A stretch of DNA of 64,000 nt, taken from Sedimenticola selenatireducens DSM 17993 (lineage in GTDB: Bacteria > Pseudomonadota > Gammaproteobacteria > Chromatiales > Chromatiaceae). A program made the translations under genes and the position numbers. Each line of letters opens with the position of its first letter. Within the stretch, counting starts at the first letter, position 1. Below, piece after piece: positions 1-64,000 of this stretch. The DNA lies in contig NZ_ATZE01000008.1 in assembly GCF_000428045.1 (NCBI RefSeq), positions 62,001 to 126,000 on the forward strand, in the 5' to 3' direction. Below the pieces are notes generated by a model, which had not been told where the DNA came from, did no database searches, and was given only the letters and a program-made list of their open reading frames with translations.

Positions 1-124
1 CTGACGCCTGATCCGACACTGGCATTTTCAGTTGCAGATGAAATTAACCCTCGCCGGGCTCTGTTATTTATTCCGACTGGATCATGTACTATGTCGAATC
101 CGTCGATCCCGAAAGGCATCCACC

Positions 125-1357
125 ATGCGCGATCTCACTCCAGGCCCGAATACGCACAGCTGGCGCACACCGCTACTGGTCATCGTCGCCGGCTGCCTGA
201 TCGCCATGATCGGCTTCGGCATCCGCTCGGTATTCGGTCTGTTTCTGGAGCCAATGACCCTGGCCCACGGCTGGAGCCGGGAGACCTTCGCCATCGCCAT
301 GGCGATCCAGAACCTGCTCTGGGGCATCGGTGTGCCGGTAGCCGGGGCGATGGCCGACCGCTACGGCCCGATGAGAGTGCTCTCCTTCGGCGCCCTGCTC
401 TACGGCATCGGCGTCTGGGGCATGGCCACCACCGGCAGCACTATGGGGCTGCATCTGTTTGGTGGCGTGCTGACCGGGCTCGGTATCGCCTTCTCTGCCT
501 TCTCCATCGCCCTGGCCGCCATGGCCAAGGTGGTGGGACCGGAACGGCGCACCCTGGTGCTGGGACTCGGCACCGCCGCCGGATCATTGGGACAGGTGGT
601 CTTCTCCCCGCTCGGCCAGCAGTTCATTGCCGCCTTTGGCTGGCAGTCGGCCCTGCTGATCCTGGCCGCCACGGCGCTGTTGATTATTCCACTGGCCCTG
701 GCACTGCCCGACAGCCATACCCATCAGGGTGAACCGGCGTTCGATCAGTCGCTCGGCGAGGCACTGCGGGAAGCGGCGGGACACCGCGGGTTCGTGTTGC
801 TCACCACCGGTTTCTTCGTCTGCGGCTTTCATGTCGCCTTCATCACGGTCCACTTCCCCTCCTACGTGAAGGATCTGGGGCTGGCACCGGAGGTGGGCGC
901 CTATGCGCTGGCCCTTATCGGCCTGTTCAATATCGCCGGCTCTTTTATCTCCGGTGCTGTCGGCACCCGTTGGAGCAAGAAAGGCGGGCTCGCGTTCATC
1001 TACTTCAGCCGGGCGATTGTCATCACCGCGATGCTGCTGGCGCCAAAAACCGCCCTGACCATCTATTTGTTCGCCGCCGCCATGGGCATACTCTGGCTCT
1101 CCACCGTCCCTCTTACCTCCGGCATCGTGGCCCAGGTGTTCGGCGTGCGCTACATGGCCACCCTGTTCGGCATTGTCTTCTTCAGCCACCAGGTGGGCAG
1201 TTTCCTCGGTGTCTGGCTCGGTGGGCGTCTGTATGACACCACGGGTACCTACAACGCGGTGTGGTGGGCCGGCGTGGTACTGGGACTGCTGGCGGCCATT
1301 ATCCATCTGCCGATCAACGAACGCCCACTGGCCCGGCTGGCGCCAGAGAGTAACTGA
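125..1357 (+). CDS. Major facilitator superfamily transporter
   Basis: An inner-membrane secondary transporter of about 410 residues with roughly twelve hydrophobic segments. After the second segment it carries a motif-A-like loop (GAMADRYGPMRV, residues about 74-85), typical of the MFS. The overall look is that of the monocarboxylate/oxalate-formate branch, but the substrate cannot be read from sequence. I start it at the ATG at 125; the open frame continues upstream to 32, but those 31 residues are basic and unlike an MFS N-terminus. It lies 170 bp upstream of malate synthase on the same strand, so a C2 or C4 acid substrate is a reasonable guess but only inference. The C-terminal half is complete and no frameshift is seen. 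Confidence 0.85.
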   Translation: MRDLTPGPNTHSWRTPLLVIVAGCLIAMIGFGIRSVFGLFLEPMTLAHGWSRETFAIAMAIQNLLWGIGVPVAGAMADRYGPMRVLSFGALLYGIGVWGMATTGSTMGLHLFGGVLTGLGIAFSAFSIALAAMAKVVGPERRTLVLGLGTAAGSLGQVVFSPLGQQFIAAFGWQSALLILAATALLIIPLALALPDSHTHQGEPAFDQSLGEALREAAGHRGFVLLTTGFFVCGFHVAFITVHFPSYVKDLGLAPEVGAYALALIGLFNIAGSFISGAVGTRWSKKGGLAFIYFSRAIVITAMLLAPKTALTIYLFAAAMGILWLSTVPLTSGIVAQVFGVRYMATLFGIVFFSHQVGSFLGVWLGGRLYDTTGTYNAVWWAGVVLGLLAAIIHLPINERPLARLAPESN

Positions 1358-1527
1358 AAATAATTCCATATTTTCATGGGGTACATTCCATACACGATTT
1401 TGATAGACTGATTATTTACCGTTATCTCCTGAACCGGCGAATTTGTTTACAAAATACAGTGTGGCCACTCCGCACTGCGGGCATGAGTGACGGCATCCGT
1501 ATTGATTAACTGCAACAAGGGCATTAC

Positions 1528-3705
1528 ATGACAGCACGCACACAGATCGGCGGCCTGCAAATCGCCAACGTGATCAAAGAGTTAGTAGAGAACAAGATCG
1601 CACCGGAAAGCGGTGTCAGCAGCGCAACCTTCTGGAGTGAACTGGAGAAGATTGTTAACGACCTGACCCCGAAAAACCGTGCCCTGCTGGCCAGGCGCGA
1701 GGAACTGCAGGCCCGGATCGACCAATGGCATCGGCAGCGGGCTGGCCAACCTCTGGATGCCGCGGCCTACAAGGCGTTTCTGATCGAAATCGGCTATCTG
1801 CTCCCGGAAGTCGCCGACTTCACTATCGAGACCGAAAATGTCGATCCGGAAATCGCCCAGATGGCCGGTCCCCAGTTGGTGGTGCCCATCAACAACGCAC
1901 GCTATGCCCTGAATGCCACCAACGCCCGCTGGGGCAGCCTGTACGATGCCCTCTACGGCACCGATGCTATCGATCAGAGCGGCGACCTGGCAATTACCGC
2001 CGGCTACAATCCAACCCGCGGCGCCAAGGTGATCGAAACCGCACGCAATCTGCTGGATGAGGTGGTACCACTGGTGAGTGGCAGCCACAAGGACGCCACT
2101 GAATACCAGATCATTACCGGAAAACTGTCGGTGACCCTGAGTGATGACAGCCGTACCGGGCTGGCCCAGCCGGAAAAGCTGGTGGGCTTCAACGGTGACG
2201 CCGAGGCGCCCAGCGCCATCCTGCTGAAAAACAATGGTCTGCATATCGAGATCCAGATCGATCGTCAATCCATGATCGGCATGGAGGATGCCGCAGGCAT
2301 CAAGGACCTGGTCCTGGAAGCGGCCATCACCACCATCCAGGACTGTGAGGATTCGGTCACCGCCGTGGATGCGGAAGACAAGGCCGTGGTCTACCGCAAC
2401 ATGCTGGGCCTGTTCATGGGAGACCTGACTGCCGAAATGGAGAAGGGCGGCAAGACGATCACCCGTCACCTGAATCCGGACCGCACCTATACCACCCCGG
2501 CTGGCGGCAGTCTGACCCTGCCGGGTCGCAGCCTGCTGTTCATCCGCAATGTCGGCCACCTGATGACCAACGAGGCGATCCTCGACCGCAACGGCGACGA
2601 GATCCCCGAAGGCATCCTGGACGGCATGATGACCGCATTGATCGCACTGCATGACCTGAAGGGCAACGGCAAATACCGCAATAGTCGCAGCGGTAGTATC
2701 TACATCGTGAAGCCGAAAATGCACGGACCGGAAGAGGTCGCCTTTACCTGCGAGCTGTTCAGCCGCATTGAGGATGCCCTGGGACTGTCACGCAACACCA
2801 TGAAGGTCGGCATCATGGATGAGGAGCGTCGCACCACGGTCAACCTGAAAGCCTGCATCCAGGCGGCCAAAGAACGAGTGGTGTTCATCAACACCGGCTT
2901 CCTGGATCGCACCGGTGATGAGATCCACACCAGCATGGAGGCCGGCCCGGTGGCGCGCAAGGAAGCAATGAAACAGCTCCCCTGGATCAAGGCCTACGAG
3001 GACTGGAACGTGGACAACGGTCTGCGCTGCGGCCTGCGCGGCAAGGCGCAGATCGGCAAGGGTATGTGGCCCATCCCCGACCAGATGGCCAGCATGCTGC
3101 AGGCCAAGATCGCCCATCCCATGGCCGGCGCCAACACCGCCTGGGTCCCCTCGCCTACTGCCGCCACCCTGCACGCCATCCACTATCACAAGGTGAACGT
3201 GGCGGAGCGCCAGAATGAACTGGCGAAGCGTAAAATGGCCAGCCTGGATGAGATCCTGGATATTCCGCTGATGGGGGATCAAACCTACAGCGCCGAGGAG
3301 ATCCAGCAAGAGCTGGACAACAACTCCCAGGGTATCCTCGGTTACGTCGTGCGCTGGATCGACCAGGGCGTGGGCTGCTCCAAGGTGCCCGACATCAACG
3401 ACGTCGGCCTGATGGAGGACCGCGCCACCCTGCGCATCTCCAGCCAGCACATCGCCAACTGGCTGCGCCACGGCATCTGCTCGAAAGAGCAGGTGATGGA
3501 GACCCTGAAACGCATGGCCGCCGTGGTGGACCGGCAGAATGCCGGTGATCCGAACTACCGCAACATGGCACCCGATTTTGACGGTGTCGCCTTTGCCGCC
3601 GCCTGTGATCTGGTGTTCAAGGGTTGCGAACAGCCCAGCGGCTACACCGAGCCGGTACTGCACGCACGGCGGCGAGAGGCCAAGACGAAGTACGGTCAGC
3701 GCTAA
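1528..3705 (+). CDS. glcB: Malate synthase G
   Basis: Condenses glyoxylate with acetyl-CoA to malate in the cytosol, completing the glyoxylate shunt or glycolate use. The 725-residue length matches the monomeric G isoform (E. coli GlcB is 723). The catalytic Asp falls at residue 631 in [11 protein letters not shown] and the conserved Cys at 617 in GVGCSKV, the same numbers as in E. coli GlcB. The start ATG at 1528 follows a modest AAGGG ribosome site. No isocitrate lyase or glycolate oxidase gene is next to it. The gene ends in front of two hairpins that probably terminate it. Family assignment is firm. Confidence 0.97.
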
Positions 3706-3711
3706 ACGACC

Positions 3712-3731
3712 CGACTGACCTTCGTCAGTCG
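3712..3731 (+). terminator. Short hairpin behind glcB
   Basis: CGACTGA at 3712-3718 pairs perfectly with TCAGTCG at 3725-3731 around a six-base loop, beginning six bases after the glcB stop codon. There is no following T-run, so it may protect the 3' end rather than act as a strong intrinsic terminator. Confidence 0.4.
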
Positions 3732-3740
3732 TGAGAAGGT

Positions 3741-3772
3741 ACACCGGTGTATGTCTTGGGCTGCACCGGTGT
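3741..3772. repeat. Nine-bp inverted repeat with self-palindromic arms
   Basis: ACACCGGTG (3741-3749) is complementary to CACCGGTGT (3764-3772) with a 14-nt spacer. Each arm contains the palindrome CACCGGTG, so the same bases are also a direct repeat. It lies downstream of glcB and about 300 bp upstream of the PEP-CTERM gene. It could be a second terminator stem or a paired protein-binding site; the sequence does not decide. Confidence 0.45.
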
Positions 3773-3908
3773 TGTTCGTTGCTTGATCGCCCGCCAAACA
3801 CTTTTCAGTAGAATTGATCTGACTTACGTTGATTTTCAACAGACCGCGCCTTCGCCTGTCTTGCTCCTGGAAAGTGTCACAAGATTTTACAGCCGAGTCG
3901 ATTCACGC

Positions 3909-3925
3909 TTGTGCCGATTGCACAA
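3909..3925. promoter_or_regulatory. Candidate upstream activator site of the sigma-54 promoter
   Basis: A perfect inverted repeat, TTGTGC-N5-GCACAA, centred at 3917 and about 60 bp upstream of the -24 element at 3978. That is a normal distance for an enhancer-binding protein. PEP-CTERM genes in other bacteria are activated by the PrsK/PrsR two-component system with RpoN, so a PrsR-like site is the obvious hypothesis. No regulator gene is in the window. Confidence 0.45.
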
Positions 3926-3977
3926 AACACCATATAACACTTTGTTTATTAAAAAGTTAATACCAACTAAAAATAAA

Positions 3978-3993
3978 TGGCACATTAATTGCT
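3978..3993 (+). promoter_or_regulatory. Sigma-54 (RpoN) -24/-12 promoter
   Basis: TGGCAC at 3978-3983, five bases, then TTGCT at 3989-3993. The GG and GC dinucleotides are separated by exactly ten bases, the diagnostic RpoN spacing, and the hexamer matches the TGGCAC-N5-TTGCW consensus. Transcription would begin near 4004 and give an 80-nt leader to the PEP-CTERM gene at 4085. Confidence 0.8.
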
Positions 3994-4084
3994 TAACTGC
4001 TGTGTTAGTGTAGTGGTTTAAGGAATCTTCATTAGCCGCAAGCACAATAATAACTTTCTAACTCAAGCAAGGAAGATCAAAACC

Positions 4085-4675
4085 ATGAAAAAAACGCTCC
4101 TCTTAGCTGCGGCTACAGCACTCTCAATGACTTCGTTTGCGTCACACGCTCTCCTGATCACACAGACACAGGCCCTGACTGCCGATGGTCAGGACATGAT
4201 TTTCAACTTCAACGCACTGCCGGCAACCAGCGGCCCCGGGATCATCTCTATTGCTCCCGCGCAGGGCCAGGGTACGTTGGGTCTCGATCTCAGCGGCGCC
4301 TTCCCAGCAGAGGATGAAAATTTTGAGGTCATCTTTGATGGCCTGTCACAGGGCTTCTACAGCTGCGGTGGACCTTCCAACAACGGCTCAACTCCCATTG
4401 CCGGTGCTGTGGACAATTCGGGCAACTTCAACAACTGCGATTTTTCACTGCCATTCAACCTGAGCCAAGTCGCAATGGAGACCCTTCTTATTGACAACAG
4501 CATATCCGTCGGCGTGCTGTTTGGTGATGACGTATCGACCTTCGGCGATGGGGATCTGGTCACCGTTTCGATTAGTTACGAATCAGTCCCGGTCCCGGCC
4601 ACTCTGGCACTAATAGGTCTTGGCCTCGTGGGTATGGGTTACCAGAAACGGCGTCGCAGCAATCTTTCCGCATAA
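4085..4675 (+). CDS. Secreted PEP-CTERM sorting-domain protein
   Basis: A 196-residue exported protein. It has a Sec signal peptide (about residues 1-22, MKKTLLLAAATALSMTSFA...) and ends in the tripartite sorting signal VPVPATLALIGLGL (about 167-180), a hydrophobic helix and a basic tail KRRRS. This is the PEP-CTERM tag cut by an exosortase at the inner membrane; such proteins usually reach the surface or the exopolysaccharide matrix. The middle is rich in Gly, Asn, Ser and Asp with only two Cys (in YSCGG and NNCDF), which could form one disulfide. I recognise no enzymatic domain. An AAGGAAG ribosome site sits 7 bp before the ATG. It appears to be a single-gene unit, set off by a sigma-54 promoter upstream and a strong hairpin downstream. 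No exosortase is in the window. Confidence 0.88.
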   Translation: MKKTLLLAAATALSMTSFASHALLITQTQALTADGQDMIFNFNALPATSGPGIISIAPAQGQGTLGLDLSGAFPAEDENFEVIFDGLSQGFYSCGGPSNNGSTPIAGAVDNSGNFNNCDFSLPFNLSQVAMETLLIDNSISVGVLFGDDVSTFGDGDLVTVSISYESVPVPATLALIGLGLVGMGYQKRRRSNLSA

Positions 4676-4696
4676 AGCGGGAGAACGATAGATCAA

Positions 4697-4744
4697 CTGA
4701 CAAGACAACCCACCAGGGAGAATCCTGACCGGTTGTCTTGTCAG
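4697..4744 (+). terminator. 14-bp perfect stem behind the PEP-CTERM gene
   Basis: CTGACAAGACAACC (4697-4710) pairs perfectly with GGTTGTCTTGTCAG (4731-4744) around a 20-nt loop, 22 bases after the stop codon. No T-run follows, so it may act as a Rho-barrier or mRNA-stabilising structure as well as a terminator. Confidence 0.65.
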
Positions 4745-5146
4745 GCGGCATCCGCACGCTAAAGGGTGAACAAATCCGTAACTCAGATACTGCCTTGTGA
4801 TCAGTACCGAACACGGATAGAACTCGCCTGCCCCCTAAACCCCAGGAGCAATCGGGGAAACATCAACAGGCTGTTCGCGCAGTATCGGCGGATGGCAGGC
4901 TCCGGGCAGCGGCCCGTACTGAAGAAGTGGCTGCATATGCATTCTCCCTATCCGGCCGAGCCACAAGCGCAACCGGCCTCTTTCGGGATCGGGAAATCGG
5001 TGCAAACAGAACCCCTGGATAAAGATGCCAGCCCCCAACCGCCGTGAGGCACACATCAAAATACCCAACGATTATCCGGCGATCCCTAGCCATAGTGGCA
5101 ACGAGTGCGGATAGACAATGCCCGTCTCCACCTGCGTATCCTCGAA
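4745..5146. other. Convergent intergenic region, no gene seen
   Basis: About 400 bases between the PEP-CTERM hairpin and the pckA stop codon. Short open frames exist on both strands, but none has a ribosome site, a recognisable domain or a start that makes sense, and one merely reads antisense into pckA. No hairpin with a T-run was found for pckA. Confidence 0.5.
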
Positions 5147-6772
5147 TCAGTCGATCTGCGGACCGGCAGCCACCAGGCGTTTGCCCTCGGCGGTATCGGT
5201 ATAGCGGCCGAAGTTTTCGGCGAACAGGTAGGCAAGATCCTGTGCCTTGCGGTTCCACTCCTCCACATCACTGTAGGTTTTGCGGGGATCCAGAATGCCG
5301 CTATCACAGCCGGGGAGTTCGGTCGGCACTTGCAGATTGAACACAGGGATGGTTTTGCTCGCTGCATGCTCAATCGAGCCATCCAGAATCGCATCGATAA
5401 TGACGCGAGTGTCCTTGATGGAGATGCGCTTGCCGGAACCGTTCCAGCCGGTATTCACCAGATAGGCGGTCGCTCCCACCGCCTGCATGCGCTTGACCAG
5501 CTCCCTGGCGTACTTGGTGGGGTGCAGTTTCAGGAAGGCCGCACCAAAACAGGCGGAGAAAGTCGGGGTCGGCTCTGTAATGCCGCGCTCGGTACCCGCC
5601 AGTTTGGCGGTGAATCCCGACAGGAAGTGATATTCGGTCTGATCCGGGGTCAACCTGGAGACCGGGGGCAGCACACCGAAGGCATCAGCGGTCAGGAAGA
5701 TCACCTTCTTGGCATGGCCCGCCTTGGAGACCGGTTTGACAATATTCTCGATGTGATAGATCGGGTAACTGACCCGGGTATTCTCGGTCCTTGAGCCGTC
5801 GCTGAAATCGATCTTGCCGCTCTCATCGACAGTGACATTCTCCAGCAGGGCATCGCGCTTGATGGCATGGTAGATGTCCGGTTCGTTCTCCTCGCTCAGG
5901 TTGATGGTCTTGGCATAACAGCCACCCTCGAAGTTGAAGATGCCGTCATCATCCCAGCCGTGTTCATCGTCACCGATTAACGCCCTTTTCGGGTCGGCCG
6001 ACAGGGTGGTCTTGCCGGTTCCGGAGAGACCGAAGAAGATGGCCACATCTCCCTTCTCACCCACATTGGCGGAACAGTGCATGGAGGCGATACCACGCAG
6101 CGGCAGCAGGAAGTTCATCACCGAGAACATACCCTTTTTCATCTCGCCGCCGTACCAGGTACCCCCGATCAGCTGCATCTTTTCGGTCATATTGAAGGCT
6201 ACAAAGTTCTCGCTGTTGAGACCCTGACGTTCCCAATTGGGATTGGTTGTCTTGGCTCCATTCAGCACCACGAAATCAGGTTTGAAGTTCTTTAGCTCCT
6301 CCTCGCTGGGGCGGATGAACATGTTCTTCACGAAATGCGCTTGCCACGCCACCTCGGTAATAATGCGTACACCAAGTCGGGTATTCACATTGGCCCCGCA
6401 GAAGGCATCCACCACGAATAACCGCTTGTTCGAGAGTTGCTTGGTCACCAGGGTCTTCAACTCCCCCCAGGTCTCCTGCGAGAGCATCTTATTGTCATTC
6501 TTGCCCTGATGTGACCACCAGAGGACATCGCCAGTCATGGCGTCACTGACGATGTACTTGTCTTTCGGAGAACGACCGGTAAAGATTCCTGTATTGACGT
6601 TTACAGCACCCAGTTCGGTAACCACACCCCGCTCGTACCCTTCGAGGTCCGGACGCGTCTCCTCCTCGAACAACAGCTCATAGGAGGGGTTGTGCACGAT
6701 CTCCGCCACGTCGGTGATGCCGTACTGACTGAGATCCACTTTGACTGAAAGGTCGCTGGTCGCCATATCCAT
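5147..6772 (-). CDS. pckA: Phosphoenolpyruvate carboxykinase (ATP)
   Basis: Converts oxaloacetate and ATP to PEP, CO2 and ADP; it is the entry step of gluconeogenesis and pairs logically with malate synthase nearby and the glycogen genes further on. The 541 residues match the ATP-dependent class (E. coli 540). The kinase-1a P-loop [11 protein letters not shown] and the kinase-2 region [18 protein letters not shown] with its metal-binding Asp residues are both intact. AGGAG lies five bases before the ATG at 6772; a second ATG two codons on is possible. It is transcribed leftward, alone, from a 520-bp divergent region. Confidence 0.97.
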
Positions 6773-7295
6773 ACTATCTCCTGAAGCTATATCTTAATAT
6801 TGGGAAATCGGGTACATATTCCACGTGGAGTTGCAGCACCCCACTGCACTGAAGCTCCCGCTGTCGCAAGTACCCCAATCGAGCTGCTGAAGCATCCACC
6901 CGTCAACTTGCGTTACAGTTGTTAATGTATAAATCACTGTTAATACAATCAGATAAAACTCACCACCACGCTGAACCTCAGTTACCTGGATGTTTCATTC
7001 AGTTCCGGCCCCTAATTTCGGTACCACTTAAACAAGAATAGCCGCTCCTTCCACCCTTGCCGGGTGACGGGAATGTCTCATCTGTTAGTGCAGGACTGGC
7101 TGGCCTTAATAGAAAGTAAAACTCTAATAATAAATTATGCTTATAAGGGCATTATGTTACAGGCTTGTACTCAGAACAAGACTTGAACCGTCATAACAGA
7201 ATAGACTGGCGACATAGCCAACCATTCTTTTCCGTCATTTCCCGGCGGCCTATACTCGGTACACACCTTGAACGGCTTTGTGATCCAACCCAACC
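6773..7295. other. Divergent promoter region of pckA and the RBBP9-like gene
   Basis: A 523-base AT-richer stretch without a gene. TGTTAAT occurs twice (6920-6926 and 6938-6944), 18 bp apart on the same face, about 150-170 bp upstream of pckA, and may be a tandem regulator site. Near 7134-7150 there is a -10-like A/T block for the rightward gene. No -35/-10 pair with good spacing could be fixed by eye. Confidence 0.4.
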
Positions 7296-7880
7296 ATGAC
7301 AACTGACAGCACTATTCACCACATTATTGTTCCCGGCTATGGCAACTCCGGCGCAGAGCACTGGCAGACCTGCTGGCAACGGCGACTACCCAACAGCCGC
7401 CGCACCCAACCCGCCAGCTGGGACTTCCCCGAGCATGATGACTGGATCGCCGCGCTGGACCGGGAAATCACCGCCACCGAGGGACCGATTATCCTAATCG
7501 CCCACAGCCTGGGCACCATCACCGTGGCTGAATGGGCCAGTGAACACCCCGGTGACAGGATCATCGGCGCCCTGCTGGTCGCCATCCCCGACGTCCAGCG
7601 ACCCGATCTCCCGGATGCCATCCAGGGCTTCGCCAACCCAAGACTCAGCCCGCTGCCTTTCCCTTCCATCGCAGTTTTAAGCAGCAACGACCCCTATTCC
7701 GCCCTGAAACGCGGACGATTGTTCGCCGAGCAGCTCGGCGCTCGTATAGAAACCCTCGGCGACTACGGCCACATCAATCACGAATCAGGACTGGGTGAAT
7801 GGGAAGAGGGTCTGAAGTGGCTGGATGAGCTGGGTGCGACGGCAGCCCGACATCACCCTGTACAGGCGACCGCCGACTAA
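7296..7880 (+). CDS. RBBP9/YdeN-type alpha/beta hydrolase
   Basis: A 194-residue single-domain serine hydrolase. Diagnostic pieces in order: the N-terminal GYGNSGAEHWQ loop, the nucleophile elbow AHSLGTI with Ser71, an acidic SSNDPY segment (Asp of the triad) and the C-terminal GHINHESGLGEW segment (His of the triad). This order and spacing is the RBBP9/YdeN family, whose bacterial substrates are largely unknown. It stands alone between long intergenic regions, so context gives no pathway. Confidence 0.88.
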   Translation: MTTDSTIHHIIVPGYGNSGAEHWQTCWQRRLPNSRRTQPASWDFPEHDDWIAALDREITATEGPIILIAHSLGTITVAEWASEHPGDRIIGALLVAIPDVQRPDLPDAIQGFANPRLSPLPFPSIAVLSSNDPYSALKRGRLFAEQLGARIETLGDYGHINHESGLGEWEEGLKWLDELGATAARHHPVQATAD

Positions 7881-8273
7881 ACCAAACCTTCGGCGACAGA
7901 GTTGTATGTCTCCTTTGTACCGGCTAGTCGGACAGCAATTTCCACACCTCATCAAGATCTATTTCAGATAACGCCTTGCAGACAACCCGACCCGCACCCG
8001 TTGCCTTTCTCAATTCCCGCCGAAACTCCCTTCACCACCCGGCGTCAATTGTTCCTATACTGATGGTTGTTGGTACTGACCTTCCATTTCCCACGATCAT
8101 GGAGTGGAACCAGTTCACTAACGACCTATATATACGAACCATACAAAGGGGCCGGCAAGTTGGACGTTGGCATTCAGCCAGTTGCAGCCTGCCCCGGGTT
8201 GGCCTTCAGGTTCCGGATACCACCGCTGGGGAACCTGACGGAACAGGATGCGGTTAACCGGAGGAGCGGGAAA
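7881..8273. other. Intergenic region before carbonic anhydrase
   Basis: 393 bases. Two overlapping open frames run through it, one in frame with the carbonic anhydrase, but neither has a ribosome site or family resemblance. A TATATATA stretch near 8127 is a possible -10 region. Nothing else could be supported. Confidence 0.4.
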
Positions 8274-8855
8274 ATGAGTAAAACCGTTAAAGAGGTGATA
8301 TCAGCTAATGCTGCTTATGTCGCGAACTTTGGCGACAAGGGAGAGTTGCCCATGCCGCCCGGGCGTAAGTTTGCCATATTGACTTGTATGGATGCCCGGC
8401 TGGACCCGGCAAAATATGCCGGCCTGTCCGAGGGCGATGCCCATGTCATCCGTAACGCAGGCGGCAGGGCCAGCGATGATGCGATTCGCTCCCTGGTGAT
8501 CTCCTATAAACTGCTTGGGACCCGGGAGTGGTTTGTCATCCACCACACTGACTGCGGTATGGAGACATTTACCAATGAGATCATGGGGGATCTGCTGTCA
8601 CGCAGCCTGAAATCCGCCAGCATCGATGCGAGCGGCTGGCATGACAGCAATGCGGGCGGCGGAACCACCGATGGCAAGTACATCAACTGGCTGACTATCA
8701 GTGACAATGCAAAGAGCGTGGTGGAGGATGTACAGCGTATCAGGAGCAGCCCCATGGTACCCTCGGATATCCCGATCTACGGTTATATCTACGATTGCAA
8801 AACCGGAAAATTGATGGAAGTCCCTGAGGCAACCACTGCGGGCAAGGCCAGTTAA
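8274..8855 (+). CDS. Beta-class carbonic anhydrase
   Basis: Interconverts CO2 and bicarbonate with a zinc ion. The first ligand block CMDARLD (Cys plus the Asp/Arg dyad) and the second block HHTDCGM (His and Cys ligands) are both present about 55 residues apart, as in beta-class enzymes. The 193-residue length and the [16 protein letters not shown] segment resemble the short Rv1284-like subgroup. The ATG at 8274 is chosen because GGAGGAGCGGG ends just before it; the frame extends 69 codons upstream with no such signal. It is probably cytosolic, as no signal peptide is seen. It is a monocistronic unit closed by a long hairpin. Confidence 0.92.
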
Positions 8856-8878
8856 GGCCCCCTCCTTTATTATGCCCC

Positions 8879-8916
8879 TGCGGAAAGTTGCTCGGTTCTT
8901 CCGGCAGCTTTCCGCA
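8879..8916 (+). terminator. Long hairpin behind carbonic anhydrase
   Basis: TGCGGAAAG (8879-8887) pairs with CTTTCCGCA (8908-8916), and the stem continues inward to about 14 pairs when G-T wobbles are allowed, leaving a ten-base loop. It lies 24 bases after the stop. There is no T-run, so I call it a probable rather than certain terminator. Confidence 0.5.
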
Positions 8917-9074
8917 ACTGTTGAATCCGGTCAACCGGGCGATACCACAATGGTAATAAAACAAGGCGTCATTGCCAGGGTTTTGTTAAGGGTGGATATT
9001 CTGACCGGGATGGATACCTGCAGCGCGCGAAGCATGATCAATGATGAATGCAAGAAACGGCATTGGGACAGCTC

Positions 9075-9749
9075 ATGGGCACGCGAATAGACCATCTCGT
9101 CATAGGTGCGTCGAATCTTGAACAGGGAGCCGCCTATGTTAAAGAACAGTTGGGCGTTGATATCCCCTACGGCGGTGCACACGATACGATGGGCACCCAC
9201 AATCACCTGATGCGGCTTGGCGATGAACTGTTTCTCGAAGTCATTGCCTTAAATCCCAACAGGGAACCGCCGAACAGACCCCGCTGGTACGATCTGGATG
9301 ACCCCCATGTCCGACAGTCGCTGTATAACCGCCCCGCCTTGTTGTCCTGGGTCGTCAATACGGAAAATATCAACAAGTTGCTGCAGAAAACCCGGGGTGC
9401 GTTTGGCGAGGCCACCTTAATCAGCCGAGGCAAACTGAGCTGGTATTTTGGACTGCCGGACGACGGACGTCTTCTGGCGGGTGGAATGTTACCCTACATT
9501 ATTGATTGGCAGGTCGATTCACACCCGGCCAAACAGATGGCGGATGCGGGGTGCCGGTTTCAGGGCCTGGATATCTATCACCCTTATCCGGCATGGCTGG
9601 ATTCTATTCTGGAGTCCATCGGCGCCGCGGATCTGGCACGAATACATCCACTCCCCAAAAACAGCCAGGCGTTTCTGGAAGCCCATATTGAAACACCCTC
9701 CGGCCCACGTGTATTGAGAAGCCACGCTGGATTCTGGAGTACGGAATAA
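9075..9749 (+). CDS. Glyoxalase-like (VOC fold) protein
   Basis: A 224-residue protein beginning with the VOC-type strand IDHLVIGASNLEQGAAY, followed by HDTMGTHNHLMRLGDELFLEVIAL, which carries the usual His and Glu metal-ligand positions. The rest resembles the Glyoxalase_3-type domain found in uncharacterised bacterial proteins. The substrate is unknown. I start it at the ATG at 9075, with GGGACAG about seven bases upstream, rather than nine codons earlier. It converges on cfa with 63 bp between the stop codons. Confidence 0.75.
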   Translation: MGTRIDHLVIGASNLEQGAAYVKEQLGVDIPYGGAHDTMGTHNHLMRLGDELFLEVIALNPNREPPNRPRWYDLDDPHVRQSLYNRPALLSWVVNTENINKLLQKTRGAFGEATLISRGKLSWYFGLPDDGRLLAGGMLPYIIDWQVDSHPAKQMADAGCRFQGLDIYHPYPAWLDSILESIGAADLARIHPLPKNSQAFLEAHIETPSGPRVLRSHAGFWSTE

Positions 9750-9812
9750 ACTCGGCGGTCACTTCGCGGAACAGACTCTGTCATGTACAAACTGATAAAG
9801 CCCTGCTGCCCC

Positions 9813-11009
9813 TCAACGCAGTGAACGATAGGTTGCGGGACGCTTGCGCTTGGTGAGAACCAGTTGCCACAGGTGCCCCTGACGGGAGCGGAAAAAACCG
9901 GCACAACTGTGCAGATAGTATTTCCACATGCGGTAAAAACAGGCGTCATAGCGCGCCCTCAACGACGGCCAGGCGGCATCAAATCGTTTCCACCACGCCA
10001 TCAGGGTGCGATCATAGTCCCCGCCAAAATTATGCCAATCCTCCAGCACGAAGTACGGTTGGAAGGCCGTAGCAAGACGTTGCGGCGACGGAATTTTTCC
10101 ATTCGGGAAAATGTACTTGTCGATCCAGGGATCGGTGACGGTGCTGTCAGCGTGCTCGCCGATGGTGTGTAGCAGAAAAATACCCTGGTCATTGAGCACG
10201 CGGTTGATGGTTTCGAAATAGGCCGTGTAATTCTTCGGTCCAACATGCTCGAACATACCAACCGATACCACCCGGTCATAGCATCCCTTGAGATCCCGGT
10301 AATCCATCAGTTCAAGACGCACCGGCAGGCCACGGCAGCGTTCCCGCGCCAGGATCAACTGCTCGCGGGAGACGGTGATGCCGTCAACCGTCACACCGTA
10401 ATGTTCAGCAGCATGCCGGGCCAAACCACCCCAACCAAAGCCGACATCCAACAGGCGCAATCCGGGTCGCAGATTCAGTTTGCGACAGATGAGGTCCAGT
10501 TTGGCCCGTTGCGCCTGTTGCAGATTATCCGCCCGGGCCCAGTAACCGCAGCTATAGCTCATGGTTGGATCAAGCATGGCGGTATAAACATCATTGCCGA
10601 TATCATAATGCCGCTCACCAACCTGGAATGCGCGTCGGCGTGACTGACGGTTGAACAGGATATTCTTCAGCAGGGCCGAGAGCCAGCGTAGCCGGGTGCG
10701 ACGGTTGACCCGCTGCTCCACATCCCTCGAGAGCAACCGGCTGATGGTTTCATCGAGTCGTTGCGAAGTCCACAGACCTTCGACAAAGGTTTCACCGAAC
10801 CCCAGTGATCCCTGCATCAAAATCCGCCGGTAGACCGATGGGTGGAACACCTGGATATCCCACGGCCGGTTACCGTTGAAGCGTACATCGGCCTCGGCAG
10901 CCAGATCACGCAGAACTCGGGGTGGTGAGGGGCGTTGTTCCGTATTCCCGCCATTATTGAACCAGTGAGCCGATGACCCGCCGGAAATAAGATCTCCTAT
11001 CTCAACCAT
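9813..11009 (-). CDS. cfa: Cyclopropane-fatty-acyl-phospholipid synthase
   Basis: Adds a methylene bridge from S-adenosylmethionine across cis double bonds of membrane phospholipid acyl chains. The SAM-binding motif LLDVGFGWGGLARHAAE and the downstream GMFEHVG, GIFLLHTIG and KYIFPNGKIP blocks are those of the Cfa family. The 398-residue length matches E. coli Cfa (382). The start is the ATG at 11009, which has a very strong GGGAGGAGG five bases upstream; the open frame runs eight codons further without one. It is divergent from the transporter at 11295. Confidence 0.93.
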   Translation of the reverse strand: MVEIGDLISGGSSAHWFNNGGNTEQRPSPPRVLRDLAAEADVRFNGNRPWDIQVFHPSVYRRILMQGSLGFGETFVEGLWTSQRLDETISRLLSRDVEQRVNRRTRLRWLSALLKNILFNRQSRRRAFQVGERHYDIGNDVYTAMLDPTMSYSCGYWARADNLQQAQRAKLDLICRKLNLRPGLRLLDVGFGWGGLARHAAEHYGVTVDGITVSREQLILARERCRGLPVRLELMDYRDLKGCYDRVVSVGMFEHVGPKNYTAYFETINRVLNDQGIFLLHTIGEHADSTVTDPWIDKYIFPNGKIPSPQRLATAFQPYFVLEDWHNFGGDYDRTLMAWWKRFDAAWPSLRARYDACFYRMWKYYLHSCAGFFRSRQGHLWQLVLTKRKRPATYRSLR

Positions 11010-11294
11010 TGGCCTCCTCCCAATACGATCCACACAGGGATCGATACAGAATCGGAATAGAATTCAGCACTGCTGATTACAAATATAGCCGATTCAAGCG
11101 AGGACAATAGTCGTCTGCGGGGGCTGCCTTTCTCCCCCCGCCAGATCAGCACCGGGGCGCCGGCAACCACCGACACGAAACATGCCTTGATCCACCAATA
11201 GTGTCCGATTGCTTGGGCACCGGCTATAGTTAGAAAAATCGGCAGACCGGTCGGATTACCCAATCCCTCTCAACCCTTCCCGCAAGGAGCGGAA

Positions 11295-12605
11295 ATGTCC
11301 CGAAATCAATCACGCATCCACAGCCTGTTGCTCAGATCCGTTCAGGTCGAACCGGCTGAAGTAACGGCGCTGTTATGGTCATTCAGCTACTTCTTTGCCC
11401 TGCTGTGCAGTTACTACATCGTCCGACCGATGCGCGATGAGATGGGCATACTGGGTGGTGTGGAGAACTTGCAGTGGTTATTTACCGGCACGCTTATCGC
11501 CATGACAGCAGCGGTCCCGCTGTTTGGTTGGGTCAGTTCCCGCTTTCCCCGTCGCCGCTTTCTACCTTACGTCTACGGCTTTTTCATTCTGGTGATGCTG
11601 CTGTTCTATCTATTGATGGATGAGCATCGGGCTACTCCCTATGTGGCACGGGCCTTTTTTATCTGGGCCAGCGTGTTCAATCTGTTCGTGGTCTCCGTTT
11701 TCTGGAGTTTCATGACAGACATCTACGCCAATAACCAAGCACGCCGTCTGTTCGGATTCATTGCCGCTGGCGGCACTCTGGGAGCACTGACCGGCCCAGC
11801 CCTGACCACACTGCTGGTACAGCCGCTGGGGGCAAGAAACCTGCTGCTGGTTTCCGCCCTTCTGCTCTCCTGGGCCATTTTCTGCATTGCCAGGCTGTCG
11901 AACTGGTCGGCGGACAACCCAACCAATCACGACACACCCGTCACAGCAGCCGAAAACCAGTCACTGGGCGGTGGCATCTGGGCCGGCATCACTTTGGTTG
12001 CGCGTTCGCCCTATCTGCTGGGGATCTGCCTGTTGATGCTGCTGTTCACCACATTGGCGACCTTCCTCTATCTGATGCAGGCACAGATTGTACGGGACGC
12101 GTTTGCCGATTCAGCGCAACGCACCGCAGTATTTGCCGCGATCGATCTGACAGTCAATGGACTGACGCTGCTACTGCAACTGTTCCTTACCAGCAGGCTG
12201 ATTAAATGGTTCGGACTGGCCATGGTACTGGCCATTGTGCCACTCCTGCTCAGCGCCGGATTCACCCTCCTTGGCATCGCGCCGGTACTGACAGTCCTAC
12301 TGGTGGTACAAGTGATCCGACGCGCCGGTAATTACGCCATCATGCGTCCGGCCCGGGAAATGCTCTACGTCGTATTGACCAGGGAGGAGAAGTACAAGGC
12401 GAAGAATCTGATCGACACGGTGGTTTATCGAACCGGCGACGCTGTGAGCGCCTGGATCTATGCCGGCATGCGCGGCCTCGGCATGAACCTCGCCGGAATT
12501 GCCATGATCGCGATACCGCTGGCGCTTGTCTGGGCCGGGATCGCTTTTTCCCTGGGGCGGCAACAGGTGAAGCTGGCCGAAGCCCCTTGTCCTGAAGAGG
12601 TATAG
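11295..12605 (+). CDS. MFS/nucleotide-transporter-like membrane protein
   Basis: A polytopic inner-membrane protein of 436 residues with about eleven to twelve hydrophobic segments. The segment LLCSYYIVRPMRDEMG in the first helix region and IRRAGNYAIMRPAREMLY late in the protein recall the ADP/ATP-translocase-like (TLC/Npt) clan of the MFS rather than sugar or drug porters. Free-living bacteria often carry such proteins with unknown substrate. AGGAGCGGAA gives a good ribosome site for the ATG at 11295. The next gene starts two bases after its stop, so the two are co-transcribed. Confidence 0.8.
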   Translation: MSRNQSRIHSLLLRSVQVEPAEVTALLWSFSYFFALLCSYYIVRPMRDEMGILGGVENLQWLFTGTLIAMTAAVPLFGWVSSRFPRRRFLPYVYGFFILVMLLFYLLMDEHRATPYVARAFFIWASVFNLFVVSVFWSFMTDIYANNQARRLFGFIAAGGTLGALTGPALTTLLVQPLGARNLLLVSALLLSWAIFCIARLSNWSADNPTNHDTPVTAAENQSLGGGIWAGITLVARSPYLLGICLLMLLFTTLATFLYLMQAQIVRDAFADSAQRTAVFAAIDLTVNGLTLLLQLFLTSRLIKWFGLAMVLAIVPLLLSAGFTLLGIAPVLTVLLVVQVIRRAGNYAIMRPAREMLYVVLTREEKYKAKNLIDTVVYRTGDAVSAWIYAGMRGLGMNLAGIAMIAIPLALVWAGIAFSLGRQQVKLAEAPCPEEV

Positions 12606-12607
12606 AA

Positions 12608-13534
12608 ATGCCACAACTATCCAGCATGAATCGGCGCCGGTTTATCCAGGCCGCCACCAGCCTGACCGCTGCCCTGCTCCTGCCCGGCACAACAGCGGCA
12701 CAGCCACAAACAATCCGCAAGGCCATCCCCTCAAGCGGTGAGCTGTTACCGGTAATCGGCCTGGGGACTTCGCGCACCTTCGAGGCCGGAGGCAGCAGCG
12801 CACTTCTCATGCAGTTACAGGAGGTTATGCAGGCCTTTTTTGACATGGGGGGTGGCATGATCGACTCATCGCCCATGTATGGCTCGGCCCAGCGGGTGAT
12901 CGGCCAACTACTGCCCAGGATGACGGGTGACAGGAATCTGTTTGCCGCCACCAAGGTGTGGACCGATGGCCGCGACAGCGGCATCCGGCAGATGGAGGAT
13001 TCCCGGCAACAGTGGGGTATTCAGCGCTTCGATCTGATGCAGATCCACAACCTGGTGGACTGGGAGACCCACCTGGAGACCCTGCAGCAGATGAAGGCGG
13101 ATGGGGCCATTCGCTATCTCGGCATCACCACCTCGCACGGCCGTTATCACAGCGCACTGCAGGATATCCTGCAGCGACACAGCTTTGATTTTGTGCAACT
13201 CACCTACAATCTGGGAAACCGGGAAGCCGAGTCACGGCTGCTGCCCATTGCCCGGGAGCGGGGTATTGCAGTAATTGCCAATCGTCCATTTCAGCGCGGC
13301 AGCCTGTTTCGCCGGGTAAAGGGTAAACCGCTCCCCGCTTGGGCGGCCGAGTTCGACTGCGCCAGCTGGGGGCAATTCTTCCTGAAGTTTACTGTCTCCC
13401 ATCCCACGATCACCTGCGCCATACCGGCCACCACCAAGTTGAAACACCTGCAGGACAATATGTTGGCCGGGCGGGGCCGGCTGCCCAGTGCCGAGCAGCG
13501 CAAGCAGATGATCGACTACTTTGAATCAATCTGA
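12608..13534 (+). CDS. Tat-exported aldo/keto reductase
   Basis: A 308-residue AKR-fold oxidoreductase with a twin-arginine signal at the N-terminus (MNRRRFIQAATSL, residues 7-19, then an Ala/Leu-rich stretch ending near AQP). The catalytic tetrad is visible: Asp and Tyr in IDSSPMYG, Lys in ATKVWTDG and His in QIHNLV. The Tat signal implies that the folded, NADP-loaded enzyme is moved to the periplasm, where the cofactor could not readily be recycled, so its physiological role is unclear. It is tightly coupled to the upstream transporter (2-bp gap), suggesting a shared substrate or process, which is inference. Confidence 0.87.
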   Translation: MPQLSSMNRRRFIQAATSLTAALLLPGTTAAQPQTIRKAIPSSGELLPVIGLGTSRTFEAGGSSALLMQLQEVMQAFFDMGGGMIDSSPMYGSAQRVIGQLLPRMTGDRNLFAATKVWTDGRDSGIRQMEDSRQQWGIQRFDLMQIHNLVDWETHLETLQQMKADGAIRYLGITTSHGRYHSALQDILQRHSFDFVQLTYNLGNREAESRLLPIARERGIAVIANRPFQRGSLFRRVKGKPLPAWAAEFDCASWGQFFLKFTVSHPTITCAIPATTKLKHLQDNMLAGRGRLPSAEQRKQMIDYFESI

Positions 13535-13644
13535 CAGCGGCGGATAATTTAGCTAAACCGCTGGAATACCTGTACAGTGCAGGCTCCTCATACGTCGAAT
13601 AGCCTTGGTTAATCGTGCGTCTTAACCGAACCCGGCGATTTCCC

Positions 13645-14295
13645 ATGACCCCGATGCGCGTACGCTACCAGACCATAGAGTTTGGTGACCTTGATATCCA
13701 CCTGCGCACCTTGCGCGACCGGCAACAGTTCCTCGATGTTGACGGGGCAGCGGAAAAGCTGGGCATCTCCTCCGCCCTGTGGCCTCTATTCGGCGTGGTC
13801 TGGGACTCCAGTGAGGTGCTCGCACACCATATGCTTGATTACCAGATTGGCGGCAAACGGATTCTTGAAGTGGGTTGCGGCATTGCATTGGCCAGCCTGG
13901 TACTGAACCACCGACAGGCGGATATCACCGCCACCGACTATCACCCGGAAGCGGAAAATTTTCTGGCGGAAAATGTCCTGTTGAACGAGGGAAACAAGAT
14001 CCCTTTTGTGCGTACCGCCTGGGAAGATGCGGAGAGCGACCTGGGCGAATTTGACCTGCTCATCGGCAGTGATCTGCTGTATGAACGCACTCATGCCGAG
14101 CTGTTGTCCGGTTTCATTGATCAGCATGCCAAGACACATTGCGAAGTAGTACTGGTTGATCCGGGACGTGGCAATCACGCGCGCTTCAGCAGACAGATGG
14201 TGAGTTTGGGCTACACTCACCGCCAGGATAAACCGGAAAACTCCGACTATCTATCACGACCGTTTCGCGGTCAGATTCTGAGTTATAGCCGCTAG
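13645..14295 (+). CDS. Small SAM-dependent methyltransferase (METTL21-like)
   Basis: A 216-residue class I methyltransferase. Motif I EVGCGIALASLVL is followed by TATDYHPEA and the DLLIGSDLLYE segment, the pattern of the Methyltransf_16 family, which includes protein-lysine and nicotinamide N-methyltransferases. The bacterial target is unknown. The start at 13645 is chosen over an in-frame GTG ten codons upstream; the ribosome site is weak for both. It probably forms its own unit, 110 bp after the aldo/keto reductase. Confidence 0.8.
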   Translation: MTPMRVRYQTIEFGDLDIHLRTLRDRQQFLDVDGAAEKLGISSALWPLFGVVWDSSEVLAHHMLDYQIGGKRILEVGCGIALASLVLNHRQADITATDYHPEAENFLAENVLLNEGNKIPFVRTAWEDAESDLGEFDLLIGSDLLYERTHAELLSGFIDQHAKTHCEVVLVDPGRGNHARFSRQMVSLGYTHRQDKPENSDYLSRPFRGQILSYSR

Positions 14296-14399
14296 CTGCA
14301 GCCCCGGGCAGATCCAACCCAGCACGCGCTTCAGACACTCCACACCAACAGGATTACGGCCGTCTTGCGGCGGTACCTGGATGCGTGGGATTTATAAGT

Positions 14400-14414
14400 T
14401 GCATTTTATATGCA
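14400..14414. promoter_or_regulatory. Inverted repeat in the promoter region of the CZB operon
   Basis: TGCAT-N5-ATGCA, a perfect short dyad in an AT-rich stretch about 55 bp upstream of the chemoreceptor start. A poor -35/-10 pair (TTGCAT, 18 bases, TAGGAT) overlaps it. It could be an operator, but the evidence is thin. Confidence 0.3.
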
Positions 14415-14467
14415 CATTAAATTAGGATAACCACAACAACAACGAGCTATTAATGGAGGAGTGGTCC

Positions 14468-15577
14468 ATGAGCATTTTCGCGCCCCTTATGTCACGTATG
14501 AGCAGACAGGTCCCGTCTCCTGCACAGCGACTGGAAGATCAACTGGAACTGCTGCGTGACGAACTGGAACTCAGCCGCAATCAGTCCCGCGAGCAACAGC
14601 AGCTGGCCGAGGAGCGGGAACTCGCCCTGTGTAAGGAGCGGGAGACCAGGGCCTACTATGAGTCGGAACTCCAGTCACTCTCCCTGCGCATGCGCAGGAT
14701 GCGCAAATCCTTCGAGTGGCTGGATGAAAACCTGCTTAAAAGCAGCTCTGCCATCGGGGAAGCGGTCATTGTCTCACGCGGCGCCAAGGAGCGAATTGAA
14801 CAGCTGGCCACCGAACTGACCGGTCTGACGCAGTTACAGGGACAACAGCTCTCCACCTTCGAGGGCCTGTTCGGTGAGATCCGCCAGATCTCCACTATCG
14901 TTGGTAATATCAGCAAAATAGCCGAGCAGACCAATCTGCTCTCCCTGAACGCCGCCATCGAAGCCGCCCGGGCGGGTGAGCATGGTCGGGGCTTTACCAT
15001 TGTCGCGGGCGAAGTGCGCACCCTCTCCTCAACCACCGGTGCCTCGGCCAAGCAGGCCGATGGCTTCCTTAAAGGGCTGGCCGCCACCTCGACAGAACTG
15101 GGTGAGATCAACCGTACATTGTCGACCAACGTGGACGGCATCGCCCGGGGTACCGTCAACACCCTGGACGACCTGGGCGCCCAGCTGGAGCGGATCAGCG
15201 CCACCCAGGCCGACCTGGAGAGCGCCAACTGGCGCTCCAAGCTGGAGTTGGCGATGATCGACGAGACCTTCCTGCGCAACGATATCATTACCTATGTCAA
15301 CCACCCCACCGGGGAGAGCCTTTCCAACATTCCCTCCTCCCGGGAGTGTGGTATCGGCAAGTGGTACTATGCGGATGAGATCCGGCAACGGTTTCGCGGA
15401 GACAGGCTGTTCATCGCCCTGGAAGAGCCGCACGACCGGGTTCATGAGCATGCGGAACACGCCGTGACACTAACCGATCAGGGCGATCATAAAGGCGCCC
15501 AGGAACAGATCAGTCTGATGGAGTCACAATATCTGACGGTCGAAAGAATCCTGCTTGAGCTGGTCTCGAACAGCTAG
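14468..15577 (+). CDS. Soluble chemoreceptor-type protein with C-terminal CZB zinc domain
   Basis: A 369-residue cytosolic protein. Residues 20-80 are a long coiled coil, residues about 90-255 a methyl-accepting signalling domain with the hairpin tip [23 protein letters not shown], and 256-369 a CZB (chemoreceptor zinc-binding) domain. There are no membrane helices or periplasmic domain. Three expected zinc ligands are present: Cys294 in CGIGKW, and His322 and His326 in PHDRVH. The first ligand, normally His, aligns with Asp272 in RNDIIT. CZB domains sense zinc and, through the Cys, hypochlorous acid, and often act on chemotaxis or c-di-GMP. The start at 14468 has GGAGGA seven bases upstream. 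It is the first gene of a three-gene operon with a hemerythrin-like and an EAL gene. Confidence 0.85.
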
Positions 15578-15586
15578 GTGGTGAAC

Positions 15587-16072
15587 ATGGAACGTCCACT
15601 GGTTTGTCAACACCTCACCGCCTCACTGACCGGTCCCGAACACCTGGCGGATTGGTCCCGGGTGCTGTTGCGGCATCATCGGGATATTCAGACAGAGATT
15701 GAACAGATTGTTCAATTACTGAAACATCCACGCTGTCATCTGCACCGGATAGAGGCACGCCTGAGGCGTTTAAGTCGTGCCGTACTGATGCACCTGGAGC
15801 TGGAGGCCTGTTTTCTCGATCCCGCGGTACGGGAGGTTTCCGGCTCCGATGGAGAGAAACTGCAGGGTCTGCGCGCCGGCTATGAGAGCCTGCGAAAGGC
15901 GGTCATGGCAACTGCCGATTTCCTGCAGCGGGAGAAACTGAGCCACCCCGCCCTGACACTCAGCGCTGAACAGCAGGATGCCATCACCCACTTGATGAAC
16001 GAAATCCATGCCCGGCTGGAGGCCGAGGACCGGGATTACCAGCAGTTTCGCGAGGGTTGGACATGCACATGA
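15587..16072 (+). CDS. Hemerythrin-like helical protein (tentative)
   Basis: A 161-residue, almost entirely helical soluble protein. His and acidic residues are placed roughly as in the HHE/hemerythrin family: LLRHHRDI in helix one, HLELEACFLDP in helix two and IHARLEAEDRDY in the last helix. A full seven-ligand di-iron set is not obvious, so it may be a degenerate or only structurally related bundle. The start at 15587 follows AGGTGGTG; an in-frame GTG three codons earlier is possible. It lies nine bases after the CZB receptor and overlaps the EAL gene, so it belongs to the same signalling operon and could carry an oxygen, NO or redox input. That role is inference. Confidence 0.55.
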   Translation: MERPLVCQHLTASLTGPEHLADWSRVLLRHHRDIQTEIEQIVQLLKHPRCHLHRIEARLRRLSRAVLMHLELEACFLDPAVREVSGSDGEKLQGLRAGYESLRKAVMATADFLQREKLSHPALTLSAEQQDAITHLMNEIHARLEAEDRDYQQFREGWTCT

Positions 16073-16863
16073 AATTACGCCTGGGCGAACAAGACCTGGT
16101 ACTCAACTGGCACCAGCAGGGGCTGGTCGCCGGCGCCCTGAACGGACTGTATGGCCGGGAAATCCTGACCCGGGCCTATTGCGCCGAGTCGGATGCGCCG
16201 GTATCACCGCAGGTACTCTTCTCCCTGCTGAAGATGCAACCGCAACGCCTGCTGGAACTGACCGTCCGGCAGATTCAGGACGTGATCGCACTGGATAGTC
16301 AGTGGCGGTTCGATGGGTCGCTCTGGTTCAATCTGGCCGGAGAGCTGTTGAAAGATGACCGCCTGTTTGGGTCACTTCTGGAATCCACCCTGCAAGCGTT
16401 GCCGCCAGCCCGGCGGCGGCGCATCGTGCTGGAGGTGGCGGAAGATGTAGTCGACAGCTCATTGATTCTGGAGCGGGTACACACCCTGCGCCGCCAGGGA
16501 TTTCTCGTAGCGATGGATGATTTCGGCGCTGGCTACTCCAACCTGGGACGCTTGCACGAGGGGGGATTCGATATCATCAAGCTCGACCTCGGGTTGATAC
16601 GGGACGTGCCAGAGCGGATCTGGGCAGCCAATTTCTATCGTGAAGTGGTGGATCTGGCCGCCTCCAGCGGCAGCCTGGTGGTGGCCGAGGGGATCGAGCA
16701 TCAAACCCAGTCGGACTTCGTCCGCTGGGCCGGCGTGGATATCATTCAGGGCTTTCTCTACTCCCGGCCACAACCGTTGCTGAGTGAACCCAACGGTGGA
16801 CTGCCCCATCCAGTCGGTTCTCCCCGGCAGCAGGAAGCGGCTGCCCTGTTGATGTGCAGTTAA
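16063..16863 (+). CDS. Stand-alone EAL-domain (c-di-GMP phosphodiesterase) protein
   Basis: A 266-residue EAL domain without a sensor domain. The usual EALLR becomes GREILTR, which keeps the metal-binding Glu. Downstream the expected residues are seen: Asn in NLAGELL, Glu in LEVAED, the DD pair in MDDFGAGYSNL, Lys in IIKLDLG, Glu in VVAEGIEH and Gln in IIQGFLYSRPQ. It is therefore likely able to hydrolyse c-di-GMP, although the non-canonical EIL signature leaves room for a binding-only role. It overlaps the hemerythrin-like gene by ten bases. I prefer the ATG at 16063 (GAGGG six bases upstream) over the ATG at 16069. Its stop is four bases from that of the opposing GGDEF-EAL gene. Confidence 0.83.
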   Translation: MHMKLRLGEQDLVLNWHQQGLVAGALNGLYGREILTRAYCAESDAPVSPQVLFSLLKMQPQRLLELTVRQIQDVIALDSQWRFDGSLWFNLAGELLKDDRLFGSLLESTLQALPPARRRRIVLEVAEDVVDSSLILERVHTLRRQGFLVAMDDFGAGYSNLGRLHEGGFDIIKLDLGLIRDVPERIWAANFYREVVDLAASSGSLVVAEGIEHQTQSDFVRWAGVDIIQGFLYSRPQPLLSEPNGGLPHPVGSPRQQEAAALLMCS

Positions 16864-16867
16864 CGCA

Positions 16868-19738
16868 CTAGCCTTCGGGGATTTCGGTTGTTGCAGGGCC
16901 GATCGCCGGTTGAATTGTGCCGGCCCACTGCTCGAACAGCTCCGGTGCCACCGGCCGCTGGAACAGATAGCCCTGTCCCAAGCGACACCCCTCTTGCAGG
17001 AGAAACTGGCGCTGCTGCTCAGTCTCCACCCCTTCGGCAATGACCTCCAGCTGCAGACTGATTCCCAGTGCAATAACCGCCCGGGTGATGGCCATGTCAT
17101 CGGAATCATCCGGGATATCCCGGACGAAGGATTGATCGATCTTCAACTGCTCAATCGGCAGGCGTTTGAGATTGGCCAGCGAAGAGTAGCCGGTACCGAA
17201 ATCATCCATCGCCAACCGCACCCCCAGGGCACGCAGCCCCTCCAGCACCGCTATCGCCTGATCAAAGTCCTCCATGATCACGCTCTCGGTCACTTCCAGT
17301 TCCAGGCAGTGCGACGGCAGGCCGGTCTCCCGCAGCACCTGCCCCACCAGGCGCACCAGATCGCCCCGCTGTATCTGGGGTGTGGCGATGTTCACCGATA
17401 TGCGGCCAAACGCCAGCCCCTGTTCCAGCCATTTTTTCGCCTGGCGACAAGCCGTGTGGAGAACCCACTCGCCAATCGGCAGGATCAGTCCGTTCTCTTC
17501 CGCCAGCGGGATAAACCTGTCGGGTGGAATCAACCCCATCTCCGGTTGCTGCCAGCGTAGCAGCGCTTCAGCACCGATCAGCTTTCCACTCTCCATATCC
17601 AGTTGCGGCTGATAGTGGAGTAGCAGTTCATCGAGTTCCAGCGCCTTGCGCAGCTTGCTCTCCAGCAACACCCGCTGCACCGCCTGCGCGGTCATCTCTT
17701 CCGTATAGAAGGCAAAACCATTACGCCCGGCCTCCTTGGCGCGATACATGGCCGTGTCGGCGTTACGCAGCAGCGAACCGCAATCACTGCCATCCCGCGG
17801 ATAGATGCTGATACCGATACTGGGGGAGATAAACACCTCCCGCTCATGCAATTGGAAAGGCGATGCGAAGTTTTCGAGAATCTTCTCCGCGGCCACTACC
17901 ACGTGGGTTGGTTCGCCAACGCTTTCCAGCAGGACAATAAATTCATCACCGCCAATGCGTGCGACGGTATCTTCCTCACGCATGCAGGCTGTCAGGCGGC
18001 CGGCAACCTGACGCAACAGTTCATCCCCCACCACATGTCCAAAACTGTCGTTGATATGCTTGAATCTATCGAGATCGATAAACAGCAGTGCCAGCCGTTG
18101 GTTGCTGCGTCTGGACTGCTCCAGCGCATGACTGAGTCGCGCATTGAACAGCAGCCGGTTGGGTAATTCTGTCAACGGATCATGGTGCGCCAGTCGTTCC
18201 AGTTGCTCCTCCGACTGCTTGAGATTGGTGATATCCGAGAACAGGGCCACGTAGTGGGTCACGCTGCCTTGGTCGTCACTGATACTGCTGATGGTCAATT
18301 GGGCCGGATAGATATTACCGTCCTTGCGCCGATTCCAGATCTCGCCGCGCCACTGACCCCGTCTGGTGATTGAACTCCACATGGCCCGATAAAAATCCGC
18401 ATCGTGCCGTTCGGATTTCCACAGCCGTGGATTGGCTCCCAGCACCTCCTCTCGGGTGTATCCGGTAATCTCGCTGAAGGCTTTATTGACATCAAGAATC
18501 CGTCCTTTAATATCGGTAATGAACATCCCTTCCGAGATATTTTCAAAAACAGCCGCCGATTGCCTTAACCGCTGCTCCGCCCGTTTTTTCTCCGTGATAT
18601 CGGTGGAGATGCCGCAGACGCCATAAATCTGACCATTTCCGTCCCGAACTGGAAACTTGATGGAGATGTAGGTGTGCATGCCATCATCCTGGGGAACCTG
18701 CTCCTCCACCTGCAATGGATGCCCGTGCTCCTGCACCTGCAGATCATTGGCCCGAAGCGCCTCGGCCTGCGCGCTGGGGAACAGATCAGAATCAAGTTTG
18801 CCAACCACTTCTTGCCCATCGAGATGAAACAGCGTCTCATACAGGTTGTTAATCATCAGATAGCGGCCATCCAGGTCTTTCAGATAGACTACCGCCGGCG
18901 CATTCGCCAGAATCGCCTGCAAACGCTGCTCGCTCAGGGTGAGTGCCTGCTGGGCTTCCATTTGGCTGGTGACGTCCTGAATCATACCCAGCGAACGCAA
19001 CGGCCTGCCGTCCTCAGCGTAGACCGTGTCGCAGTGTTCCTGGACATACTTGATGCGTCCATCCGACAGTAACAGTCGGTGCACGATGTCGTAGGGTTCG
19101 CGCCGCTTTACCGACTGACGATAAGCCTCCCCGACCGCCTCCCGATCTTCGGGGTGAATGGCGGCTTCAAAGCTTGCGTAGCTGGGCTGAAAGGTCGCCG
19201 CATCAACTTCAAAAATACGATACACTTCATCGGACCACCAAAGCGTGTCACTGGTCAGGTCCAGTTCCCAGTTGCCGCTGTTGGATAGGCGCTGTACCTC
19301 GGTAAGGCGTTTTTTAAACTGGCGAAGCTCGGTTTCATCTCTTTTTCTATCCGTGATATCCCGGCCTATGCCTAGTACACCAACCAGGCTGCCCTCGTTG
19401 TCATACATCGGCGTTTTGATGGTTTCCAGCAACTCCTGGTGGCCGTCATTGGCATAGGTGACCCACTCTTCATATACCCAGGGACCACCCGACTCGATGG
19501 CCAACCTATCCTGCTGAGAAAAAAAATCAGCCTGGTCCGGTGCGACCAGCTCATGATCAGTCTTGCCAACAATCTCCGATTCATCTGCCCCAATCAGGCT
19601 TTCAAACCGGGGATTGCAGGCCAGATAGATCCCCTGGGGGCTCTTCAGCCATACCAGGTCCGGTATGGTTTCAATCAGGGTACGCATCAAGGCACGACTC
19701 TCATCCAGTCGGGCACGGGATTGCTGTTGTACAGTCAC
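16868..19738 (-). CDS. PAS4-GGDEF-EAL c-di-GMP turnover protein
   Basis: A 956-residue soluble sensor/effector with no membrane helix. Four PAS domains, several with PAC tails (GIGRDITDRK, GMIQDVTSQ, GISTDITEKK, LFSDITNLK), cover about residues 18-510. GGDEF covers about 515-680 with the intact motif at 596-600 and an RxxD inhibitory site at 587-590. EAL covers about 695-945 with EALLR at 724-728, DDFGTGYSSL and VIAEGVET. Both active sites look complete, so it could synthesise and degrade c-di-GMP, with one activity usually dominating. No haem or flavin pocket can be assigned by eye. The start is GTG at 19738 with AAGGGG six bases upstream. It converges on the CZB/EAL operon. Confidence 0.93.
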   Translation of the reverse strand: MTVQQQSRARLDESRALMRTLIETIPDLVWLKSPQGIYLACNPRFESLIGADESEIVGKTDHELVAPDQADFFSQQDRLAIESGGPWVYEEWVTYANDGHQELLETIKTPMYDNEGSLVGVLGIGRDITDRKRDETELRQFKKRLTEVQRLSNSGNWELDLTSDTLWWSDEVYRIFEVDAATFQPSYASFEAAIHPEDREAVGEAYRQSVKRREPYDIVHRLLLSDGRIKYVQEHCDTVYAEDGRPLRSLGMIQDVTSQMEAQQALTLSEQRLQAILANAPAVVYLKDLDGRYLMINNLYETLFHLDGQEVVGKLDSDLFPSAQAEALRANDLQVQEHGHPLQVEEQVPQDDGMHTYISIKFPVRDGNGQIYGVCGISTDITEKKRAEQRLRQSAAVFENISEGMFITDIKGRILDVNKAFSEITGYTREEVLGANPRLWKSERHDADFYRAMWSSITRRGQWRGEIWNRRKDGNIYPAQLTISSISDDQGSVTHYVALFSDITNLKQSEEQLERLAHHDPLTELPNRLLFNARLSHALEQSRRSNQRLALLFIDLDRFKHINDSFGHVVGDELLRQVAGRLTACMREEDTVARIGGDEFIVLLESVGEPTHVVVAAEKILENFASPFQLHEREVFISPSIGISIYPRDGSDCGSLLRNADTAMYRAKEAGRNGFAFYTEEMTAQAVQRVLLESKLRKALELDELLLHYQPQLDMESGKLIGAEALLRWQQPEMGLIPPDRFIPLAEENGLILPIGEWVLHTACRQAKKWLEQGLAFGRISVNIATPQIQRGDLVRLVGQVLRETGLPSHCLELEVTESVIMEDFDQAIAVLEGLRALGVRLAMDDFGTGYSSLANLKRLPIEQLKIDQSFVRDIPDDSDDMAITRAVIALGISLQLEVIAEGVETEQQRQFLLQEGCRLGQGYLFQRPVAPELFEQWAGTIQPAIGPATTEIPEG

Positions 19739-20008
19739 GCTGTTCCCCTTGACTTCACCGACAGGTCACGCCCGTATCCTCGGCGCGGACACGGGTACGC
19801 CTTAGACTGCTCTCCTGGTGATGCCGGATTCAGTGGATAAAAATGCCAAAACATTTCAAACGATACCAATCTGCTTTTAACCTTAGTATAACGATAGCGG
19901 ACAGGTCTCATGTTACCTTAATGATGCGCAGCAGCAAAAAATACTCGACAGAGTCCGGGTCAGGCTCTACATTCAACCCCTGGCAATCAGCAGAGTGTTC
20001 CAAAAGCG

Positions 20009-21664
20009 ATGATGAATCCAGGCAAAGCAAGTGACCAGAAACATGCGGTCGCCAATCTGAGTAATCTGTATCGGATTTTCACCATACCTGAATCACCCGA
20101 CTCCACACTGGGCAAGATCGACCAGGAGATATCCCAGAACCTGACCGGATTTCTGCGCAACCGGATCGTGGCAACCGAACAGGATCTGGCGATCATCGAA
20201 CAGGACTTCTCTTCTCCCCGGATTCCTGAACAGCCCACTTTCGTCTCTGACTATACCGATTTCCTGCTGGACACACTGGTAGCCCAGTCGGTGCATACCG
20301 CCGCTCCCGGGTTCGTCGGCCACATGACCTCCGCGCTGCCGAGCTTCATGCTGCCGCTGTCACGAATCATGACGGCGCTGAACCAGAATCTGGTCAAAAT
20401 AGAGACCTCAAAGGCCTTTACACCGATGGAAAGGCAGGTGCTGGGCATGCTTCACGCCATGATCTACGGCAACGACGACGCCTATTACCAGCACTGGATG
20501 CACGATCGGGACTGCGCCTTGGGGGCCTTCTGCTCTGGCGGCACCCTGGCCAATATCACCGCGCTCTGGGTGGCGCGCAATAACCTGTTCCCTGCCACTG
20601 AAGGTTTTCGCGGGATCGCCCGTGAGGGCTTCTACCGGGCGCTCAAACACTACCAGTGCGAAGGGGTCGCGGTACTGATTTCGCAACGCGGACACTACTC
20701 CTTCGGCAAGGCGGCCGACCTCCTGGGGATCGGCCGGGATGCGATCGTCGCCATTCCGACTGACCGGGATAACCGCATCGATATCGGGCAGCTACTGGCG
20801 ACCTGCGCACGCCTCAGGGAACAACGCATCAAAATACTCAGTCTGGTGGGCATCGCCGGTACCACCGAGACCGGCAATGTGGACCCGCTGGACCGGCTGG
20901 CGGATATCGCCGAACAGCAAGGGTGTCATTTCCATGTCGATGCCGCCTGGGGAGGGCCCACTCTGTTCTCTGAAACCCACAAGCCACTTCTTAAGGGGAT
21001 TGAGCGGGCCGACTCGGTAACCATCGACGCCCACAAACAGCTCTATGTGCCGATGGGTGCGGGCATGGTGCTGTTCAAGAACCCCGCTTCTCTGGCCAGT
21101 ATTGAACACCATGCCGAGTATATTCTGCGCAAGGGCTCCAAGGATCTCGGCAGCCACACCCTGGAGGGTTCACGCCCGGGCACAGCCATGCTGGTTCACT
21201 CGGCACTGAACATTATCGGCCGCAAGGGTTATGAACTGCTGATAGACAAGGGAATCGATATCGCCAGGGCATTTGCCGAAATGATCGCGGCCGACCCCAA
21301 TTTTGAGCTGATCACCCGCCCGGAACTGAATCTGCTTACTTACCGCTATGTTCCGGCCGACGTGCAGGCGGCACTCTCCTATGCCTCCACGGAGCAGCGC
21401 GCCACAATCAACCGCCAACTCAACACCCTGACCAAACAGATCCAGAAAAGTCAGCGCGCGGCCGGTCAAAGCTTTGTCTCCCGTACCCGGCTCTCTCGGC
21501 CAAAATACGACAATGACATCATCACGGTATTTCGGGTGGTACTGGCCAATCCCCTGACCACCCTGGAGATCCTGCGCGAAATGCTGACCGAGCAAAAGCG
21601 GATCGCGATGGAGGACGAACAGGCAGCTGTTGTTAAAACGATCGAAGAGCTGATCTCCAACTAA
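20009..21664 (+). CDS. panP: Pyridoxal-dependent aspartate 1-decarboxylase
   Basis: A 551-residue group II PLP decarboxylase. The cofactor lysine lies in TIDAHKQLYVPMGAG, the PLP phosphate segment is FCSGGTLANITALW, and VDAAWGGP carries the conserved Asp. The N-terminal region VHTAAPGFVGHMTSALPSFM is characteristic of the PanP subgroup, which makes beta-alanine for pantothenate and replaces the pyruvoyl enzyme PanD in many gammaproteobacteria. Glutamate decarboxylase-like activity is the main alternative. ATG occurs at 20009 and 20012; either may be used. It lies alone between a divergent signalling gene and a convergent glycogen operon. Confidence 0.85.
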   Translation: MMNPGKASDQKHAVANLSNLYRIFTIPESPDSTLGKIDQEISQNLTGFLRNRIVATEQDLAIIEQDFSSPRIPEQPTFVSDYTDFLLDTLVAQSVHTAAPGFVGHMTSALPSFMLPLSRIMTALNQNLVKIETSKAFTPMERQVLGMLHAMIYGNDDAYYQHWMHDRDCALGAFCSGGTLANITALWVARNNLFPATEGFRGIAREGFYRALKHYQCEGVAVLISQRGHYSFGKAADLLGIGRDAIVAIPTDRDNRIDIGQLLATCARLREQRIKILSLVGIAGTTETGNVDPLDRLADIAEQQGCHFHVDAAWGGPTLFSETHKPLLKGIERADSVTIDAHKQLYVPMGAGMVLFKNPASLASIEHHAEYILRKGSKDLGSHTLEGSRPGTAMLVHSALNIIGRKGYELLIDKGIDIARAFAEMIAADPNFELITRPELNLLTYRYVPADVQAALSYASTEQRATINRQLNTLTKQIQKSQRAAGQSFVSRTRLSRPKYDNDIITVFRVVLANPLTTLEILREMLTEQKRIAMEDEQAAVVKTIEELISN

Positions 21665-21706
21665 CACTCCGGCAACCCATTGGATGTTCCGGATGTAGTA
21701 GCCTTG

Positions 21707-21737
21707 GTCGGGTTAGCCCATCAGGGCGTAACCCGAC
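21707..21737. repeat. REP-like hairpin, copy 1
   Basis: GTCGGGTTA (21707-21715) pairs perfectly with TAACCCGAC (21729-21737), and inside it GCCC pairs with GGGC, with one bulged G and a four-base loop. It lies between the convergent panP and glk genes. The first 13 bases recur with one change at 35656, also between convergent genes, so this is a dispersed extragenic palindrome that may serve as a bidirectional terminator. Confidence 0.65.
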
Positions 21738-21831
21738 AACATTTCCGGCACATCTGGCATGGATTAATTGTCGGATGACGCTGCCGCTAATTCGAGCTAC
21801 ACCTGAGCCGGGCAATCCGACCGTCATGTAT

Positions 21832-22830
21832 TCACCGCACACACCGCCGGCGGGCATAGGCAACGGCGCCATCCAGGCCGGCCGTGCCGGACATGATCAG
21901 GGTCACCGACAGCTTCTGCAGATGGGTCCGCATGGGACCTTTGCGGGTCAATGCATGAAGAAATCGGTGGTCTTGCAGCAGAGGCGCTATCCCGGCCACC
22001 ACACCACCGGCCAGATAGACGGCATTGAGCGGGAAATAGTGCAGGGCGATATCCCCCACCGCCGCCCCGAGGATTTCAACAAAACAGGCCAGGGCGCGGG
22101 TGCAGAGTTCATCATCAGCGGCCAGGGCTCGCCGACTGATCAGCGCTGCCGGATCATCGGCTTGCGCTATCTGAACCGCTACCCGGCTGGATTCGGTTAC
22201 TCCCAGGACATCCCTGAAAAACCTGTAGAGTTTGTGAATGCCGTTACCGGAGAGCAGCATCTCGACGCTGACGCGGTCATGCCGTTGATGCAGCCAGGCC
22301 AGCAGTTGCTCCTGCTCAACCGTGGCCGGGGCAAACCCTGCATGCCCCGCCTCGCTGCTGAACGCGGTGTAATGCCCCTCGCTCCAGACCAGTTCAGCTG
22401 CCCCCAGTCCGGTACCGACACCCACCACCGCCGCCCTGCGCGGGGTTGCAGGTTGATCGAGCCCCGCCTGCAACAGCACAATCCGGTCCGGCTGAAGTCC
22501 CTGCACGGCCCAGGCCACGGCAACCAGATCATTGATCAGAAACATGTTTCTGGTGCCCAACTGTGCCGCGAGCCTGTCGGCGGAAATCTCCCAGGGCAGA
22601 TTGGTGATTACGGCCTCGCCTGCAAACACCGGCCCGGCCACCGCGAGACAGACGGCGTCAAACGATTTATCGATAGCATAGTGGGACAGAAATGACTCGA
22701 TCACGGGCATCAGTCCCGGGTAGCCTGCGCAGGCATAACTGCCGCTATGCCTGACCGGACAATCCGAGTTGTCGTCCACATAGATCAGACGTGCGTGGGT
22801 GCCACCGATATCACCGGCCAGAATTCGCAT
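21832..22830 (-). CDS. glk: Glucokinase
   Basis: Phosphorylates glucose to glucose-6-phosphate with ATP. The phosphate-1 motif GDIGGTHARL is at residues 7-16, followed by NLPWEI, the adenosine-side GVGTGLGAAEL, and EAGHAGFAP, all typical of the Glk (E. coli-type) family. The 332-residue length is close to E. coli Glk (321). It is the last gene of the leftward glycogen operon, ten bases behind pgi. There it would handle free glucose released by 4-alpha-glucanotransferases acting on maltose and maltodextrins. Confidence 0.94.
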   Translation of the reverse strand: MRILAGDIGGTHARLIYVDDNSDCPVRHSGSYACAGYPGLMPVIESFLSHYAIDKSFDAVCLAVAGPVFAGEAVITNLPWEISADRLAAQLGTRNMFLINDLVAVAWAVQGLQPDRIVLLQAGLDQPATPRRAAVVGVGTGLGAAELVWSEGHYTAFSSEAGHAGFAPATVEQEQLLAWLHQRHDRVSVEMLLSGNGIHKLYRFFRDVLGVTESSRVAVQIAQADDPAALISRRALAADDELCTRALACFVEILGAAVGDIALHYFPLNAVYLAGGVVAGIAPLLQDHRFLHALTRKGPMRTHLQKLSVTLIMSGTAGLDGAVAYARRRCVR

Positions 22831-22840
22831 AGCAACCCCG

Positions 22841-24508
22841 CTACGTCTGCTGCCTGTTTACCGGCCGCTGGCGTTTGTAATAGTTGATCAGGCCATTGGT
22901 GGAACAGTCATGACCGGAAACCGTCCGTCCATCATCCAGCTCCTGCCGAATGGTTGATGCCAGCTGTTTGCCCAGTTCCACCCCCCACTGATCGAAGGAG
23001 TTGATATTCCAGATAACACCCTGGACAAATATCTTGTGCTCATACAGGGCGATGAGCGAACCCAGGGTTTTGGGATCCAGCGTATTGAACAACAGGGTGC
23101 TGGTTGGCCGATTGCCGGGAAATACCCGATACGGCAACAGCCGCTCGATCTCCGCAGACTCCATCCCAGTCGCCAGCATCTCCTGACGCGCCTCCTCGGC
23201 GGTCTTGCCGCGCATCAGCGCCTCGGCCTGGGCGAACACATTGGACATCAACGCCCGGTGATGACGCTGGATGCAGCGAACGGTGTAGATCGGCGCCAGG
23301 ATATCCGCAGGAACCAGCTTGGTGCCCTGATGCAACAACTGGAAAAACGCATGTTGCGCGGCAATACCAATCTCGCCGAACAGCACTGGGCCGGTGGAGT
23401 AATCCACCGCCCTGCCGCTGCGGTCCACGCACTTGCCATTGCTCTCCATGTCCGCCTGTTGCAGATAGCCGGGAAAACAGTGCAGGTGCTGATCATAGGG
23501 CAGGATCGCCATGGTCTGGGCGTTAAAAAAGTTGTTATACCAGATCCCGAGCATGGCCATGATAACCGGGATATTCCGTTCCAACGGTGTTTGTCTGAAG
23601 TGCACATCCACATCATGCGCCCCTTCCAGCAACTGATCGAACTGCCTGGATCCGATGGCTACCACGATCGCCAGACCGATGGCGGACCAGAGTGAATAAC
23701 GCCCGCCGACCCAATCCCAGATCTTGAATATATTATCCTCGGCGATGCCAAACTCCCGGGCCAGACGCGCGTTGGAGGTGACGGCCGCAAAGTGGCGCTG
23801 GATCTGTTCGGCGGAGCCGACCTTGTGTATGTACCATTGCCGTGCCGTTTCGGCATTGACCATGGTGTCCTGGGTGGTGAAGGTCTTGGACGAGATAATG
23901 AAAAATGTCGTCTCGGGGTTGAGAAACTCCAGCGTATCGTTGATGTGATTTTCATCCACGTTAGATACAAAGTGCACATCCAGGTCATGCAGCGTAAAAG
24001 GCCTGAGTGCCTCGGTAACCATCAACGGTCCAAGATGCGAGCCACCGATACCGATATTGACCACATCGGTTATCGGCTGATTAGTCACGCCGCGCCACTC
24101 CCGGGTCCGTATCGCTTCCCCCAGCCGGTTGACCCGCAGCCGCTCGTGACTGATTTCACTGACCACATTGACTCCGTCCAGGATGATCTCATCCCCCGCC
24201 CTGGCTCTCAGGGCAGTGTGCAGAACTGCACGGCGCTCGGTGTTGTTAATGAGATCACCATTAAATAACCGCTCAATCCAGCGCGGCAGTTGCGCCTGCT
24301 CCGCCAGTTGCACCAGCAGCCCGAGGGTTTCAGACGTTATATGGTTCTTGGAATAGTCATAGAGAATATCGTTGATCCGCAGGGAGAACCGGTCAAACCG
24401 CTGCTGATCCTCGTTAAACATATCGCGCATGTGTTGGTGACGAATCTCGGCATAGTGATGTTTGAGCGCCGACCACACGGCCAGCTCGGTTAAATCTGAC
24501 ATATGCAC
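22841..24508 (-). CDS. pgi: Glucose-6-phosphate isomerase
   Basis: Interconverts glucose-6-phosphate and fructose-6-phosphate. The 555-residue length and the signatures VNIGIGGSHLGPLMV, GRYSLWSAIGLAI and the C-terminal SFDQWGVELGKQLA are those of the bacterial Pgi family. A GAGG ribosome site lies before the ATG at 24508. It is embedded in the glycogen operon between glgP and glk (19-bp and 10-bp gaps), joining glycogen breakdown to glycolysis and gluconeogenesis to glycogen synthesis. Confidence 0.97.
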   Translation of the reverse strand: MHMSDLTELAVWSALKHHYAEIRHQHMRDMFNEDQQRFDRFSLRINDILYDYSKNHITSETLGLLVQLAEQAQLPRWIERLFNGDLINNTERRAVLHTALRARAGDEIILDGVNVVSEISHERLRVNRLGEAIRTREWRGVTNQPITDVVNIGIGGSHLGPLMVTEALRPFTLHDLDVHFVSNVDENHINDTLEFLNPETTFFIISSKTFTTQDTMVNAETARQWYIHKVGSAEQIQRHFAAVTSNARLAREFGIAEDNIFKIWDWVGGRYSLWSAIGLAIVVAIGSRQFDQLLEGAHDVDVHFRQTPLERNIPVIMAMLGIWYNNFFNAQTMAILPYDQHLHCFPGYLQQADMESNGKCVDRSGRAVDYSTGPVLFGEIGIAAQHAFFQLLHQGTKLVPADILAPIYTVRCIQRHHRALMSNVFAQAEALMRGKTAEEARQEMLATGMESAEIERLLPYRVFPGNRPTSTLLFNTLDPKTLGSLIALYEHKIFVQGVIWNINSFDQWGVELGKQLASTIRQELDDGRTVSGHDCSTNGLINYYKRQRPVNRQQT

Positions 24509-24527
24509 CTCTTCCCTTTCGGCCCAG

Positions 24528-27050
24528 TTACGTCTCCTTTATTGCTGTTCTTGAGCGAGACTGTTCATCCCGGGGCCTGGCCTGGAGTTTCCAGATCCCC
24601 TCATTGTATTCACTGATAGTTCTGTCTGTTGAGAAATGGCCGCTACAGGCGGTATTGGCGATACTCATTTTCAGCCAGCAACTTCGATCCTGGTAGGCCA
24701 GCGACACCCGCTTCTGGGCATCTATGTAACTTCTGAAGTCGGCCAGGGTCAGCCATGGATCGCCGGGGCTCTGCAGAGAGTCGATCAGCTCTTCAAAGAT
24801 AGCGGACTCGAAGGTGCTGAAGTGGCCGCAACGTAGCAGATGCATCACCCGCCGCAGATCCTCATCCTGCTCGATCAGCAGGCCGGGATTGTATTGGGCA
24901 TGCTCCCTGTCAACCTCCTCGGCACGCAGACCAAACAGGAAAAAGTTGTCTTCTCCCACCGCATCCATGATCTCGATATTGGCGCCGTCATAAGTGCCGA
25001 TGGTAACGGCGCCATTCATCATGAATTTCATATTGCCGGTACCCGAAGCCTCCTTGCCGGCGGTTGATATCTGTTCCGAGAGATCCGTACCGGGACAGAT
25101 CACCTCCATTTTTGAAACACCGTAATTGGGTATAAAGGCCAGTTTGAGCAGACCATTCACCTGCGGGTCGTTGTTCACCACCTCTGCCACATTATTCACC
25201 AGCTTGATAATGTTCTTGGCCATCCGGTAACCGGGCGCCGCCTTACCGCCGATAAGGACGCAGCGATTGGTCCAATGTTCGATATCACCCCGCTTTATCC
25301 GGTCATACAGGTGAATCACGTGCAGCATATTCAGCAGCTGGCGCTTGTATTCGTGTATCCGTTTAACCTGCACATCAAACAGCGCGTCCGTGTCGAACTC
25401 AACCTGACAATAGTGCATCACCATATCCGCCAGCCGCTGCTTGTTCGCCTGCTTCACCGCATGCCAGCGCTGCCTGAATCCTTCATCATCGGCATAGGCA
25501 CCAAGAGCGGCGATCTTCCCATAATCCTGTACCCAGTCATGACCGATCTTCTCTGTGATCAGGGCACTCATGCCGGGATTGGCATAAGCCACCCAGCGCC
25601 GTGGCGTCACCCCGTTGGTTTTATTGTTGAACCGCTCCGGCCACAGCTCATAAAAGTCCCTGAACAGTCCACAGCTCAACAACCGGGAATGCAGGGCGGC
25701 CACACCATTTACTGAAAAACTGCCGACAATAGCCAGGTAGGCCATGCGAATCTGTCTGACCTCGCCCTCTTCAATAATGGACATCCGGCGTTGCCGCTGC
25801 GTATCTCCAGGCCATTTCATCGCGACCATCCTGAGAAACCGGGCATTGATCTCATAGATGATCTGCAACAGCCGCGGCAGCAGATATTCAAACAGGGCCA
25901 CGGGCCACTTCTCCAGCGCCTCGGGGAGCAGGGTATGATTGGTATAGGCCATGCAATGGCTGGTGATCTCCCACGCATCATCCCAGGCCAGGCCCTTTTC
26001 ATCCATCAGCAACCGCATCAGTTCGGCGACCGCAATCGTTGGATGGGTGTCATTGAGGTGGAATACATTCCGTGACTTGAAACTTGCGTAATCGCGGCCC
26101 TGGTTGTTCTCCCACATTCTCAGGACATCCTGCAGGCTTGCCGAGGCGAGGAAATATTGTTGTTTCAGGCGCAGCTCCCTGCCGTTTTCACTCACATCAT
26201 TCGGATACAGCACCATGGTGATATGCTCGGCATCGTTCTTGGCCTCCACCGCTTCCGAGTAACTGCCCGCATTGAACTCCTCGAGATTGAAGTCGCTGGT
26301 CGCACTGGCGGACCACAGGCGCAAGGTATTGATGGTGTGGTTTCTGTAACCGGAGATCGGCACATCATAGGGTATCGCCAGCACATTGGCGGTATCCACC
26401 CAGACGCTGCGGCTTTTCCCCTGGCTGTCGGTGACAGTCTCGACCCGCCCCCCGAAACGGATCAGGTTTTTAAACTCGGGGCGTTCCAGCTCCCAGGGGT
26501 TGCCGTCACGTAGCCAGTGATCCGGTTCCTCTACCTGGAAACCGTTCTCGATTTCCTGCCTGAACATGCCGTACTGGTAGCGTATGCCATAACCGATTAC
26601 CGGTAATTGCAGGCAGGCGCAACTGTCCATGAAACAGGCGGCCAGTCGGCCGAGCCCCCCATTGCCCAGCCCGGCATCCACCTCTTCAGACATGATCCCT
26701 TCAAGGTCCAGGGCAAACCGGTTCATCGCCTCTTCGGTTTCACGGTCAAGCCCAAGATTGAGTATATGATTGCCCAGCGAACGACCGATCAGAAACTCCA
26801 GTGACAGATAATAGGCCCGGCGTACGCCCTGCTCATCATAACGCCGCCAGGTATCCCGCCAGTCGGTCATTATTCTGTCCCGGATGGTGAGGGCCAGCGC
26901 CTCGTATTGATAGAGCGGCATGCAGCCGATAAACCGCCCGAGATGCTGCGTCAGATAGCGCTGAAAATCACTGGCAATGGCATCACTGTCGGAGGCCGGA
27001 GTCTCGATATCAAACAGCTCATCGTTACACTCCTTGTTCAAGTTGGACAT
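24528..27050 (-). CDS. glgP: Glycogen/maltodextrin phosphorylase
   Basis: Releases glucose-1-phosphate from alpha-1,4-glucan ends. The 840 residues match the GT35 family. N-terminal YYLSLEFLIGRSLGNHILN, the middle GNGGLGRLAACFMDS, and the PLP-site segment EASGTGNMKFMMNGAVTIGT with its cofactor lysine are all intact. AGAGGTGA, which contains the stop codon of malQ, forms its ribosome site, so translation of the two genes is likely coupled. Whether it prefers glycogen or maltodextrin cannot be decided by eye. Confidence 0.96.
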   Translation of the reverse strand: MSNLNKECNDELFDIETPASDSDAIASDFQRYLTQHLGRFIGCMPLYQYEALALTIRDRIMTDWRDTWRRYDEQGVRRAYYLSLEFLIGRSLGNHILNLGLDRETEEAMNRFALDLEGIMSEEVDAGLGNGGLGRLAACFMDSCACLQLPVIGYGIRYQYGMFRQEIENGFQVEEPDHWLRDGNPWELERPEFKNLIRFGGRVETVTDSQGKSRSVWVDTANVLAIPYDVPISGYRNHTINTLRLWSASATSDFNLEEFNAGSYSEAVEAKNDAEHITMVLYPNDVSENGRELRLKQQYFLASASLQDVLRMWENNQGRDYASFKSRNVFHLNDTHPTIAVAELMRLLMDEKGLAWDDAWEITSHCMAYTNHTLLPEALEKWPVALFEYLLPRLLQIIYEINARFLRMVAMKWPGDTQRQRRMSIIEEGEVRQIRMAYLAIVGSFSVNGVAALHSRLLSCGLFRDFYELWPERFNNKTNGVTPRRWVAYANPGMSALITEKIGHDWVQDYGKIAALGAYADDEGFRQRWHAVKQANKQRLADMVMHYCQVEFDTDALFDVQVKRIHEYKRQLLNMLHVIHLYDRIKRGDIEHWTNRCVLIGGKAAPGYRMAKNIIKLVNNVAEVVNNDPQVNGLLKLAFIPNYGVSKMEVICPGTDLSEQISTAGKEASGTGNMKFMMNGAVTIGTYDGANIEIMDAVGEDNFFLFGLRAEEVDREHAQYNPGLLIEQDEDLRRVMHLLRCGHFSTFESAIFEELIDSLQSPGDPWLTLADFRSYIDAQKRVSLAYQDRSCWLKMSIANTACSGHFSTDRTISEYNEGIWKLQARPRDEQSRSRTAIKET

Positions 27051-27054
27051 GCTT

Positions 27055-28524
27055 TCACCTCTGGTACAAGGCTATTAAACGGGTAATTTGTTCAGTTCGC
27101 TCGGGATTTACCTGGTGCCAGGAAAAGCGCCAGGCCCAGTTGCCGCAGACAGTTCCCGGTGTATTCATGCGCGCACTGGAATCGAGCAACAGAATATCCT
27201 GCATGGGCAACACGCAGAGAAACGACACCGATGACAATGCCATGCGCAGCATGGCCAGCATCTGCTCTTCCGCCGAATCACTGCGACAGCCGCTATAGGC
27301 TAAAAAGAAATCCTTATTGTATTTTTCTTCATCCTTGATCCAGCCGAGGGTTGTGTCATTGTCGTGCGTACCCGTATACACCACGTCACAATGTCTGTGC
27401 CGATGCGGCAGATGAGGATTGGCGCTATTCCCGTCGAAGGCAAACTGCAGCACCTTCATTCCCGGCAGGCCGAAACGCTCCTTAAGTGCGTGGACCCGAT
27501 CAGTGATGACGCCAAGATCTTCAGCAATCAGGGGCAGGGACGGATAGCAGTCGTGCAGTGCCTTCAACAGGGTCTCACCGGGGACATCACGCCAGTGTCC
27601 GTTGATGGCCGTTTCGTCCTCTGCCGGTATTTCCCAGCAGGCATCGAGCCCGCGAAAATGGTCCACGCGAATCAGGTCGAATAACTGCAGCAGGGTCGCC
27701 AGCCGATCTTTCCACCACTTGAACCCGTCACGCTGCATGTACTCCCAGTCATAGAGTGGGTTGCCCCACTTCTGTCCCGTAGGAGAAAACGCATCGGGTG
27801 GCACGCCGGACACATAAGTCATACTACCGTCTTCATTTACCTGGAAGTTTTCACGATTGGCCCAGACATCTGCACTGTCATGGGAAACGAAAATTGGCAT
27901 GTCACCAAAAATACGCACGTTGTACCGGGCGGCGTATTCACGAATCTCGCGCCACTGGGTGAAAAACACAAACTGCTCAAAAACCGCTTGATCGATCTCT
28001 TGCGACAGTTCACTTGCCGCCTGCAACAGCGCCGACTTGTTGCGCTGGCGTAACCCCGGCGGCCACAGATACCAGGGTTTCATTCCGTATCTTTTTTTTA
28101 GCCCGACAAACAGGCAAAAGTCGTCGAGCCAGGACTTGCTACTCAGTCTGAACTCTTGCAAACGGCCCTTCCACTCACTATCCGGCGGCACCTGATTGAA
28201 ATGGTCATGCGCCTGCTCTAGACAGATGGACCGGTACCGGCCGTTCACTTGAGGTTGACGGATAGCTTCGAGATCCAGCCAGCCTCTATCAACCAGCCAG
28301 TCAAGGCTGATCAGTGCCGGATTCCCCGCATGCGCCGAGAAACACTGGTAGGGAGAGAGATCCTCATGCGGCGGACAGAGCGGCAACATTTGCCAGACCT
28401 TGATGCCACAGGCGTGCAGAAATTCGACAAAGCGATAGGCCTCATGCCCGATATCACCGCCGGAGAGTGGGCCCGGCAGGGAGGTCGGATGCAACAGAAT
28501 GCCTGCACAACGTGATTTGTCCAT
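27055..28524 (-). CDS. malQ: 4-alpha-glucanotransferase (GH77, amylomaltase)
   Basis: Transfers maltodextrin segments between chains and releases glucose. The start CAGILLHPTSLPG and the catalytic segments RVDHFRGLDACWEIPAE, LIAEDLGVI and YTGTHDNDTTLGW are classic GH77. I start it at the ATG at 28524 (489 residues), where family members normally begin. An in-frame GTG at 28557 overlaps the stop of the preceding GH57 gene by four bases and may also be used through coupling. It sits between the GH57 gene and glgP in the operon. Confidence 0.93.
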   Translation of the reverse strand: MDKSRCAGILLHPTSLPGPLSGGDIGHEAYRFVEFLHACGIKVWQMLPLCPPHEDLSPYQCFSAHAGNPALISLDWLVDRGWLDLEAIRQPQVNGRYRSICLEQAHDHFNQVPPDSEWKGRLQEFRLSSKSWLDDFCLFVGLKKRYGMKPWYLWPPGLRQRNKSALLQAASELSQEIDQAVFEQFVFFTQWREIREYAARYNVRIFGDMPIFVSHDSADVWANRENFQVNEDGSMTYVSGVPPDAFSPTGQKWGNPLYDWEYMQRDGFKWWKDRLATLLQLFDLIRVDHFRGLDACWEIPAEDETAINGHWRDVPGETLLKALHDCYPSLPLIAEDLGVITDRVHALKERFGLPGMKVLQFAFDGNSANPHLPHRHRHCDVVYTGTHDNDTTLGWIKDEEKYNKDFFLAYSGCRSDSAEEQMLAMLRMALSSVSFLCVLPMQDILLLDSSARMNTPGTVCGNWAWRFSWHQVNPERTEQITRLIALYQR

Positions 28525-28553
28525 GGATTGCCGCTCACTGCTGATTTGATCAA

Positions 28554-30266
28554 TCACTCCTGCCTGCCTGGTCGCATCGCGCCTCCCATGGCCGGCGCCC
28601 CGGTACCCACGGAGAAGACCCGGGTGAGATAGTCCGGTGATTCCACTTCAAGCAATTGATAAAGGTTGCTAAGGTGCAAGCGGAAGAGCTCATCAAACAT
28701 CGCCACGGACTCTGCCGAATTGTACTCACCCAGCCACCAGAACCAGTCGGAACTTTCACAGGTAGCCAACTGCAACGTGGCATTGCGGTAACTCTCGTCA
28801 TCCAGAGTCCCACTACTCACTACCTTGTCATAGGTATTTTTTGCTTCAACGAGCATATCCCATGCCCGGTTTTTCCCTTTCTCACCAATCCAGGTGGAAA
28901 AATTCCCATAGACCCAGCTACCGGCCACAATCTGCTCCAGCCTCGGCCTGTCGCTCGTCGCCCGCTGGAGATAATCACTATAGGTGGTGAGTCTGATGCC
29001 TTCGTGACTGCTCAGTTTTTCATACAGCCCGGATAAAAAATAATAGCCGTTCTCCGGGTAGTGTTCCCAGGCATTCTCGCCATCCATGATGATGGAGACC
29101 ACCGGTTCGCTCTCATCGGCGCAAGTCTGCGCAATGGTTTCCAGATGATGCACCAGGTTGGCCACGGCATCATCCGCATGCCAATTGGAATACTTGAAGC
29201 CGATCAGATCGGAAAGACCATCATCGCGAAAAAAACAGGCGATCTCTCTGTTCCTGTAATTATAGGCATCGTGTATGCAGGGAGGTTGTTCCAGGTGTGA
29301 TCTGTTCAGGGAGTTTCTCAACACCGTCTCCCCGCTGGCCAGCCACTTAAGCCCCATCCCGGCAATCAACTCCACGCACTCGCCACTGATCCCCCCTTCG
29401 GATGGCCAGCAACCGGCCGGCAGGAATCCGAAATGTTTTTCAAACACCGCCAGTCCCTGCTCCATGTGCCAGCGACAGCGCGCTTCACCCCCGGGATAAA
29501 CCGGTGATAACGGAAGCTGCGTATCCGGCAGGGACTCCTCGGCACACTTGAAATCCATCAGCAGGGGCAGCATCGGGTGGGCATAGGGCGTCAAGGACAA
29601 TTCGATTCGTCCCGACTCGGCAAGGCGCCGGTATCGGCCAATCACGCCATCGATCAATTCATGGATCAGTTCGATTATCAGATGGCGGTCATGTATGGTG
29701 TAGTTGCAGCACCTGTTCATTAACGATTTAACACGGGCATCACTCCTGCGCACGGTCTCTCCCAGCCAGGCCAGGTGATACCAGACCAGCAGATCGACAA
29801 AATACTGATCGGAGTAATAGGCAAGTTTTTCCGGAGCCTTCATGGCATTCTGCGCCATATCCGCGAGGATATTGAACTGCGGGTAACGCTCGATCAATCG
29901 AAGTTTATTGGCCCTTAGACAGGACTTGATCAATTTAAGCCGTCTATGGATATCCAGGTACAGAACCGGATCTATCAGAGCCGCCAGCAGCGGATCGCGA
30001 AGCGCCTTTCCGTGATGCAGATAGTTATCCAGCTGGCTTGTATAATCTTCTATCTGCTCCAGCAGTATCGGCGCGAAATTGACAACCGCCCTGGCCTGCT
30101 GGTTGTTTTCCAGATGCGCCACCATATCCACATAATCCTTGATAGTGTGCAGATAGGTCCAGGGCTGCTGGTACTCGCCATTTCGCTGATCACGATAGTC
30201 CGGCTGGTGCATATGCCAGTAAAGAACAACGTTGATCACCTTGTGCCGGGAATTTTTATCGGACAT
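28554..30266 (-). CDS. GH57 glucanotransferase/amylase
   Basis: A 570-residue glycoside hydrolase family 57 protein. The first conserved block [11 protein letters not shown] is near the N-terminus, the nucleophile Glu is in [12 protein letters not shown], and the acid/base Asp is in [15 protein letters not shown]57 members act as alpha-amylases or 4-alpha-glucanotransferases; branching-enzyme members exist too, but glgB (GH13) is present next door. I start it at the ATG at 30266, which overlaps the glgC stop by 11 bp; the frame extends 16 codons upstream inside glgC. The ribosome site is weak, consistent with translational coupling to glgC. Confidence 0.9.
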
Positions 30267-31524
30267 GGTGAAGCGACTGCCCGAGCATTTCCGGGGTGAC
30301 CAGGACAACACCATTCGGTGTCACATAATATTTTTCGCGGTCCTCCTCGGGGTTCTCTCCTATCACCATGTCATTGGCAATATCACACCCCTTGTCGATT
30401 ACCGCACGACTGATGCGACACCGTTTCCCGATGGTGACCTCCGGCAGTACCACAGATGATTCCACCCGTGAGTAATCATTGACACTGACATGGGAGAACA
30501 ATAGTGAGCGCCTGACCATTGCACCGGAGATGATACAGCCACCGGAAACCATCGAATCAATAGCCATGCCCCGGCGCTTTTCATCATCAAAAATGAACTT
30601 GGCTGGCGGCAGTTGTTCCTGCAGGGTCCATATCGGCCACTCATCGTCATACAGGTTCAACTCCGGAGTGACTGCAGTCAATTCCAGGTTCGCTTCCCAG
30701 AACGCATCAACCGTTCCCACATCGCGCCAGTAGGCCTGTACACGATTGTCGGAATCGGTAAATGGATAGGCACAGACCCGGTATCTATCGATGATTCGGG
30801 GAAGCACATCCTTGCCAAAATCATGACTGGACTTTGGATCATCGGCATCACGGATCAACTGCTCGTACAAAAACTTCGTATTGAAAATATAGATTCCCAT
30901 CGAACATAAGGCGTACCGGTTATTGCCGGGCATGGACTCAGGTGTCTCCGGTTTTTCCACGAACTTGTTGATGCGCATCTCCTCATCAACGCTCATGACG
31001 CCGAAGGCCGATGCCTTTTCCAGGGGGACTTCAATACAACCCACGGTTACATCGGCGTTATAATCAACATGTCTCGCCAACATGGTGCCGTAATCCATTT
31101 TATAGATATGATCGCCGGCGAGGATCAGCACATGATCAGGCGAGTGGGTGCGGATAATATCCAGATTTTGGTAAACCGAGTCCGCCGTACCGGAGTACCA
31201 GGATGCCTCAATACGTTGTTGCGCCGGCAGCAGCTCCACGAACTCCCGCAGCTCTCCACGAAAATGCCCCCATCCCCGTTGTATGTGCAAATTCAAAGAG
31301 TGAGATTTATATTGCGTCAGCACCCCGATACGGCGAATACCCGAGTTGACGCAATTTGACAGGGAGAAATCTATAATTCGAAACTTTCCGCCAAACGGCA
31401 CCGCCGGTTTGGCGCGCCATTTTGTCAACTGCTTCAAGCGTACTCCCCGCCCACCTGCCAATATCAGGGCCAGCGCGTTGCGGGTCAGATAACTGATAAA
31501 GCGGGGTGAGTTTTTATACTTCAT
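30256..31524 (-). CDS. glgC: Glucose-1-phosphate adenylyltransferase
   Basis: Makes ADP-glucose from glucose-1-phosphate and ATP, the committed step of bacterial glycogen synthesis. The 422 residues carry the N-terminal pyrophosphorylase signature [32 protein letters not shown], the substrate-site region FVEKPE, and a C-terminal left-handed beta-helix. The sequence is of the allosteric GlgC type. AGGGAAAG lies six bases before the ATG at 31524. It heads a six-gene leftward operon and is divergent from glgBA across 358 bp. Confidence 0.96.
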
Positions 31525-31882
31525 CGACGTACTTTCCCTGTGTTATCCATCACTTCATGATCTGTAATAATTTTCTACCATCGGCAGCGCGCCCACGCCT
31601 CGCGAGACTTCGCTCCCGAAGCAGGGGCTATCCAGGTCAAATTGATCACAGCCACTGAACTCTCAGCCAGCGGATTCACGAAAAAACTCCTGGCGTTCCG
31701 GTACACATCCGCTACACGCCTAGTAAAGCGTAGTTAGAAAATATGAATTATCCAGTCTATTTTGGCTACCATGTTGTTCTACCGACAAAGCATCGACTTA
31801 TACAGTAAAATTGTTCCACATAGATATTATTTATACTTTCGGGATTAACCGTGAATAACGCCCGCTACAGGAAGGCTGCGTA
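31525..31882. promoter_or_regulatory. Divergent glgC / glgB promoter region
   Basis: 358 bases without a gene. The half near glgB is AT-rich (about 31735-31850) and contains TATACT near 31831, a possible -10 for glgB with an imperfect -35 TTGTTC about 15 bases upstream. The half near glgC holds no clear promoter by eye. Because both transcription units start here, shared regulation of glycogen synthesis and breakdown is likely. Confidence 0.5.
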
Positions 31883-34096
31883 ATGACCGCTCTCACCAAT
31901 GAATTGGACCGTCAGACATTGAGCTATCTCTCTACCGTCAGACAGGATCTTGACCGGATTGCCAATGCGGCACATTACAACCCCTGTGCCGTACTGGGCA
32001 GGCAACAATGCCAGAGTGACGGCCCCTTGTTGTGCTACTCACCAGACACGCTTGAACTCTCCCTGGAACAGCCGGATCAATCACTCGCGCGCATTGGGGA
32101 TAGTGACTTTTTTGTCTATACCGGAGATCCCCAGGCAATCCCCCGGTATTACCGATTGCGGCGACTGGATACACATCAGCGGGTGAGCCTATTCCATGAC
32201 CCTTACAGCTTTCCCCTGCAGATTTCAGACGAAGACCTGCAGCTTTTTTCCGCGGGCAGACACTTTCATATCTACAACATCCTCGGCGCACAGTTTAAGT
32301 GCATTGATGGCATAGACGGCATACGGTTCGCCACCTGGGCGCCCAATGCCGAACGGGTCAGTGTTATCGGCGACTTCAACAACTGGGATGGACGCCGTCA
32401 TCCCATGTGCTCGCGCGGGATTAGCGGCGTCTGGGAACTGTTCATCCCCGATCTGCCAAGCGGCAGTCTGTATAAATACGAAATCCGTAACCGTGATTCT
32501 GGAGCCATCCTGACCAAAACCGATCCCTACTCGCAACAGATGGAACTGCGTCCGCGCACAGCTTCAGTGGCCAAACAGGCACTGCCTTTCCCCTGGCAGG
32601 ACAACGGATGGATGGCGGCAAGAGCCGGCCAGGCGTGGCTGCATGAGCCGCTCTCCATCTATGAATGCCATCTCGGTTCATGGCAACGCGACCGGGATAA
32701 CCACTTTCTCAACTACCGGGAGCTGGCTCATCAACTGGTGGTCTATCTCAAGGAGACCGGCTTTACCCATATCCAGCTGCTACCGATCACCGAGCACCCG
32801 CTGGATGCCTCCTGGGGTTATCAGACAACAGGATATTTCGCACCGACCAGCCGCTTCGGCGATGCCGCGGATTTCCGCTACTTTGTCGATTACTGCCATA
32901 CCCATGAGATCGGCGTCCTGCTGGACTGGGTTCCGGCACACTTTCCCAAGGATGAGCATGGCCTCGCCCGCTTTGACGGCTCCGCGCTCTATGAACACGA
33001 GGATCCACGGCGGGGAGAACACCGGGACTGGGGAACCCTGATCTACAATTACGGCCGCAACGAAGTGAAAAACTTCCTGCTCGCCAGCGCGCTTTACTGG
33101 CTTGAGGAGTACCACATAGACGGTCTGCGGGTAGATGCCGTCGCCTCCATGCTCTATCTCGACTATTCACGCGAGGCAGGCGACTGGATACCGAACCAGT
33201 ATGGCGGTAATGAGAACCTGGAAGCCATCGCCTTTCTACGGGAACTGAACAGTGTGGTTCACGACTGCTATCCGGGCGCCCTCATGATCGCGGAGGAATC
33301 GACCTCTTGGCCACAAGTCACCCGCCCGGTCCACCTCGGCGGGTTGGGTTTCAGTATGAAATGGAACATGGGCTGGATGCACGACACCCTGAACTATATG
33401 CAGCAGGACCCGGTGTACCGCCGCTATAACCATGACCAGCTGACCTTTGGACTGCTGTACATTTTCAATGAAAACTTTATCCTGCCGTTTTCCCATGACG
33501 AGGTGGTGCACGAGAAAAGCTCCCTGCTCAACAAAATGCCGGGGGATGAGTGGCAGCGGTTCGCCAATCTGCGCCTGCTCTATACCTATCAATTTACCTA
33601 TCCCGGCAAAAAACTGCTGTTCATGGGCAGTGAATTCGGCCAGGGCGATGAATGGAACAGCGACCAGGCGCTGGACTGGTATGTGGTGCAATATCCCCTG
33701 CACCAGGGAGTCAGGCGACTGGTTACCGATCTGAACCGGCTCTACACCACACAACCGGCGTTATACCGGTACGATTTCGATTACGCGGGATTCGAATGGA
33801 TCGACTGCCACGATTCGGATCAGTCGGTCCTCTCCTATCTGCGCACAGCGGACGGTGAGCATCTGCTGGTGGTGCTGAATTATACTCCGGTCATCAGGAA
33901 GGGTTACCGGATCGGCACGCCCACGAGCGGCAGCTACCGGGTGATTCTCAATTCTGATTCGGTCTATTATGCCGGCAGTAATGCCGGGAGCGGTGAAGTA
34001 CTGATGACCGACGATACACCCTGGATGGGCCGACCGGCTTCCTTGTGCCTTGACCTGCCGCCCCTAGCCGGACTGATACTCGCAAAAATAACATGA
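31883..34096 (+). CDS. glgB: 1,4-alpha-glucan branching enzyme
   Basis: Introduces alpha-1,6 branches into glycogen. The 737 residues comprise an N-terminal GlgB module ([11 protein letters not shown]), a CBM48 domain ([23 protein letters not shown] is its hallmark region) and a GH13 catalytic barrel. The nucleophile region is [16 protein letters not shown], the acid/base region [10 protein letters not shown] and the third Asp region [16 protein letters not shown] is seven bases before the ATG at 31883. glgA overlaps its stop by four bases. Confidence 0.97.
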
Positions 34097-35574
34097 ATAA
34101 CGTTCTGTACCTGACCAGCGAACTGTTTCCACTGATAAAAACCGGGGGCCTCGCCGATGTCGCCGGCAGCCTGCCGCCTGCCCTGACGAAATTGGGTCAG
34201 GAGATGCGGATACTTCTGCCTGCTTATCCGGAGGTCATGCGCTGGATAAAACAGCCGACCCTGCTGGCCAGCGGCAGCTACTACAACCAGGAGGTGAGAC
34301 TGTTCGAAACCCACTTGCCGGAAAGCGGCGTCATTACCTGGCTGGTACACTGTCCGGCGGCATTCGATCGCCCCGGTGGCCCCTATATCGACGGCAATGG
34401 CGAGCCCTGGCATGACAATGCCTTGCGCTTCGCCATCTTCTGCCTGGTGGCTGTCGATATTGCACTGAACAGACTGAACCTCAACTGGCAACCCGACATC
34501 GTGCATGGCAACGACTGGCAATCCGGCCTGGTGCCGGCGCTGCTGCAACTGCACCAAAGCCGGCCGGCCACCCTGTTCACCATACACAATCTCGCCTACC
34601 AGGGGCTGTTTGATTATCAAACCTTTCTGGATCTGAATCTGCCGGCCAGGCTCTGGCACCCCGACGGGCTTGAGTTCTATGGCCAGCTCTCATTCATCAA
34701 GGGTGGACTGGCCTTTGCCGATCGTATCAATACCGTCAGCCCGACCTATGCACGTGAAATCCTGCAACCCGAATTCGGCTACGGACTGGAGGGACTGCTG
34801 CGGCATCGCCGGGACAGGCTTTCCGGCATACTCAATGGAATCGACAGCAAGGTATGGAATCCGCAGAACGATAAATATCTCCAGGCTCCCTACGGCATAC
34901 AAAATCTGCAGCAAAAAAGCATCAACAAGACCCGCCTGCAGCAACAGTTGGGACTCCCGGTGGATGCCGGGGTTCCGCTGATCGGCATGATCAGCCGGCT
35001 GGTCGAGCAAAAAGGTCTTGAGATCATCCTGCAGGGCATGGCCGATCTACTGGCGATGCCCGCCCAGCTGATCATTGTCGGAACCGGAGACATTCATTAC
35101 GAGTTGCAGCTCACGGAGTGGGCAAGCCGACACCCCGAACAATTGAAAGTGATCATCGGCTATAACGAACCGCTGTCACACCGGCTGGAGGCTGCCAGCG
35201 ACCTGTTCCTGATGCCATCATCATTTGAACCTTGTGGACTGAACCAGATCTACAGCCTGCGCTACGGCACCCTGCCGGTGGTAAGGAATGTCGGCGGCCT
35301 GGCGGATACCGTGGTGGACGCCAATACCCGGACCATAAAAAACGGAACGGCCAACGGCTTTGTCATCCCAACACAGACATCCGCCGATCTGCTGGCCACT
35401 CTTCAGCGCGCGCTTGAACTATACCTGCAAACCGATACATGGCAGCAGTTGCAGATCACCGCGATGGGCAGCGACTACTCCTGGAACGCCAGCGCCGAGC
35501 ATTACCGCGCCCTTTACCACCAGGCAATGGCCGACCGGGACAACACGGCTCGCCAGTCAGGCCGATTTTTGTGA
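34093..35574 (+). CDS. glgA: Glycogen synthase (ADP-glucose)
   Basis: Elongates alpha-1,4-glucan from ADP-glucose. The 493 residues belong to GT5: the ADP-glucose binding [13 protein letters not shown] is at residues 16-28, [11 protein letters not shown] in the first lobe, and the catalytic C-lobe [17 protein letters not shown] is followed by the NVGGLADTV loop. Its ATG overlaps the glgB TGA (ATGA), so the pair is translationally coupled. Transcription likely ends at the REP-like palindrome 80 bp downstream. Confidence 0.97.
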
Positions 35575-35655
35575 CGACGACACCGTCCTCGCAGTGCCTG
35601 GATTACATTCATCCGTCGTTGTTGAATTGCGCGACGCTAATACGATAACAGAATC

Positions 35656-35681
35656 GTCGAGTTAGCCCGCAAGCGTAACTC
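35656..35681. repeat. REP-like hairpin, copy 2
   Basis: GAGTTA (35659-35664) pairs with TAACTC (35676-35681), and an inner GC pairs with GC next to a bulged G, the same architecture as at 21707. The 13 bases from 35656 match the first copy except for one G-to-A change. It lies between the convergent glgA and ene-reductase genes. Confidence 0.6.
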
Positions 35682-35691
35682 CACCCCCGAC

Positions 35692-36795
35692 TCAATCACC
35701 CGGCTGCATGGCCAACGCAGGGTAGTCCGTATACCCGGCGGCACCACCACCATAAAGGGTCTGCTTGTCCAGGCGCTGCAACGGTGCATTGAGCTTAAGT
35801 CGCCGCACCAGATCAGGATTGGCGATGAATGACCGACCAAAGGCCACCAGCGCGTTGGGGTCTTTAGCGGTCAACGCGTGCGCCAGCTCAGAGGTATATC
35901 CATTATTGGCGATATAGGTACCACTGAAGCGCGCTCGCAGCCGTTGAAAATCAAACTCGGGATCATGGTCCCGGGATGACATGGTGGCACCTTCGATTAC
36001 ATGAACATAGACTGGCGCAAGCTGCTCCAGTTGATCAAACACCGATTCAAACAGGGCCCAATTATCCGCATTGCTTACCCCATTGGCCGGACTGACCGGG
36101 GATAGCCTCACCCCTACCCGTCCAACACCTGCCTCTTCAATCACCGCCGCCATCACCTCCCTGAGAAAACGGCTGCGATTCTCGATCGAACCGCCATACC
36201 GGTCATTCCGATGGTTCGACCCGTCGCGCAGGAACTGGTCGATCAGGTAGCCGTTGGCGGCATGGATCTCCACCCCGTCGAAACCGGCCTCCAGGGCATT
36301 GCGGGTTGCCTGCCGATAGGCCTGCACGATCCCGGAAATTTCATCCAGAGCCAGCGCCCGGGGTTGGCTGGCGGTGACAAACGCCCCATCGACAAAGGTC
36401 AGGGCGTCCGCCTGGATGGCCGAGGGACCGACCGGCTGGCCGCCATCGGGTTGCAGGCTGCTATGAGACACCCGTCCCACATGCCAGAGCTGCAGGAAGA
36501 TATGGCCACCGACGGCGTGCACCGCATCGGTCACCAGACGCCAGCCGTCGGTCTGTTCCTGGCTGTAGATACCCGGGGTATCCTGATAGCCCTGCCCCTG
36601 CTGGGAAATCTGCGAAGCCTCGGCGATAATCAACCCCGCCGATGCGCGCTGGGCATAATATTCGGCCATCAGTGGAGTCGGCACAAAACCGGCACCCGCC
36701 CGGCTGCGGGTCAGGGGGGCCATTACGACTCGATTATCTAGCTGGAGATTACCCAGACTGTACGGGTCAAAGAGTGGTGCTGGTTGACTGATCAC
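35692..36795 (-). CDS. Old-yellow-enzyme family NAD(P)H:flavin oxidoreductase
   Basis: An FMN-dependent ene-reductase of the NemA type, about 367 residues. The N-terminal [25 protein letters not shown] binds FMN, and the centre [29 protein letters not shown] is the family signature, with substrate-binding His/Asn. The only start that fits the family length is a GTG at 36795, with AGGAG eleven bases upstream, a little far. The longer open frame upstream reads through a GC hairpin and looks non-coding. Likely roles are reduction of electrophilic alkenes, quinones or nitro compounds. Confidence 0.88.
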   Translation of the reverse strand: [367 protein letters not shown]

Positions 36796-36886
36796 GCCGG
36801 TAAGCGCTCCTGTGCCTTGAATAAATAGCCGGGGATCATACCAATAACGGGCAGGAGGTCCAGCCAGGAAAAATCCCGGGGACGCA

Positions 36887-36910
36887 CCGGGCCGGCACAG
36901 GCCGGCCCGG
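36887..36910 (-). terminator. GC hairpin behind cytochrome c'
   Basis: CCGGGCCGGC (36887-36896) and GCCGGCCCGG (36901-36910) form a perfect ten-bp all-GC stem with the tetraloop ACAG. On the minus strand it follows the cytochrome c' stop by 23 bases, and a TTTTT tract comes about 12 bases later. It separates cytochrome c' from the ene-reductase on the same strand. Confidence 0.6.
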
Positions 36911-36933
36911 CACACGATCACCGAGTAATGCGA

Positions 36934-37392
36934 CTATTTCTTGCTGCGGTATTTTTTATGGCAACTACCACAGGTTTCACCGGTTTTTCCAAACTGCGCT
37001 TTTATTGCCGCTTCGTCACCCGTCGCCGCCACCTGCTGCAACTTGACCGCCTCATCTTGCATGTTCTGGTATTTGCTCAAAAAATCATCCCAGTTATCCC
37101 AGATTTCCGGCTTGGCTTCACTCTCACCCACTGATCCTTTCGGAAAGCCTTCAGAGACATCCAGACGGGAGGCATTGGCCAGACCCTCGGCGCGGCTTTT
37201 AAAAAATGCGGCATCAAACGGGATCTTGCCTTTTACCATCGCCCCCATCGGGTCCATGTACCATTTATAAGTGGTCATGACCGACTCCCTGAAATCAATC
37301 GCCCCCTGGATACCCTCCTCGGCCAGAGCGGCCGACGAGGCAGTACCGAGCAGTGAAATCATCATCACAGATTGAAGCAGACCCTTTTTCAT
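36934..37392 (-). CDS. Cytochrome c' (class II c-type cytochrome)
   Basis: A 152-residue periplasmic haem protein. A Sec signal peptide (MKKGLLQSVMMISLLGTASSA, cleavage near ALA-EEG) is followed by a helical bundle and the C-terminal haem-binding CGSCHKKYRSK, the class II arrangement. Cytochromes c' bind NO and CO and can protect against nitrosative stress; c556-type electron carriers look alike. GGAGAGGG lies before the ATG at 37392; the frame extends 24 codons upstream without sense. It is transcribed leftward, 140 bp behind the TerB-like gene. Confidence 0.9.
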   Translation of the reverse strand: MKKGLLQSVMMISLLGTASSAALAEEGIQGAIDFRESVMTTYKWYMDPMGAMVKGKIPFDAAFFKSRAEGLANASRLDVSEGFPKGSVGESEAKPEIWDNWDDFLSKYQNMQDEAVKLQQVAATGDEAAIKAQFGKTGETCGSCHKKYRSKK

Positions 37393-37532
37393 TATTTTCC
37401 CTCTCCTGATAACCACACCAAAAAAATGGTGAATAAAGTACAGCCGATCAAGCCGGCAGCCCATTAATAGTATTCCAATAAAATGGCTTATGCAGCATGG
37501 AGCCCCGTGATTCCTGAGTCAAGAACAGGAGA

Positions 37533-37994
37533 TCATGTCGAGCGATTATCGGCCCGGTGCTTTGCCGTGATGAAGACCGAGTGAGGTACATAGAGCAGTT
37601 CTGACAGCCGGCGTATGACATGCTCCTCGTAGCGGTGCAGTGACTGGTCGGCAAAGGCGATCTGCCACAGTGTCTCGATCAGTTGGTTCTTCTGTTCGGC
37701 GGTATAGTGCTGATTGATCAGACGGGTAAACTCGTAATAGTCAGTGGAGTCGGCGTGCTCCGACTCGGCCATGGACAGCAACGCCTCGGCTTGCTCCTGG
37801 CCCAGACCGAAATAGCGCTGTACCGCCTGCAACAGCGCTTCCTTCTCCTCTGGCTGCTGCTGGAAATCTGACTCTGCCACTTCAAACAGCAACACGGTAA
37901 CCGCCAGCCGGAGAGCGTGTTCCGGATCCCTTGCCATGGTGTCAGAATCGGGAGACAGGTGGGCCTCGAAGAACTGCTTTATCTTTTCAATCAT
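37533..37994 (-). CDS. TerB-like family protein
   Basis: A 153-residue all-helical acidic protein. LAVTVLLFEVAESDFQQQPEEKEALLQAV and, later, LWQIAFADQSLHRYEEHVIRRLSELL give the repeated acidic Asp/Glu pattern of the TerB (COG3793/TerB_2) family, known from tellurite resistance and membrane-stress loci. It overlaps the 3' end of the CHASE2 kinase gene by four bases, so the two are translated together. A function in metal or membrane stress beside a CHASE2 kinase is plausible but not shown. Confidence 0.78.
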   Translation of the reverse strand: MIEKIKQFFEAHLSPDSDTMARDPEHALRLAVTVLLFEVAESDFQQQPEEKEALLQAVQRYFGLGQEQAEALLSMAESEHADSTDYYEFTRLINQHYTAEQKNQLIETLWQIAFADQSLHRYEEHVIRRLSELLYVPHSVFITAKHRADNRST

Positions 37995-40690
37995 TCCAAT
38001 CCGACTCCTTTTTCGTTCTCCACCGGTGGTTCATTGGTAAAAGGCAGCGTAAGGCAGAACCGGGTACCGCTGCCGACTTCACTTTCGACACTGATCCGCC
38101 CACGATGTTTCGCTGCCACCACTTTAACAAAGGCAAGCCCAAGTCCGGTGCCTTTTTGCTCCTTGCCATTCCCTTTCCTGACCTGCTGAAAGGGAGCAAA
38201 TATCCGCATCTGATCCGCCTCGGCGATGCCCGGTCCCTGATCCTTGACTCGACAGTGGATTTCATCCGCTGCGGCGTCCATCTGCAATTCAACAACTGCG
38301 CCGGCCGGACTGTGGCGTATGGCGTTCTCCAGCAGATTGATCAGCGCACGCTCCAGTAGCGCACCGTCCGCTTTAATCCAGGCCTGCTCCAGACGCATAT
38401 CACGCACCAGACGGATTGTTTTCTTCTGCGCCTCGGCGAAAACGGCATCGACTGCGTTGTGCCCAACCGATACCAGATCAATCTCCTGAAAATCATCATA
38501 ATCCGCATTTTCCGCCTTGGCCAAACGTAGAAAATCATCCGCCAGTTTCAGTGCCTTGTGAGCATACCCTTCGATACGTTCGACCATCTCGGCCTGGCCC
38601 ACCTGTCCGACATCCGCGCGTTGTATCTCCAGCATGGAGATCATCGAAGTCAGCGGTGAACGCAGATCGTGGGAGAGAAAATTCAGCGTCTGTGTCCGTC
38701 TACGCTCACTCTCTTTTAATCGGGTGATATCGGAAAGGTTGACAATCGCCCCATTAAAATGCCCTCCGGCAACGGTCAGCGGCGAGATCTGTATCAGCAG
38801 TTCACTGCCCTGAAGAATCCGCCCCTCCAATGACATGGTTTCGCCTTTTACTAATACCTGTCGTAGTGCACCCGCCAGTCCCTCACTGCTCTTGATCTCC
38901 ATCCGCTCGGCCAGAGTCAGCATCTCCATCATCGACAGGTCAGATTCATTCGGCAAGCCAAGCAGACGCACCGCCTGGGTATTGTTCATCACCACTTCGC
39001 CACCCAGATTGATCACCAGCATGCCGTCCACCATCTGGCGCAGGATATCGGACAACAGTCTGCGCACCGCCCTCAGGTCGGCAATAGCCGATTGCACCCG
39101 CCGCACCTGCCGCTCCACCAATTCAATATTGCCCCTGCGCTCAGGCAGATAGGTGATGGCAAACTGTTGGGTGTAATCGCTCAGCAGTTGCAGCAACATA
39201 TCATCCACCCTGCGCTCTCCATTCATCTCGATTCCAAGTTTCCAGTGGCCGTCGCCCCGTGGTATGCGAATCCAAACCCGCTGCTGCTGGATCAGCGGCT
39301 CCAGTGGAATTGACAGCACAGGCGCGGTGGGCGGAGCTCGCCAACTATTGCGCTCAAGAACAGCGTCGTCGGCATCCAGCAATATCCAGCCATCGAGTGA
39401 CAGGAGCATTTGCAGGAACCGGAGTCCGCGGGAGATCTGCATCGGAGATTGATGAAATCCGATGCCGCGCGGCTCCGCGCGCAACCGGGTTAACTCCTGC
39501 TCAAAATAGTGCACCGTCCGCACCATGCGCCGCCAGCTCCAGAGTGGAAAACCGAGCAGCAGACCGATTAAAACCGCCGTCGGAGGAAACCAGAGATGCA
39601 ACATGTGCAGCAGCAGACCGCTCATACCCAACGTCAATAACGCCAAAACGGTTACAACTGGCAGCACCACGTTGGGCTTTAACAGCGGAAAAGATAGAAA
39701 CACCAGCATCAGGATGATCCCACTCAGTTGTAGCTGCCGGTTCGGAGCCAGCGACTCAATGGTGATGCCACGTCTCAGGGCGTCAATCAGATTGGCGTTG
39801 ATCTCTACTCCCGACATCGGCCGGCTGTAACCGGACACCGGCGTCGGCAGCAGATCCCCCAGCCCCGGCGCGGTGGCACCGACCAGCACAAATTTGTTCT
39901 CAAACGCCTCCGCGCTGAACCGACCCGTTAGCACATCCTGGTAGGAGATCCTGGGGAAATGACCGGGCGAACCGGCAAAGGGCAGTAAAATGTGGTTATC
40001 CCGAACAATGGTCTGCGCGTCGGCCGGCACATCCGACGGATTACGGCCACCCGGTAACGGATCAACCGCGGCAGGCTCCAGTTCCTGCAGAAGCGCCACG
40101 CCAATGCTCGGCCAACGCGCGCTGCCCAGACCCTCGCGGAGAAACACGCGTCGGGCAATCCCGTCCGGATCCAGGTCGATATCCACATGCCCCAGGCCCT
40201 TGACATGCGCCCGCAGGGCCGGCATCGGTAGCGTCTCGCTCAGCTCCCCATACTGCTGTTGTTCGATAATGACCGGCAAAAACACCCGACCACTTTCGGC
40301 CACGGCCTGTGCCAGCCGTGCATCCCCCTGCGAGTCCCGCACATCCGGCTCGACAAACAGAATATCCAGGAAGATGGCACGCGCACCCGCCTGAGTTAAC
40401 CGGTCGATCAGATCGGCATGCAGGCTGCGCTGCCAGGGCCAGCGCCCGTAGGTCGCCAGGCTGGCACTGTCAATGGCGACAATGACCAAGTCACCGGGCG
40501 CCGGGCGTGACCAGGCGTCGAGCTGTACATCATAGAGCAATTGATCCAGCCGCCACAGCCACTGGGAATGCACGGTGAACAGTAACCCGCCTGTCAGCAA
40601 TAACGACAGCAGCAGCCATTCGGGTGAAAGCCGCAGCGGTCCCCGGCCGACCCGCCGAATGGTTGAAGCCGCGCTATTCAGCATCCTCAC
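37991..40690 (-). CDS. CHASE2-domain membrane histidine kinase
   Basis: An 899-residue sensor kinase. One membrane helix (about 24-42) precedes a large extracytoplasmic CHASE2 domain (about 45-315). Three further helices (about 320-385) lead to a cytoplasmic linker, a PAS domain (about 548-660) and HisKA with FLSHDLRSPL (His674). The ATPase domain carries N789, DQGPGI (817-822) and GTGLGL (847-852), all intact. The CHASE2 ligand is unknown in general. No response regulator lies beside it, so it is an orphan kinase. It lies 39 bp downstream of a HlyU-like gene and overlaps the TerB-like gene, which indicates a three-gene operon. Confidence 0.93.
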   Translation of the reverse strand: MRMLNSAASTIRRVGRGPLRLSPEWLLLSLLLTGGLLFTVHSQWLWRLDQLLYDVQLDAWSRPAPGDLVIVAIDSASLATYGRWPWQRSLHADLIDRLTQAGARAIFLDILFVEPDVRDSQGDARLAQAVAESGRVFLPVIIEQQQYGELSETLPMPALRAHVKGLGHVDIDLDPDGIARRVFLREGLGSARWPSIGVALLQELEPAAVDPLPGGRNPSDVPADAQTIVRDNHILLPFAGSPGHFPRISYQDVLTGRFSAEAFENKFVLVGATAPGLGDLLPTPVSGYSRPMSGVEINANLIDALRRGITIESLAPNRQLQLSGIILMLVFLSFPLLKPNVVLPVVTVLALLTLGMSGLLLHMLHLWFPPTAVLIGLLLGFPLWSWRRMVRTVHYFEQELTRLRAEPRGIGFHQSPMQISRGLRFLQMLLSLDGWILLDADDAVLERNSWRAPPTAPVLSIPLEPLIQQQRVWIRIPRGDGHWKLGIEMNGERRVDDMLLQLLSDYTQQFAITYLPERRGNIELVERQVRRVQSAIADLRAVRRLLSDILRQMVDGMLVINLGGEVVMNNTQAVRLLGLPNESDLSMMEMLTLAERMEIKSSEGLAGALRQVLVKGETMSLEGRILQGSELLIQISPLTVAGGHFNGAIVNLSDITRLKESERRRTQTLNFLSHDLRSPLTSMISMLEIQRADVGQVGQAEMVERIEGYAHKALKLADDFLRLAKAENADYDDFQEIDLVSVGHNAVDAVFAEAQKKTIRLVRDMRLEQAWIKADGALLERALINLLENAIRHSPAGAVVELQMDAAADEIHCRVKDQGPGIAEADQMRIFAPFQQVRKGNGKEQKGTGLGLAFVKVVAAKHRGRISVESEVGSGTRFCLTLPFTNEPPVENEKGVGLE

Positions 40691-40729
40691 CGGTCCATCG
40701 ACGGCAACCTTTCAATCCACAGGAGCGGC

Positions 40730-41005
40730 TCATCTGAACAGGTCACTCCCCTGCTGGTCGATCAGCACACGCGCCTTGCGCAGGGTCTCCTCCACACACA
40801 GGTCATGGTTTGGCAGCAGATCGGCGCGGATAAAATGGTGCGTTTGCCCATCACGGGTAATCCAGCCCTGCACCCGGAACTGGCCGTTATCGGCCATTGG
40901 CTCCGGCTGAATATCGAATCCCTTATAGGCTACCGCGGCCACCGGCTGCGTCGTCTTTTCGCCAGCGTCGGCAAACAGTGCCTTCATATAATCGGTGAAT
41001 CCCAT
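40730..41005 (-). CDS. HlyU-like small protein (PF10115 type)
   Basis: A 91-residue protein with the pattern YKGFDIQPEP...GQFRVQGWI...HHFIRADLL, then ETLRKARVLIDQQGSDLF, which I recognise as the small HlyU-type family annotated as a transcriptional activator. The fold has no obvious helix-turn-helix, so the regulator label is weak. GGAGGG six bases before the ATG at 41005 fixes the start; the frame runs nine codons further up. It is the first gene of the leftward operon with the CHASE2 kinase. Confidence 0.72.
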   Translation of the reverse strand: MGFTDYMKALFADAGEKTTQPVAAVAYKGFDIQPEPMADNGQFRVQGWITRDGQTHHFIRADLLPNHDLCVEETLRKARVLIDQQGSDLFR

Positions 41006-41088
41006 GCGCTTCCCTCCAATCCTGTGGGGCATTTATCCCATATCGTCCCGCTGACATAAAGCCCGGCAGGCCATCAACCGCTTTGCGT

Positions 41089-41108
41089 CAGGGGCATTAT
41101 CCTTGCCA
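41089..41108. repeat. Dispersed 20-mer, copy 1
   Basis: CAGGGGCATTATCCTTGCCA, matched at 19 of 20 positions at 45253. The core AGGGGCATTATCC is a near dyad (CAGGG-N7-CCTTG). It lies between the divergent HlyU-like and pirin genes, about 60 bp upstream of the pirin start. Confidence 0.5.
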
Positions 41109-41168
41109 TGCATTGGTTGTCTGAAGCCCAGCAACTACACTCTAATTCATCAACATGAGGTCTGGATA

Positions 41169-41894
41169 ATGAAACAGATCAGAGCAGCAAGTGACCGTGG
41201 CTATCAGCATCACGACTGGCTGGAGACGCATTACAGCTTCTCCTTTGCCGATTATTATGATCCGGCCCACATGGGGATCTCCATCCTGCGCGTGATCAAT
41301 GACGACCGGATCGCTCCGGCAGGCGGATTTCCCACCCACCCGCATCAGGATATGGAGATTGTCACCTATGTACTCGATGGGGTACTGGAACATAAGGACA
41401 GCATGGGCAACGGCTCACTCATCCGGCCGGGAGACATTCAGCGCATGAGCGCCGGCACCGGGGTGCGGCACAGCGAATTCAACCACTCGGACCAGCAGCC
41501 GGTACATCTGCTGCAGATCTGGCTGCTGCCCAACCGTAAGGGTGTGACACCCGGCTATGCCCAGAAACACTTCCCCCCCTCGGAGCGCCGCAACCTTCTC
41601 CAGTTGCTGGTCTCGCCAGACGGCAGCGCCGGCTCCATCAGCGCCCACCAGGACGGCCTGATCTACGGCACCCTGCTGGAACCGGGCAAATCGGTGTGCC
41701 ACGAACTGGCGGCGGAACGCATCGTCTATGTCCATATCGCCAGGGGCAAGGCGGTAATCAACAACGAAACCCTGGGTGATGGCGACGCCATCACCTTGTC
41801 TGAAGAGCCGCAGGTGAAGTTGACCGGTGTTGAGGAGTCGGAGATCCTGCTGTTTGATCTGCCCCAGGGGCCTGGCGGTCGTCAGCATAGGTGA
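41169..41894 (+). CDS. Pirin family protein (YhhW-like)
   Basis: A 241-residue bicupin. The N-terminal cupin holds the metal-ligand pattern FPTHPHQDMEIVTYVLDG...HKDSMGN, followed by RMSAGTGVRHSEFNHS with the further His and Glu ligands. E. coli YhhW has quercetinase activity in vitro; the physiological role is open. GAGG precedes the ATG at 41169, and the frame upstream is non-coding by appearance. The glutathionyl-hydroquinone reductase gene starts four bases after the stop, so the pair is an operon that may deal with quinones or phenolics. Confidence 0.92.
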   Translation: MKQIRAASDRGYQHHDWLETHYSFSFADYYDPAHMGISILRVINDDRIAPAGGFPTHPHQDMEIVTYVLDGVLEHKDSMGNGSLIRPGDIQRMSAGTGVRHSEFNHSDQQPVHLLQIWLLPNRKGVTPGYAQKHFPPSERRNLLQLLVSPDGSAGSISAHQDGLIYGTLLEPGKSVCHELAAERIVYVHIARGKAVINNETLGDGDAITLSEEPQVKLTGVEESEILLFDLPQGPGGRQHR

Positions 41895-41898
41895 AGTG

Positions 41899-42837
41899 AT
41901 GAAAAACAGTGAAACAGGTGAATTTGTACGCTGGGAATCCCAATTCAGAAACTGGGTGACCCCCACGGGCGCGGCAGGCCCGCGTGGAGAAGGCGGCTTT
42001 ACGGCCGAGCCGGAGCGCTACCATCTCTATGTCTCACTGGCCTGCCCGTGGGCCCACCGCACCCTGATTTTTCGCAAACTGAAACGCCTGGAAGATGTTA
42101 TCTCGGTGTCTGTGGTGCATCCGGTCATGCCCGAAGAGAGCTGGCTGTTCGGCAGCTATCCCGGGGCCACGGTGGATCATGTGCATGGCTACCGAAAACT
42201 GGCCCAGCTTTATGAGCAGGTCAAACCAGGCTATGACGGCGTGGTCACCGTGCCGGTACTGTATGACAAGCAGCGCCACCAGATCGTAAACAACGAGTCA
42301 TCGGAGATTATACGTATGTTCAACAGCGCCTTTGATGCCTGGGGCGATGGAGAGCTGGATCTCTATCCCGAGCCAATGCGCAACCGGATCGACGAACTCA
42401 ATGAATTTGTCTACGATCGGGTGAACAACGGCGTCTACAAGGCCGGGTTTGCCAAAACCCAGCCAGCCTATGAAAAAGCCTTCGACCAGTTGTTTGACGC
42501 ACTGGATCAGCTTGAAGCGCGGCTGGAGCAGAACCCCTGGCTAATAGGCGATAGGCCCAGCGAGGCCGACTGGCGGCTGTTCCCCACCCTGGTGCGTTTT
42601 GATGCGGTCTACTACGGACACTTCAAGTGCAACCGGCAACGCATCGTCGACTACCCCAATCTCTGGGCCTGGCTGCGTGCGCTCTACCGGATACCGGGGA
42701 TCGCAGAGACGGTAAGCATGGATCACATCAAGACTCACTACTACGCCAGTCATCCCTCCATCAACCCGAACGGCATAATCCCCAAGGGACCGCAGATCGA
42801 CTTCCAGTCACCGGGGGGTATGGGGCGTTATGACTGA
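41899..42837 (+). CDS. Glutathionyl-hydroquinone reductase (YqjG/PcpF-type GST)
   Basis: A 312-residue Xi-class glutathione transferase. The catalytic Cys lies in YVSLACPWAHRTLIFRKLK, the glutathione-site segment is VPVLYD...IVNNESSEIIRMFN, and the C-terminal all-helical domain has the WLIGDRPSEADWRLFPTLVRFD motif. These enzymes reduce glutathionyl-hydroquinones. The start at 41899 is four bases after the pirin stop. A hairpin follows the gene. Confidence 0.93.
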   Translation: MKNSETGEFVRWESQFRNWVTPTGAAGPRGEGGFTAEPERYHLYVSLACPWAHRTLIFRKLKRLEDVISVSVVHPVMPEESWLFGSYPGATVDHVHGYRKLAQLYEQVKPGYDGVVTVPVLYDKQRHQIVNNESSEIIRMFNSAFDAWGDGELDLYPEPMRNRIDELNEFVYDRVNNGVYKAGFAKTQPAYEKAFDQLFDALDQLEARLEQNPWLIGDRPSEADWRLFPTLVRFDAVYYGHFKCNRQRIVDYPNLWAWLRALYRIPGIAETVSMDHIKTHYYASHPSINPNGIIPKGPQIDFQSPGGMGRYD

Positions 42838-42839
42838 CA

Positions 42840-42873
42840 GGGACCGGCGTCGCGGCAGGCAACGCCGGGTCCC
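42840..42873. terminator. Hairpin between convergent genes
   Basis: GGGACC-GGCGT (42840-42850) pairs with ACGCC-GGGTCCC (42862-42873) with a single bulge and an 11-nt loop. It fills the 47-bp gap between the GST and chemoreceptor stop codons and could terminate transcription from both sides. Confidence 0.55.
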
Positions 42874-42884
42874 GGGATACCCGA

Positions 42885-44039
42885 TCAGAGCTTGAACTCC
42901 GCCAGTTTCAGCTGCATGGTCTCTTCCTTTGACTCCTGTTCCTGGATACGGCTACTGATTTCCGATATGGCATCCAGATTGGCCTGTGAAATCTGATTCA
43001 CCTGGGCCACGCAATCCACGATATGCGCATTCTTCTCTTGCGACAGCGAAGACATCTTGACCGTGTGTTCCATCTGAGCGGAGGCATTGGCGGCGTCTGT
43101 GGTGGCGGCGTTAATGACTTCGATAGTCTCCTCCATGGTATGCATCACACCCTCCAGGAGGGTGGTCTGACTCTCCATCTTTTTGGTCGATGTACTGACC
43201 GACTGGGTGATATCGGCGATAATCCGGTGAATCTCCTCCAGGCTCTGCTGGGTGCGCACCGCCAGGCCCCGCACCTCGTCCGCCACCACGGCAAACCCCC
43301 GGCCCTGTTCACCGGCACGAGCCGCCTCGATAGCCGCGTTCAGCGCCAGAAGATTGGTCTGCTCGGCTATCCCGTTGACCACCGTCAGCACCCCTTTGAC
43401 CTGATCGGTGTTGTTGGATAGCTGGGCGATCTCCGTGGCCATTTCACGATTGCTGACCGAATAGCGGCGCAACTTCTCACCAAAATCGCTGATTCCCTGC
43501 TGGGATTTGTTGAGATGTTCACTGACATTGCGGATCAGGGTCTGGCTCTGTTCCGCATCCACAACAAGGCTGTCGGTGATCTGGTCCAGTTCCGCCAGTT
43601 CCTGGTGAGCCTCCTGTATCAACTTGGCAATACCGTTGATGCGCTGATTGATCTCGCCGGTCATCTGGTTGATGTCATGCACCGCGTTCTTATTCGAGCT
43701 GGCAAACTGTTTCGTCTCCAGCAGCGCCGAACGGATGTTGTGCCTGAAGCTGTCAATGACGGACAGCACCTGTCCCAGTTCAGTATTGAAGTTGGCGTTG
43801 ACCTTGCACTCCTGGGATAGATCCCTTCTGGCAAAGTTTTCCATGTAGTGGGACATCTGTTTCAGGGCGTCCACACCCCAGCGTTTTTCATCCAGGTCAT
43901 GTACCAGGACAACCGCAGCCACCACCAGCTGGATCACCATGGACCAGAAATTTTCGGTAAGGACCAGGGCATTGGCCACCAGAATAATAATACCGACCCA
44001 GTGTATGCTGCGCATGCGCAAGAAGAGTGATTTGATCAT
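42885..44039 (-). CDS. Membrane-bound methyl-accepting chemotaxis protein without periplasmic domain
   Basis: A 384-residue chemoreceptor. Two hydrophobic helices sit close together at residues about 14-30 and 33-50 with almost no loop, so there is no periplasmic ligand domain. A HAMP-like or coiled-coil region follows, then the signalling hairpin with the tip [23 protein letters not shown] and [10 protein letters not shown]. Such receptors usually sense internal or membrane-energy states. No che genes are adjacent. The ribosome site before the ATG at 44039 is weak. Confidence 0.92.
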
Positions 44040-44463
44040 ATGTAGGTTTCGCTATAGAGGTAGTCCATTATCGGGATAACAACCTGAAAAAGCTGACGTG
44101 GAAGTCACGTGGCGGCCGACTGATACCACGCATAATGGCACTGTTTCAGCACAGCTTGTTATAACTCCCCTTATCGGATACCTGCTGGAGGACTTTAATA
44201 AAACCGGTAGAGACCTACGGTAATTTGCGGATTTAATTGACAGGGATCAGCAAAATGCCGACGTGTGCGACCTCGCAACCCCGGTTTCTTCCCCGGATAG
44301 TTGACATTGATCGCACGGAACAGGCGTGCACAAAACAGCCGAGCTAAGGCGTATCATAGGTCCCGCAAGCGACTATACGATCTGACATCATCGACCGCAT
44401 CCACTGATCAACCGGGAAAATAATGCGATATTCACCCTGCTCGCCCCGCGGATTATCCGGGCA
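44040..44463. other. Divergent region between chemoreceptor and TauE gene
   Basis: 424 bases with no gene. A TTGACA occurs at 44237 on the plus strand, but no -10 lies at proper spacing. No convincing promoter, operator or RNA structure was found. Confidence 0.4.
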
Positions 44464-45246
44464 ATGAGTGAACTGGAAACCTATCAATACCTGCTGATCG
44501 CGCTGATCTTTGTCTGGAGTGGCTTCGTGCGCTCGGGACTGGGCTTTGGCGGGGCGGCCCTGTCACTGCCGTTTCTGCTGCTGATTGAAAACCAGCCATT
44601 GATCTTCCTGCCCATCATCGCCATTCACCTGCTGGTGTTCTCCTCCTCCACCGTGCTGGTGAACGCGCGGCGGTCAAGCTTGGCGAAGGCGAGCGGCGGG
44701 GCCTTCAGGCAGGGTATCGACTGGGCCTATCTGCGGTATGCACTGGCGGTGATGATCATACCCAAGCTGCTCGGGGTATTCGGCCTGATCACCCTGCCAC
44801 CGGCGGTGATGAGCGGCATCATCTTCTCCATCGTGGCCGTATATGCCATCGGCTATATCCTGAACCGCCCCTTCAAGAGCAACAGCAAGGCGGTGGATGC
44901 CCTGTTCCTGATGCTGGGTGGCTACATCAGCGGCTCCTCACTGATCGGCGCGCCCTTGATCATCGCCGTATTCGCCAATCATGTGGATAAACACCAGTTG
45001 CGCGATACCCTGTTTGTCCTCTGGTTCATCCTGGTGACCATCAAGATGGCTGCCTTTATTGCCGTCGGCATCGACCTGCAGCTAATCCACCAGCTCTGGT
45101 TGCTGCCCTGCGCCACGGTCGGCCATCTGCTGGGATTGCGGCTGCACCGGCGGATGCTCGACCGGGAATCGCCGCTGTTCTTCCGCCTGCTCGGCTCTGC
45201 CCTGCTGTTGATCAGTACTATCGGACTGCTGAAAGGGTTGGTATGA
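44464..45246 (+). CDS. TauE/SafE-family membrane exporter
   Basis: A 260-residue inner-membrane protein with about seven to eight hydrophobic helices. FVWSGFVRSGLGFGGAALSLPFLLL near the N-terminus and LGGYISGSSLIGAPLIIAVFANHV in the second half are the paired repeats of the TauE/SafE (DUF81) family, which exports sulfite, sulfoacetate or related anions. In a sulfur-oxidising host sulfite is an attractive substrate, but nothing adjacent proves it. The ATG at 44464 has only a weak ribosome site. Confidence 0.88.
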   Translation: MSELETYQYLLIALIFVWSGFVRSGLGFGGAALSLPFLLLIENQPLIFLPIIAIHLLVFSSSTVLVNARRSSLAKASGGAFRQGIDWAYLRYALAVMIIPKLLGVFGLITLPPAVMSGIIFSIVAVYAIGYILNRPFKSNSKAVDALFLMLGGYISGSSLIGAPLIIAVFANHVDKHQLRDTLFVLWFILVTIKMAAFIAVGIDLQLIHQLWLLPCATVGHLLGLRLHRRMLDRESPLFFRLLGSALLLISTIGLLKGLV

Positions 45247-45252
45247 GCCCGC

Positions 45253-45272
45253 CAGGGGCATTATCCCTGCCA
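45253..45272. repeat. Dispersed 20-mer, copy 2
   Basis: CAGGGGCATTATCCCTGCCA, 19 of 20 identical to 41089-41108. In this copy CAGGG and CCCTG form a perfect dyad around seven bases. It lies seven bases after the TauE stop codon, between convergent genes. Confidence 0.5.
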
Positions 45273-45317
45273 CAGATTCAGCCGGGGTCGGGTTCCTGAG
45301 GCCTGGGAATAGAAAAT

Positions 45318-46115
45318 CTACTCACCATTGGTGGCGCTGAACCAGCAGCGGGGGCGCACGCCGTGGGTCTGCAACGGGTGATGGGTGCAGAGCCAGGATG
45401 GAGCATCAGCCGCTGACCGACGGTTCTCCGGATCGCATAGGGCGGCGGCAAAATAGGTATCCAGACGGCATTGCGGACTGGGCAGCCCCATATTGGTCCG
45501 CTGCGAAATCGACAGTTCCGGCATCTCGAACATCGGGTAGCCGATATGCCGTTTATGGGCGAAGTAACGGGTCAGGCGCGCCCCGGCCATGGCCGAGCGC
45601 ATGCATAGCGCCCGCGCCTCGCGGTCATCAAATACCCCCCGACAGCGGTCAATCACGATCTCCGGCGTGGTCTCTTCTCGCAGCACGCTGTATTCCGGCA
45701 GTTTCGGGAACACGCGTCGCAGGCAATCGGAGACCCCAAAGTAATCCGCCTGCCCCTCCACCGAGTATTTCCAGACCGCCGGCGGTCCCGCCAGGTGATG
45801 GCCGATTTCATGGCAGATTATCAGGGTGAAAGCATCGGCATTGATAATCGGCTGGCGGGCGATCCCGCCGGGAATGCGCAGCACCGCGATCTCTCCGCGC
45901 CGGTCCTCCTCGCGCCAGGCTGAAGCCTGATTGGTATCGTCCTGCCAGAGCCGGTCGATTCGCAACCGTTCGTTACGCTCACTGAACGCCGCAACATAGG
46001 TCCGGCCGACCACGTCAAGAATGGTGTGATAGGTATTTCTGGAGATCTCCGCGGTCGCCGCCGACCAGCCGTACAGCGACAAGAGCCATAAAACAACCAT
46101 GGGGAGACGTACCAT
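45318..46115 (-). CDS. Secreted HExxH zinc-metallopeptidase-like protein
   Basis: A 265-residue exported protein. A signal peptide (about residues 1-22, ending ...SAATA-E) is followed by a domain with the gluzincin motif CHEIGHHLAG (HEIGH at 102-106) and, 14 residues later, the conserved SVEGQADYFG, where Glu120 is the probable third zinc ligand and Asp124 a supporting residue. This helix pair is typical of M48-like or related peptidases, but I do not recognise the family. Five or more Cys in the C-terminal half suggest disulfides, fitting a periplasmic location. It stands alone on the minus strand. Confidence 0.72.
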   Translation of the reverse strand: MVRLPMVVLWLLSLYGWSAATAEISRNTYHTILDVVGRTYVAAFSERNERLRIDRLWQDDTNQASAWREEDRRGEIAVLRIPGGIARQPIINADAFTLIICHEIGHHLAGPPAVWKYSVEGQADYFGVSDCLRRVFPKLPEYSVLREETTPEIVIDRCRGVFDDREARALCMRSAMAGARLTRYFAHKRHIGYPMFEMPELSISQRTNMGLPSPQCRLDTYFAAALCDPENRRSAADAPSWLCTHHPLQTHGVRPRCWFSATNGE

Positions 46116-46210
46116 ACAGAGTTTCCACCCGTGTCCGGCTCCCCTTACCTGTAACTAATAGCGCAAACCCCGGTGACTTCAAGGTGCAGGGCATTACGGA
46201 TACCGGCTGA

Positions 46211-46762
46211 TCAATTCTCCGGCTCCAGGACATGGGTCGCCTTGCCGTCCAGACTGTGCCGGTTTTTTTCCCGCCAGTAGTCACGAATCCCCGCCTCACC
46301 CTTCTTTTCCGCCCAGGCCGTCAACTGTTCACGCTCACCCGCATAATCATAAAACGGTACCCCCATGCCGCAGGAGGTCTGCACCAGTTCCACCGTCAGA
46401 TCGAATATCTGGCGAGCACCCGAGAGTGGCTTGAACAGCGGGTAGAGGGTTTCCCATTCAGTATCGTAGGGATGAATCACGCGGGGTGTGCCATACAGTC
46501 GCAGGATCATTGGACTGCCCTCAAAGGCACAGAACATGAGGGTCATCCTGGGAAACTCCCGGACGTGGGCCGCCGTTTCGTTGCCGCTGCCGGTAACATT
46601 GAGCCAGACCAGGCGCCGCTCATCCAGCACCCGCAGTGAGTCCATCCCCTTGGGAGAGAGGTTGACCCGGCCATCGGCGGCCGCCGTGGCCACGAAAAAC
46701 AGCTTCTGGTCACGAATAAAATCGATCATCTTTTGCGGAATCTCTCTGTACTTCCGGCCCAT
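46211..46762 (-). CDS. Pyridoxamine 5'-phosphate oxidase-like flavoprotein
   Basis: A 183-residue split-barrel protein. FFVATAAADGRVNLSPKGM and RRLVWLNVTGSGNETAAHV, followed by RMTLMFCAFEG, match the PNPOx-like FMN-binding family, many members of which reduce or bind F420/FMN and haem rather than act on pyridoxine phosphate. The start at 46762 follows AGGAG by nine bases; the open frame extends 46 codons upstream into the nikR promoter region without a plausible start. It is divergent from nikR. Confidence 0.85.
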   Translation of the reverse strand: MGRKYREIPQKMIDFIRDQKLFFVATAAADGRVNLSPKGMDSLRVLDERRLVWLNVTGSGNETAAHVREFPRMTLMFCAFEGSPMILRLYGTPRVIHPYDTEWETLYPLFKPLSGARQIFDLTVELVQTSCGMGVPFYDYAGEREQLTAWAEKKGEAGIRDYWREKNRHSLDGKATHVLEPEN

Positions 46763-46883
46763 CCGGGTTGCTCCTGAATCTGTTGTGACATTAGGGCATT
46801 CGAGCGATCCGGCGAATGTTTGCCCCCGCGCGGATCTCCTGCGATGATTCGAGCATAGCACGCCGAAAACACGAGGAAGTCCA

Positions 46884-47351
46884 ATGGAACGCATCACCAT
46901 CTCCCTGGATGAGGAGCTGATCAGCCAGTTTGAAGAGTACCTGAAACGGCGTAACTACAAGAACCGCTCAGAGGCGATCCGGGATATGATCCGCGACACC
47001 CTGGAAGCGGATCGCATGGAGCATGCCGACACAGGCCACTGCGTCGGCACCCTCACCTATGTGTTCAACCACGAGGAACGGGAGCTGGCCAGGCGACTGA
47101 CTCACGCCCACCATCACCATCACGATGTTTCGATCTCCACCCTGCATGTCCACCTGGATCATGAAAACTGCCTGGAGGCAGTGGTGGTCAACGGCCCCAC
47201 CAAACAGGTCGAAGAGTTTGCCAATGCCGTCATCACCCAGCCGGGTGTGCGCCATGGCAAGCTCAACCTAATTCCGGTGGAGGTACAGCAGGAGCATCAC
47301 CACCATGGCAGCGGCGCCCACAAACACAGCCATACCCACCCCCAGACCTGA
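46884..47351 (+). CDS. nikR: Nickel-responsive repressor NikR
   Basis: A 155-residue ribbon-helix-helix/ACT regulator. The RHH DNA-binding domain covers residues 1-45 (MERITISLDEELISQFEEYL...). The ACT domain holds the square-planar nickel ligands His88 and His90 (STLHVHLD) and Cys96, with a His in the LTHAHHHHHD stretch as the cross-subunit ligand. Unlike E. coli NikR (133 residues), it has a His-rich C-terminal extension from about 137 with eight His residues. It precedes nikKMLQO, whose promoter carries a matching operator 115 bp after the nikR stop, so it should repress nickel uptake when nickel is sufficient. Confidence 0.95.
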   Translation: MERITISLDEELISQFEEYLKRRNYKNRSEAIRDMIRDTLEADRMEHADTGHCVGTLTYVFNHEERELARRLTHAHHHHHDVSISTLHVHLDHENCLEAVVVNGPTKQVEEFANAVITQPGVRHGKLNLIPVEVQQEHHHHGSGAHKHSHTHPQT

Positions 47352-47463
47352 ATCTTCGGACAGGGACAACAACCGAGGAATCGTCAGCGGCGGGACCCGC
47401 CTGCAAGCACCGTAGCAGGCATGAAGCCACCGCCACAGCCATAACCCTGCCCTTTCCCTGCAG

Positions 47464-47492
47464 TTGTATTACGAATTATTTTTTTGTAATAT
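47464..47492 (+). promoter_or_regulatory. NikR operator overlapping the nikK sigma-70 promoter
   Basis: GTATTAC (47466-47472), 13 bases, then GTAATAT (47486-47492), a dyad matching the GTGTTAC-N13/14-GTAACAC type described for NikR outside enterobacteria. The same bases contain -35 TTGTAT (47464-47469) and -10 TAATAT (47487-47492) separated by exactly 17 bases. A bound NikR would therefore cover the whole core promoter of nikKMLQO, whose first start codon is 65 bp downstream. Confidence 0.85.
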
Positions 47493-47556
47493 TTCATAAC
47501 TCACCCGGGTACTGCGGCACAGTCGTGCCGGCGAGTTTCTTCACCGGAGTCTGCGA

Positions 47557-48327
47557 ATGTATAAACGGCTTACCCGATTTCTGACGGCAGTACTGACCCT
47601 GTTTCCAACACTCGCCACGGCACACTTCCAAACGCTGATCCCCTCCCATGACCTGGTCCATGAGACAACCCCACGCATCATCCGGCTGGACATGGCCTTC
47701 ACCCACCCGATGCAGCGGGGCCCCGCCATGGCGATGGGTAAGCCGGTGCAATTTGGTGTGCTGGGCCCCGGTGGACACCAGAATCTGCACGACTCCCTCT
47801 CCCCGTACCAGATAAATGGTGAAACAGCCTATCGGGCCGACTACCGTTTCACCCGGCCCGGCGATTATCTTTTTTATCTGCAGCCCGCCCCGTACTGGGA
47901 ACCGGCCGAGGGGGTGATGATTGAGCACTACACCAAGGTGGTGGTGGACGCCTTCTCCGCGGAGACCGGCTGGGACAGGCTGGTGGGTTTTCCGGTCGAG
48001 ATCGAACCACTCACCCGCCCCTTCGGGCTCTGGACCGGCAATCTGTTCCAGGGAGTGGTCAGGCGGAACGGCCAGCCGGTGCCCTTCGCCGAGGTGGAGG
48101 TCGAGTGGCTGAATGACGGCAGCGTCACACCACCGGCAGACGCCTATGTCACCCAAGTGATCAGGGCGGACGCCAACGGCACCTTCAGCTATGTGATGCC
48201 CCGTGCCGGTTGGTGGGGTTTCGCCGCGCTGCTGGAGGGTCCGGAAAAGCTGAACAATCCCGCCGGGGAGGCCGTGCCGGTGGAACAGGGGGCACTGATC
48301 TGGGTCTTTGCCCGTGATATGCCATAA
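47557..48327 (+). CDS. nikK: NikK, DUF4198 periplasmic component of the nickel ECF transporter
   Basis: A 256-residue exported protein. A signal peptide (residues 1-22, ending ATA-H) is followed by the DUF4198 domain with [11 protein letters not shown] immediately after the cleavage site and several conserved His residues (AFTHPMQRG). In NikKMLQO systems this protein is thought to capture nickel outside the membrane for NikM. CGGAG is seven bases before the ATG. It is the first gene after the NikR-controlled promoter. Confidence 0.88.
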
Positions 48328-48343
48328 CTGAGGAGCCACGACC

Positions 48344-48952
48344 ATGGCCCATATCCCTGACGGTGTGCTCTCCACGCCCGTACTGATCACCGGCGCTGTC
48401 GTCACCACCGGCCTGTTGGCGGCGGCGATCCGGCGCCTCGACTTCGACCGCATACCCCAGGCGGCGGTGCTCTCGGCGGCCTTTTTTATCGCCTCCCTGC
48501 TCTCGGTGCCGGTCGGCCCCAGCAGCGTCCATCTAATACTAAACGGTCTGATGGGGGTGATCCTGGGCTGGGCAGCGGTGCCCGCCATTTTTGTTGCGCT
48601 GATCATGCAGGCGGTATTTTTCGGTTATGGCGGTCTGCTGGTGCTGGGGGTGAATACCATGAATATCGCCCTCCCAGCGCTGCTATGCGCTGCCCTTCTG
48701 GGTCCGGCGCTGAGGCGTTCCGACGGCAGATTCAGCCTGATCTGGGGAGCTGTAAGCGGTGCAGTGGGCGTTCTCTTGACCGGCACACTGGTCAGTCTCT
48801 GCCTCGGCCTGAGTAGTGCCGATTTCCTGCCGGCCGCCAAAGTCGTGCTTGCCACCTACACACCACTGATGATCGCCGAGGCGGCTGTCACCGGCTTTAC
48901 CCTGGGGTTCATCCTCAAGGTGGCGCCAGAACTGATCACCATTCCAGAGTGA
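48344..48952 (+). CDS. nikM: NikM, substrate-binding membrane component
   Basis: A 202-residue CbiM/NikM-family protein with about six to seven membrane helices. The N-terminus MAHIPDGVLS replaces the usual MH start. Removal of Met would give Ala-His and restore the critical second-position His whose backbone and imidazole nitrogens bind nickel. The second ligand His lies in GPSSVHLILNGLMG. GAGGAG is nine bases before the ATG. It lies 16 bp behind nikK and four bases before nikL. Confidence 0.92.
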   Translation: MAHIPDGVLSTPVLITGAVVTTGLLAAAIRRLDFDRIPQAAVLSAAFFIASLLSVPVGPSSVHLILNGLMGVILGWAAVPAIFVALIMQAVFFGYGGLLVLGVNTMNIALPALLCAALLGPALRRSDGRFSLIWGAVSGAVGVLLTGTLVSLCLGLSSADFLPAAKVVLATYTPLMIAEAAVTGFTLGFILKVAPELITIPE

Positions 48953-48956
48953 ACTG

Positions 48957-49553
48957 ATGTCACGCCTGCACTTGATTCTCCCACTCCTGCTGCTGTTGAA
49001 CGGCACCGCAGAGGCGCACCTGCTGAAACTGTTTGCCTATGTCGAGGGAGCCAGCGTTCACGGCTCTGCCTACTTTGCCGGAGGCACCAATGCCGCCGGC
49101 CTGGCGATCACCATCAGCGACCGCAACAATCAACAGCTTGTCAGTCTGAAAACCGATTCACAGGGCGGTTTCAGCTACACCCCGGCCACCCCGGGTGAAT
49201 ACCATATTCGGGCAGATACCGGCGAGGGCCACCGCGCAGAGTGGCTAATCCGGGCGGACGAGTTCAGCCAGGCGTTCCCTGCCGGTGCCGCCACGGCCGG
49301 CGGTGGTCAGGAGGCGGTTAAGCCGGTCAACACCCTCCCTGCTCTGCCCGCCCCACAACTGGCAGCATTGATCGAGCGGGCCGTGGCACGGCAGATCGGC
49401 CCCCTGCGTGAGGCGCTGCAACGTAGCGAAGACCGGGCGCGCCTGAGCGATATACTCGGCGGCGTCGGCTTTATTTTCGGTCTCGCCGGTATTGCCCTCT
49501 GGTGGCGCGGCAGGCAGCGCGAACGGAAAAATAATGCAACTGACCCTCATTGA
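48957..49553 (+). CDS. nikL: NikL, accessory membrane protein of nickel ECF transporter
   Basis: A 198-residue protein. A signal peptide (about 1-20, ending EA-HLLKLFAYVEG) is followed by a carboxypeptidase-regulatory-like beta-sandwich with AYFAGGTNAAG and DSQGGFSYTPATPGEYHI, an Ala/Pro linker, a short coiled coil and a C-terminal membrane helix (about 163-183) with a basic tail. This is the layout of NikL, which substitutes for NikN/CbiN. The exposed His after cleavage resembles NikK and may bind nickel. It overlaps nikQ by 20 bp. Confidence 0.85.
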   Translation: MSRLHLILPLLLLLNGTAEAHLLKLFAYVEGASVHGSAYFAGGTNAAGLAITISDRNNQQLVSLKTDSQGGFSYTPATPGEYHIRADTGEGHRAEWLIRADEFSQAFPAGAATAGGGQEAVKPVNTLPALPAPQLAALIERAVARQIGPLREALQRSEDRARLSDILGGVGFIFGLAGIALWWRGRQRERKNNATDPH

Positions 49554-50292
49554 AAAAGAATCTCGAAATGACAGGTTGAGGCAGTTCGATCCGCGCCTGC
49601 GCCTGATTACCGCTCTGCTGTTCGCAATGACCGTGGTTTCCCTACACCTGATCCCGCTGTTGCTGCTCACCCTGCTGCTGGCGTTGGGCATGGCATGGTG
49701 GATCGGCCTGAGTGGATCGCTGCTGCTGAAACGGCTCCTGGTTATGGAGGGGTTCATGATCGTACTGCTGGTCATGCTGCCTTTTTCCGTGCCCGGCGAA
49801 AGCTTATTCACCCTGGGGCCGTTCAACGCCAGCATCGAGGGAGTGCAGCGGGCCCTGCAGATCGTGCTCAGGGCCAATGCCATTGTGATTCTGCTGATGG
49901 CCCTGATCGGTACCCTGGAGCCGGTGGTTTTGGGTCACGCCCTGGGACAGCTGCGACTGCCCGATAAACTGATCCATCTGTTTCTATTTACCGTGCGCTA
50001 CATCGGCGTCCTGTTTGACGAATATCGGCGCCTGCGTCTGGCGATGCGCGCACGCGCCTTCGTCGCCGGCAGCAATCGGCATACCTGGCGAACCTTCGGC
50101 TGGCTGGTGGGTATGCTGCTGGTGCGCAGCCTGGAGCGCTCCGAGCGGATTCTGGCCGCCATGAAATGCCGTGGTTTCAATGGACGGCTCTATCTGGTGA
50201 AGCAAAATATCTGGAGCCGGTATGACACACTGGCTCTGCTCCTCTCGCTCAGCCTTTCGGGCACACTGCTACTGCTGGAGCAAACTTTATGA
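49534..50292 (+). CDS. nikQ: NikQ, ECF transporter transmembrane (T) component
   Basis: A 252-residue CbiQ-family protein with about five membrane helices. The cytosolic coupling-helix motifs are visible: RLRLAMRARAF, then SERILAAMKCRGFNGR, the Ala-Arg-Gly type signatures that dock on the ATPase. It begins at the ATG at 49534, inside the end of nikL, with a poor ribosome site (ACGGAAAA), so it is probably coupled to nikL. It overlaps nikO by four bases. Confidence 0.92.
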   Translation: MQLTLIEKESRNDRLRQFDPRLRLITALLFAMTVVSLHLIPLLLLTLLLALGMAWWIGLSGSLLLKRLLVMEGFMIVLLVMLPFSVPGESLFTLGPFNASIEGVQRALQIVLRANAIVILLMALIGTLEPVVLGHALGQLRLPDKLIHLFLFTVRYIGVLFDEYRRLRLAMRARAFVAGSNRHTWRTFGWLVGMLLVRSLERSERILAAMKCRGFNGRLYLVKQNIWSRYDTLALLLSLSLSGTLLLLEQTL

Positions 50293-51065
50293 ATGAAGCG
50301 CTGATCACGTTGCAGGATATCAATTTTGGCTATCCGAACCATCCGGTGCTGTCCGGCGTAAGTTTTCATCTCCACCCCGGTGAGCGGGTTGCCCTGCTGG
50401 GCGAGAACGGCGCCGGTAAAACCACCCTGTTGCAACTGATGGTGGGACTGCACAATCCCACCCGCGGGCGCATCCACGCCTTTGGCCGCGAGCGCCGCAG
50501 CGAGCAGGACTTCCGGGAGGTGCGGGCCAAGGCGGGACTGCTGTTTCAGGATGCCGATGACCAGCTGTTTTGCCCCACAGTGTTGGAGGATGTCATCTTC
50601 GGCCCGCGTAACCTGGGCAAGCCGGAGAGCGAGGCAAAGGCGATCGCCGAACAGGTGCTGAGCTCTCTCGGGCTCTCACGCTACGCTGATCGCATCACCC
50701 ACAAACTCTCAGGCGGTGAGAAACGGATGATTTCACTGGCCACGGTGCTGGCCATGCAGCCACAGGCGCTGTTGATGGATGAACCGACCAACGGACTCGA
50801 TGAAAAAGCCGAGCAGCGACTGCTGGAGCATCTGGAGTCACTGCCCCAGGCGATGGTATTTGTCTCCCACGACCGCAAACTGGTGGAACGGCTGGCCACC
50901 CGCGCCGTGATGATCCAGGACGGCACCCTGATCGAAGGGCTGATGCACAGCCATCCGCACGTTCATACCCATTCCCATCTGCATATCCATGCCGCCGGCA
51001 TTGATGCCGGACACGACCACGACGGTAGCATTCCCGAACATCAGCATGCCCACGGGGAAGGCTGA
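50289..51065 (+). CDS. nikO: NikO, ECF transporter ATPase with His-rich tail
   Basis: A 258-residue ABC ATPase. Walker A is GENGAGKT (38-45), the Q-loop is LLFQDADDQLF, the signature LSGGEKR (140-146) and Walker B LLMDEP (161-166), and the switch His is in FVSHDRK. From residue 220 to the end it carries thirteen His, many in an alternating HxHxH pattern, which ordinary CbiO/NikO proteins lack. The tail is cytosolic and could store nickel or sense it. It is the last gene of nikKMLQO, and its ATG overlaps the nikQ stop. Confidence 0.94.
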   Translation: MNEALITLQDINFGYPNHPVLSGVSFHLHPGERVALLGENGAGKTTLLQLMVGLHNPTRGRIHAFGRERRSEQDFREVRAKAGLLFQDADDQLFCPTVLEDVIFGPRNLGKPESEAKAIAEQVLSSLGLSRYADRITHKLSGGEKRMISLATVLAMQPQALLMDEPTNGLDEKAEQRLLEHLESLPQAMVFVSHDRKLVERLATRAVMIQDGTLIEGLMHSHPHVHTHSHLHIHAAGIDAGHDHDGSIPEHQHAHGEG

Positions 51066-51287
51066 TCCTCACAAAACAGCTACCGGGCCAAATCGTATTG
51101 GGGCAACCCTTTTCAGCCAACCAGCCGGCTCTGTCTCTCTCTGGCGACATGATTGGATTGCACTTCATATAGCGCGACAGTTTCTGTTGACAGCAAACCC
51201 GGGGGATGGGATTTTGAACTAACCGACCCGGGACGGGTCGGTATCTGCCAACATGAGCCACAAAGAAGAGAACCTCCGGGGAGATCT

Positions 51288-54200
51288 GTGCTGAACCACT
51301 TGATCCACTTTCGGCCGCTGACCAGGATGCTGCCGATGATCCTGTTCTGCCTGGCCGTGACGCTGCCCGCTATTGCGGCGAATGAAACCAACCAGACCGG
51401 GCCACTGGGATCAACCACCCCAAGCATCGAGAGTACCCGGGCAAAAATCACCGAACTGGAAGCCGTCGCCGGGCAAGAGGGCGCCGACACTAAGGAACTG
51501 GAAAGTTACCGCCGGATCCTGGAACAGCTACAACAGGCGGAGGGTGAGCAGAGGCAGGCCGACCTTTACAGGCAGACCGTCGACAACGCCGAACAACAGC
51601 TCAAGGAACTGAGAAATTCCCTCGCCCGGTTTGTCAATGAGAGCAAGCCGTTCGTCTTGCCGGTCAATCTGACGGTTGAGGAGCTGACCCGGCGCTATAA
51701 CCAGGCTCAGTCGGATCGCCAGTTGGCCCAGACTCAACTGCAGGATCTGGAAGAACAGCGCGCCATACAGCGTGTCCGGCCCGAGCAGTCCGGGAAAGAG
51801 CTGGCTGATGCCAAAAGGCAATTGGAGGAGATCGAACAACGGCTGAGTGGAGACAGTGCGAATCGGCTCCAATCACCCCAAAAACAGCTCCTGCTGGCCA
51901 CTCAGTCAAAGTTAAAGAACAAGATCAACCGGCTGCAGATGGAACGTCTCAGCCACACCCATCGTATGGACCAGCTGGCCGTGCAAATTGAATTGGCTCA
52001 GACCAGGCTCAAGCAGGCTGATGCGCGGATGCAGCAGTTTCAGGAACGGGTCTCCTCACTGCAAGCGCAAGAGGCACAGCAGGCACAGCAGCAAGCCGAG
52101 ATCGCGCAACAGGAGGCGGCCGGTAAACACCCGCTGATCCAGCAATACGCCAACAATAATACCGCACTCAGCCAGAAACTGACTCAGCTGGCCACACAGA
52201 CCGAAGCGGTGACGCTGGAACTGGAGAAGACCGTAGCCCGTAAAGAAGCTATCCGGCAGAGCCAGGAGCGGGTTCAGCAACAGATTAATATCGGTGGCCT
52301 GGATGAGCAACCGGGACGCGTGCTGCAGAAACAGCGCAGTAATCTGCCCAGGTTGGCGGATATCCAGAATAGCGTGGAAAAGAGACGCGCCGAGATCGCC
52401 ACCGTACGATTAGAATCCTTTCAGATCGAGGATCGGCAGCAACAGCTACAGGCAGAGCTCGGGTATGACCTGATTAACGAAACCCAGCCCGATGATCTGA
52501 CCGCCGAGGAGTGGAAACAGATCCGCAGTGAACTGAAACAACTGCTGTACGACCGCCTGGTGCTCCTGGACAAACTCAAAACCGCCTACGGGCGCTACGA
52601 GAAGGCACAGGCCGACCTCAGCGCCGAGCAGTTGCAACTCTATGACCGGGTGGCCCAATATGGCGAGCTGCTTGACCGACATCTGCTCTGGATCCCCTCC
52701 ACCGACCGCATGACGGCGGCTACTTTGAACAATGCAATAGAGGGCATCGGCTGGTTCTTCTCCGCCCCAAACTGGAGCAATGCGGCTGAAGGCATCGTCA
52801 ACGGTCTAAAGCTTTACCCCTACCGGGTAATCATACTGATAATTGTCCTCGGTCTGCTGCTGGCCAACCGCAGGAAAATGCGTCAGCGGCTGGCCCAGAT
52901 CGCACCGGCCGTTGGCAACGTCGCCAAAGACAGTTTTCAGAATACGGTCAATGCATTTGTTATCACCCTGCTGCTGGCCCTGCCCTGGCCGTTGCTGATG
53001 GCCGCGCTGGGGTGGTGGCTCACCAAAGGCTCCGACCACGCATTTATCGTGGCTGTATCCATCGGTCTGCGACGTGTGGCGGTGTTCTTTTTCATTATTC
53101 AAATCGTGCGTTACCTGTTCATAAAAAACGGTCTGGCAGAGGTGCACTTCCGCTGGAACCCTGCGCACGGAAAGATGTTCCGTCGCCATATGCGCTGGCT
53201 GGTGGCGGCGCTGGTTCCGCTCGCTTTTACAGTCGGCGTATTCGAGTGGGTAGAGAATGACGCCTATATCAACTCACTGGGGCGACTGGCATTTATCGCC
53301 GGTCTGTTGGTTACCGCGCTGTTTTTCCACCGCATGCTCAATCCCTGGACCGGCTTCCTGGCGACCGACGGAAACAACTGCCGCAGTGACCTGAGCAGGC
53401 TCTGGTATCCGGCGGCCATGCTCACCAACCTGAGTCTGGCGATACTGGCCATTGAAGGCTACTACTTCAGCGCTCTCAACCTGGAGCGCATGCTGTTTGT
53501 CTCAATGATCTCCGGGATACTCATCTTCCTGGTCTATCACCTGCTGGCGCGTTGGCTACTGGTGGCGGAACGACGCCTGGCACTCGCGCGGGCAAGGGCC
53601 AAACGACAGGCGGCACAGGAAGCCAAAGTTGCCAAGGAGGCCGCCGAGGCGGCCGGCGAGGGAGTGCCGGAACTGGCTGAATTCGAGGCGGTCAACCTGG
53701 CCACCATCAACGAGCAGACACGTCGCCTGTTACGGGTGGGCACCACCCTGCTGTTTGCCGTCCTGATCTACCTGATATGGGAACAGCTGACACCGGCCCT
53801 GAGCTGGTTGAACAACGTGGTGTTGTGGCAGTTTGAAAGCGGTGGCCAGATCTCGGATATCTCCCTCTGGGAGGGTCTGGCGGCGCTGGTGGCGGTGGCC
53901 CTCACCATGATTGCCGGGCGCAACCTGCCGGGATTGCTGGAGATCGCCGTATTGCAGCCGTTGAGCCTGGATCTGGGCACCCGGTATGCCGTCTCCACGA
54001 TCAGCCGCTATACCATCTACGGTGTCGGCAGTCTGCTGGTGCTGAATCTGATCGGCTTGAGGTGGGATGATGTTCAGTGGCTGGTTGCCGCCATGGGTGT
54101 CGGCCTCGGTTTCGGACTTAAAGAGATCTTCGCCAACTTCTTCTCGGGCATACTAATCCTGTTCGAACGGCCCATCCGCATCGGCGACACCGTCACCATC

Positions 54201-54671
54201 GGCGACATAAGCGGTACCGTCTCGCGTATCCGTATCCGCGCCACCACCATCACCGACTGGGACAACAAGGAGCTGGTGGTCCCCAACAAGAATTTCATCA
54301 CCGATCCACTGATTAACTGGACCCTGTCGGACCCGATCACCCGCCTTGTTATCAAGGTGGGCATCGCCTACGGCTCGGACACCGACCGGGCCCTGCAGAT
54401 CATGACCGAAGTAGTGGATAGTCATCCTGATGTCATGAAGGAACCCAGGGCCACCATCTTTTTTACTGGATTCGGCGACAGCTCTCTGAACTTCGACATC
54501 CGCGTCTTTGTCAGTGACAACTTTAAGCGCATGCCCCTGTTGCACGACCTGCACATGTCCCTGAACAAGGCGCTGGCCAAGGGCGGCATCGAAATCCCGT
54601 TCCCGCAACGGGATCTGCACCTGCGCTCGGTGGATCCAAATATCGATTTGCGCGGCGGGGATAAGGCATGA
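51288..54671 (+). CDS. Large mechanosensitive channel (MscK/MscM type)
   Basis: A protein of about 1,127 residues. A signal peptide (ending near TLPAIAA) is followed by a long periplasmic coiled-coil region rich in Gln and Glu (roughly residues 40-510), about eleven membrane helices, and the conserved MscS-type pore and beta domain. The pore helix region is MGVGLGFGLKEIFANFFSGI, followed by RPIRIGDTVTIGDISGTVSRI and VVPNKNFITDPLINWT. It protects against osmotic downshock. A GTG at 51288 with CGGGGAGA upstream gives a proper signal peptide; an ATG at 51327 is the alternative, and the frame further upstream is not coding-like. A K+-regulatory role cannot be assigned. Confidence 0.93.
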   Translation: MLNHLIHFRPLTRMLPMILFCLAVTLPAIAANETNQTGPLGSTTPSIESTRAKITELEAVAGQEGADTKELESYRRILEQLQQAEGEQRQADLYRQTVDNAEQQLKELRNSLARFVNESKPFVLPVNLTVEELTRRYNQAQSDRQLAQTQLQDLEEQRAIQRVRPEQSGKELADAKRQLEEIEQRLSGDSANRLQSPQKQLLLATQSKLKNKINRLQMERLSHTHRMDQLAVQIELAQTRLKQADARMQQFQERVSSLQAQEAQQAQQQAEIAQQEAAGKHPLIQQYANNNTALSQKLTQLATQTEAVTLELEKTVARKEAIRQSQERVQQQINIGGLDEQPGRVLQKQRSNLPRLADIQNSVEKRRAEIATVRLESFQIEDRQQQLQAELGYDLINETQPDDLTAEEWKQIRSELKQLLYDRLVLLDKLKTAYGRYEKAQADLSAEQLQLYDRVAQYGELLDRHLLWIPSTDRMTAATLNNAIEGIGWFFSAPNWSNAAEGIVNGLKLYPYRVIILIIVLGLLLANRRKMRQRLAQIAPAVGNVAKDSFQNTVNAFVITLLLALPWPLLMAALGWWLTKGSDHAFIVAVSIGLRRVAVFFFIIQIVRYLFIKNGLAEVHFRWNPAHGKMFRRHMRWLVAALVPLAFTVGVFEWVENDAYINSLGRLAFIAGLLVTALFFHRMLNPWTGFLATDGNNCRSDLSRLWYPAAMLTNLSLAILAIEGYYFSALNLERMLFVSMISGILIFLVYHLLARWLLVAERRLALARARAKRQAAQEAKVAKEAAEAAGEGVPELAEFEAVNLATINEQTRRLLRVGTTLLFAVLIYLIWEQLTPALSWLNNVVLWQFESGGQISDISLWEGLAALVAVALTMIAGRNLPGLLEIAVLQPLSLDLGTRYAVSTISRYTIYGVGSLLVLNLIGLRWDDVQWLVAAMGVGLGFGLKEIFANFFSGILILFERPIRIGDTVTIGDISGTVSRIRIRATTITDWDNKELVVPNKNFITDPLINWTLSDPITRLVIKVGIAYGSDTDRALQIMTEVVDSHPDVMKEPRATIFFTGFGDSSLNFDIRVFVSDNFKRMPLLHDLHMSLNKALAKGGIEIPFPQRDLHLRSVDPNIDLRGGDKA

Positions 54672-54700
54672 TTTTCCCTCATTCCGTCAAGGCGCACTGT

Positions 54701-54726
54701 AGGGGCAAGCCCCTGTGGTTGCCCCT
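54701..54726. repeat. GTAGGGGC-type extragenic palindrome
   Basis: AGGGGCAA (54701-54708) pairs with TTGCCCCT (54719-54726) around a ten-base loop and is preceded by TGT. The GTAGGGGC...GCCCCT form resembles short extragenic palindromes common in proteobacterial and cyanobacterial genomes. It lies 30 bases after the channel stop and may terminate it. Confidence 0.5.
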
Positions 54727-54747
54727 GCCATCTCAATCATCCTGCAT

Positions 54748-54776
54748 TTGTGACAACCCACCGCAGCCTTTAGAAT
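54748..54776 (+). promoter_or_regulatory. Sigma-70 promoter of recQ
   Basis: -35 TTGTGA (54748-54753), 17 bases, -10 TAGAAT (54771-54776). The expected start of transcription, about seven bases on, falls on the A of the recQ ATG at 54783. No ribosome site lies between, so the message would be leaderless. Confidence 0.6.
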
Positions 54777-54782
54777 GCCCCG

Positions 54783-56618
<1,836 letters not shown>

Positions 56619-56712
56619 TTGTCGCAACATGTGGACTCTATTCCCCTTAAAAACCATCTCCAATCACGGCACAATAGAACGATAACGAAAAAACAGATAA
56701 CGGGAGAAGGAC

Positions 56713-58056
56713 ATGGATCAACGCTGGATCACGCTGGGTGGCGCAACCCTGATCGCCCTGGCGCTCTACTGGGGTGTCGATCTGGCAGAACCCCTGCGCA
56801 TTGGCCTCTCCATCCTCGCCTTCATTGCCCTGCTCTGGGTCACCGAGACCTTCCACATCACCATTACCGCCCTGCTGATACCGATACTGGCGGTTGCCAG
56901 CGGGATCTTCGACACCACCGAGGCGCTGAAAAACTTCGCCCACCCCATCATCTTCCTGTTCATGGGCGGGTTTGCCCTGGCCGCTGCACTGCACCGCCAG
57001 CAGCTTGACGAGCGACTCGCTGGGCTGGTGATGCGTGCAGCCCACGGAGAGCTTTCGCGAGCCACGCTACTCATCTTCGTCACCACCGCCTTTGTCTCCA
57101 TGTGGATATCCAACACCGCCACCACCGCCATGATGCTACCCCTGGCCCTCGGACTGCTGGCGGCCCAGCCCTACGAAACCCACCGCTCGACCTACTGGTA
57201 CCTGCTGCTGGGCGTCGCCTACTCGGCCAATATAGGTGGCATCGGCACCCTGGTCGGCAGCCCGCCCAATGCGATTGCGGCAGCAGCCAGTGGCATCAGC
57301 TTCGTTGAATGGCTCAGCTTCGGACTACCGGTCGTCCTCGTCCTGCTGCCGCTGATGCTGCTGTTGCTGTGGCTGGTGTTCCGCCCCGACCTGACACTGC
57401 GACTGAAACCACCGGCCGGAACTCCGGATAATCGGCGCCTGACGCGGCAACAGAAGCTGACACTGGGCGTCTTCCTGCTCACCGTGCTGCTCTGGCTGAC
57501 CAGCCGCCCCCTATCCCAATGGCTCGGAATTGACGCCAACTTTGACTCACTGGTGGCGATCATGGCAATCGTCCTGATCGCCGCCCTGCGGCTGGTGGAG
57601 TGGCGGGATATCGAGAATTCCGCAAACTGGGGTGTACTGCTGCTGTTTGGCGGTGGCCTCACCCTCTCCGCCCTGCTCAAGGAGACCGGCACCAGCGTAT
57701 TCCTGGCCGAGGGGGCCGCCGGCCTGTTGCAGGGGGCACCGCTGCTTCTGCTCCTGCTGGTGATCGTGCTCTTCATGGTGATACTGACCGAGTTCGCCAG
57801 CAACACCGCCAGCAGCGCCCTGATGGTGCCGATCTTCGCCTCCATTGCCGAGGCGATGGGCATCTCCGCCACCATCATGGCGGTAGTCATTGCCATTGCC
57901 GCCTCCTGCGCCTTCATGTTGCCGGTGGCAACCCCGCCCAACGCCATCGTGTACGGTTCCGGTTACATCCCCCAGAGCCAGATGATGCGCGCAGGCATGG
58001 TGATGAATCTGGTGCTGGCCTGCCTGATCAGCCTGGTGACCTGGTGGATTATCTAG
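56713..58056 (+). CDS. SLC13/DASS-family sodium:anion symporter
   Basis: A 447-residue inner-membrane transporter with about eleven to thirteen hydrophobic segments. The two SNT-type signatures are clear: MWISNTATTAMMLPLAL followed by GTLVGSPPNAIA in the first repeat, and EFASNTASSALMVPIFAS followed by LPVATPPNAIVYGSG in the second. Members carry di- or tricarboxylates or sulfate with Na+; the exact anion is not readable. GGGAGAAGG is a strong ribosome site. Confidence 0.93.
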   Translation: MDQRWITLGGATLIALALYWGVDLAEPLRIGLSILAFIALLWVTETFHITITALLIPILAVASGIFDTTEALKNFAHPIIFLFMGGFALAAALHRQQLDERLAGLVMRAAHGELSRATLLIFVTTAFVSMWISNTATTAMMLPLALGLLAAQPYETHRSTYWYLLLGVAYSANIGGIGTLVGSPPNAIAAAASGISFVEWLSFGLPVVLVLLPLMLLLLWLVFRPDLTLRLKPPAGTPDNRRLTRQQKLTLGVFLLTVLLWLTSRPLSQWLGIDANFDSLVAIMAIVLIAALRLVEWRDIENSANWGVLLLFGGGLTLSALLKETGTSVFLAEGAAGLLQGAPLLLLLLVIVLFMVILTEFASNTASSALMVPIFASIAEAMGISATIMAVVIAIAASCAFMLPVATPPNAIVYGSGYIPQSQMMRAGMVMNLVLACLISLVTWWII

Positions 58057-58173
58057 TCGGGGCGGACTAATAGGTCGCATTGTTATTTCCGCACCACTAT
58101 CCCCATCAATTTTCAACAGATAGCGTCAAAAATGCCGGATGACAGCCGGCAAATAACACGAGAGACTATTCCA

Positions 58174-59610
58174 ATGAGCAAAACCGGCACCGCACTGGTC
58201 TGGTTCCACAGGGATCTTCGCCTGACTGACAACCCGGCCCTAAGCACCGCAGTGGAGCAGTGCGCCCGGGTGATCCCACTTTACATACACGCACCTGAAG
58301 AGGAAGCTCCCTGGGTACCCGGCAGTGCCAGTAACTGGTGGCTGCATCAGAGCCTCCGGGCACTGCAATATGATCTGCGACGGTACGGATCAAACCTGAT
58401 CATCGTCAAAGGGCCAACACTGGCGATACTTCAGTCTCTCGCTCATGAGACTGGGGCAACCCATCTGTTCTGGAACCGGCGCTATGAACCGGCGTTCATC
58501 GCACGGGACAGCCGGATCAAGCGCGAATTGACCGACTCAGGCCTCACCTGCCGCTCGTTCAATGGCAACCTGCTGAGTGAACCGGCCAGCATCCTGACCG
58601 GACAGGACACCCCTTACAAGGTATTCACCGCCTACTGGAAGGCGTGTCAAAAAAAGGCGCAAGCACTGACGCCACCCCTGTCCCACATCACCCGGATACC
58701 AACACCGCCACAAAATCATCCCAACCTCGACATCAACACGCTTGACCTGCTACCCAGGATAAAATGGTACGCGGGTATGGAAGCCACCTGGCAACCGGGA
58801 GAGCAAGGTGCCCTGGACAGATGGACCCGCTTCCTCCAGAACCGCCTTCCCGACTATGAAGATCAACGGGATTTCCCCGGTAGCGAAGGCACCTCGCGCC
58901 TTTCGCCCCACCTGCACTTTGGCGAGATCTCACCGCGGCAGATCCTCTGGAGTTTGCAACAGCAGTCTGATCAGTCACCGGTGCTGGGGCGTCATCTGGA
59001 CCGTTTCACCAGCCAGCTCGGCTGGCGTGAATTCGCCCACTACACCCTCCACCACTTTCCCCACAGCGCCAATGAATCGCTCGACCGGCGCTTCGAAAAA
59101 TCGGCCTGGCCTAAGGGTGAGGAGCAGGAGCAACTGCTCGGCCTATGGCAAAGGGGCGAGACTGGCATCCCGCTTGTGGATGCCGGCATGCGAGAACTCT
59201 GGCACACCGGTTGGATGCACAACCGGGTACGCATGATCGTCGCCTCGTTCCTGACCAAGAACCTGGGCATCCACTGGCGGGAAGGTGCCCGCTGGTTCTG
59301 GGACACCCTGGTGGATGCCGACCTGGCCAACAACAGCCTCGGCTGGCAGTGGACCGCCGGCTGCGGGGTTGACGCCGCCCCCTACTTCCGGGTCTTCAAT
59401 CCGGCCAGGCAGGCCGAACACTTCGACGCCGGCGGCTATATCCAGCGCTGGTTGCCGGAGCTCAAAGGTGCCGACAAGGCCGTTCTGCACAACGGTCGCC
59501 TCGACACTGACGGCCCCATCGACTATCCCCGACCCATCGTTGACCTGAACCAGAGTCGGCGCGCTGCCCTGCAACGCTGGGAACGGATCAAACGATTGGA
59601 GCGGGGGTAG
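58174..59610 (+). CDS. phrB: Deoxyribodipyrimidine photolyase
   Basis: Repairs cyclobutane pyrimidine dimers with blue light. The 478 residues carry the N-terminal antenna domain (LVWFHRDLRLTDNPAL) and the FAD domain: EGTSRLSPHLHFGEISPRQ, the substrate segment ELWHTGWMHNRVRMIVASFL, and the tryptophan-rich NSLGWQWTAGCGVDAAPYFRVF. This is a class I CPD photolyase. I start it at the ATG at 58174, where the family normally begins; an ATG 14 codons earlier is in frame but has no ribosome site. Confidence 0.95.
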   Translation: MSKTGTALVWFHRDLRLTDNPALSTAVEQCARVIPLYIHAPEEEAPWVPGSASNWWLHQSLRALQYDLRRYGSNLIIVKGPTLAILQSLAHETGATHLFWNRRYEPAFIARDSRIKRELTDSGLTCRSFNGNLLSEPASILTGQDTPYKVFTAYWKACQKKAQALTPPLSHITRIPTPPQNHPNLDINTLDLLPRIKWYAGMEATWQPGEQGALDRWTRFLQNRLPDYEDQRDFPGSEGTSRLSPHLHFGEISPRQILWSLQQQSDQSPVLGRHLDRFTSQLGWREFAHYTLHHFPHSANESLDRRFEKSAWPKGEEQEQLLGLWQRGETGIPLVDAGMRELWHTGWMHNRVRMIVASFLTKNLGIHWREGARWFWDTLVDADLANNSLGWQWTAGCGVDAAPYFRVFNPARQAEHFDAGGYIQRWLPELKGADKAVLHNGRLDTDGPIDYPRPIVDLNQSRRAALQRWERIKRLERG

Positions 59611-60051
59611 CTTTCTTTAAGCAAGTACCAGCCACCACACTCCCCAGGTCGATATCGATTACGAAACTGAACCGCCACTGGCGGATGACGCGGGAAAATT
59701 TCCATACAGAGATGTTTATTGTAGTGTCCCTCGCCCGCATAGCGGATCGCTCCGGCCAATGCCAAGACACACCAATCCCCTTTTCACCCCCTGATTAATA
59801 TCGAAATATACGATATCAATTACGAATAAATATCGTTTGATAAATATCAGAACTCTCTTATATTTATAACTGATGGTTCTGATATCTCTTCGATGCCAAC
59901 ATCAGGAAGTACTTTCTCCAGATGATCGGAATGCGCTGTTCAGGACTGAATCTGCATAAACCGTGCGGATGGCCGGTTCAACCAGCACAGTCAAAGGTAC
60001 CGATGAGAACAGATGACCAGTCTTTAAATCTGAATCAATCGCGAGGTTGTC
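59611..60051. other. AT-rich intergenic region
   Basis: 441 bases without a gene. The first half holds the small palindrome CCGCCA-C-TGGCGG (59672-59684). A near repeat, CGATATCGATTACGAA at 59650 and CGATATCAATTACGAA at 59811, brackets it. From 59795 on it is strongly AT-rich, with TTGAT-N4-ATCAG at 59837-59850, one base from an FNR-type box, and TATATT/TATAAC nearby. It probably contains the promoter of the gene at 60052, but the FNR spacing does not fit a standard activator position. Confidence 0.4.
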
Positions 60052-60501
60052 ATGAATGATCTAATCGCTAACTTTCCTCAGAGCGGGATTATTACGGTAA
60101 ACCGGGTGATTCTGAAACCTGAATACAGTGTGGACGATCTGCAGGAGCGGGTAGCCGTGCTGTGTGAAAATGTAAAAACCTATCACTCTGACCAGGGTTT
60201 TGTGGGCGGTTTTGTGGCCCTTAACAGCGGCCAGATATCCAATGAGGGTTCTACCATCGGCCAGGCGGTGGATAGCGACCTGAAAGACCGGGAAGCCTTG
60301 ATCGTGACCTTCTGGGACAGTTTCCAGGAACATGAGCGCTCGCACCGCAGCGACAGTTTTCAGCCACTGTTTCAACAGGTGCTGGAACTTTGCGAAAACG
60401 GCAACGAGGAGATCGTCTATTCGATGCTCTGGTCCGGCAAGGCATACAATCCGGATGAGGTTAAGGCGGCACGTGAGGCAAAAGCGCGTTATTCGGCTTG
60501 A
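60052..60501 (+). CDS. Small protein with dimeric alpha/beta-barrel look
   Basis: A 149-residue soluble protein, no signal peptide. Its strand/helix pattern (ITVNRVILKPEY, QGFVGGFVALN, EALIVTFWDSFQEHERSH, EIVYSMLWSGKAY) resembles the antibiotic-biosynthesis-monooxygenase/dimeric ferredoxin-like fold, in which WDS followed by a His-rich helix is usual. I cannot name the family more precisely, and no catalytic claim is made. The ribosome site is weak. It converges on the TIR gene and is otherwise isolated. Confidence 0.7.
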   Translation: MNDLIANFPQSGIITVNRVILKPEYSVDDLQERVAVLCENVKTYHSDQGFVGGFVALNSGQISNEGSTIGQAVDSDLKDREALIVTFWDSFQEHERSHRSDSFQPLFQQVLELCENGNEEIVYSMLWSGKAYNPDEVKAAREAKARYSA

Positions 60502-60638
60502 ATGTCCCTTTTCATTTTTCAATGATTCTTTCTGCGCAAACGGGAACCTTTTCTGCTTGAGCGGTATTTAAGGGGCGGTCATCTTCGCAGAAGTTCACAG
60601 ACCATTTCTGCTTCACGAGTCTATCACGCCGCTCATTC

Positions 60639-62735
60639 TTATTGCTGACGGTACGCGACCAGTTCAAAGGTATCCGTATTCATCCGTTGTCCCGAAGCGG
60701 CCGTGGTGGTGCGCACCATCTTCACATAACGCTTGATCTCCGCCGCATACCAGATGTTGTATTGTATCCGCACCGGTTCTGAATCCCTTTCCGTTTGGCT
60801 GCCGGAGGCGGTCCGAGCGCTCCATATCTCCAGTTTTATCGCATCGAAAGTACCCGCGGGTACGGTCACTGATTCGTGTCCCTCCACCTCTCCGGTACTG
60901 TACCATTTGGTCCAGAAATTATTGGTATCGGGCGTGGGGATTCCCTTCCAGCTCGACTTGGAGTCAACACCACCAAAGGCGGCCAGGTAAGGACTGAACT
61001 CGGTACCGAGTATGGGCGATTGGGTCATATAGGCAACTGGCCCGCGTACATGCCGCTGAGCCAGTGTCTTGCGCGACTCGGCCTCAACCTGTGATAGCAG
61101 CTCTTCTACTGCGTCGGAATTCACCGAAAGTGCTGACACCTCAATGGTGCGCCTTGGCGAAGACGCCCATTGCCCACGCACTCGATAGGTCCACCGGTCA
61201 CGCACATTGGGCAGTCTGCTATTGACCAGAGCCTTGGGTTCGGGCTTGGCTGGAATGACCTCCGGGGCGGCGGGTGCCGCTACCGGTGACTCGGGCACCA
61301 CCACCAGGCTATCCGTAATACTGCGGTCTGCCCCCCGGGCCACTATTTTGAAAGTCGTTCGCTCTTTGAGGCGAACAGTCACACAACCACTCTGCGGATT
61401 ATTCAGGCGACCCGGCCGCGGTGTGATAGTGACGCGCTCCGCATTGGCGACCCGGTAGCAGAGTTCGGCCGCACTGCCGCTCACCTTGCTGGTGAAATTG
61501 AGAATCTTTGGTGCTGGCGGAGGGCTGGCTTTCGGCGGCTCCGGTGGCGGCTTGGCGGGTGGTGGAGTGGACTCCACTATTGGCGTACTGGGTACGGGTA
61601 AGGTTTTTTCCACCACTTTGCCGGTCAACAAAATGGTAATGGGAGTGTCATCAACCCGCCCAATACTCAACTCGATATTCAACGGACCCGCACGCCGTGG
61701 TTCAAAACGCAACCCGACCACACAGCTTTCGTCTGGTACCAGTTTATCGGGACACCGGTTATCGAGGGTGATATCTGCCGCTTCAACGCCCCCAATCCGA
61801 GGAGCAGCCAGATCGGCATCACCACTGTTGGTCAGCGTGATACTGGCCATACCGGATGCACCCAGGGTAATGGTACCGTAATCAATCCGATGCGGTTGGA
61901 CATCCAGTCGGCCAACCAGCTGCACGGGTTCAGGCTCAGTCTCCAGTGAGGGAGCAGGTTCAGGCTCGGCTACAGGTTCTGGCTCTGGTGCGCTTGTAGC
62001 TTCAGGCTCCGGTTCGGCCCCGGACAGTTGTGCCGACTCCGGCTTGTGTTCCAATGCGGCAATTGGCACCTCGGCAGGTCGGGTAATCGGTGCAACGGGT
62101 GTAGCAGTGAAGGTCTCTTCCGGCATCAGCCAGCGGGTTGCCACCCAGGCCCCTGCCAGGGCCACGCCAACCAGGCCGACCGCCAGCCACGGCCCCCAAC
62201 GCTTGGCGTGCGATCGGGATGAATCTTCCTGACCGGTGGTGGTAGTAACTTGTGGTGTTACTGTCGAGGTGTCCGGAAAATAAATTTTATCCAGTGCCTC
62301 AATCAGGTTACCGGTACTTGCCTCCCACTGTTTATGACTGATCTCGATGGCCTGCCGACGACTCAGAGAAGACAACTCATCGGGCAGTTCATCCACTCGC
62401 GGCATCTGCGCGCCTTCCAGCAGTACCGGAACAACACGGATATCCCGTTTAAGTGCCGTAGAGGTCTCGAGACGAATAAAGTCGTTGGGATCATCCAGCC
62501 TGCGGCGGCCACTGCCGTCAACGATACCCGTCCATTCGTTGCCAATCAGCACGATCAACACTTTGCAGGAGGTCACGGCACGTTCTATGGCGTCGACAAA
62601 ATCGGTACCGGGAGCGATCCCCTCCACGTCCATGAAGACCCGTTCGACACCAAAGTGCGCCGCAAGCCTGTCGTACAATCTGCCGGCATAGCCGGCAGAG
62701 TCTTCACGTCGATAGCTGATAAAAATTCCGTCCAA
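60639..62735 (-). CDS. Membrane-anchored TIR-domain protein with long extracytoplasmic tail
   Basis: A 698-residue multidomain protein. Residues 1-150 are a bacterial TIR domain (MDGIFISYRREDSAGYAGRL, FMDVEGIAPGTDF, VLIVLIGNEW, DDPNDFIRLE), with Glu90 the likely NADase-type glutamate. A membrane helix lies at about 181-203. An EPEP-rich linker (240-270) follows, then an ASH-like beta-sandwich (about 275-372, with Cys328 and Cys338) and a Pro-rich linker (380-410). A small domain with a Cys pair (Cys426/Cys451) comes next, and a C-terminal domain (about 508-698) contains VTVPAGTFDAIKLEIW and NIWYAAEIKRYVKMV, as in DUF3108/TapB-type periplasmic domains. The TIR domain would face the cytosol and the rest the periplasm. 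Its function is unknown. No effector or partner gene with a known defence role is adjacent. Confidence 0.82.
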   Translation of the reverse strand: MDGIFISYRREDSAGYAGRLYDRLAAHFGVERVFMDVEGIAPGTDFVDAIERAVTSCKVLIVLIGNEWTGIVDGSGRRRLDDPNDFIRLETSTALKRDIRVVPVLLEGAQMPRVDELPDELSSLSRRQAIEISHKQWEASTGNLIEALDKIYFPDTSTVTPQVTTTTGQEDSSRSHAKRWGPWLAVGLVGVALAGAWVATRWLMPEETFTATPVAPITRPAEVPIAALEHKPESAQLSGAEPEPEATSAPEPEPVAEPEPAPSLETEPEPVQLVGRLDVQPHRIDYGTITLGASGMASITLTNSGDADLAAPRIGGVEAADITLDNRCPDKLVPDESCVVGLRFEPRRAGPLNIELSIGRVDDTPITILLTGKVVEKTLPVPSTPIVESTPPPAKPPPEPPKASPPPAPKILNFTSKVSGSAAELCYRVANAERVTITPRPGRLNNPQSGCVTVRLKERTTFKIVARGADRSITDSLVVVPESPVAAPAAPEVIPAKPEPKALVNSRLPNVRDRWTYRVRGQWASSPRRTIEVSALSVNSDAVEELLSQVEAESRKTLAQRHVRGPVAYMTQSPILGTEFSPYLAAFGGVDSKSSWKGIPTPDTNNFWTKWYSTGEVEGHESVTVPAGTFDAIKLEIWSARTASGSQTERDSEPVRIQYNIWYAAEIKRYVKMVRTTTAASGQRMNTDTFELVAYRQQ

Positions 62736-63105
62736 TATTCAGCTCTCCTGAGGTTCTGCCAACGGGATGCCCGCCATCAACACGCGGCTGCGTAACCGCC
62801 TTGCCTATTAAGCATAGAAGATGCCAAAGGGGATTTAAGGAAACAGGGATGAATTAATGTTATCCAGCCCATAACCACACATTGAATATGGAAAACAGTG
62901 TATAAAAAAATCTATCAAAGGTTCGCTTTGTTTGATCACGGAGCAAGATCGGCATAAGCCATTTTAAAGCACCGAAAAGCCACATATATGGAAGACCGGC
63001 GACACCAATAAAAACAGCGATTCAGGTGTGGTCCTATCAGGATTCTCTGGCAACCGCGACCCCGTTTCGATATGCTTTGACTAATATCAAACGGACAATC
63101 GATCT
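62736..63105. promoter_or_regulatory. Divergent region between TIR gene and coiled-coil genes
   Basis: 370 bases, AT-rich around 62870-62920, without a gene. TTGAC-N4-ATCAA (63077-63090), one base from an FNR-type box, lies 16 bp before the start at 63106. No firm -35/-10 pair was found. The arrangement suggests that both units start here. Confidence 0.4.
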
Positions 63106-63687
63106 ATGGCTGAACAGAAGACCAATAACAGCCCGGGCGGTGACGACACCATTCTGCAGCAGCAGTTCATGCGCGCTGTCAGCTCATTCGAAGGCATTAT
63201 TCTCAGCCAGATTGATATCAAGAACCGGCTGGCCGATCGCCTCAATTACAGCATACGTACCGGTTTGGTTATCCTTGGCCTGATTGCCGCTTCGATACTC
63301 ATTCTGCTACTCACACTCTCCTCCCAGATCACCCGCATCTCTGCCGTGGTCACTGAAATGAACCACGACTTTACCTCGGTGACAACACAGATGACCGCCA
63401 TCAAGCAGGCGGTAGGCTCAATGGAAAAACAAGTCGCACTGCTGCAACAGATGGACAGCCATACCCGAACCATGGACCAGGAAATGGCCGTTATTGCAAC
63501 AGATCTGACCACCATGCGCGGATCAGTGGAGCAGATCAGCGGCAATCTCACCACTGTCAGGAGCAATGTGGACAACATCTCCCAGATCATCAGCCAGATG
63601 GATCTTGAGGTTTATGGTCTCGGACAGGAGGTGCACCGGATGGGTCAGCCGGCGCGCAGCATGAACCGGATGATCCCACTCCCCTGA
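63106..63687 (+). CDS. Single-pass membrane coiled-coil protein, unknown function
   Basis: A 193-residue protein. About 50 polar residues precede one strongly hydrophobic helix (about 52-73). The remaining 120 residues form a long, Cys-free, Met-rich coiled coil with a heptad-like Met/Ile/Val spacing (MTAIKQAVGSM, MAVIATDLTTM, VDNISQIISQM) and end in MIPLP. I recognise no family. The layout resembles chemoreceptor or MCE-like helical domains only superficially. The ribosome site is weak. It is followed after 15 bp by a second protein of the same build. Confidence 0.72.
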   Translation: MAEQKTNNSPGGDDTILQQQFMRAVSSFEGIILSQIDIKNRLADRLNYSIRTGLVILGLIAASILILLLTLSSQITRISAVVTEMNHDFTSVTTQMTAIKQAVGSMEKQVALLQQMDSHTRTMDQEMAVIATDLTTMRGSVEQISGNLTTVRSNVDNISQIISQMDLEVYGLGQEVHRMGQPARSMNRMIPLP

Positions 63688-63702
63688 TTCAGGAGCAGTA
63701 CA

Positions 63703-64000
63703 ATGGCAGACGATCCAAGACGCGTATTGGTTGAGGTGGTTGCCCGGCTCGGGCGGGAGACCCAGCTGCACCTGGATGAGCGGCATCGCCACTTCTGGAT
63801 CACCAACGTCGTCACCATTGTCATCTCCCTGTTGCTGGTGGTGCTCGCTGTGTTCAATGTTTACTACGTCAAGGTGCTGCACGGAGACCTGAATGGCATC
63901 GTCTACAACATGGGCTCGATGCATACCAACCTGCGGCAGATAACCGGTGATATGACGGGGATCGCCGGGCATGTTCAGATCATCGGCAACAGTATCCAAT
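63703..64000 (+). CDS. Second membrane coiled-coil protein, cut by the window end
   Basis: An open frame from the ATG at 63703 to the last base, without a stop (99 codons seen). AGGAG nine bases upstream gives a good ribosome site. About 32 polar, basic residues (MADDPRRVLVEVVARLGRET...) precede one hydrophobic helix (about 33-53, VTIVISLLLVVLAVFNVYYV), then a Met-containing helical region (MGSMHTNLRQITGDMTGI) like that of the gene before it. The two look like diverged paralogues made as one operon. The C-terminus lies outside the window. Confidence 0.7.
   Translation, partial: MADDPRRVLVEVVARLGRETQLHLDERHRHFWITNVVTIVISLLLVVLAVFNVYYVKVLHGDLNGIVYNMGSMHTNLRQITGDMTGIAGHVQIIGNSIQ

Follow-up and report, generated by a model that had tools for sequence, protein, structure and literature searches.

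Three adjacent genes of Sedimenticola selenatireducens DSM 17993 and the control region in front of them behave as one module, which is present or absent as a whole in the genomes we compared. The genes lie within the window analysed here, a stretch of 64,000 nucleotides (contig NZ_ATZE01000008.1, positions 62,001 to 126,000 of the forward strand), and encode a soluble CZB chemoreceptor (gene 1), a four-helix protein (gene 2) and a single-domain EAL protein (gene 3; Table 1). We tentatively read them as an accessory signalling operon, self-contained and carried by some Sedimenticola species, combining a variant CZB receptor with a free EAL phosphodiesterase, in which gene 2 would be an adaptor and not a diiron sensor; the relay between the three proteins is one that we infer.

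Table 1. Features of the three-gene module and CZB matches elsewhere in the same genome. Positions refer to the window unless a contig (C) is given.
Feature	Position	Strand	Basis
Conserved upstream block, promoter/operator candidate	14391..14444	+	Conservation in three species
Gene 1, soluble MCP with C-terminal CZB domain, 369 aa	14468..15577	+	Pfam MCPsignal and CZB
Gene 1, CZB ligand column E266	15263-15265	+	Alignment
Gene 1, CZB ligand column C294	15347-15349	+	Alignment
Gene 1, CZB ligand column H322	15431-15433	+	Alignment
Gene 1, CZB ligand column H326	15443-15445	+	Alignment
Gene 2, four-helix protein, 161 aa, degenerate hemerythrin candidate without full diiron motif	15587..16072	+	
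Gene 3, single-domain EAL protein	16063..16863 (alternative start 16069)	+	Pfam EAL
CZB match L001	C13:49130-49333		
CZB match L003	C33:239695-239886		
CZB match L002	C37:114308-114490		

The initial annotation had described three reading frames, the first two separated by a 9-bp gap and the last two overlapping by 10 bp, as a soluble CZB receptor, a hemerythrin-like protein and a sensorless EAL protein. The frames, all on the plus strand, and their spacing (gap 15578-15586, overlap 16063-16072) match this description and the CZB and EAL assignments hold, but the term hemerythrin-like does not, as the Pfam match of gene 2 lies below the cut-off and its diiron signature is incomplete. The overlap shrinks to 4 bp (ATGA) if gene 3 starts at its second ATG; both candidate start codons, 16063 and 16069, are retained in the other two trio-bearing species, represented by S. 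hydrogenitrophicus SB48 and the S. thiotaurini MAG BK-3. Between species, every gene or gene part compared gave a dN/dS of 0.035-0.206, a rough estimate given the large synonymous distances (0.60-1.38). Because the start codons are kept and dN/dS is low, we take the reading frames to be real genes. None of the three proteins contains a membrane-like stretch on the Kyte-Doolittle scale, the highest 19-residue means being 0.85, 0.82 and 1.03.

Within the genus, the trio occurs in three of nine genomes, that of the window included, and its gene order is identical in the three species. In the window's genome and in SB48 it is preceded by genes for the same transporter, aldo/keto reductase and methyltransferase. 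These genes are not beside the trio in BK-3, which thus provides a second genomic site. The congener G006 shows an empty site: its methyltransferase (88% identity) and PLP decarboxylase genes (93% over 410 residues) are joined by 269 bp and the trio is missing. Positions 4769-7232 of SB48 stand against 44 bp in G006, and the block so delimited begins upstream of the conserved upstream region and ends near the 3' end of the EAL gene. Since this block is absent whole from G006, upstream region included, and since the upstream region is conserved despite the different flanks of BK-3, the genes and their control region form a single unit. The initial view of a discrete unit is thereby borne out by the common order and upstream block in three species, by two locations and by an empty site in a fourth species. 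Completeness varies among the Sedimenticola genomes lacking the trio: it reaches at least 99% in G002, G003 and G006 and is 90%, 78% and 65% in G005, G007 and G004, respectively, so that absence from the least complete of these is weak evidence.

The upstream block is well conserved in all three trio species. It contains a TGCAT/ATGCA inverted repeat (14400-14414), kept in BK-3 and imperfect in SB48, which is a possible operator. Searching the genome for the 23-base core of the block with up to three mismatches allowed yielded one exact match and one match with three mismatches. A sigma-70 consensus scan of the upstream region found no promoter.

Conserved co-occurrence of the three families had been proposed as a check on the operon; across the 204-210 genomes of the order, and at the thresholds used, the gene order was not found beyond one genus, an outcome that speaks against the initial proposal. 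Gene 2 is present in three of 210 genomes, all Sedimenticola, and a contig scan that detects only close relatives returned two loci, both again from Sedimenticola. Close orthologues of gene 1 and of gene 3 were each found in three of 204 genomes. Across 369 genomes of the class, the gene 3 profile at E <= 1e-28 recovered the window's own genome alone, and with the gene 2 profile four matches of marginal significance (E 0.003-0.009) lay outside it. Distant members may be missed in these searches because only part of each genome's candidates was scored (up to 9 and 12 for genes 1 and 3 in the order, and up to 10 and 7 for genes 2 and 3 in the class). Distant relatives of gene 1 are common, with a match at E <= 1e-20 in 64 of 204 genomes at approximately 25-38% identity. 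A tblastn search with genes 2 and 3 against 27 such loci (L014-L040, flanks up to 1.5 kb) gave no match at E 1e-3.

Gene 1 scores 91.5 bits against the Pfam MCPsignal family (cut-off 34.6) and 38.5 bits against CZB (cut-off 29.4), the latter match covering only positions 27-64 of the 64-position profile. With both domains above cut-off and no membrane span, the protein is indeed a soluble CZB receptor, and its MCP domain followed by a C-terminal CZB domain places it with TlpD-like soluble chemoreceptors. In the predicted structure (mean pLDDT 87.3), a long hairpin of helices leads into a CZB region whose helices are shorter. A structure search with this model was dominated by coiled-coil matches and was uninformative for the CZB part.

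Aligning 21 CZB proteins, picked by a motif that requires a Cys and two late His, shows C294, H322 and H326 to be invariant. The first zinc-ligand column is Glu (E266) in the three gene 1 orthologues and in L151, L165 and L169. W255, which we considered as part of the first-ligand motif, was rejected, since the alignment puts that column at E266. In a larger set of 82 CZB segments from 81 loci, this position is His in 78 segments, Glu in three and Pro in one. The motif used to pick this set demanded the Cys and the two late His but not the first His, so the count is informative for the first-ligand column alone. For this set L173 was excluded as a copy of L002; the 82 loci then gave 83 segments, none of them from L003, and dropping the spurious L126_168 left 82. 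The published CZB zinc site comprises three His and one Cys in the available parts of PMC8846402 and of a preprint, PMC13370339; in gene 1, E266 takes the place of the first His. Because this column is Glu here and almost always His elsewhere, gene 1 belongs to the CZB family but has a predicted metal site of a rare type. L151, L165 and L169 are likewise soluble CZB receptors, each from a different genome of the class (G380, G370 and G410, respectively), and since they share the Glu, the variant may be a recurrent subtype.

Gene 3 matches the Pfam EAL family with 117.6 bits (cut-off 31.3) and has no other Pfam domain. We compared it with 26 of the 30 EAL matches in the same genome, leaving out L068 (internal stop), L076 (gene 3 itself) and the partial L077 and L078. 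Numbered from the start at 16069, E31, N88, E122, D150, D151, K171, E207 and Q227, which we take to be the EAL catalytic set, occupy conserved columns; the proteins of the window's genome and of BK-3 retain all of them. Several other EAL consensus columns differ; for example, a Gln present in all 26 other proteins is His15 in gene 3. From these residues, gene 3 should be active as an EAL phosphodiesterase, and the predicted enzyme is a plausible output of the operon. A PAS-GGDEF-EAL gene on the minus strand (16868-19738) converges on gene 3 with a gap of 4 bp. A full relative of it is not found at that place in SB48, where a PLP decarboxylase gene comes after the EAL gene.

A receptor and an enzyme encoded in one operon may be linked by expression alone. 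Under this explanation, gene 1 would be a CheA-coupled redox or zinc taxis receptor, gene 3 a constitutive phosphodiesterase favouring the motile state and gene 2 a separate small protein, with no physical relay between them. The conserved MCP hairpin has a role in contact with CheA and CheW. That of gene 1 is canonical, with a 62.5-bit match to a solved chemoreceptor, and Pfam sees the EAL domain alone in gene 3. Moreover, soluble receptors are the commonest CZB architecture in the available part of a published census, at 45.6% of CZB proteins (PMC8262984). Against co-expression alone, the presence or absence of the three genes and the region upstream of them as one block points to something beyond common expression for motility, and 68 of 80 CZB loci examined across the class have no EAL gene within 4 kb or up to the contig end. 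We consider this explanation rather unlikely.

These 80 loci, one of which (L173) belongs to the window's own genome, were chosen by eye, mostly in list order, from the matches listed in frames of approximately 290-720 aa; some matches in this range were excluded, as were those in longer or shorter frames. The remaining 12 have an EAL gene within that distance, a raw count from which no enrichment follows, and four of these 12 are one-frame EAL-CZB fusions (L118, L153, L175 and L187). EAL-CZB proteins make up 3.4% of CZB proteins in what is available of the same census (PMC8262984). None of the 80 loci has a recognisable hemerythrin nearby, a weak result because the seed profile used also fails on gene 2 itself. 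CZB matches number four in the window's genome: soluble receptors account for two, and the other two lie in or beside GGDEF-EAL sequence. It thus holds both kinds, although species in the available part of the survey have either CZB receptors or CZB cyclases, not both (PMC8262984). The EAL match beside the CZB domain on contig C33 (L068, C33:240004-240705) contains a TGA.

One member of the trio is broken in two of the three genomes: the EAL frame in SB48, where the 3' end continues into flanking sequence, and the gene 2 frame in BK-3. Either local decay of the module or sequence errors may account for the breaks; the one in BK-3 may stem from assembly, because BK-3 is a MAG. A more general decay, in which lineage-specific signalling genes are being lost and have little current role, would fit these breaks as well as the failure to find the trio in six of the eight other Sedimenticola genomes. 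We judge it quite unlikely, since dN/dS is low throughout, both halves of each broken gene included, and since all three frames are intact in the window's genome.

The best Pfam family of gene 2 is Hemerythrin, with a match that is near full-length (residues 26-151 on profile positions 5-123 of 127) and sub-threshold (19.1 bits against a cut-off of 25.3, E 0.002). In a genome-wide search with this family at E <= 0.001, gene 2 of the window's genome was not among the ten matches; the SB48 orthologue was found at that threshold with 23.5 bits, still below the cut-off. The bacterial hemerythrin signature is given as H-HxxxE-HxxxH-HxxxxD in the available part of PMC9388753. The first His (H30/H31) and the HxxxE of helix 2 (H69, E73) are kept in the three orthologues. 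In the alignment, none of the three has HxxxH in helix 3, and HxxxxD is absent from gene 2, whose own H141 is followed by Glu at +4 and Ala at +5; position 141 in helix 4 is His in the window, Arg in SB48 and Gly in BK-3. With two of the four signature elements missing, we reject a diiron hemerythrin on the motif, and sensing of O2 or NO by gene 2, as first proposed, is unsupported for the same reason.

The structure of gene 2, predicted from the alignment of the three orthologues, shows four long helices with a mean pLDDT of 78.1. Its structural matches are generic four-helix bundles, headed by an unrelated one at Z 13.5; the DcrH hemerythrin domain is among them (Z 11.0, rmsd 2.9 over 119 aligned residues) and does not exceed unrelated bundles. 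Of the 448 Foldseek matches at E <= 10, none reached E <= 0.001. Sequence comparison of the gene 2 profile with solved structures gave no match up to E 1. A set of 28 hemerythrin seeds from the window's and related genomes yielded nothing usable, with a best hhalign probability of 0.6% against the three-row gene 2 alignment, and a profile of these seeds does not detect gene 2 at E 1e-3. We regard gene 2 as either a hemerythrin that has degenerated or a bundle of another family; on both views it probably lacks a normal diiron centre. That it is a true metal-dependent sensor of O2, NO or redox state, gating the EAL enzyme together with the CZB receptor, is highly improbable: the weak Pfam match, the retained ligands of the first two elements and the DcrH similarity speak for it, and the missing helix-3 motif, the substituted helix-4 His and the better-scoring unrelated bundles against it.

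Our preferred reading, an accessory operon that couples a variant receptor to a free phosphodiesterase, would therefore use gene 2 in another way. The soluble receptor would read the cytoplasmic zinc or redox state through its variant E-C-H-H metal site. The four-helix bundle would link receptor and enzyme as an adaptor or a regulatory partner, a guess drawn from its missing ligands and from its position between the two genes. The EAL protein would be the output, hydrolysing c-di-GMP and lowering its level when the state of the receptor changes. Because the conserved MCP hairpin is kept, the receptor may also feed the chemotaxis array. In favour of this reading are the tight packing and constraint of the genes, their shared inheritance with the upstream block, the presumed EAL catalytic residues and the fusions of CZB with c-di-GMP enzymes elsewhere; against it are the occurrence in just three of nine genomes of one genus, the broken frames and, more weakly, the lack of a recognisable hemerythrin near the 80 CZB loci. 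In its most specific form, this reading has a Glu-site CZB receptor act through an iron-free, hemerythrin-fold adaptor on a free EAL phosphodiesterase, such that metal or redox state sets c-di-GMP without a sensor-enzyme fusion, in a unit that moves or is lost as a block; this we hold to be unlikely as a whole. Compared with the metal/redox-to-c-di-GMP relay of the initial annotation, the discrete unit and the presumed EAL catalytic residues are retained, but the O2/NO hemerythrin falls away, the first CZB ligand is Glu and not His, the gene order was found in one genus only among the genomes searched and two frames are broken.

If the relay is real, a zinc or redox sensor of the chemoreceptor type would act on a separate c-di-GMP phosphodiesterase via a repurposed hemerythrin-type bundle. 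The naturally occurring Glu at the CZB site would also be of use in finding out which ligands determine the affinity for zinc. With its one upstream block, its two locations and an empty site for comparison, the module is small and clean enough to be studied by deletion in an environmental bacterium.

A literature search, which covered few subscription papers, found no paper on this three-gene set. Links between CZB domains and c-di-GMP, between hemerythrins and c-di-GMP and between transducers and phosphodiesterases are already known from other systems. Gene 1 is reminiscent of the TlpD-like soluble CZB receptors TlpD of H. pylori and McpA of Salmonella: like them it is a soluble MCP with CZB at the C terminus, and it retains the Cys and both late His. 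It differs from them in the Glu at the first zinc ligand and in being co-encoded with an EAL protein and a four-helix protein. The pairing of a transducer with a phosphodiesterase recalls BdlA and DipA of P. aeruginosa, although BdlA is a PAS-type transducer and, unlike the trio, BdlA and DipA are not known to form an operon with a four-helix protein. In the available text of PMC4047105, the chemotaxis transducer BdlA is central to dispersion, which needs the phosphodiesterase DipA and a drop in c-di-GMP.

DgcZ and the EAL-CZB proteins likewise tie CZB signalling to c-di-GMP turnover, according to the accessible portions of PMC8262984 and PMC8846402. Whereas these proteins unite the CZB domain and the enzyme in one polypeptide, the Sedimenticola trio keeps them in separate genes with a third in between. 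According to the part available of a 2022 review, a hemerythrin phosphodiesterase of the EAL type was still to be found at that time (PMC9388753). The closest counterparts to gene 2 and its neighbour are Bhr-DGC of Vibrio cholerae and Bhr-HD-GYP of Ferrovum, which join a hemerythrin-type bundle to a c-di-GMP enzyme (PMC8846402, PMC9388753, both available in part). These are fused proteins with an iron centre, whereas gene 2 stands apart from its enzyme and has kept only part of the ligands.
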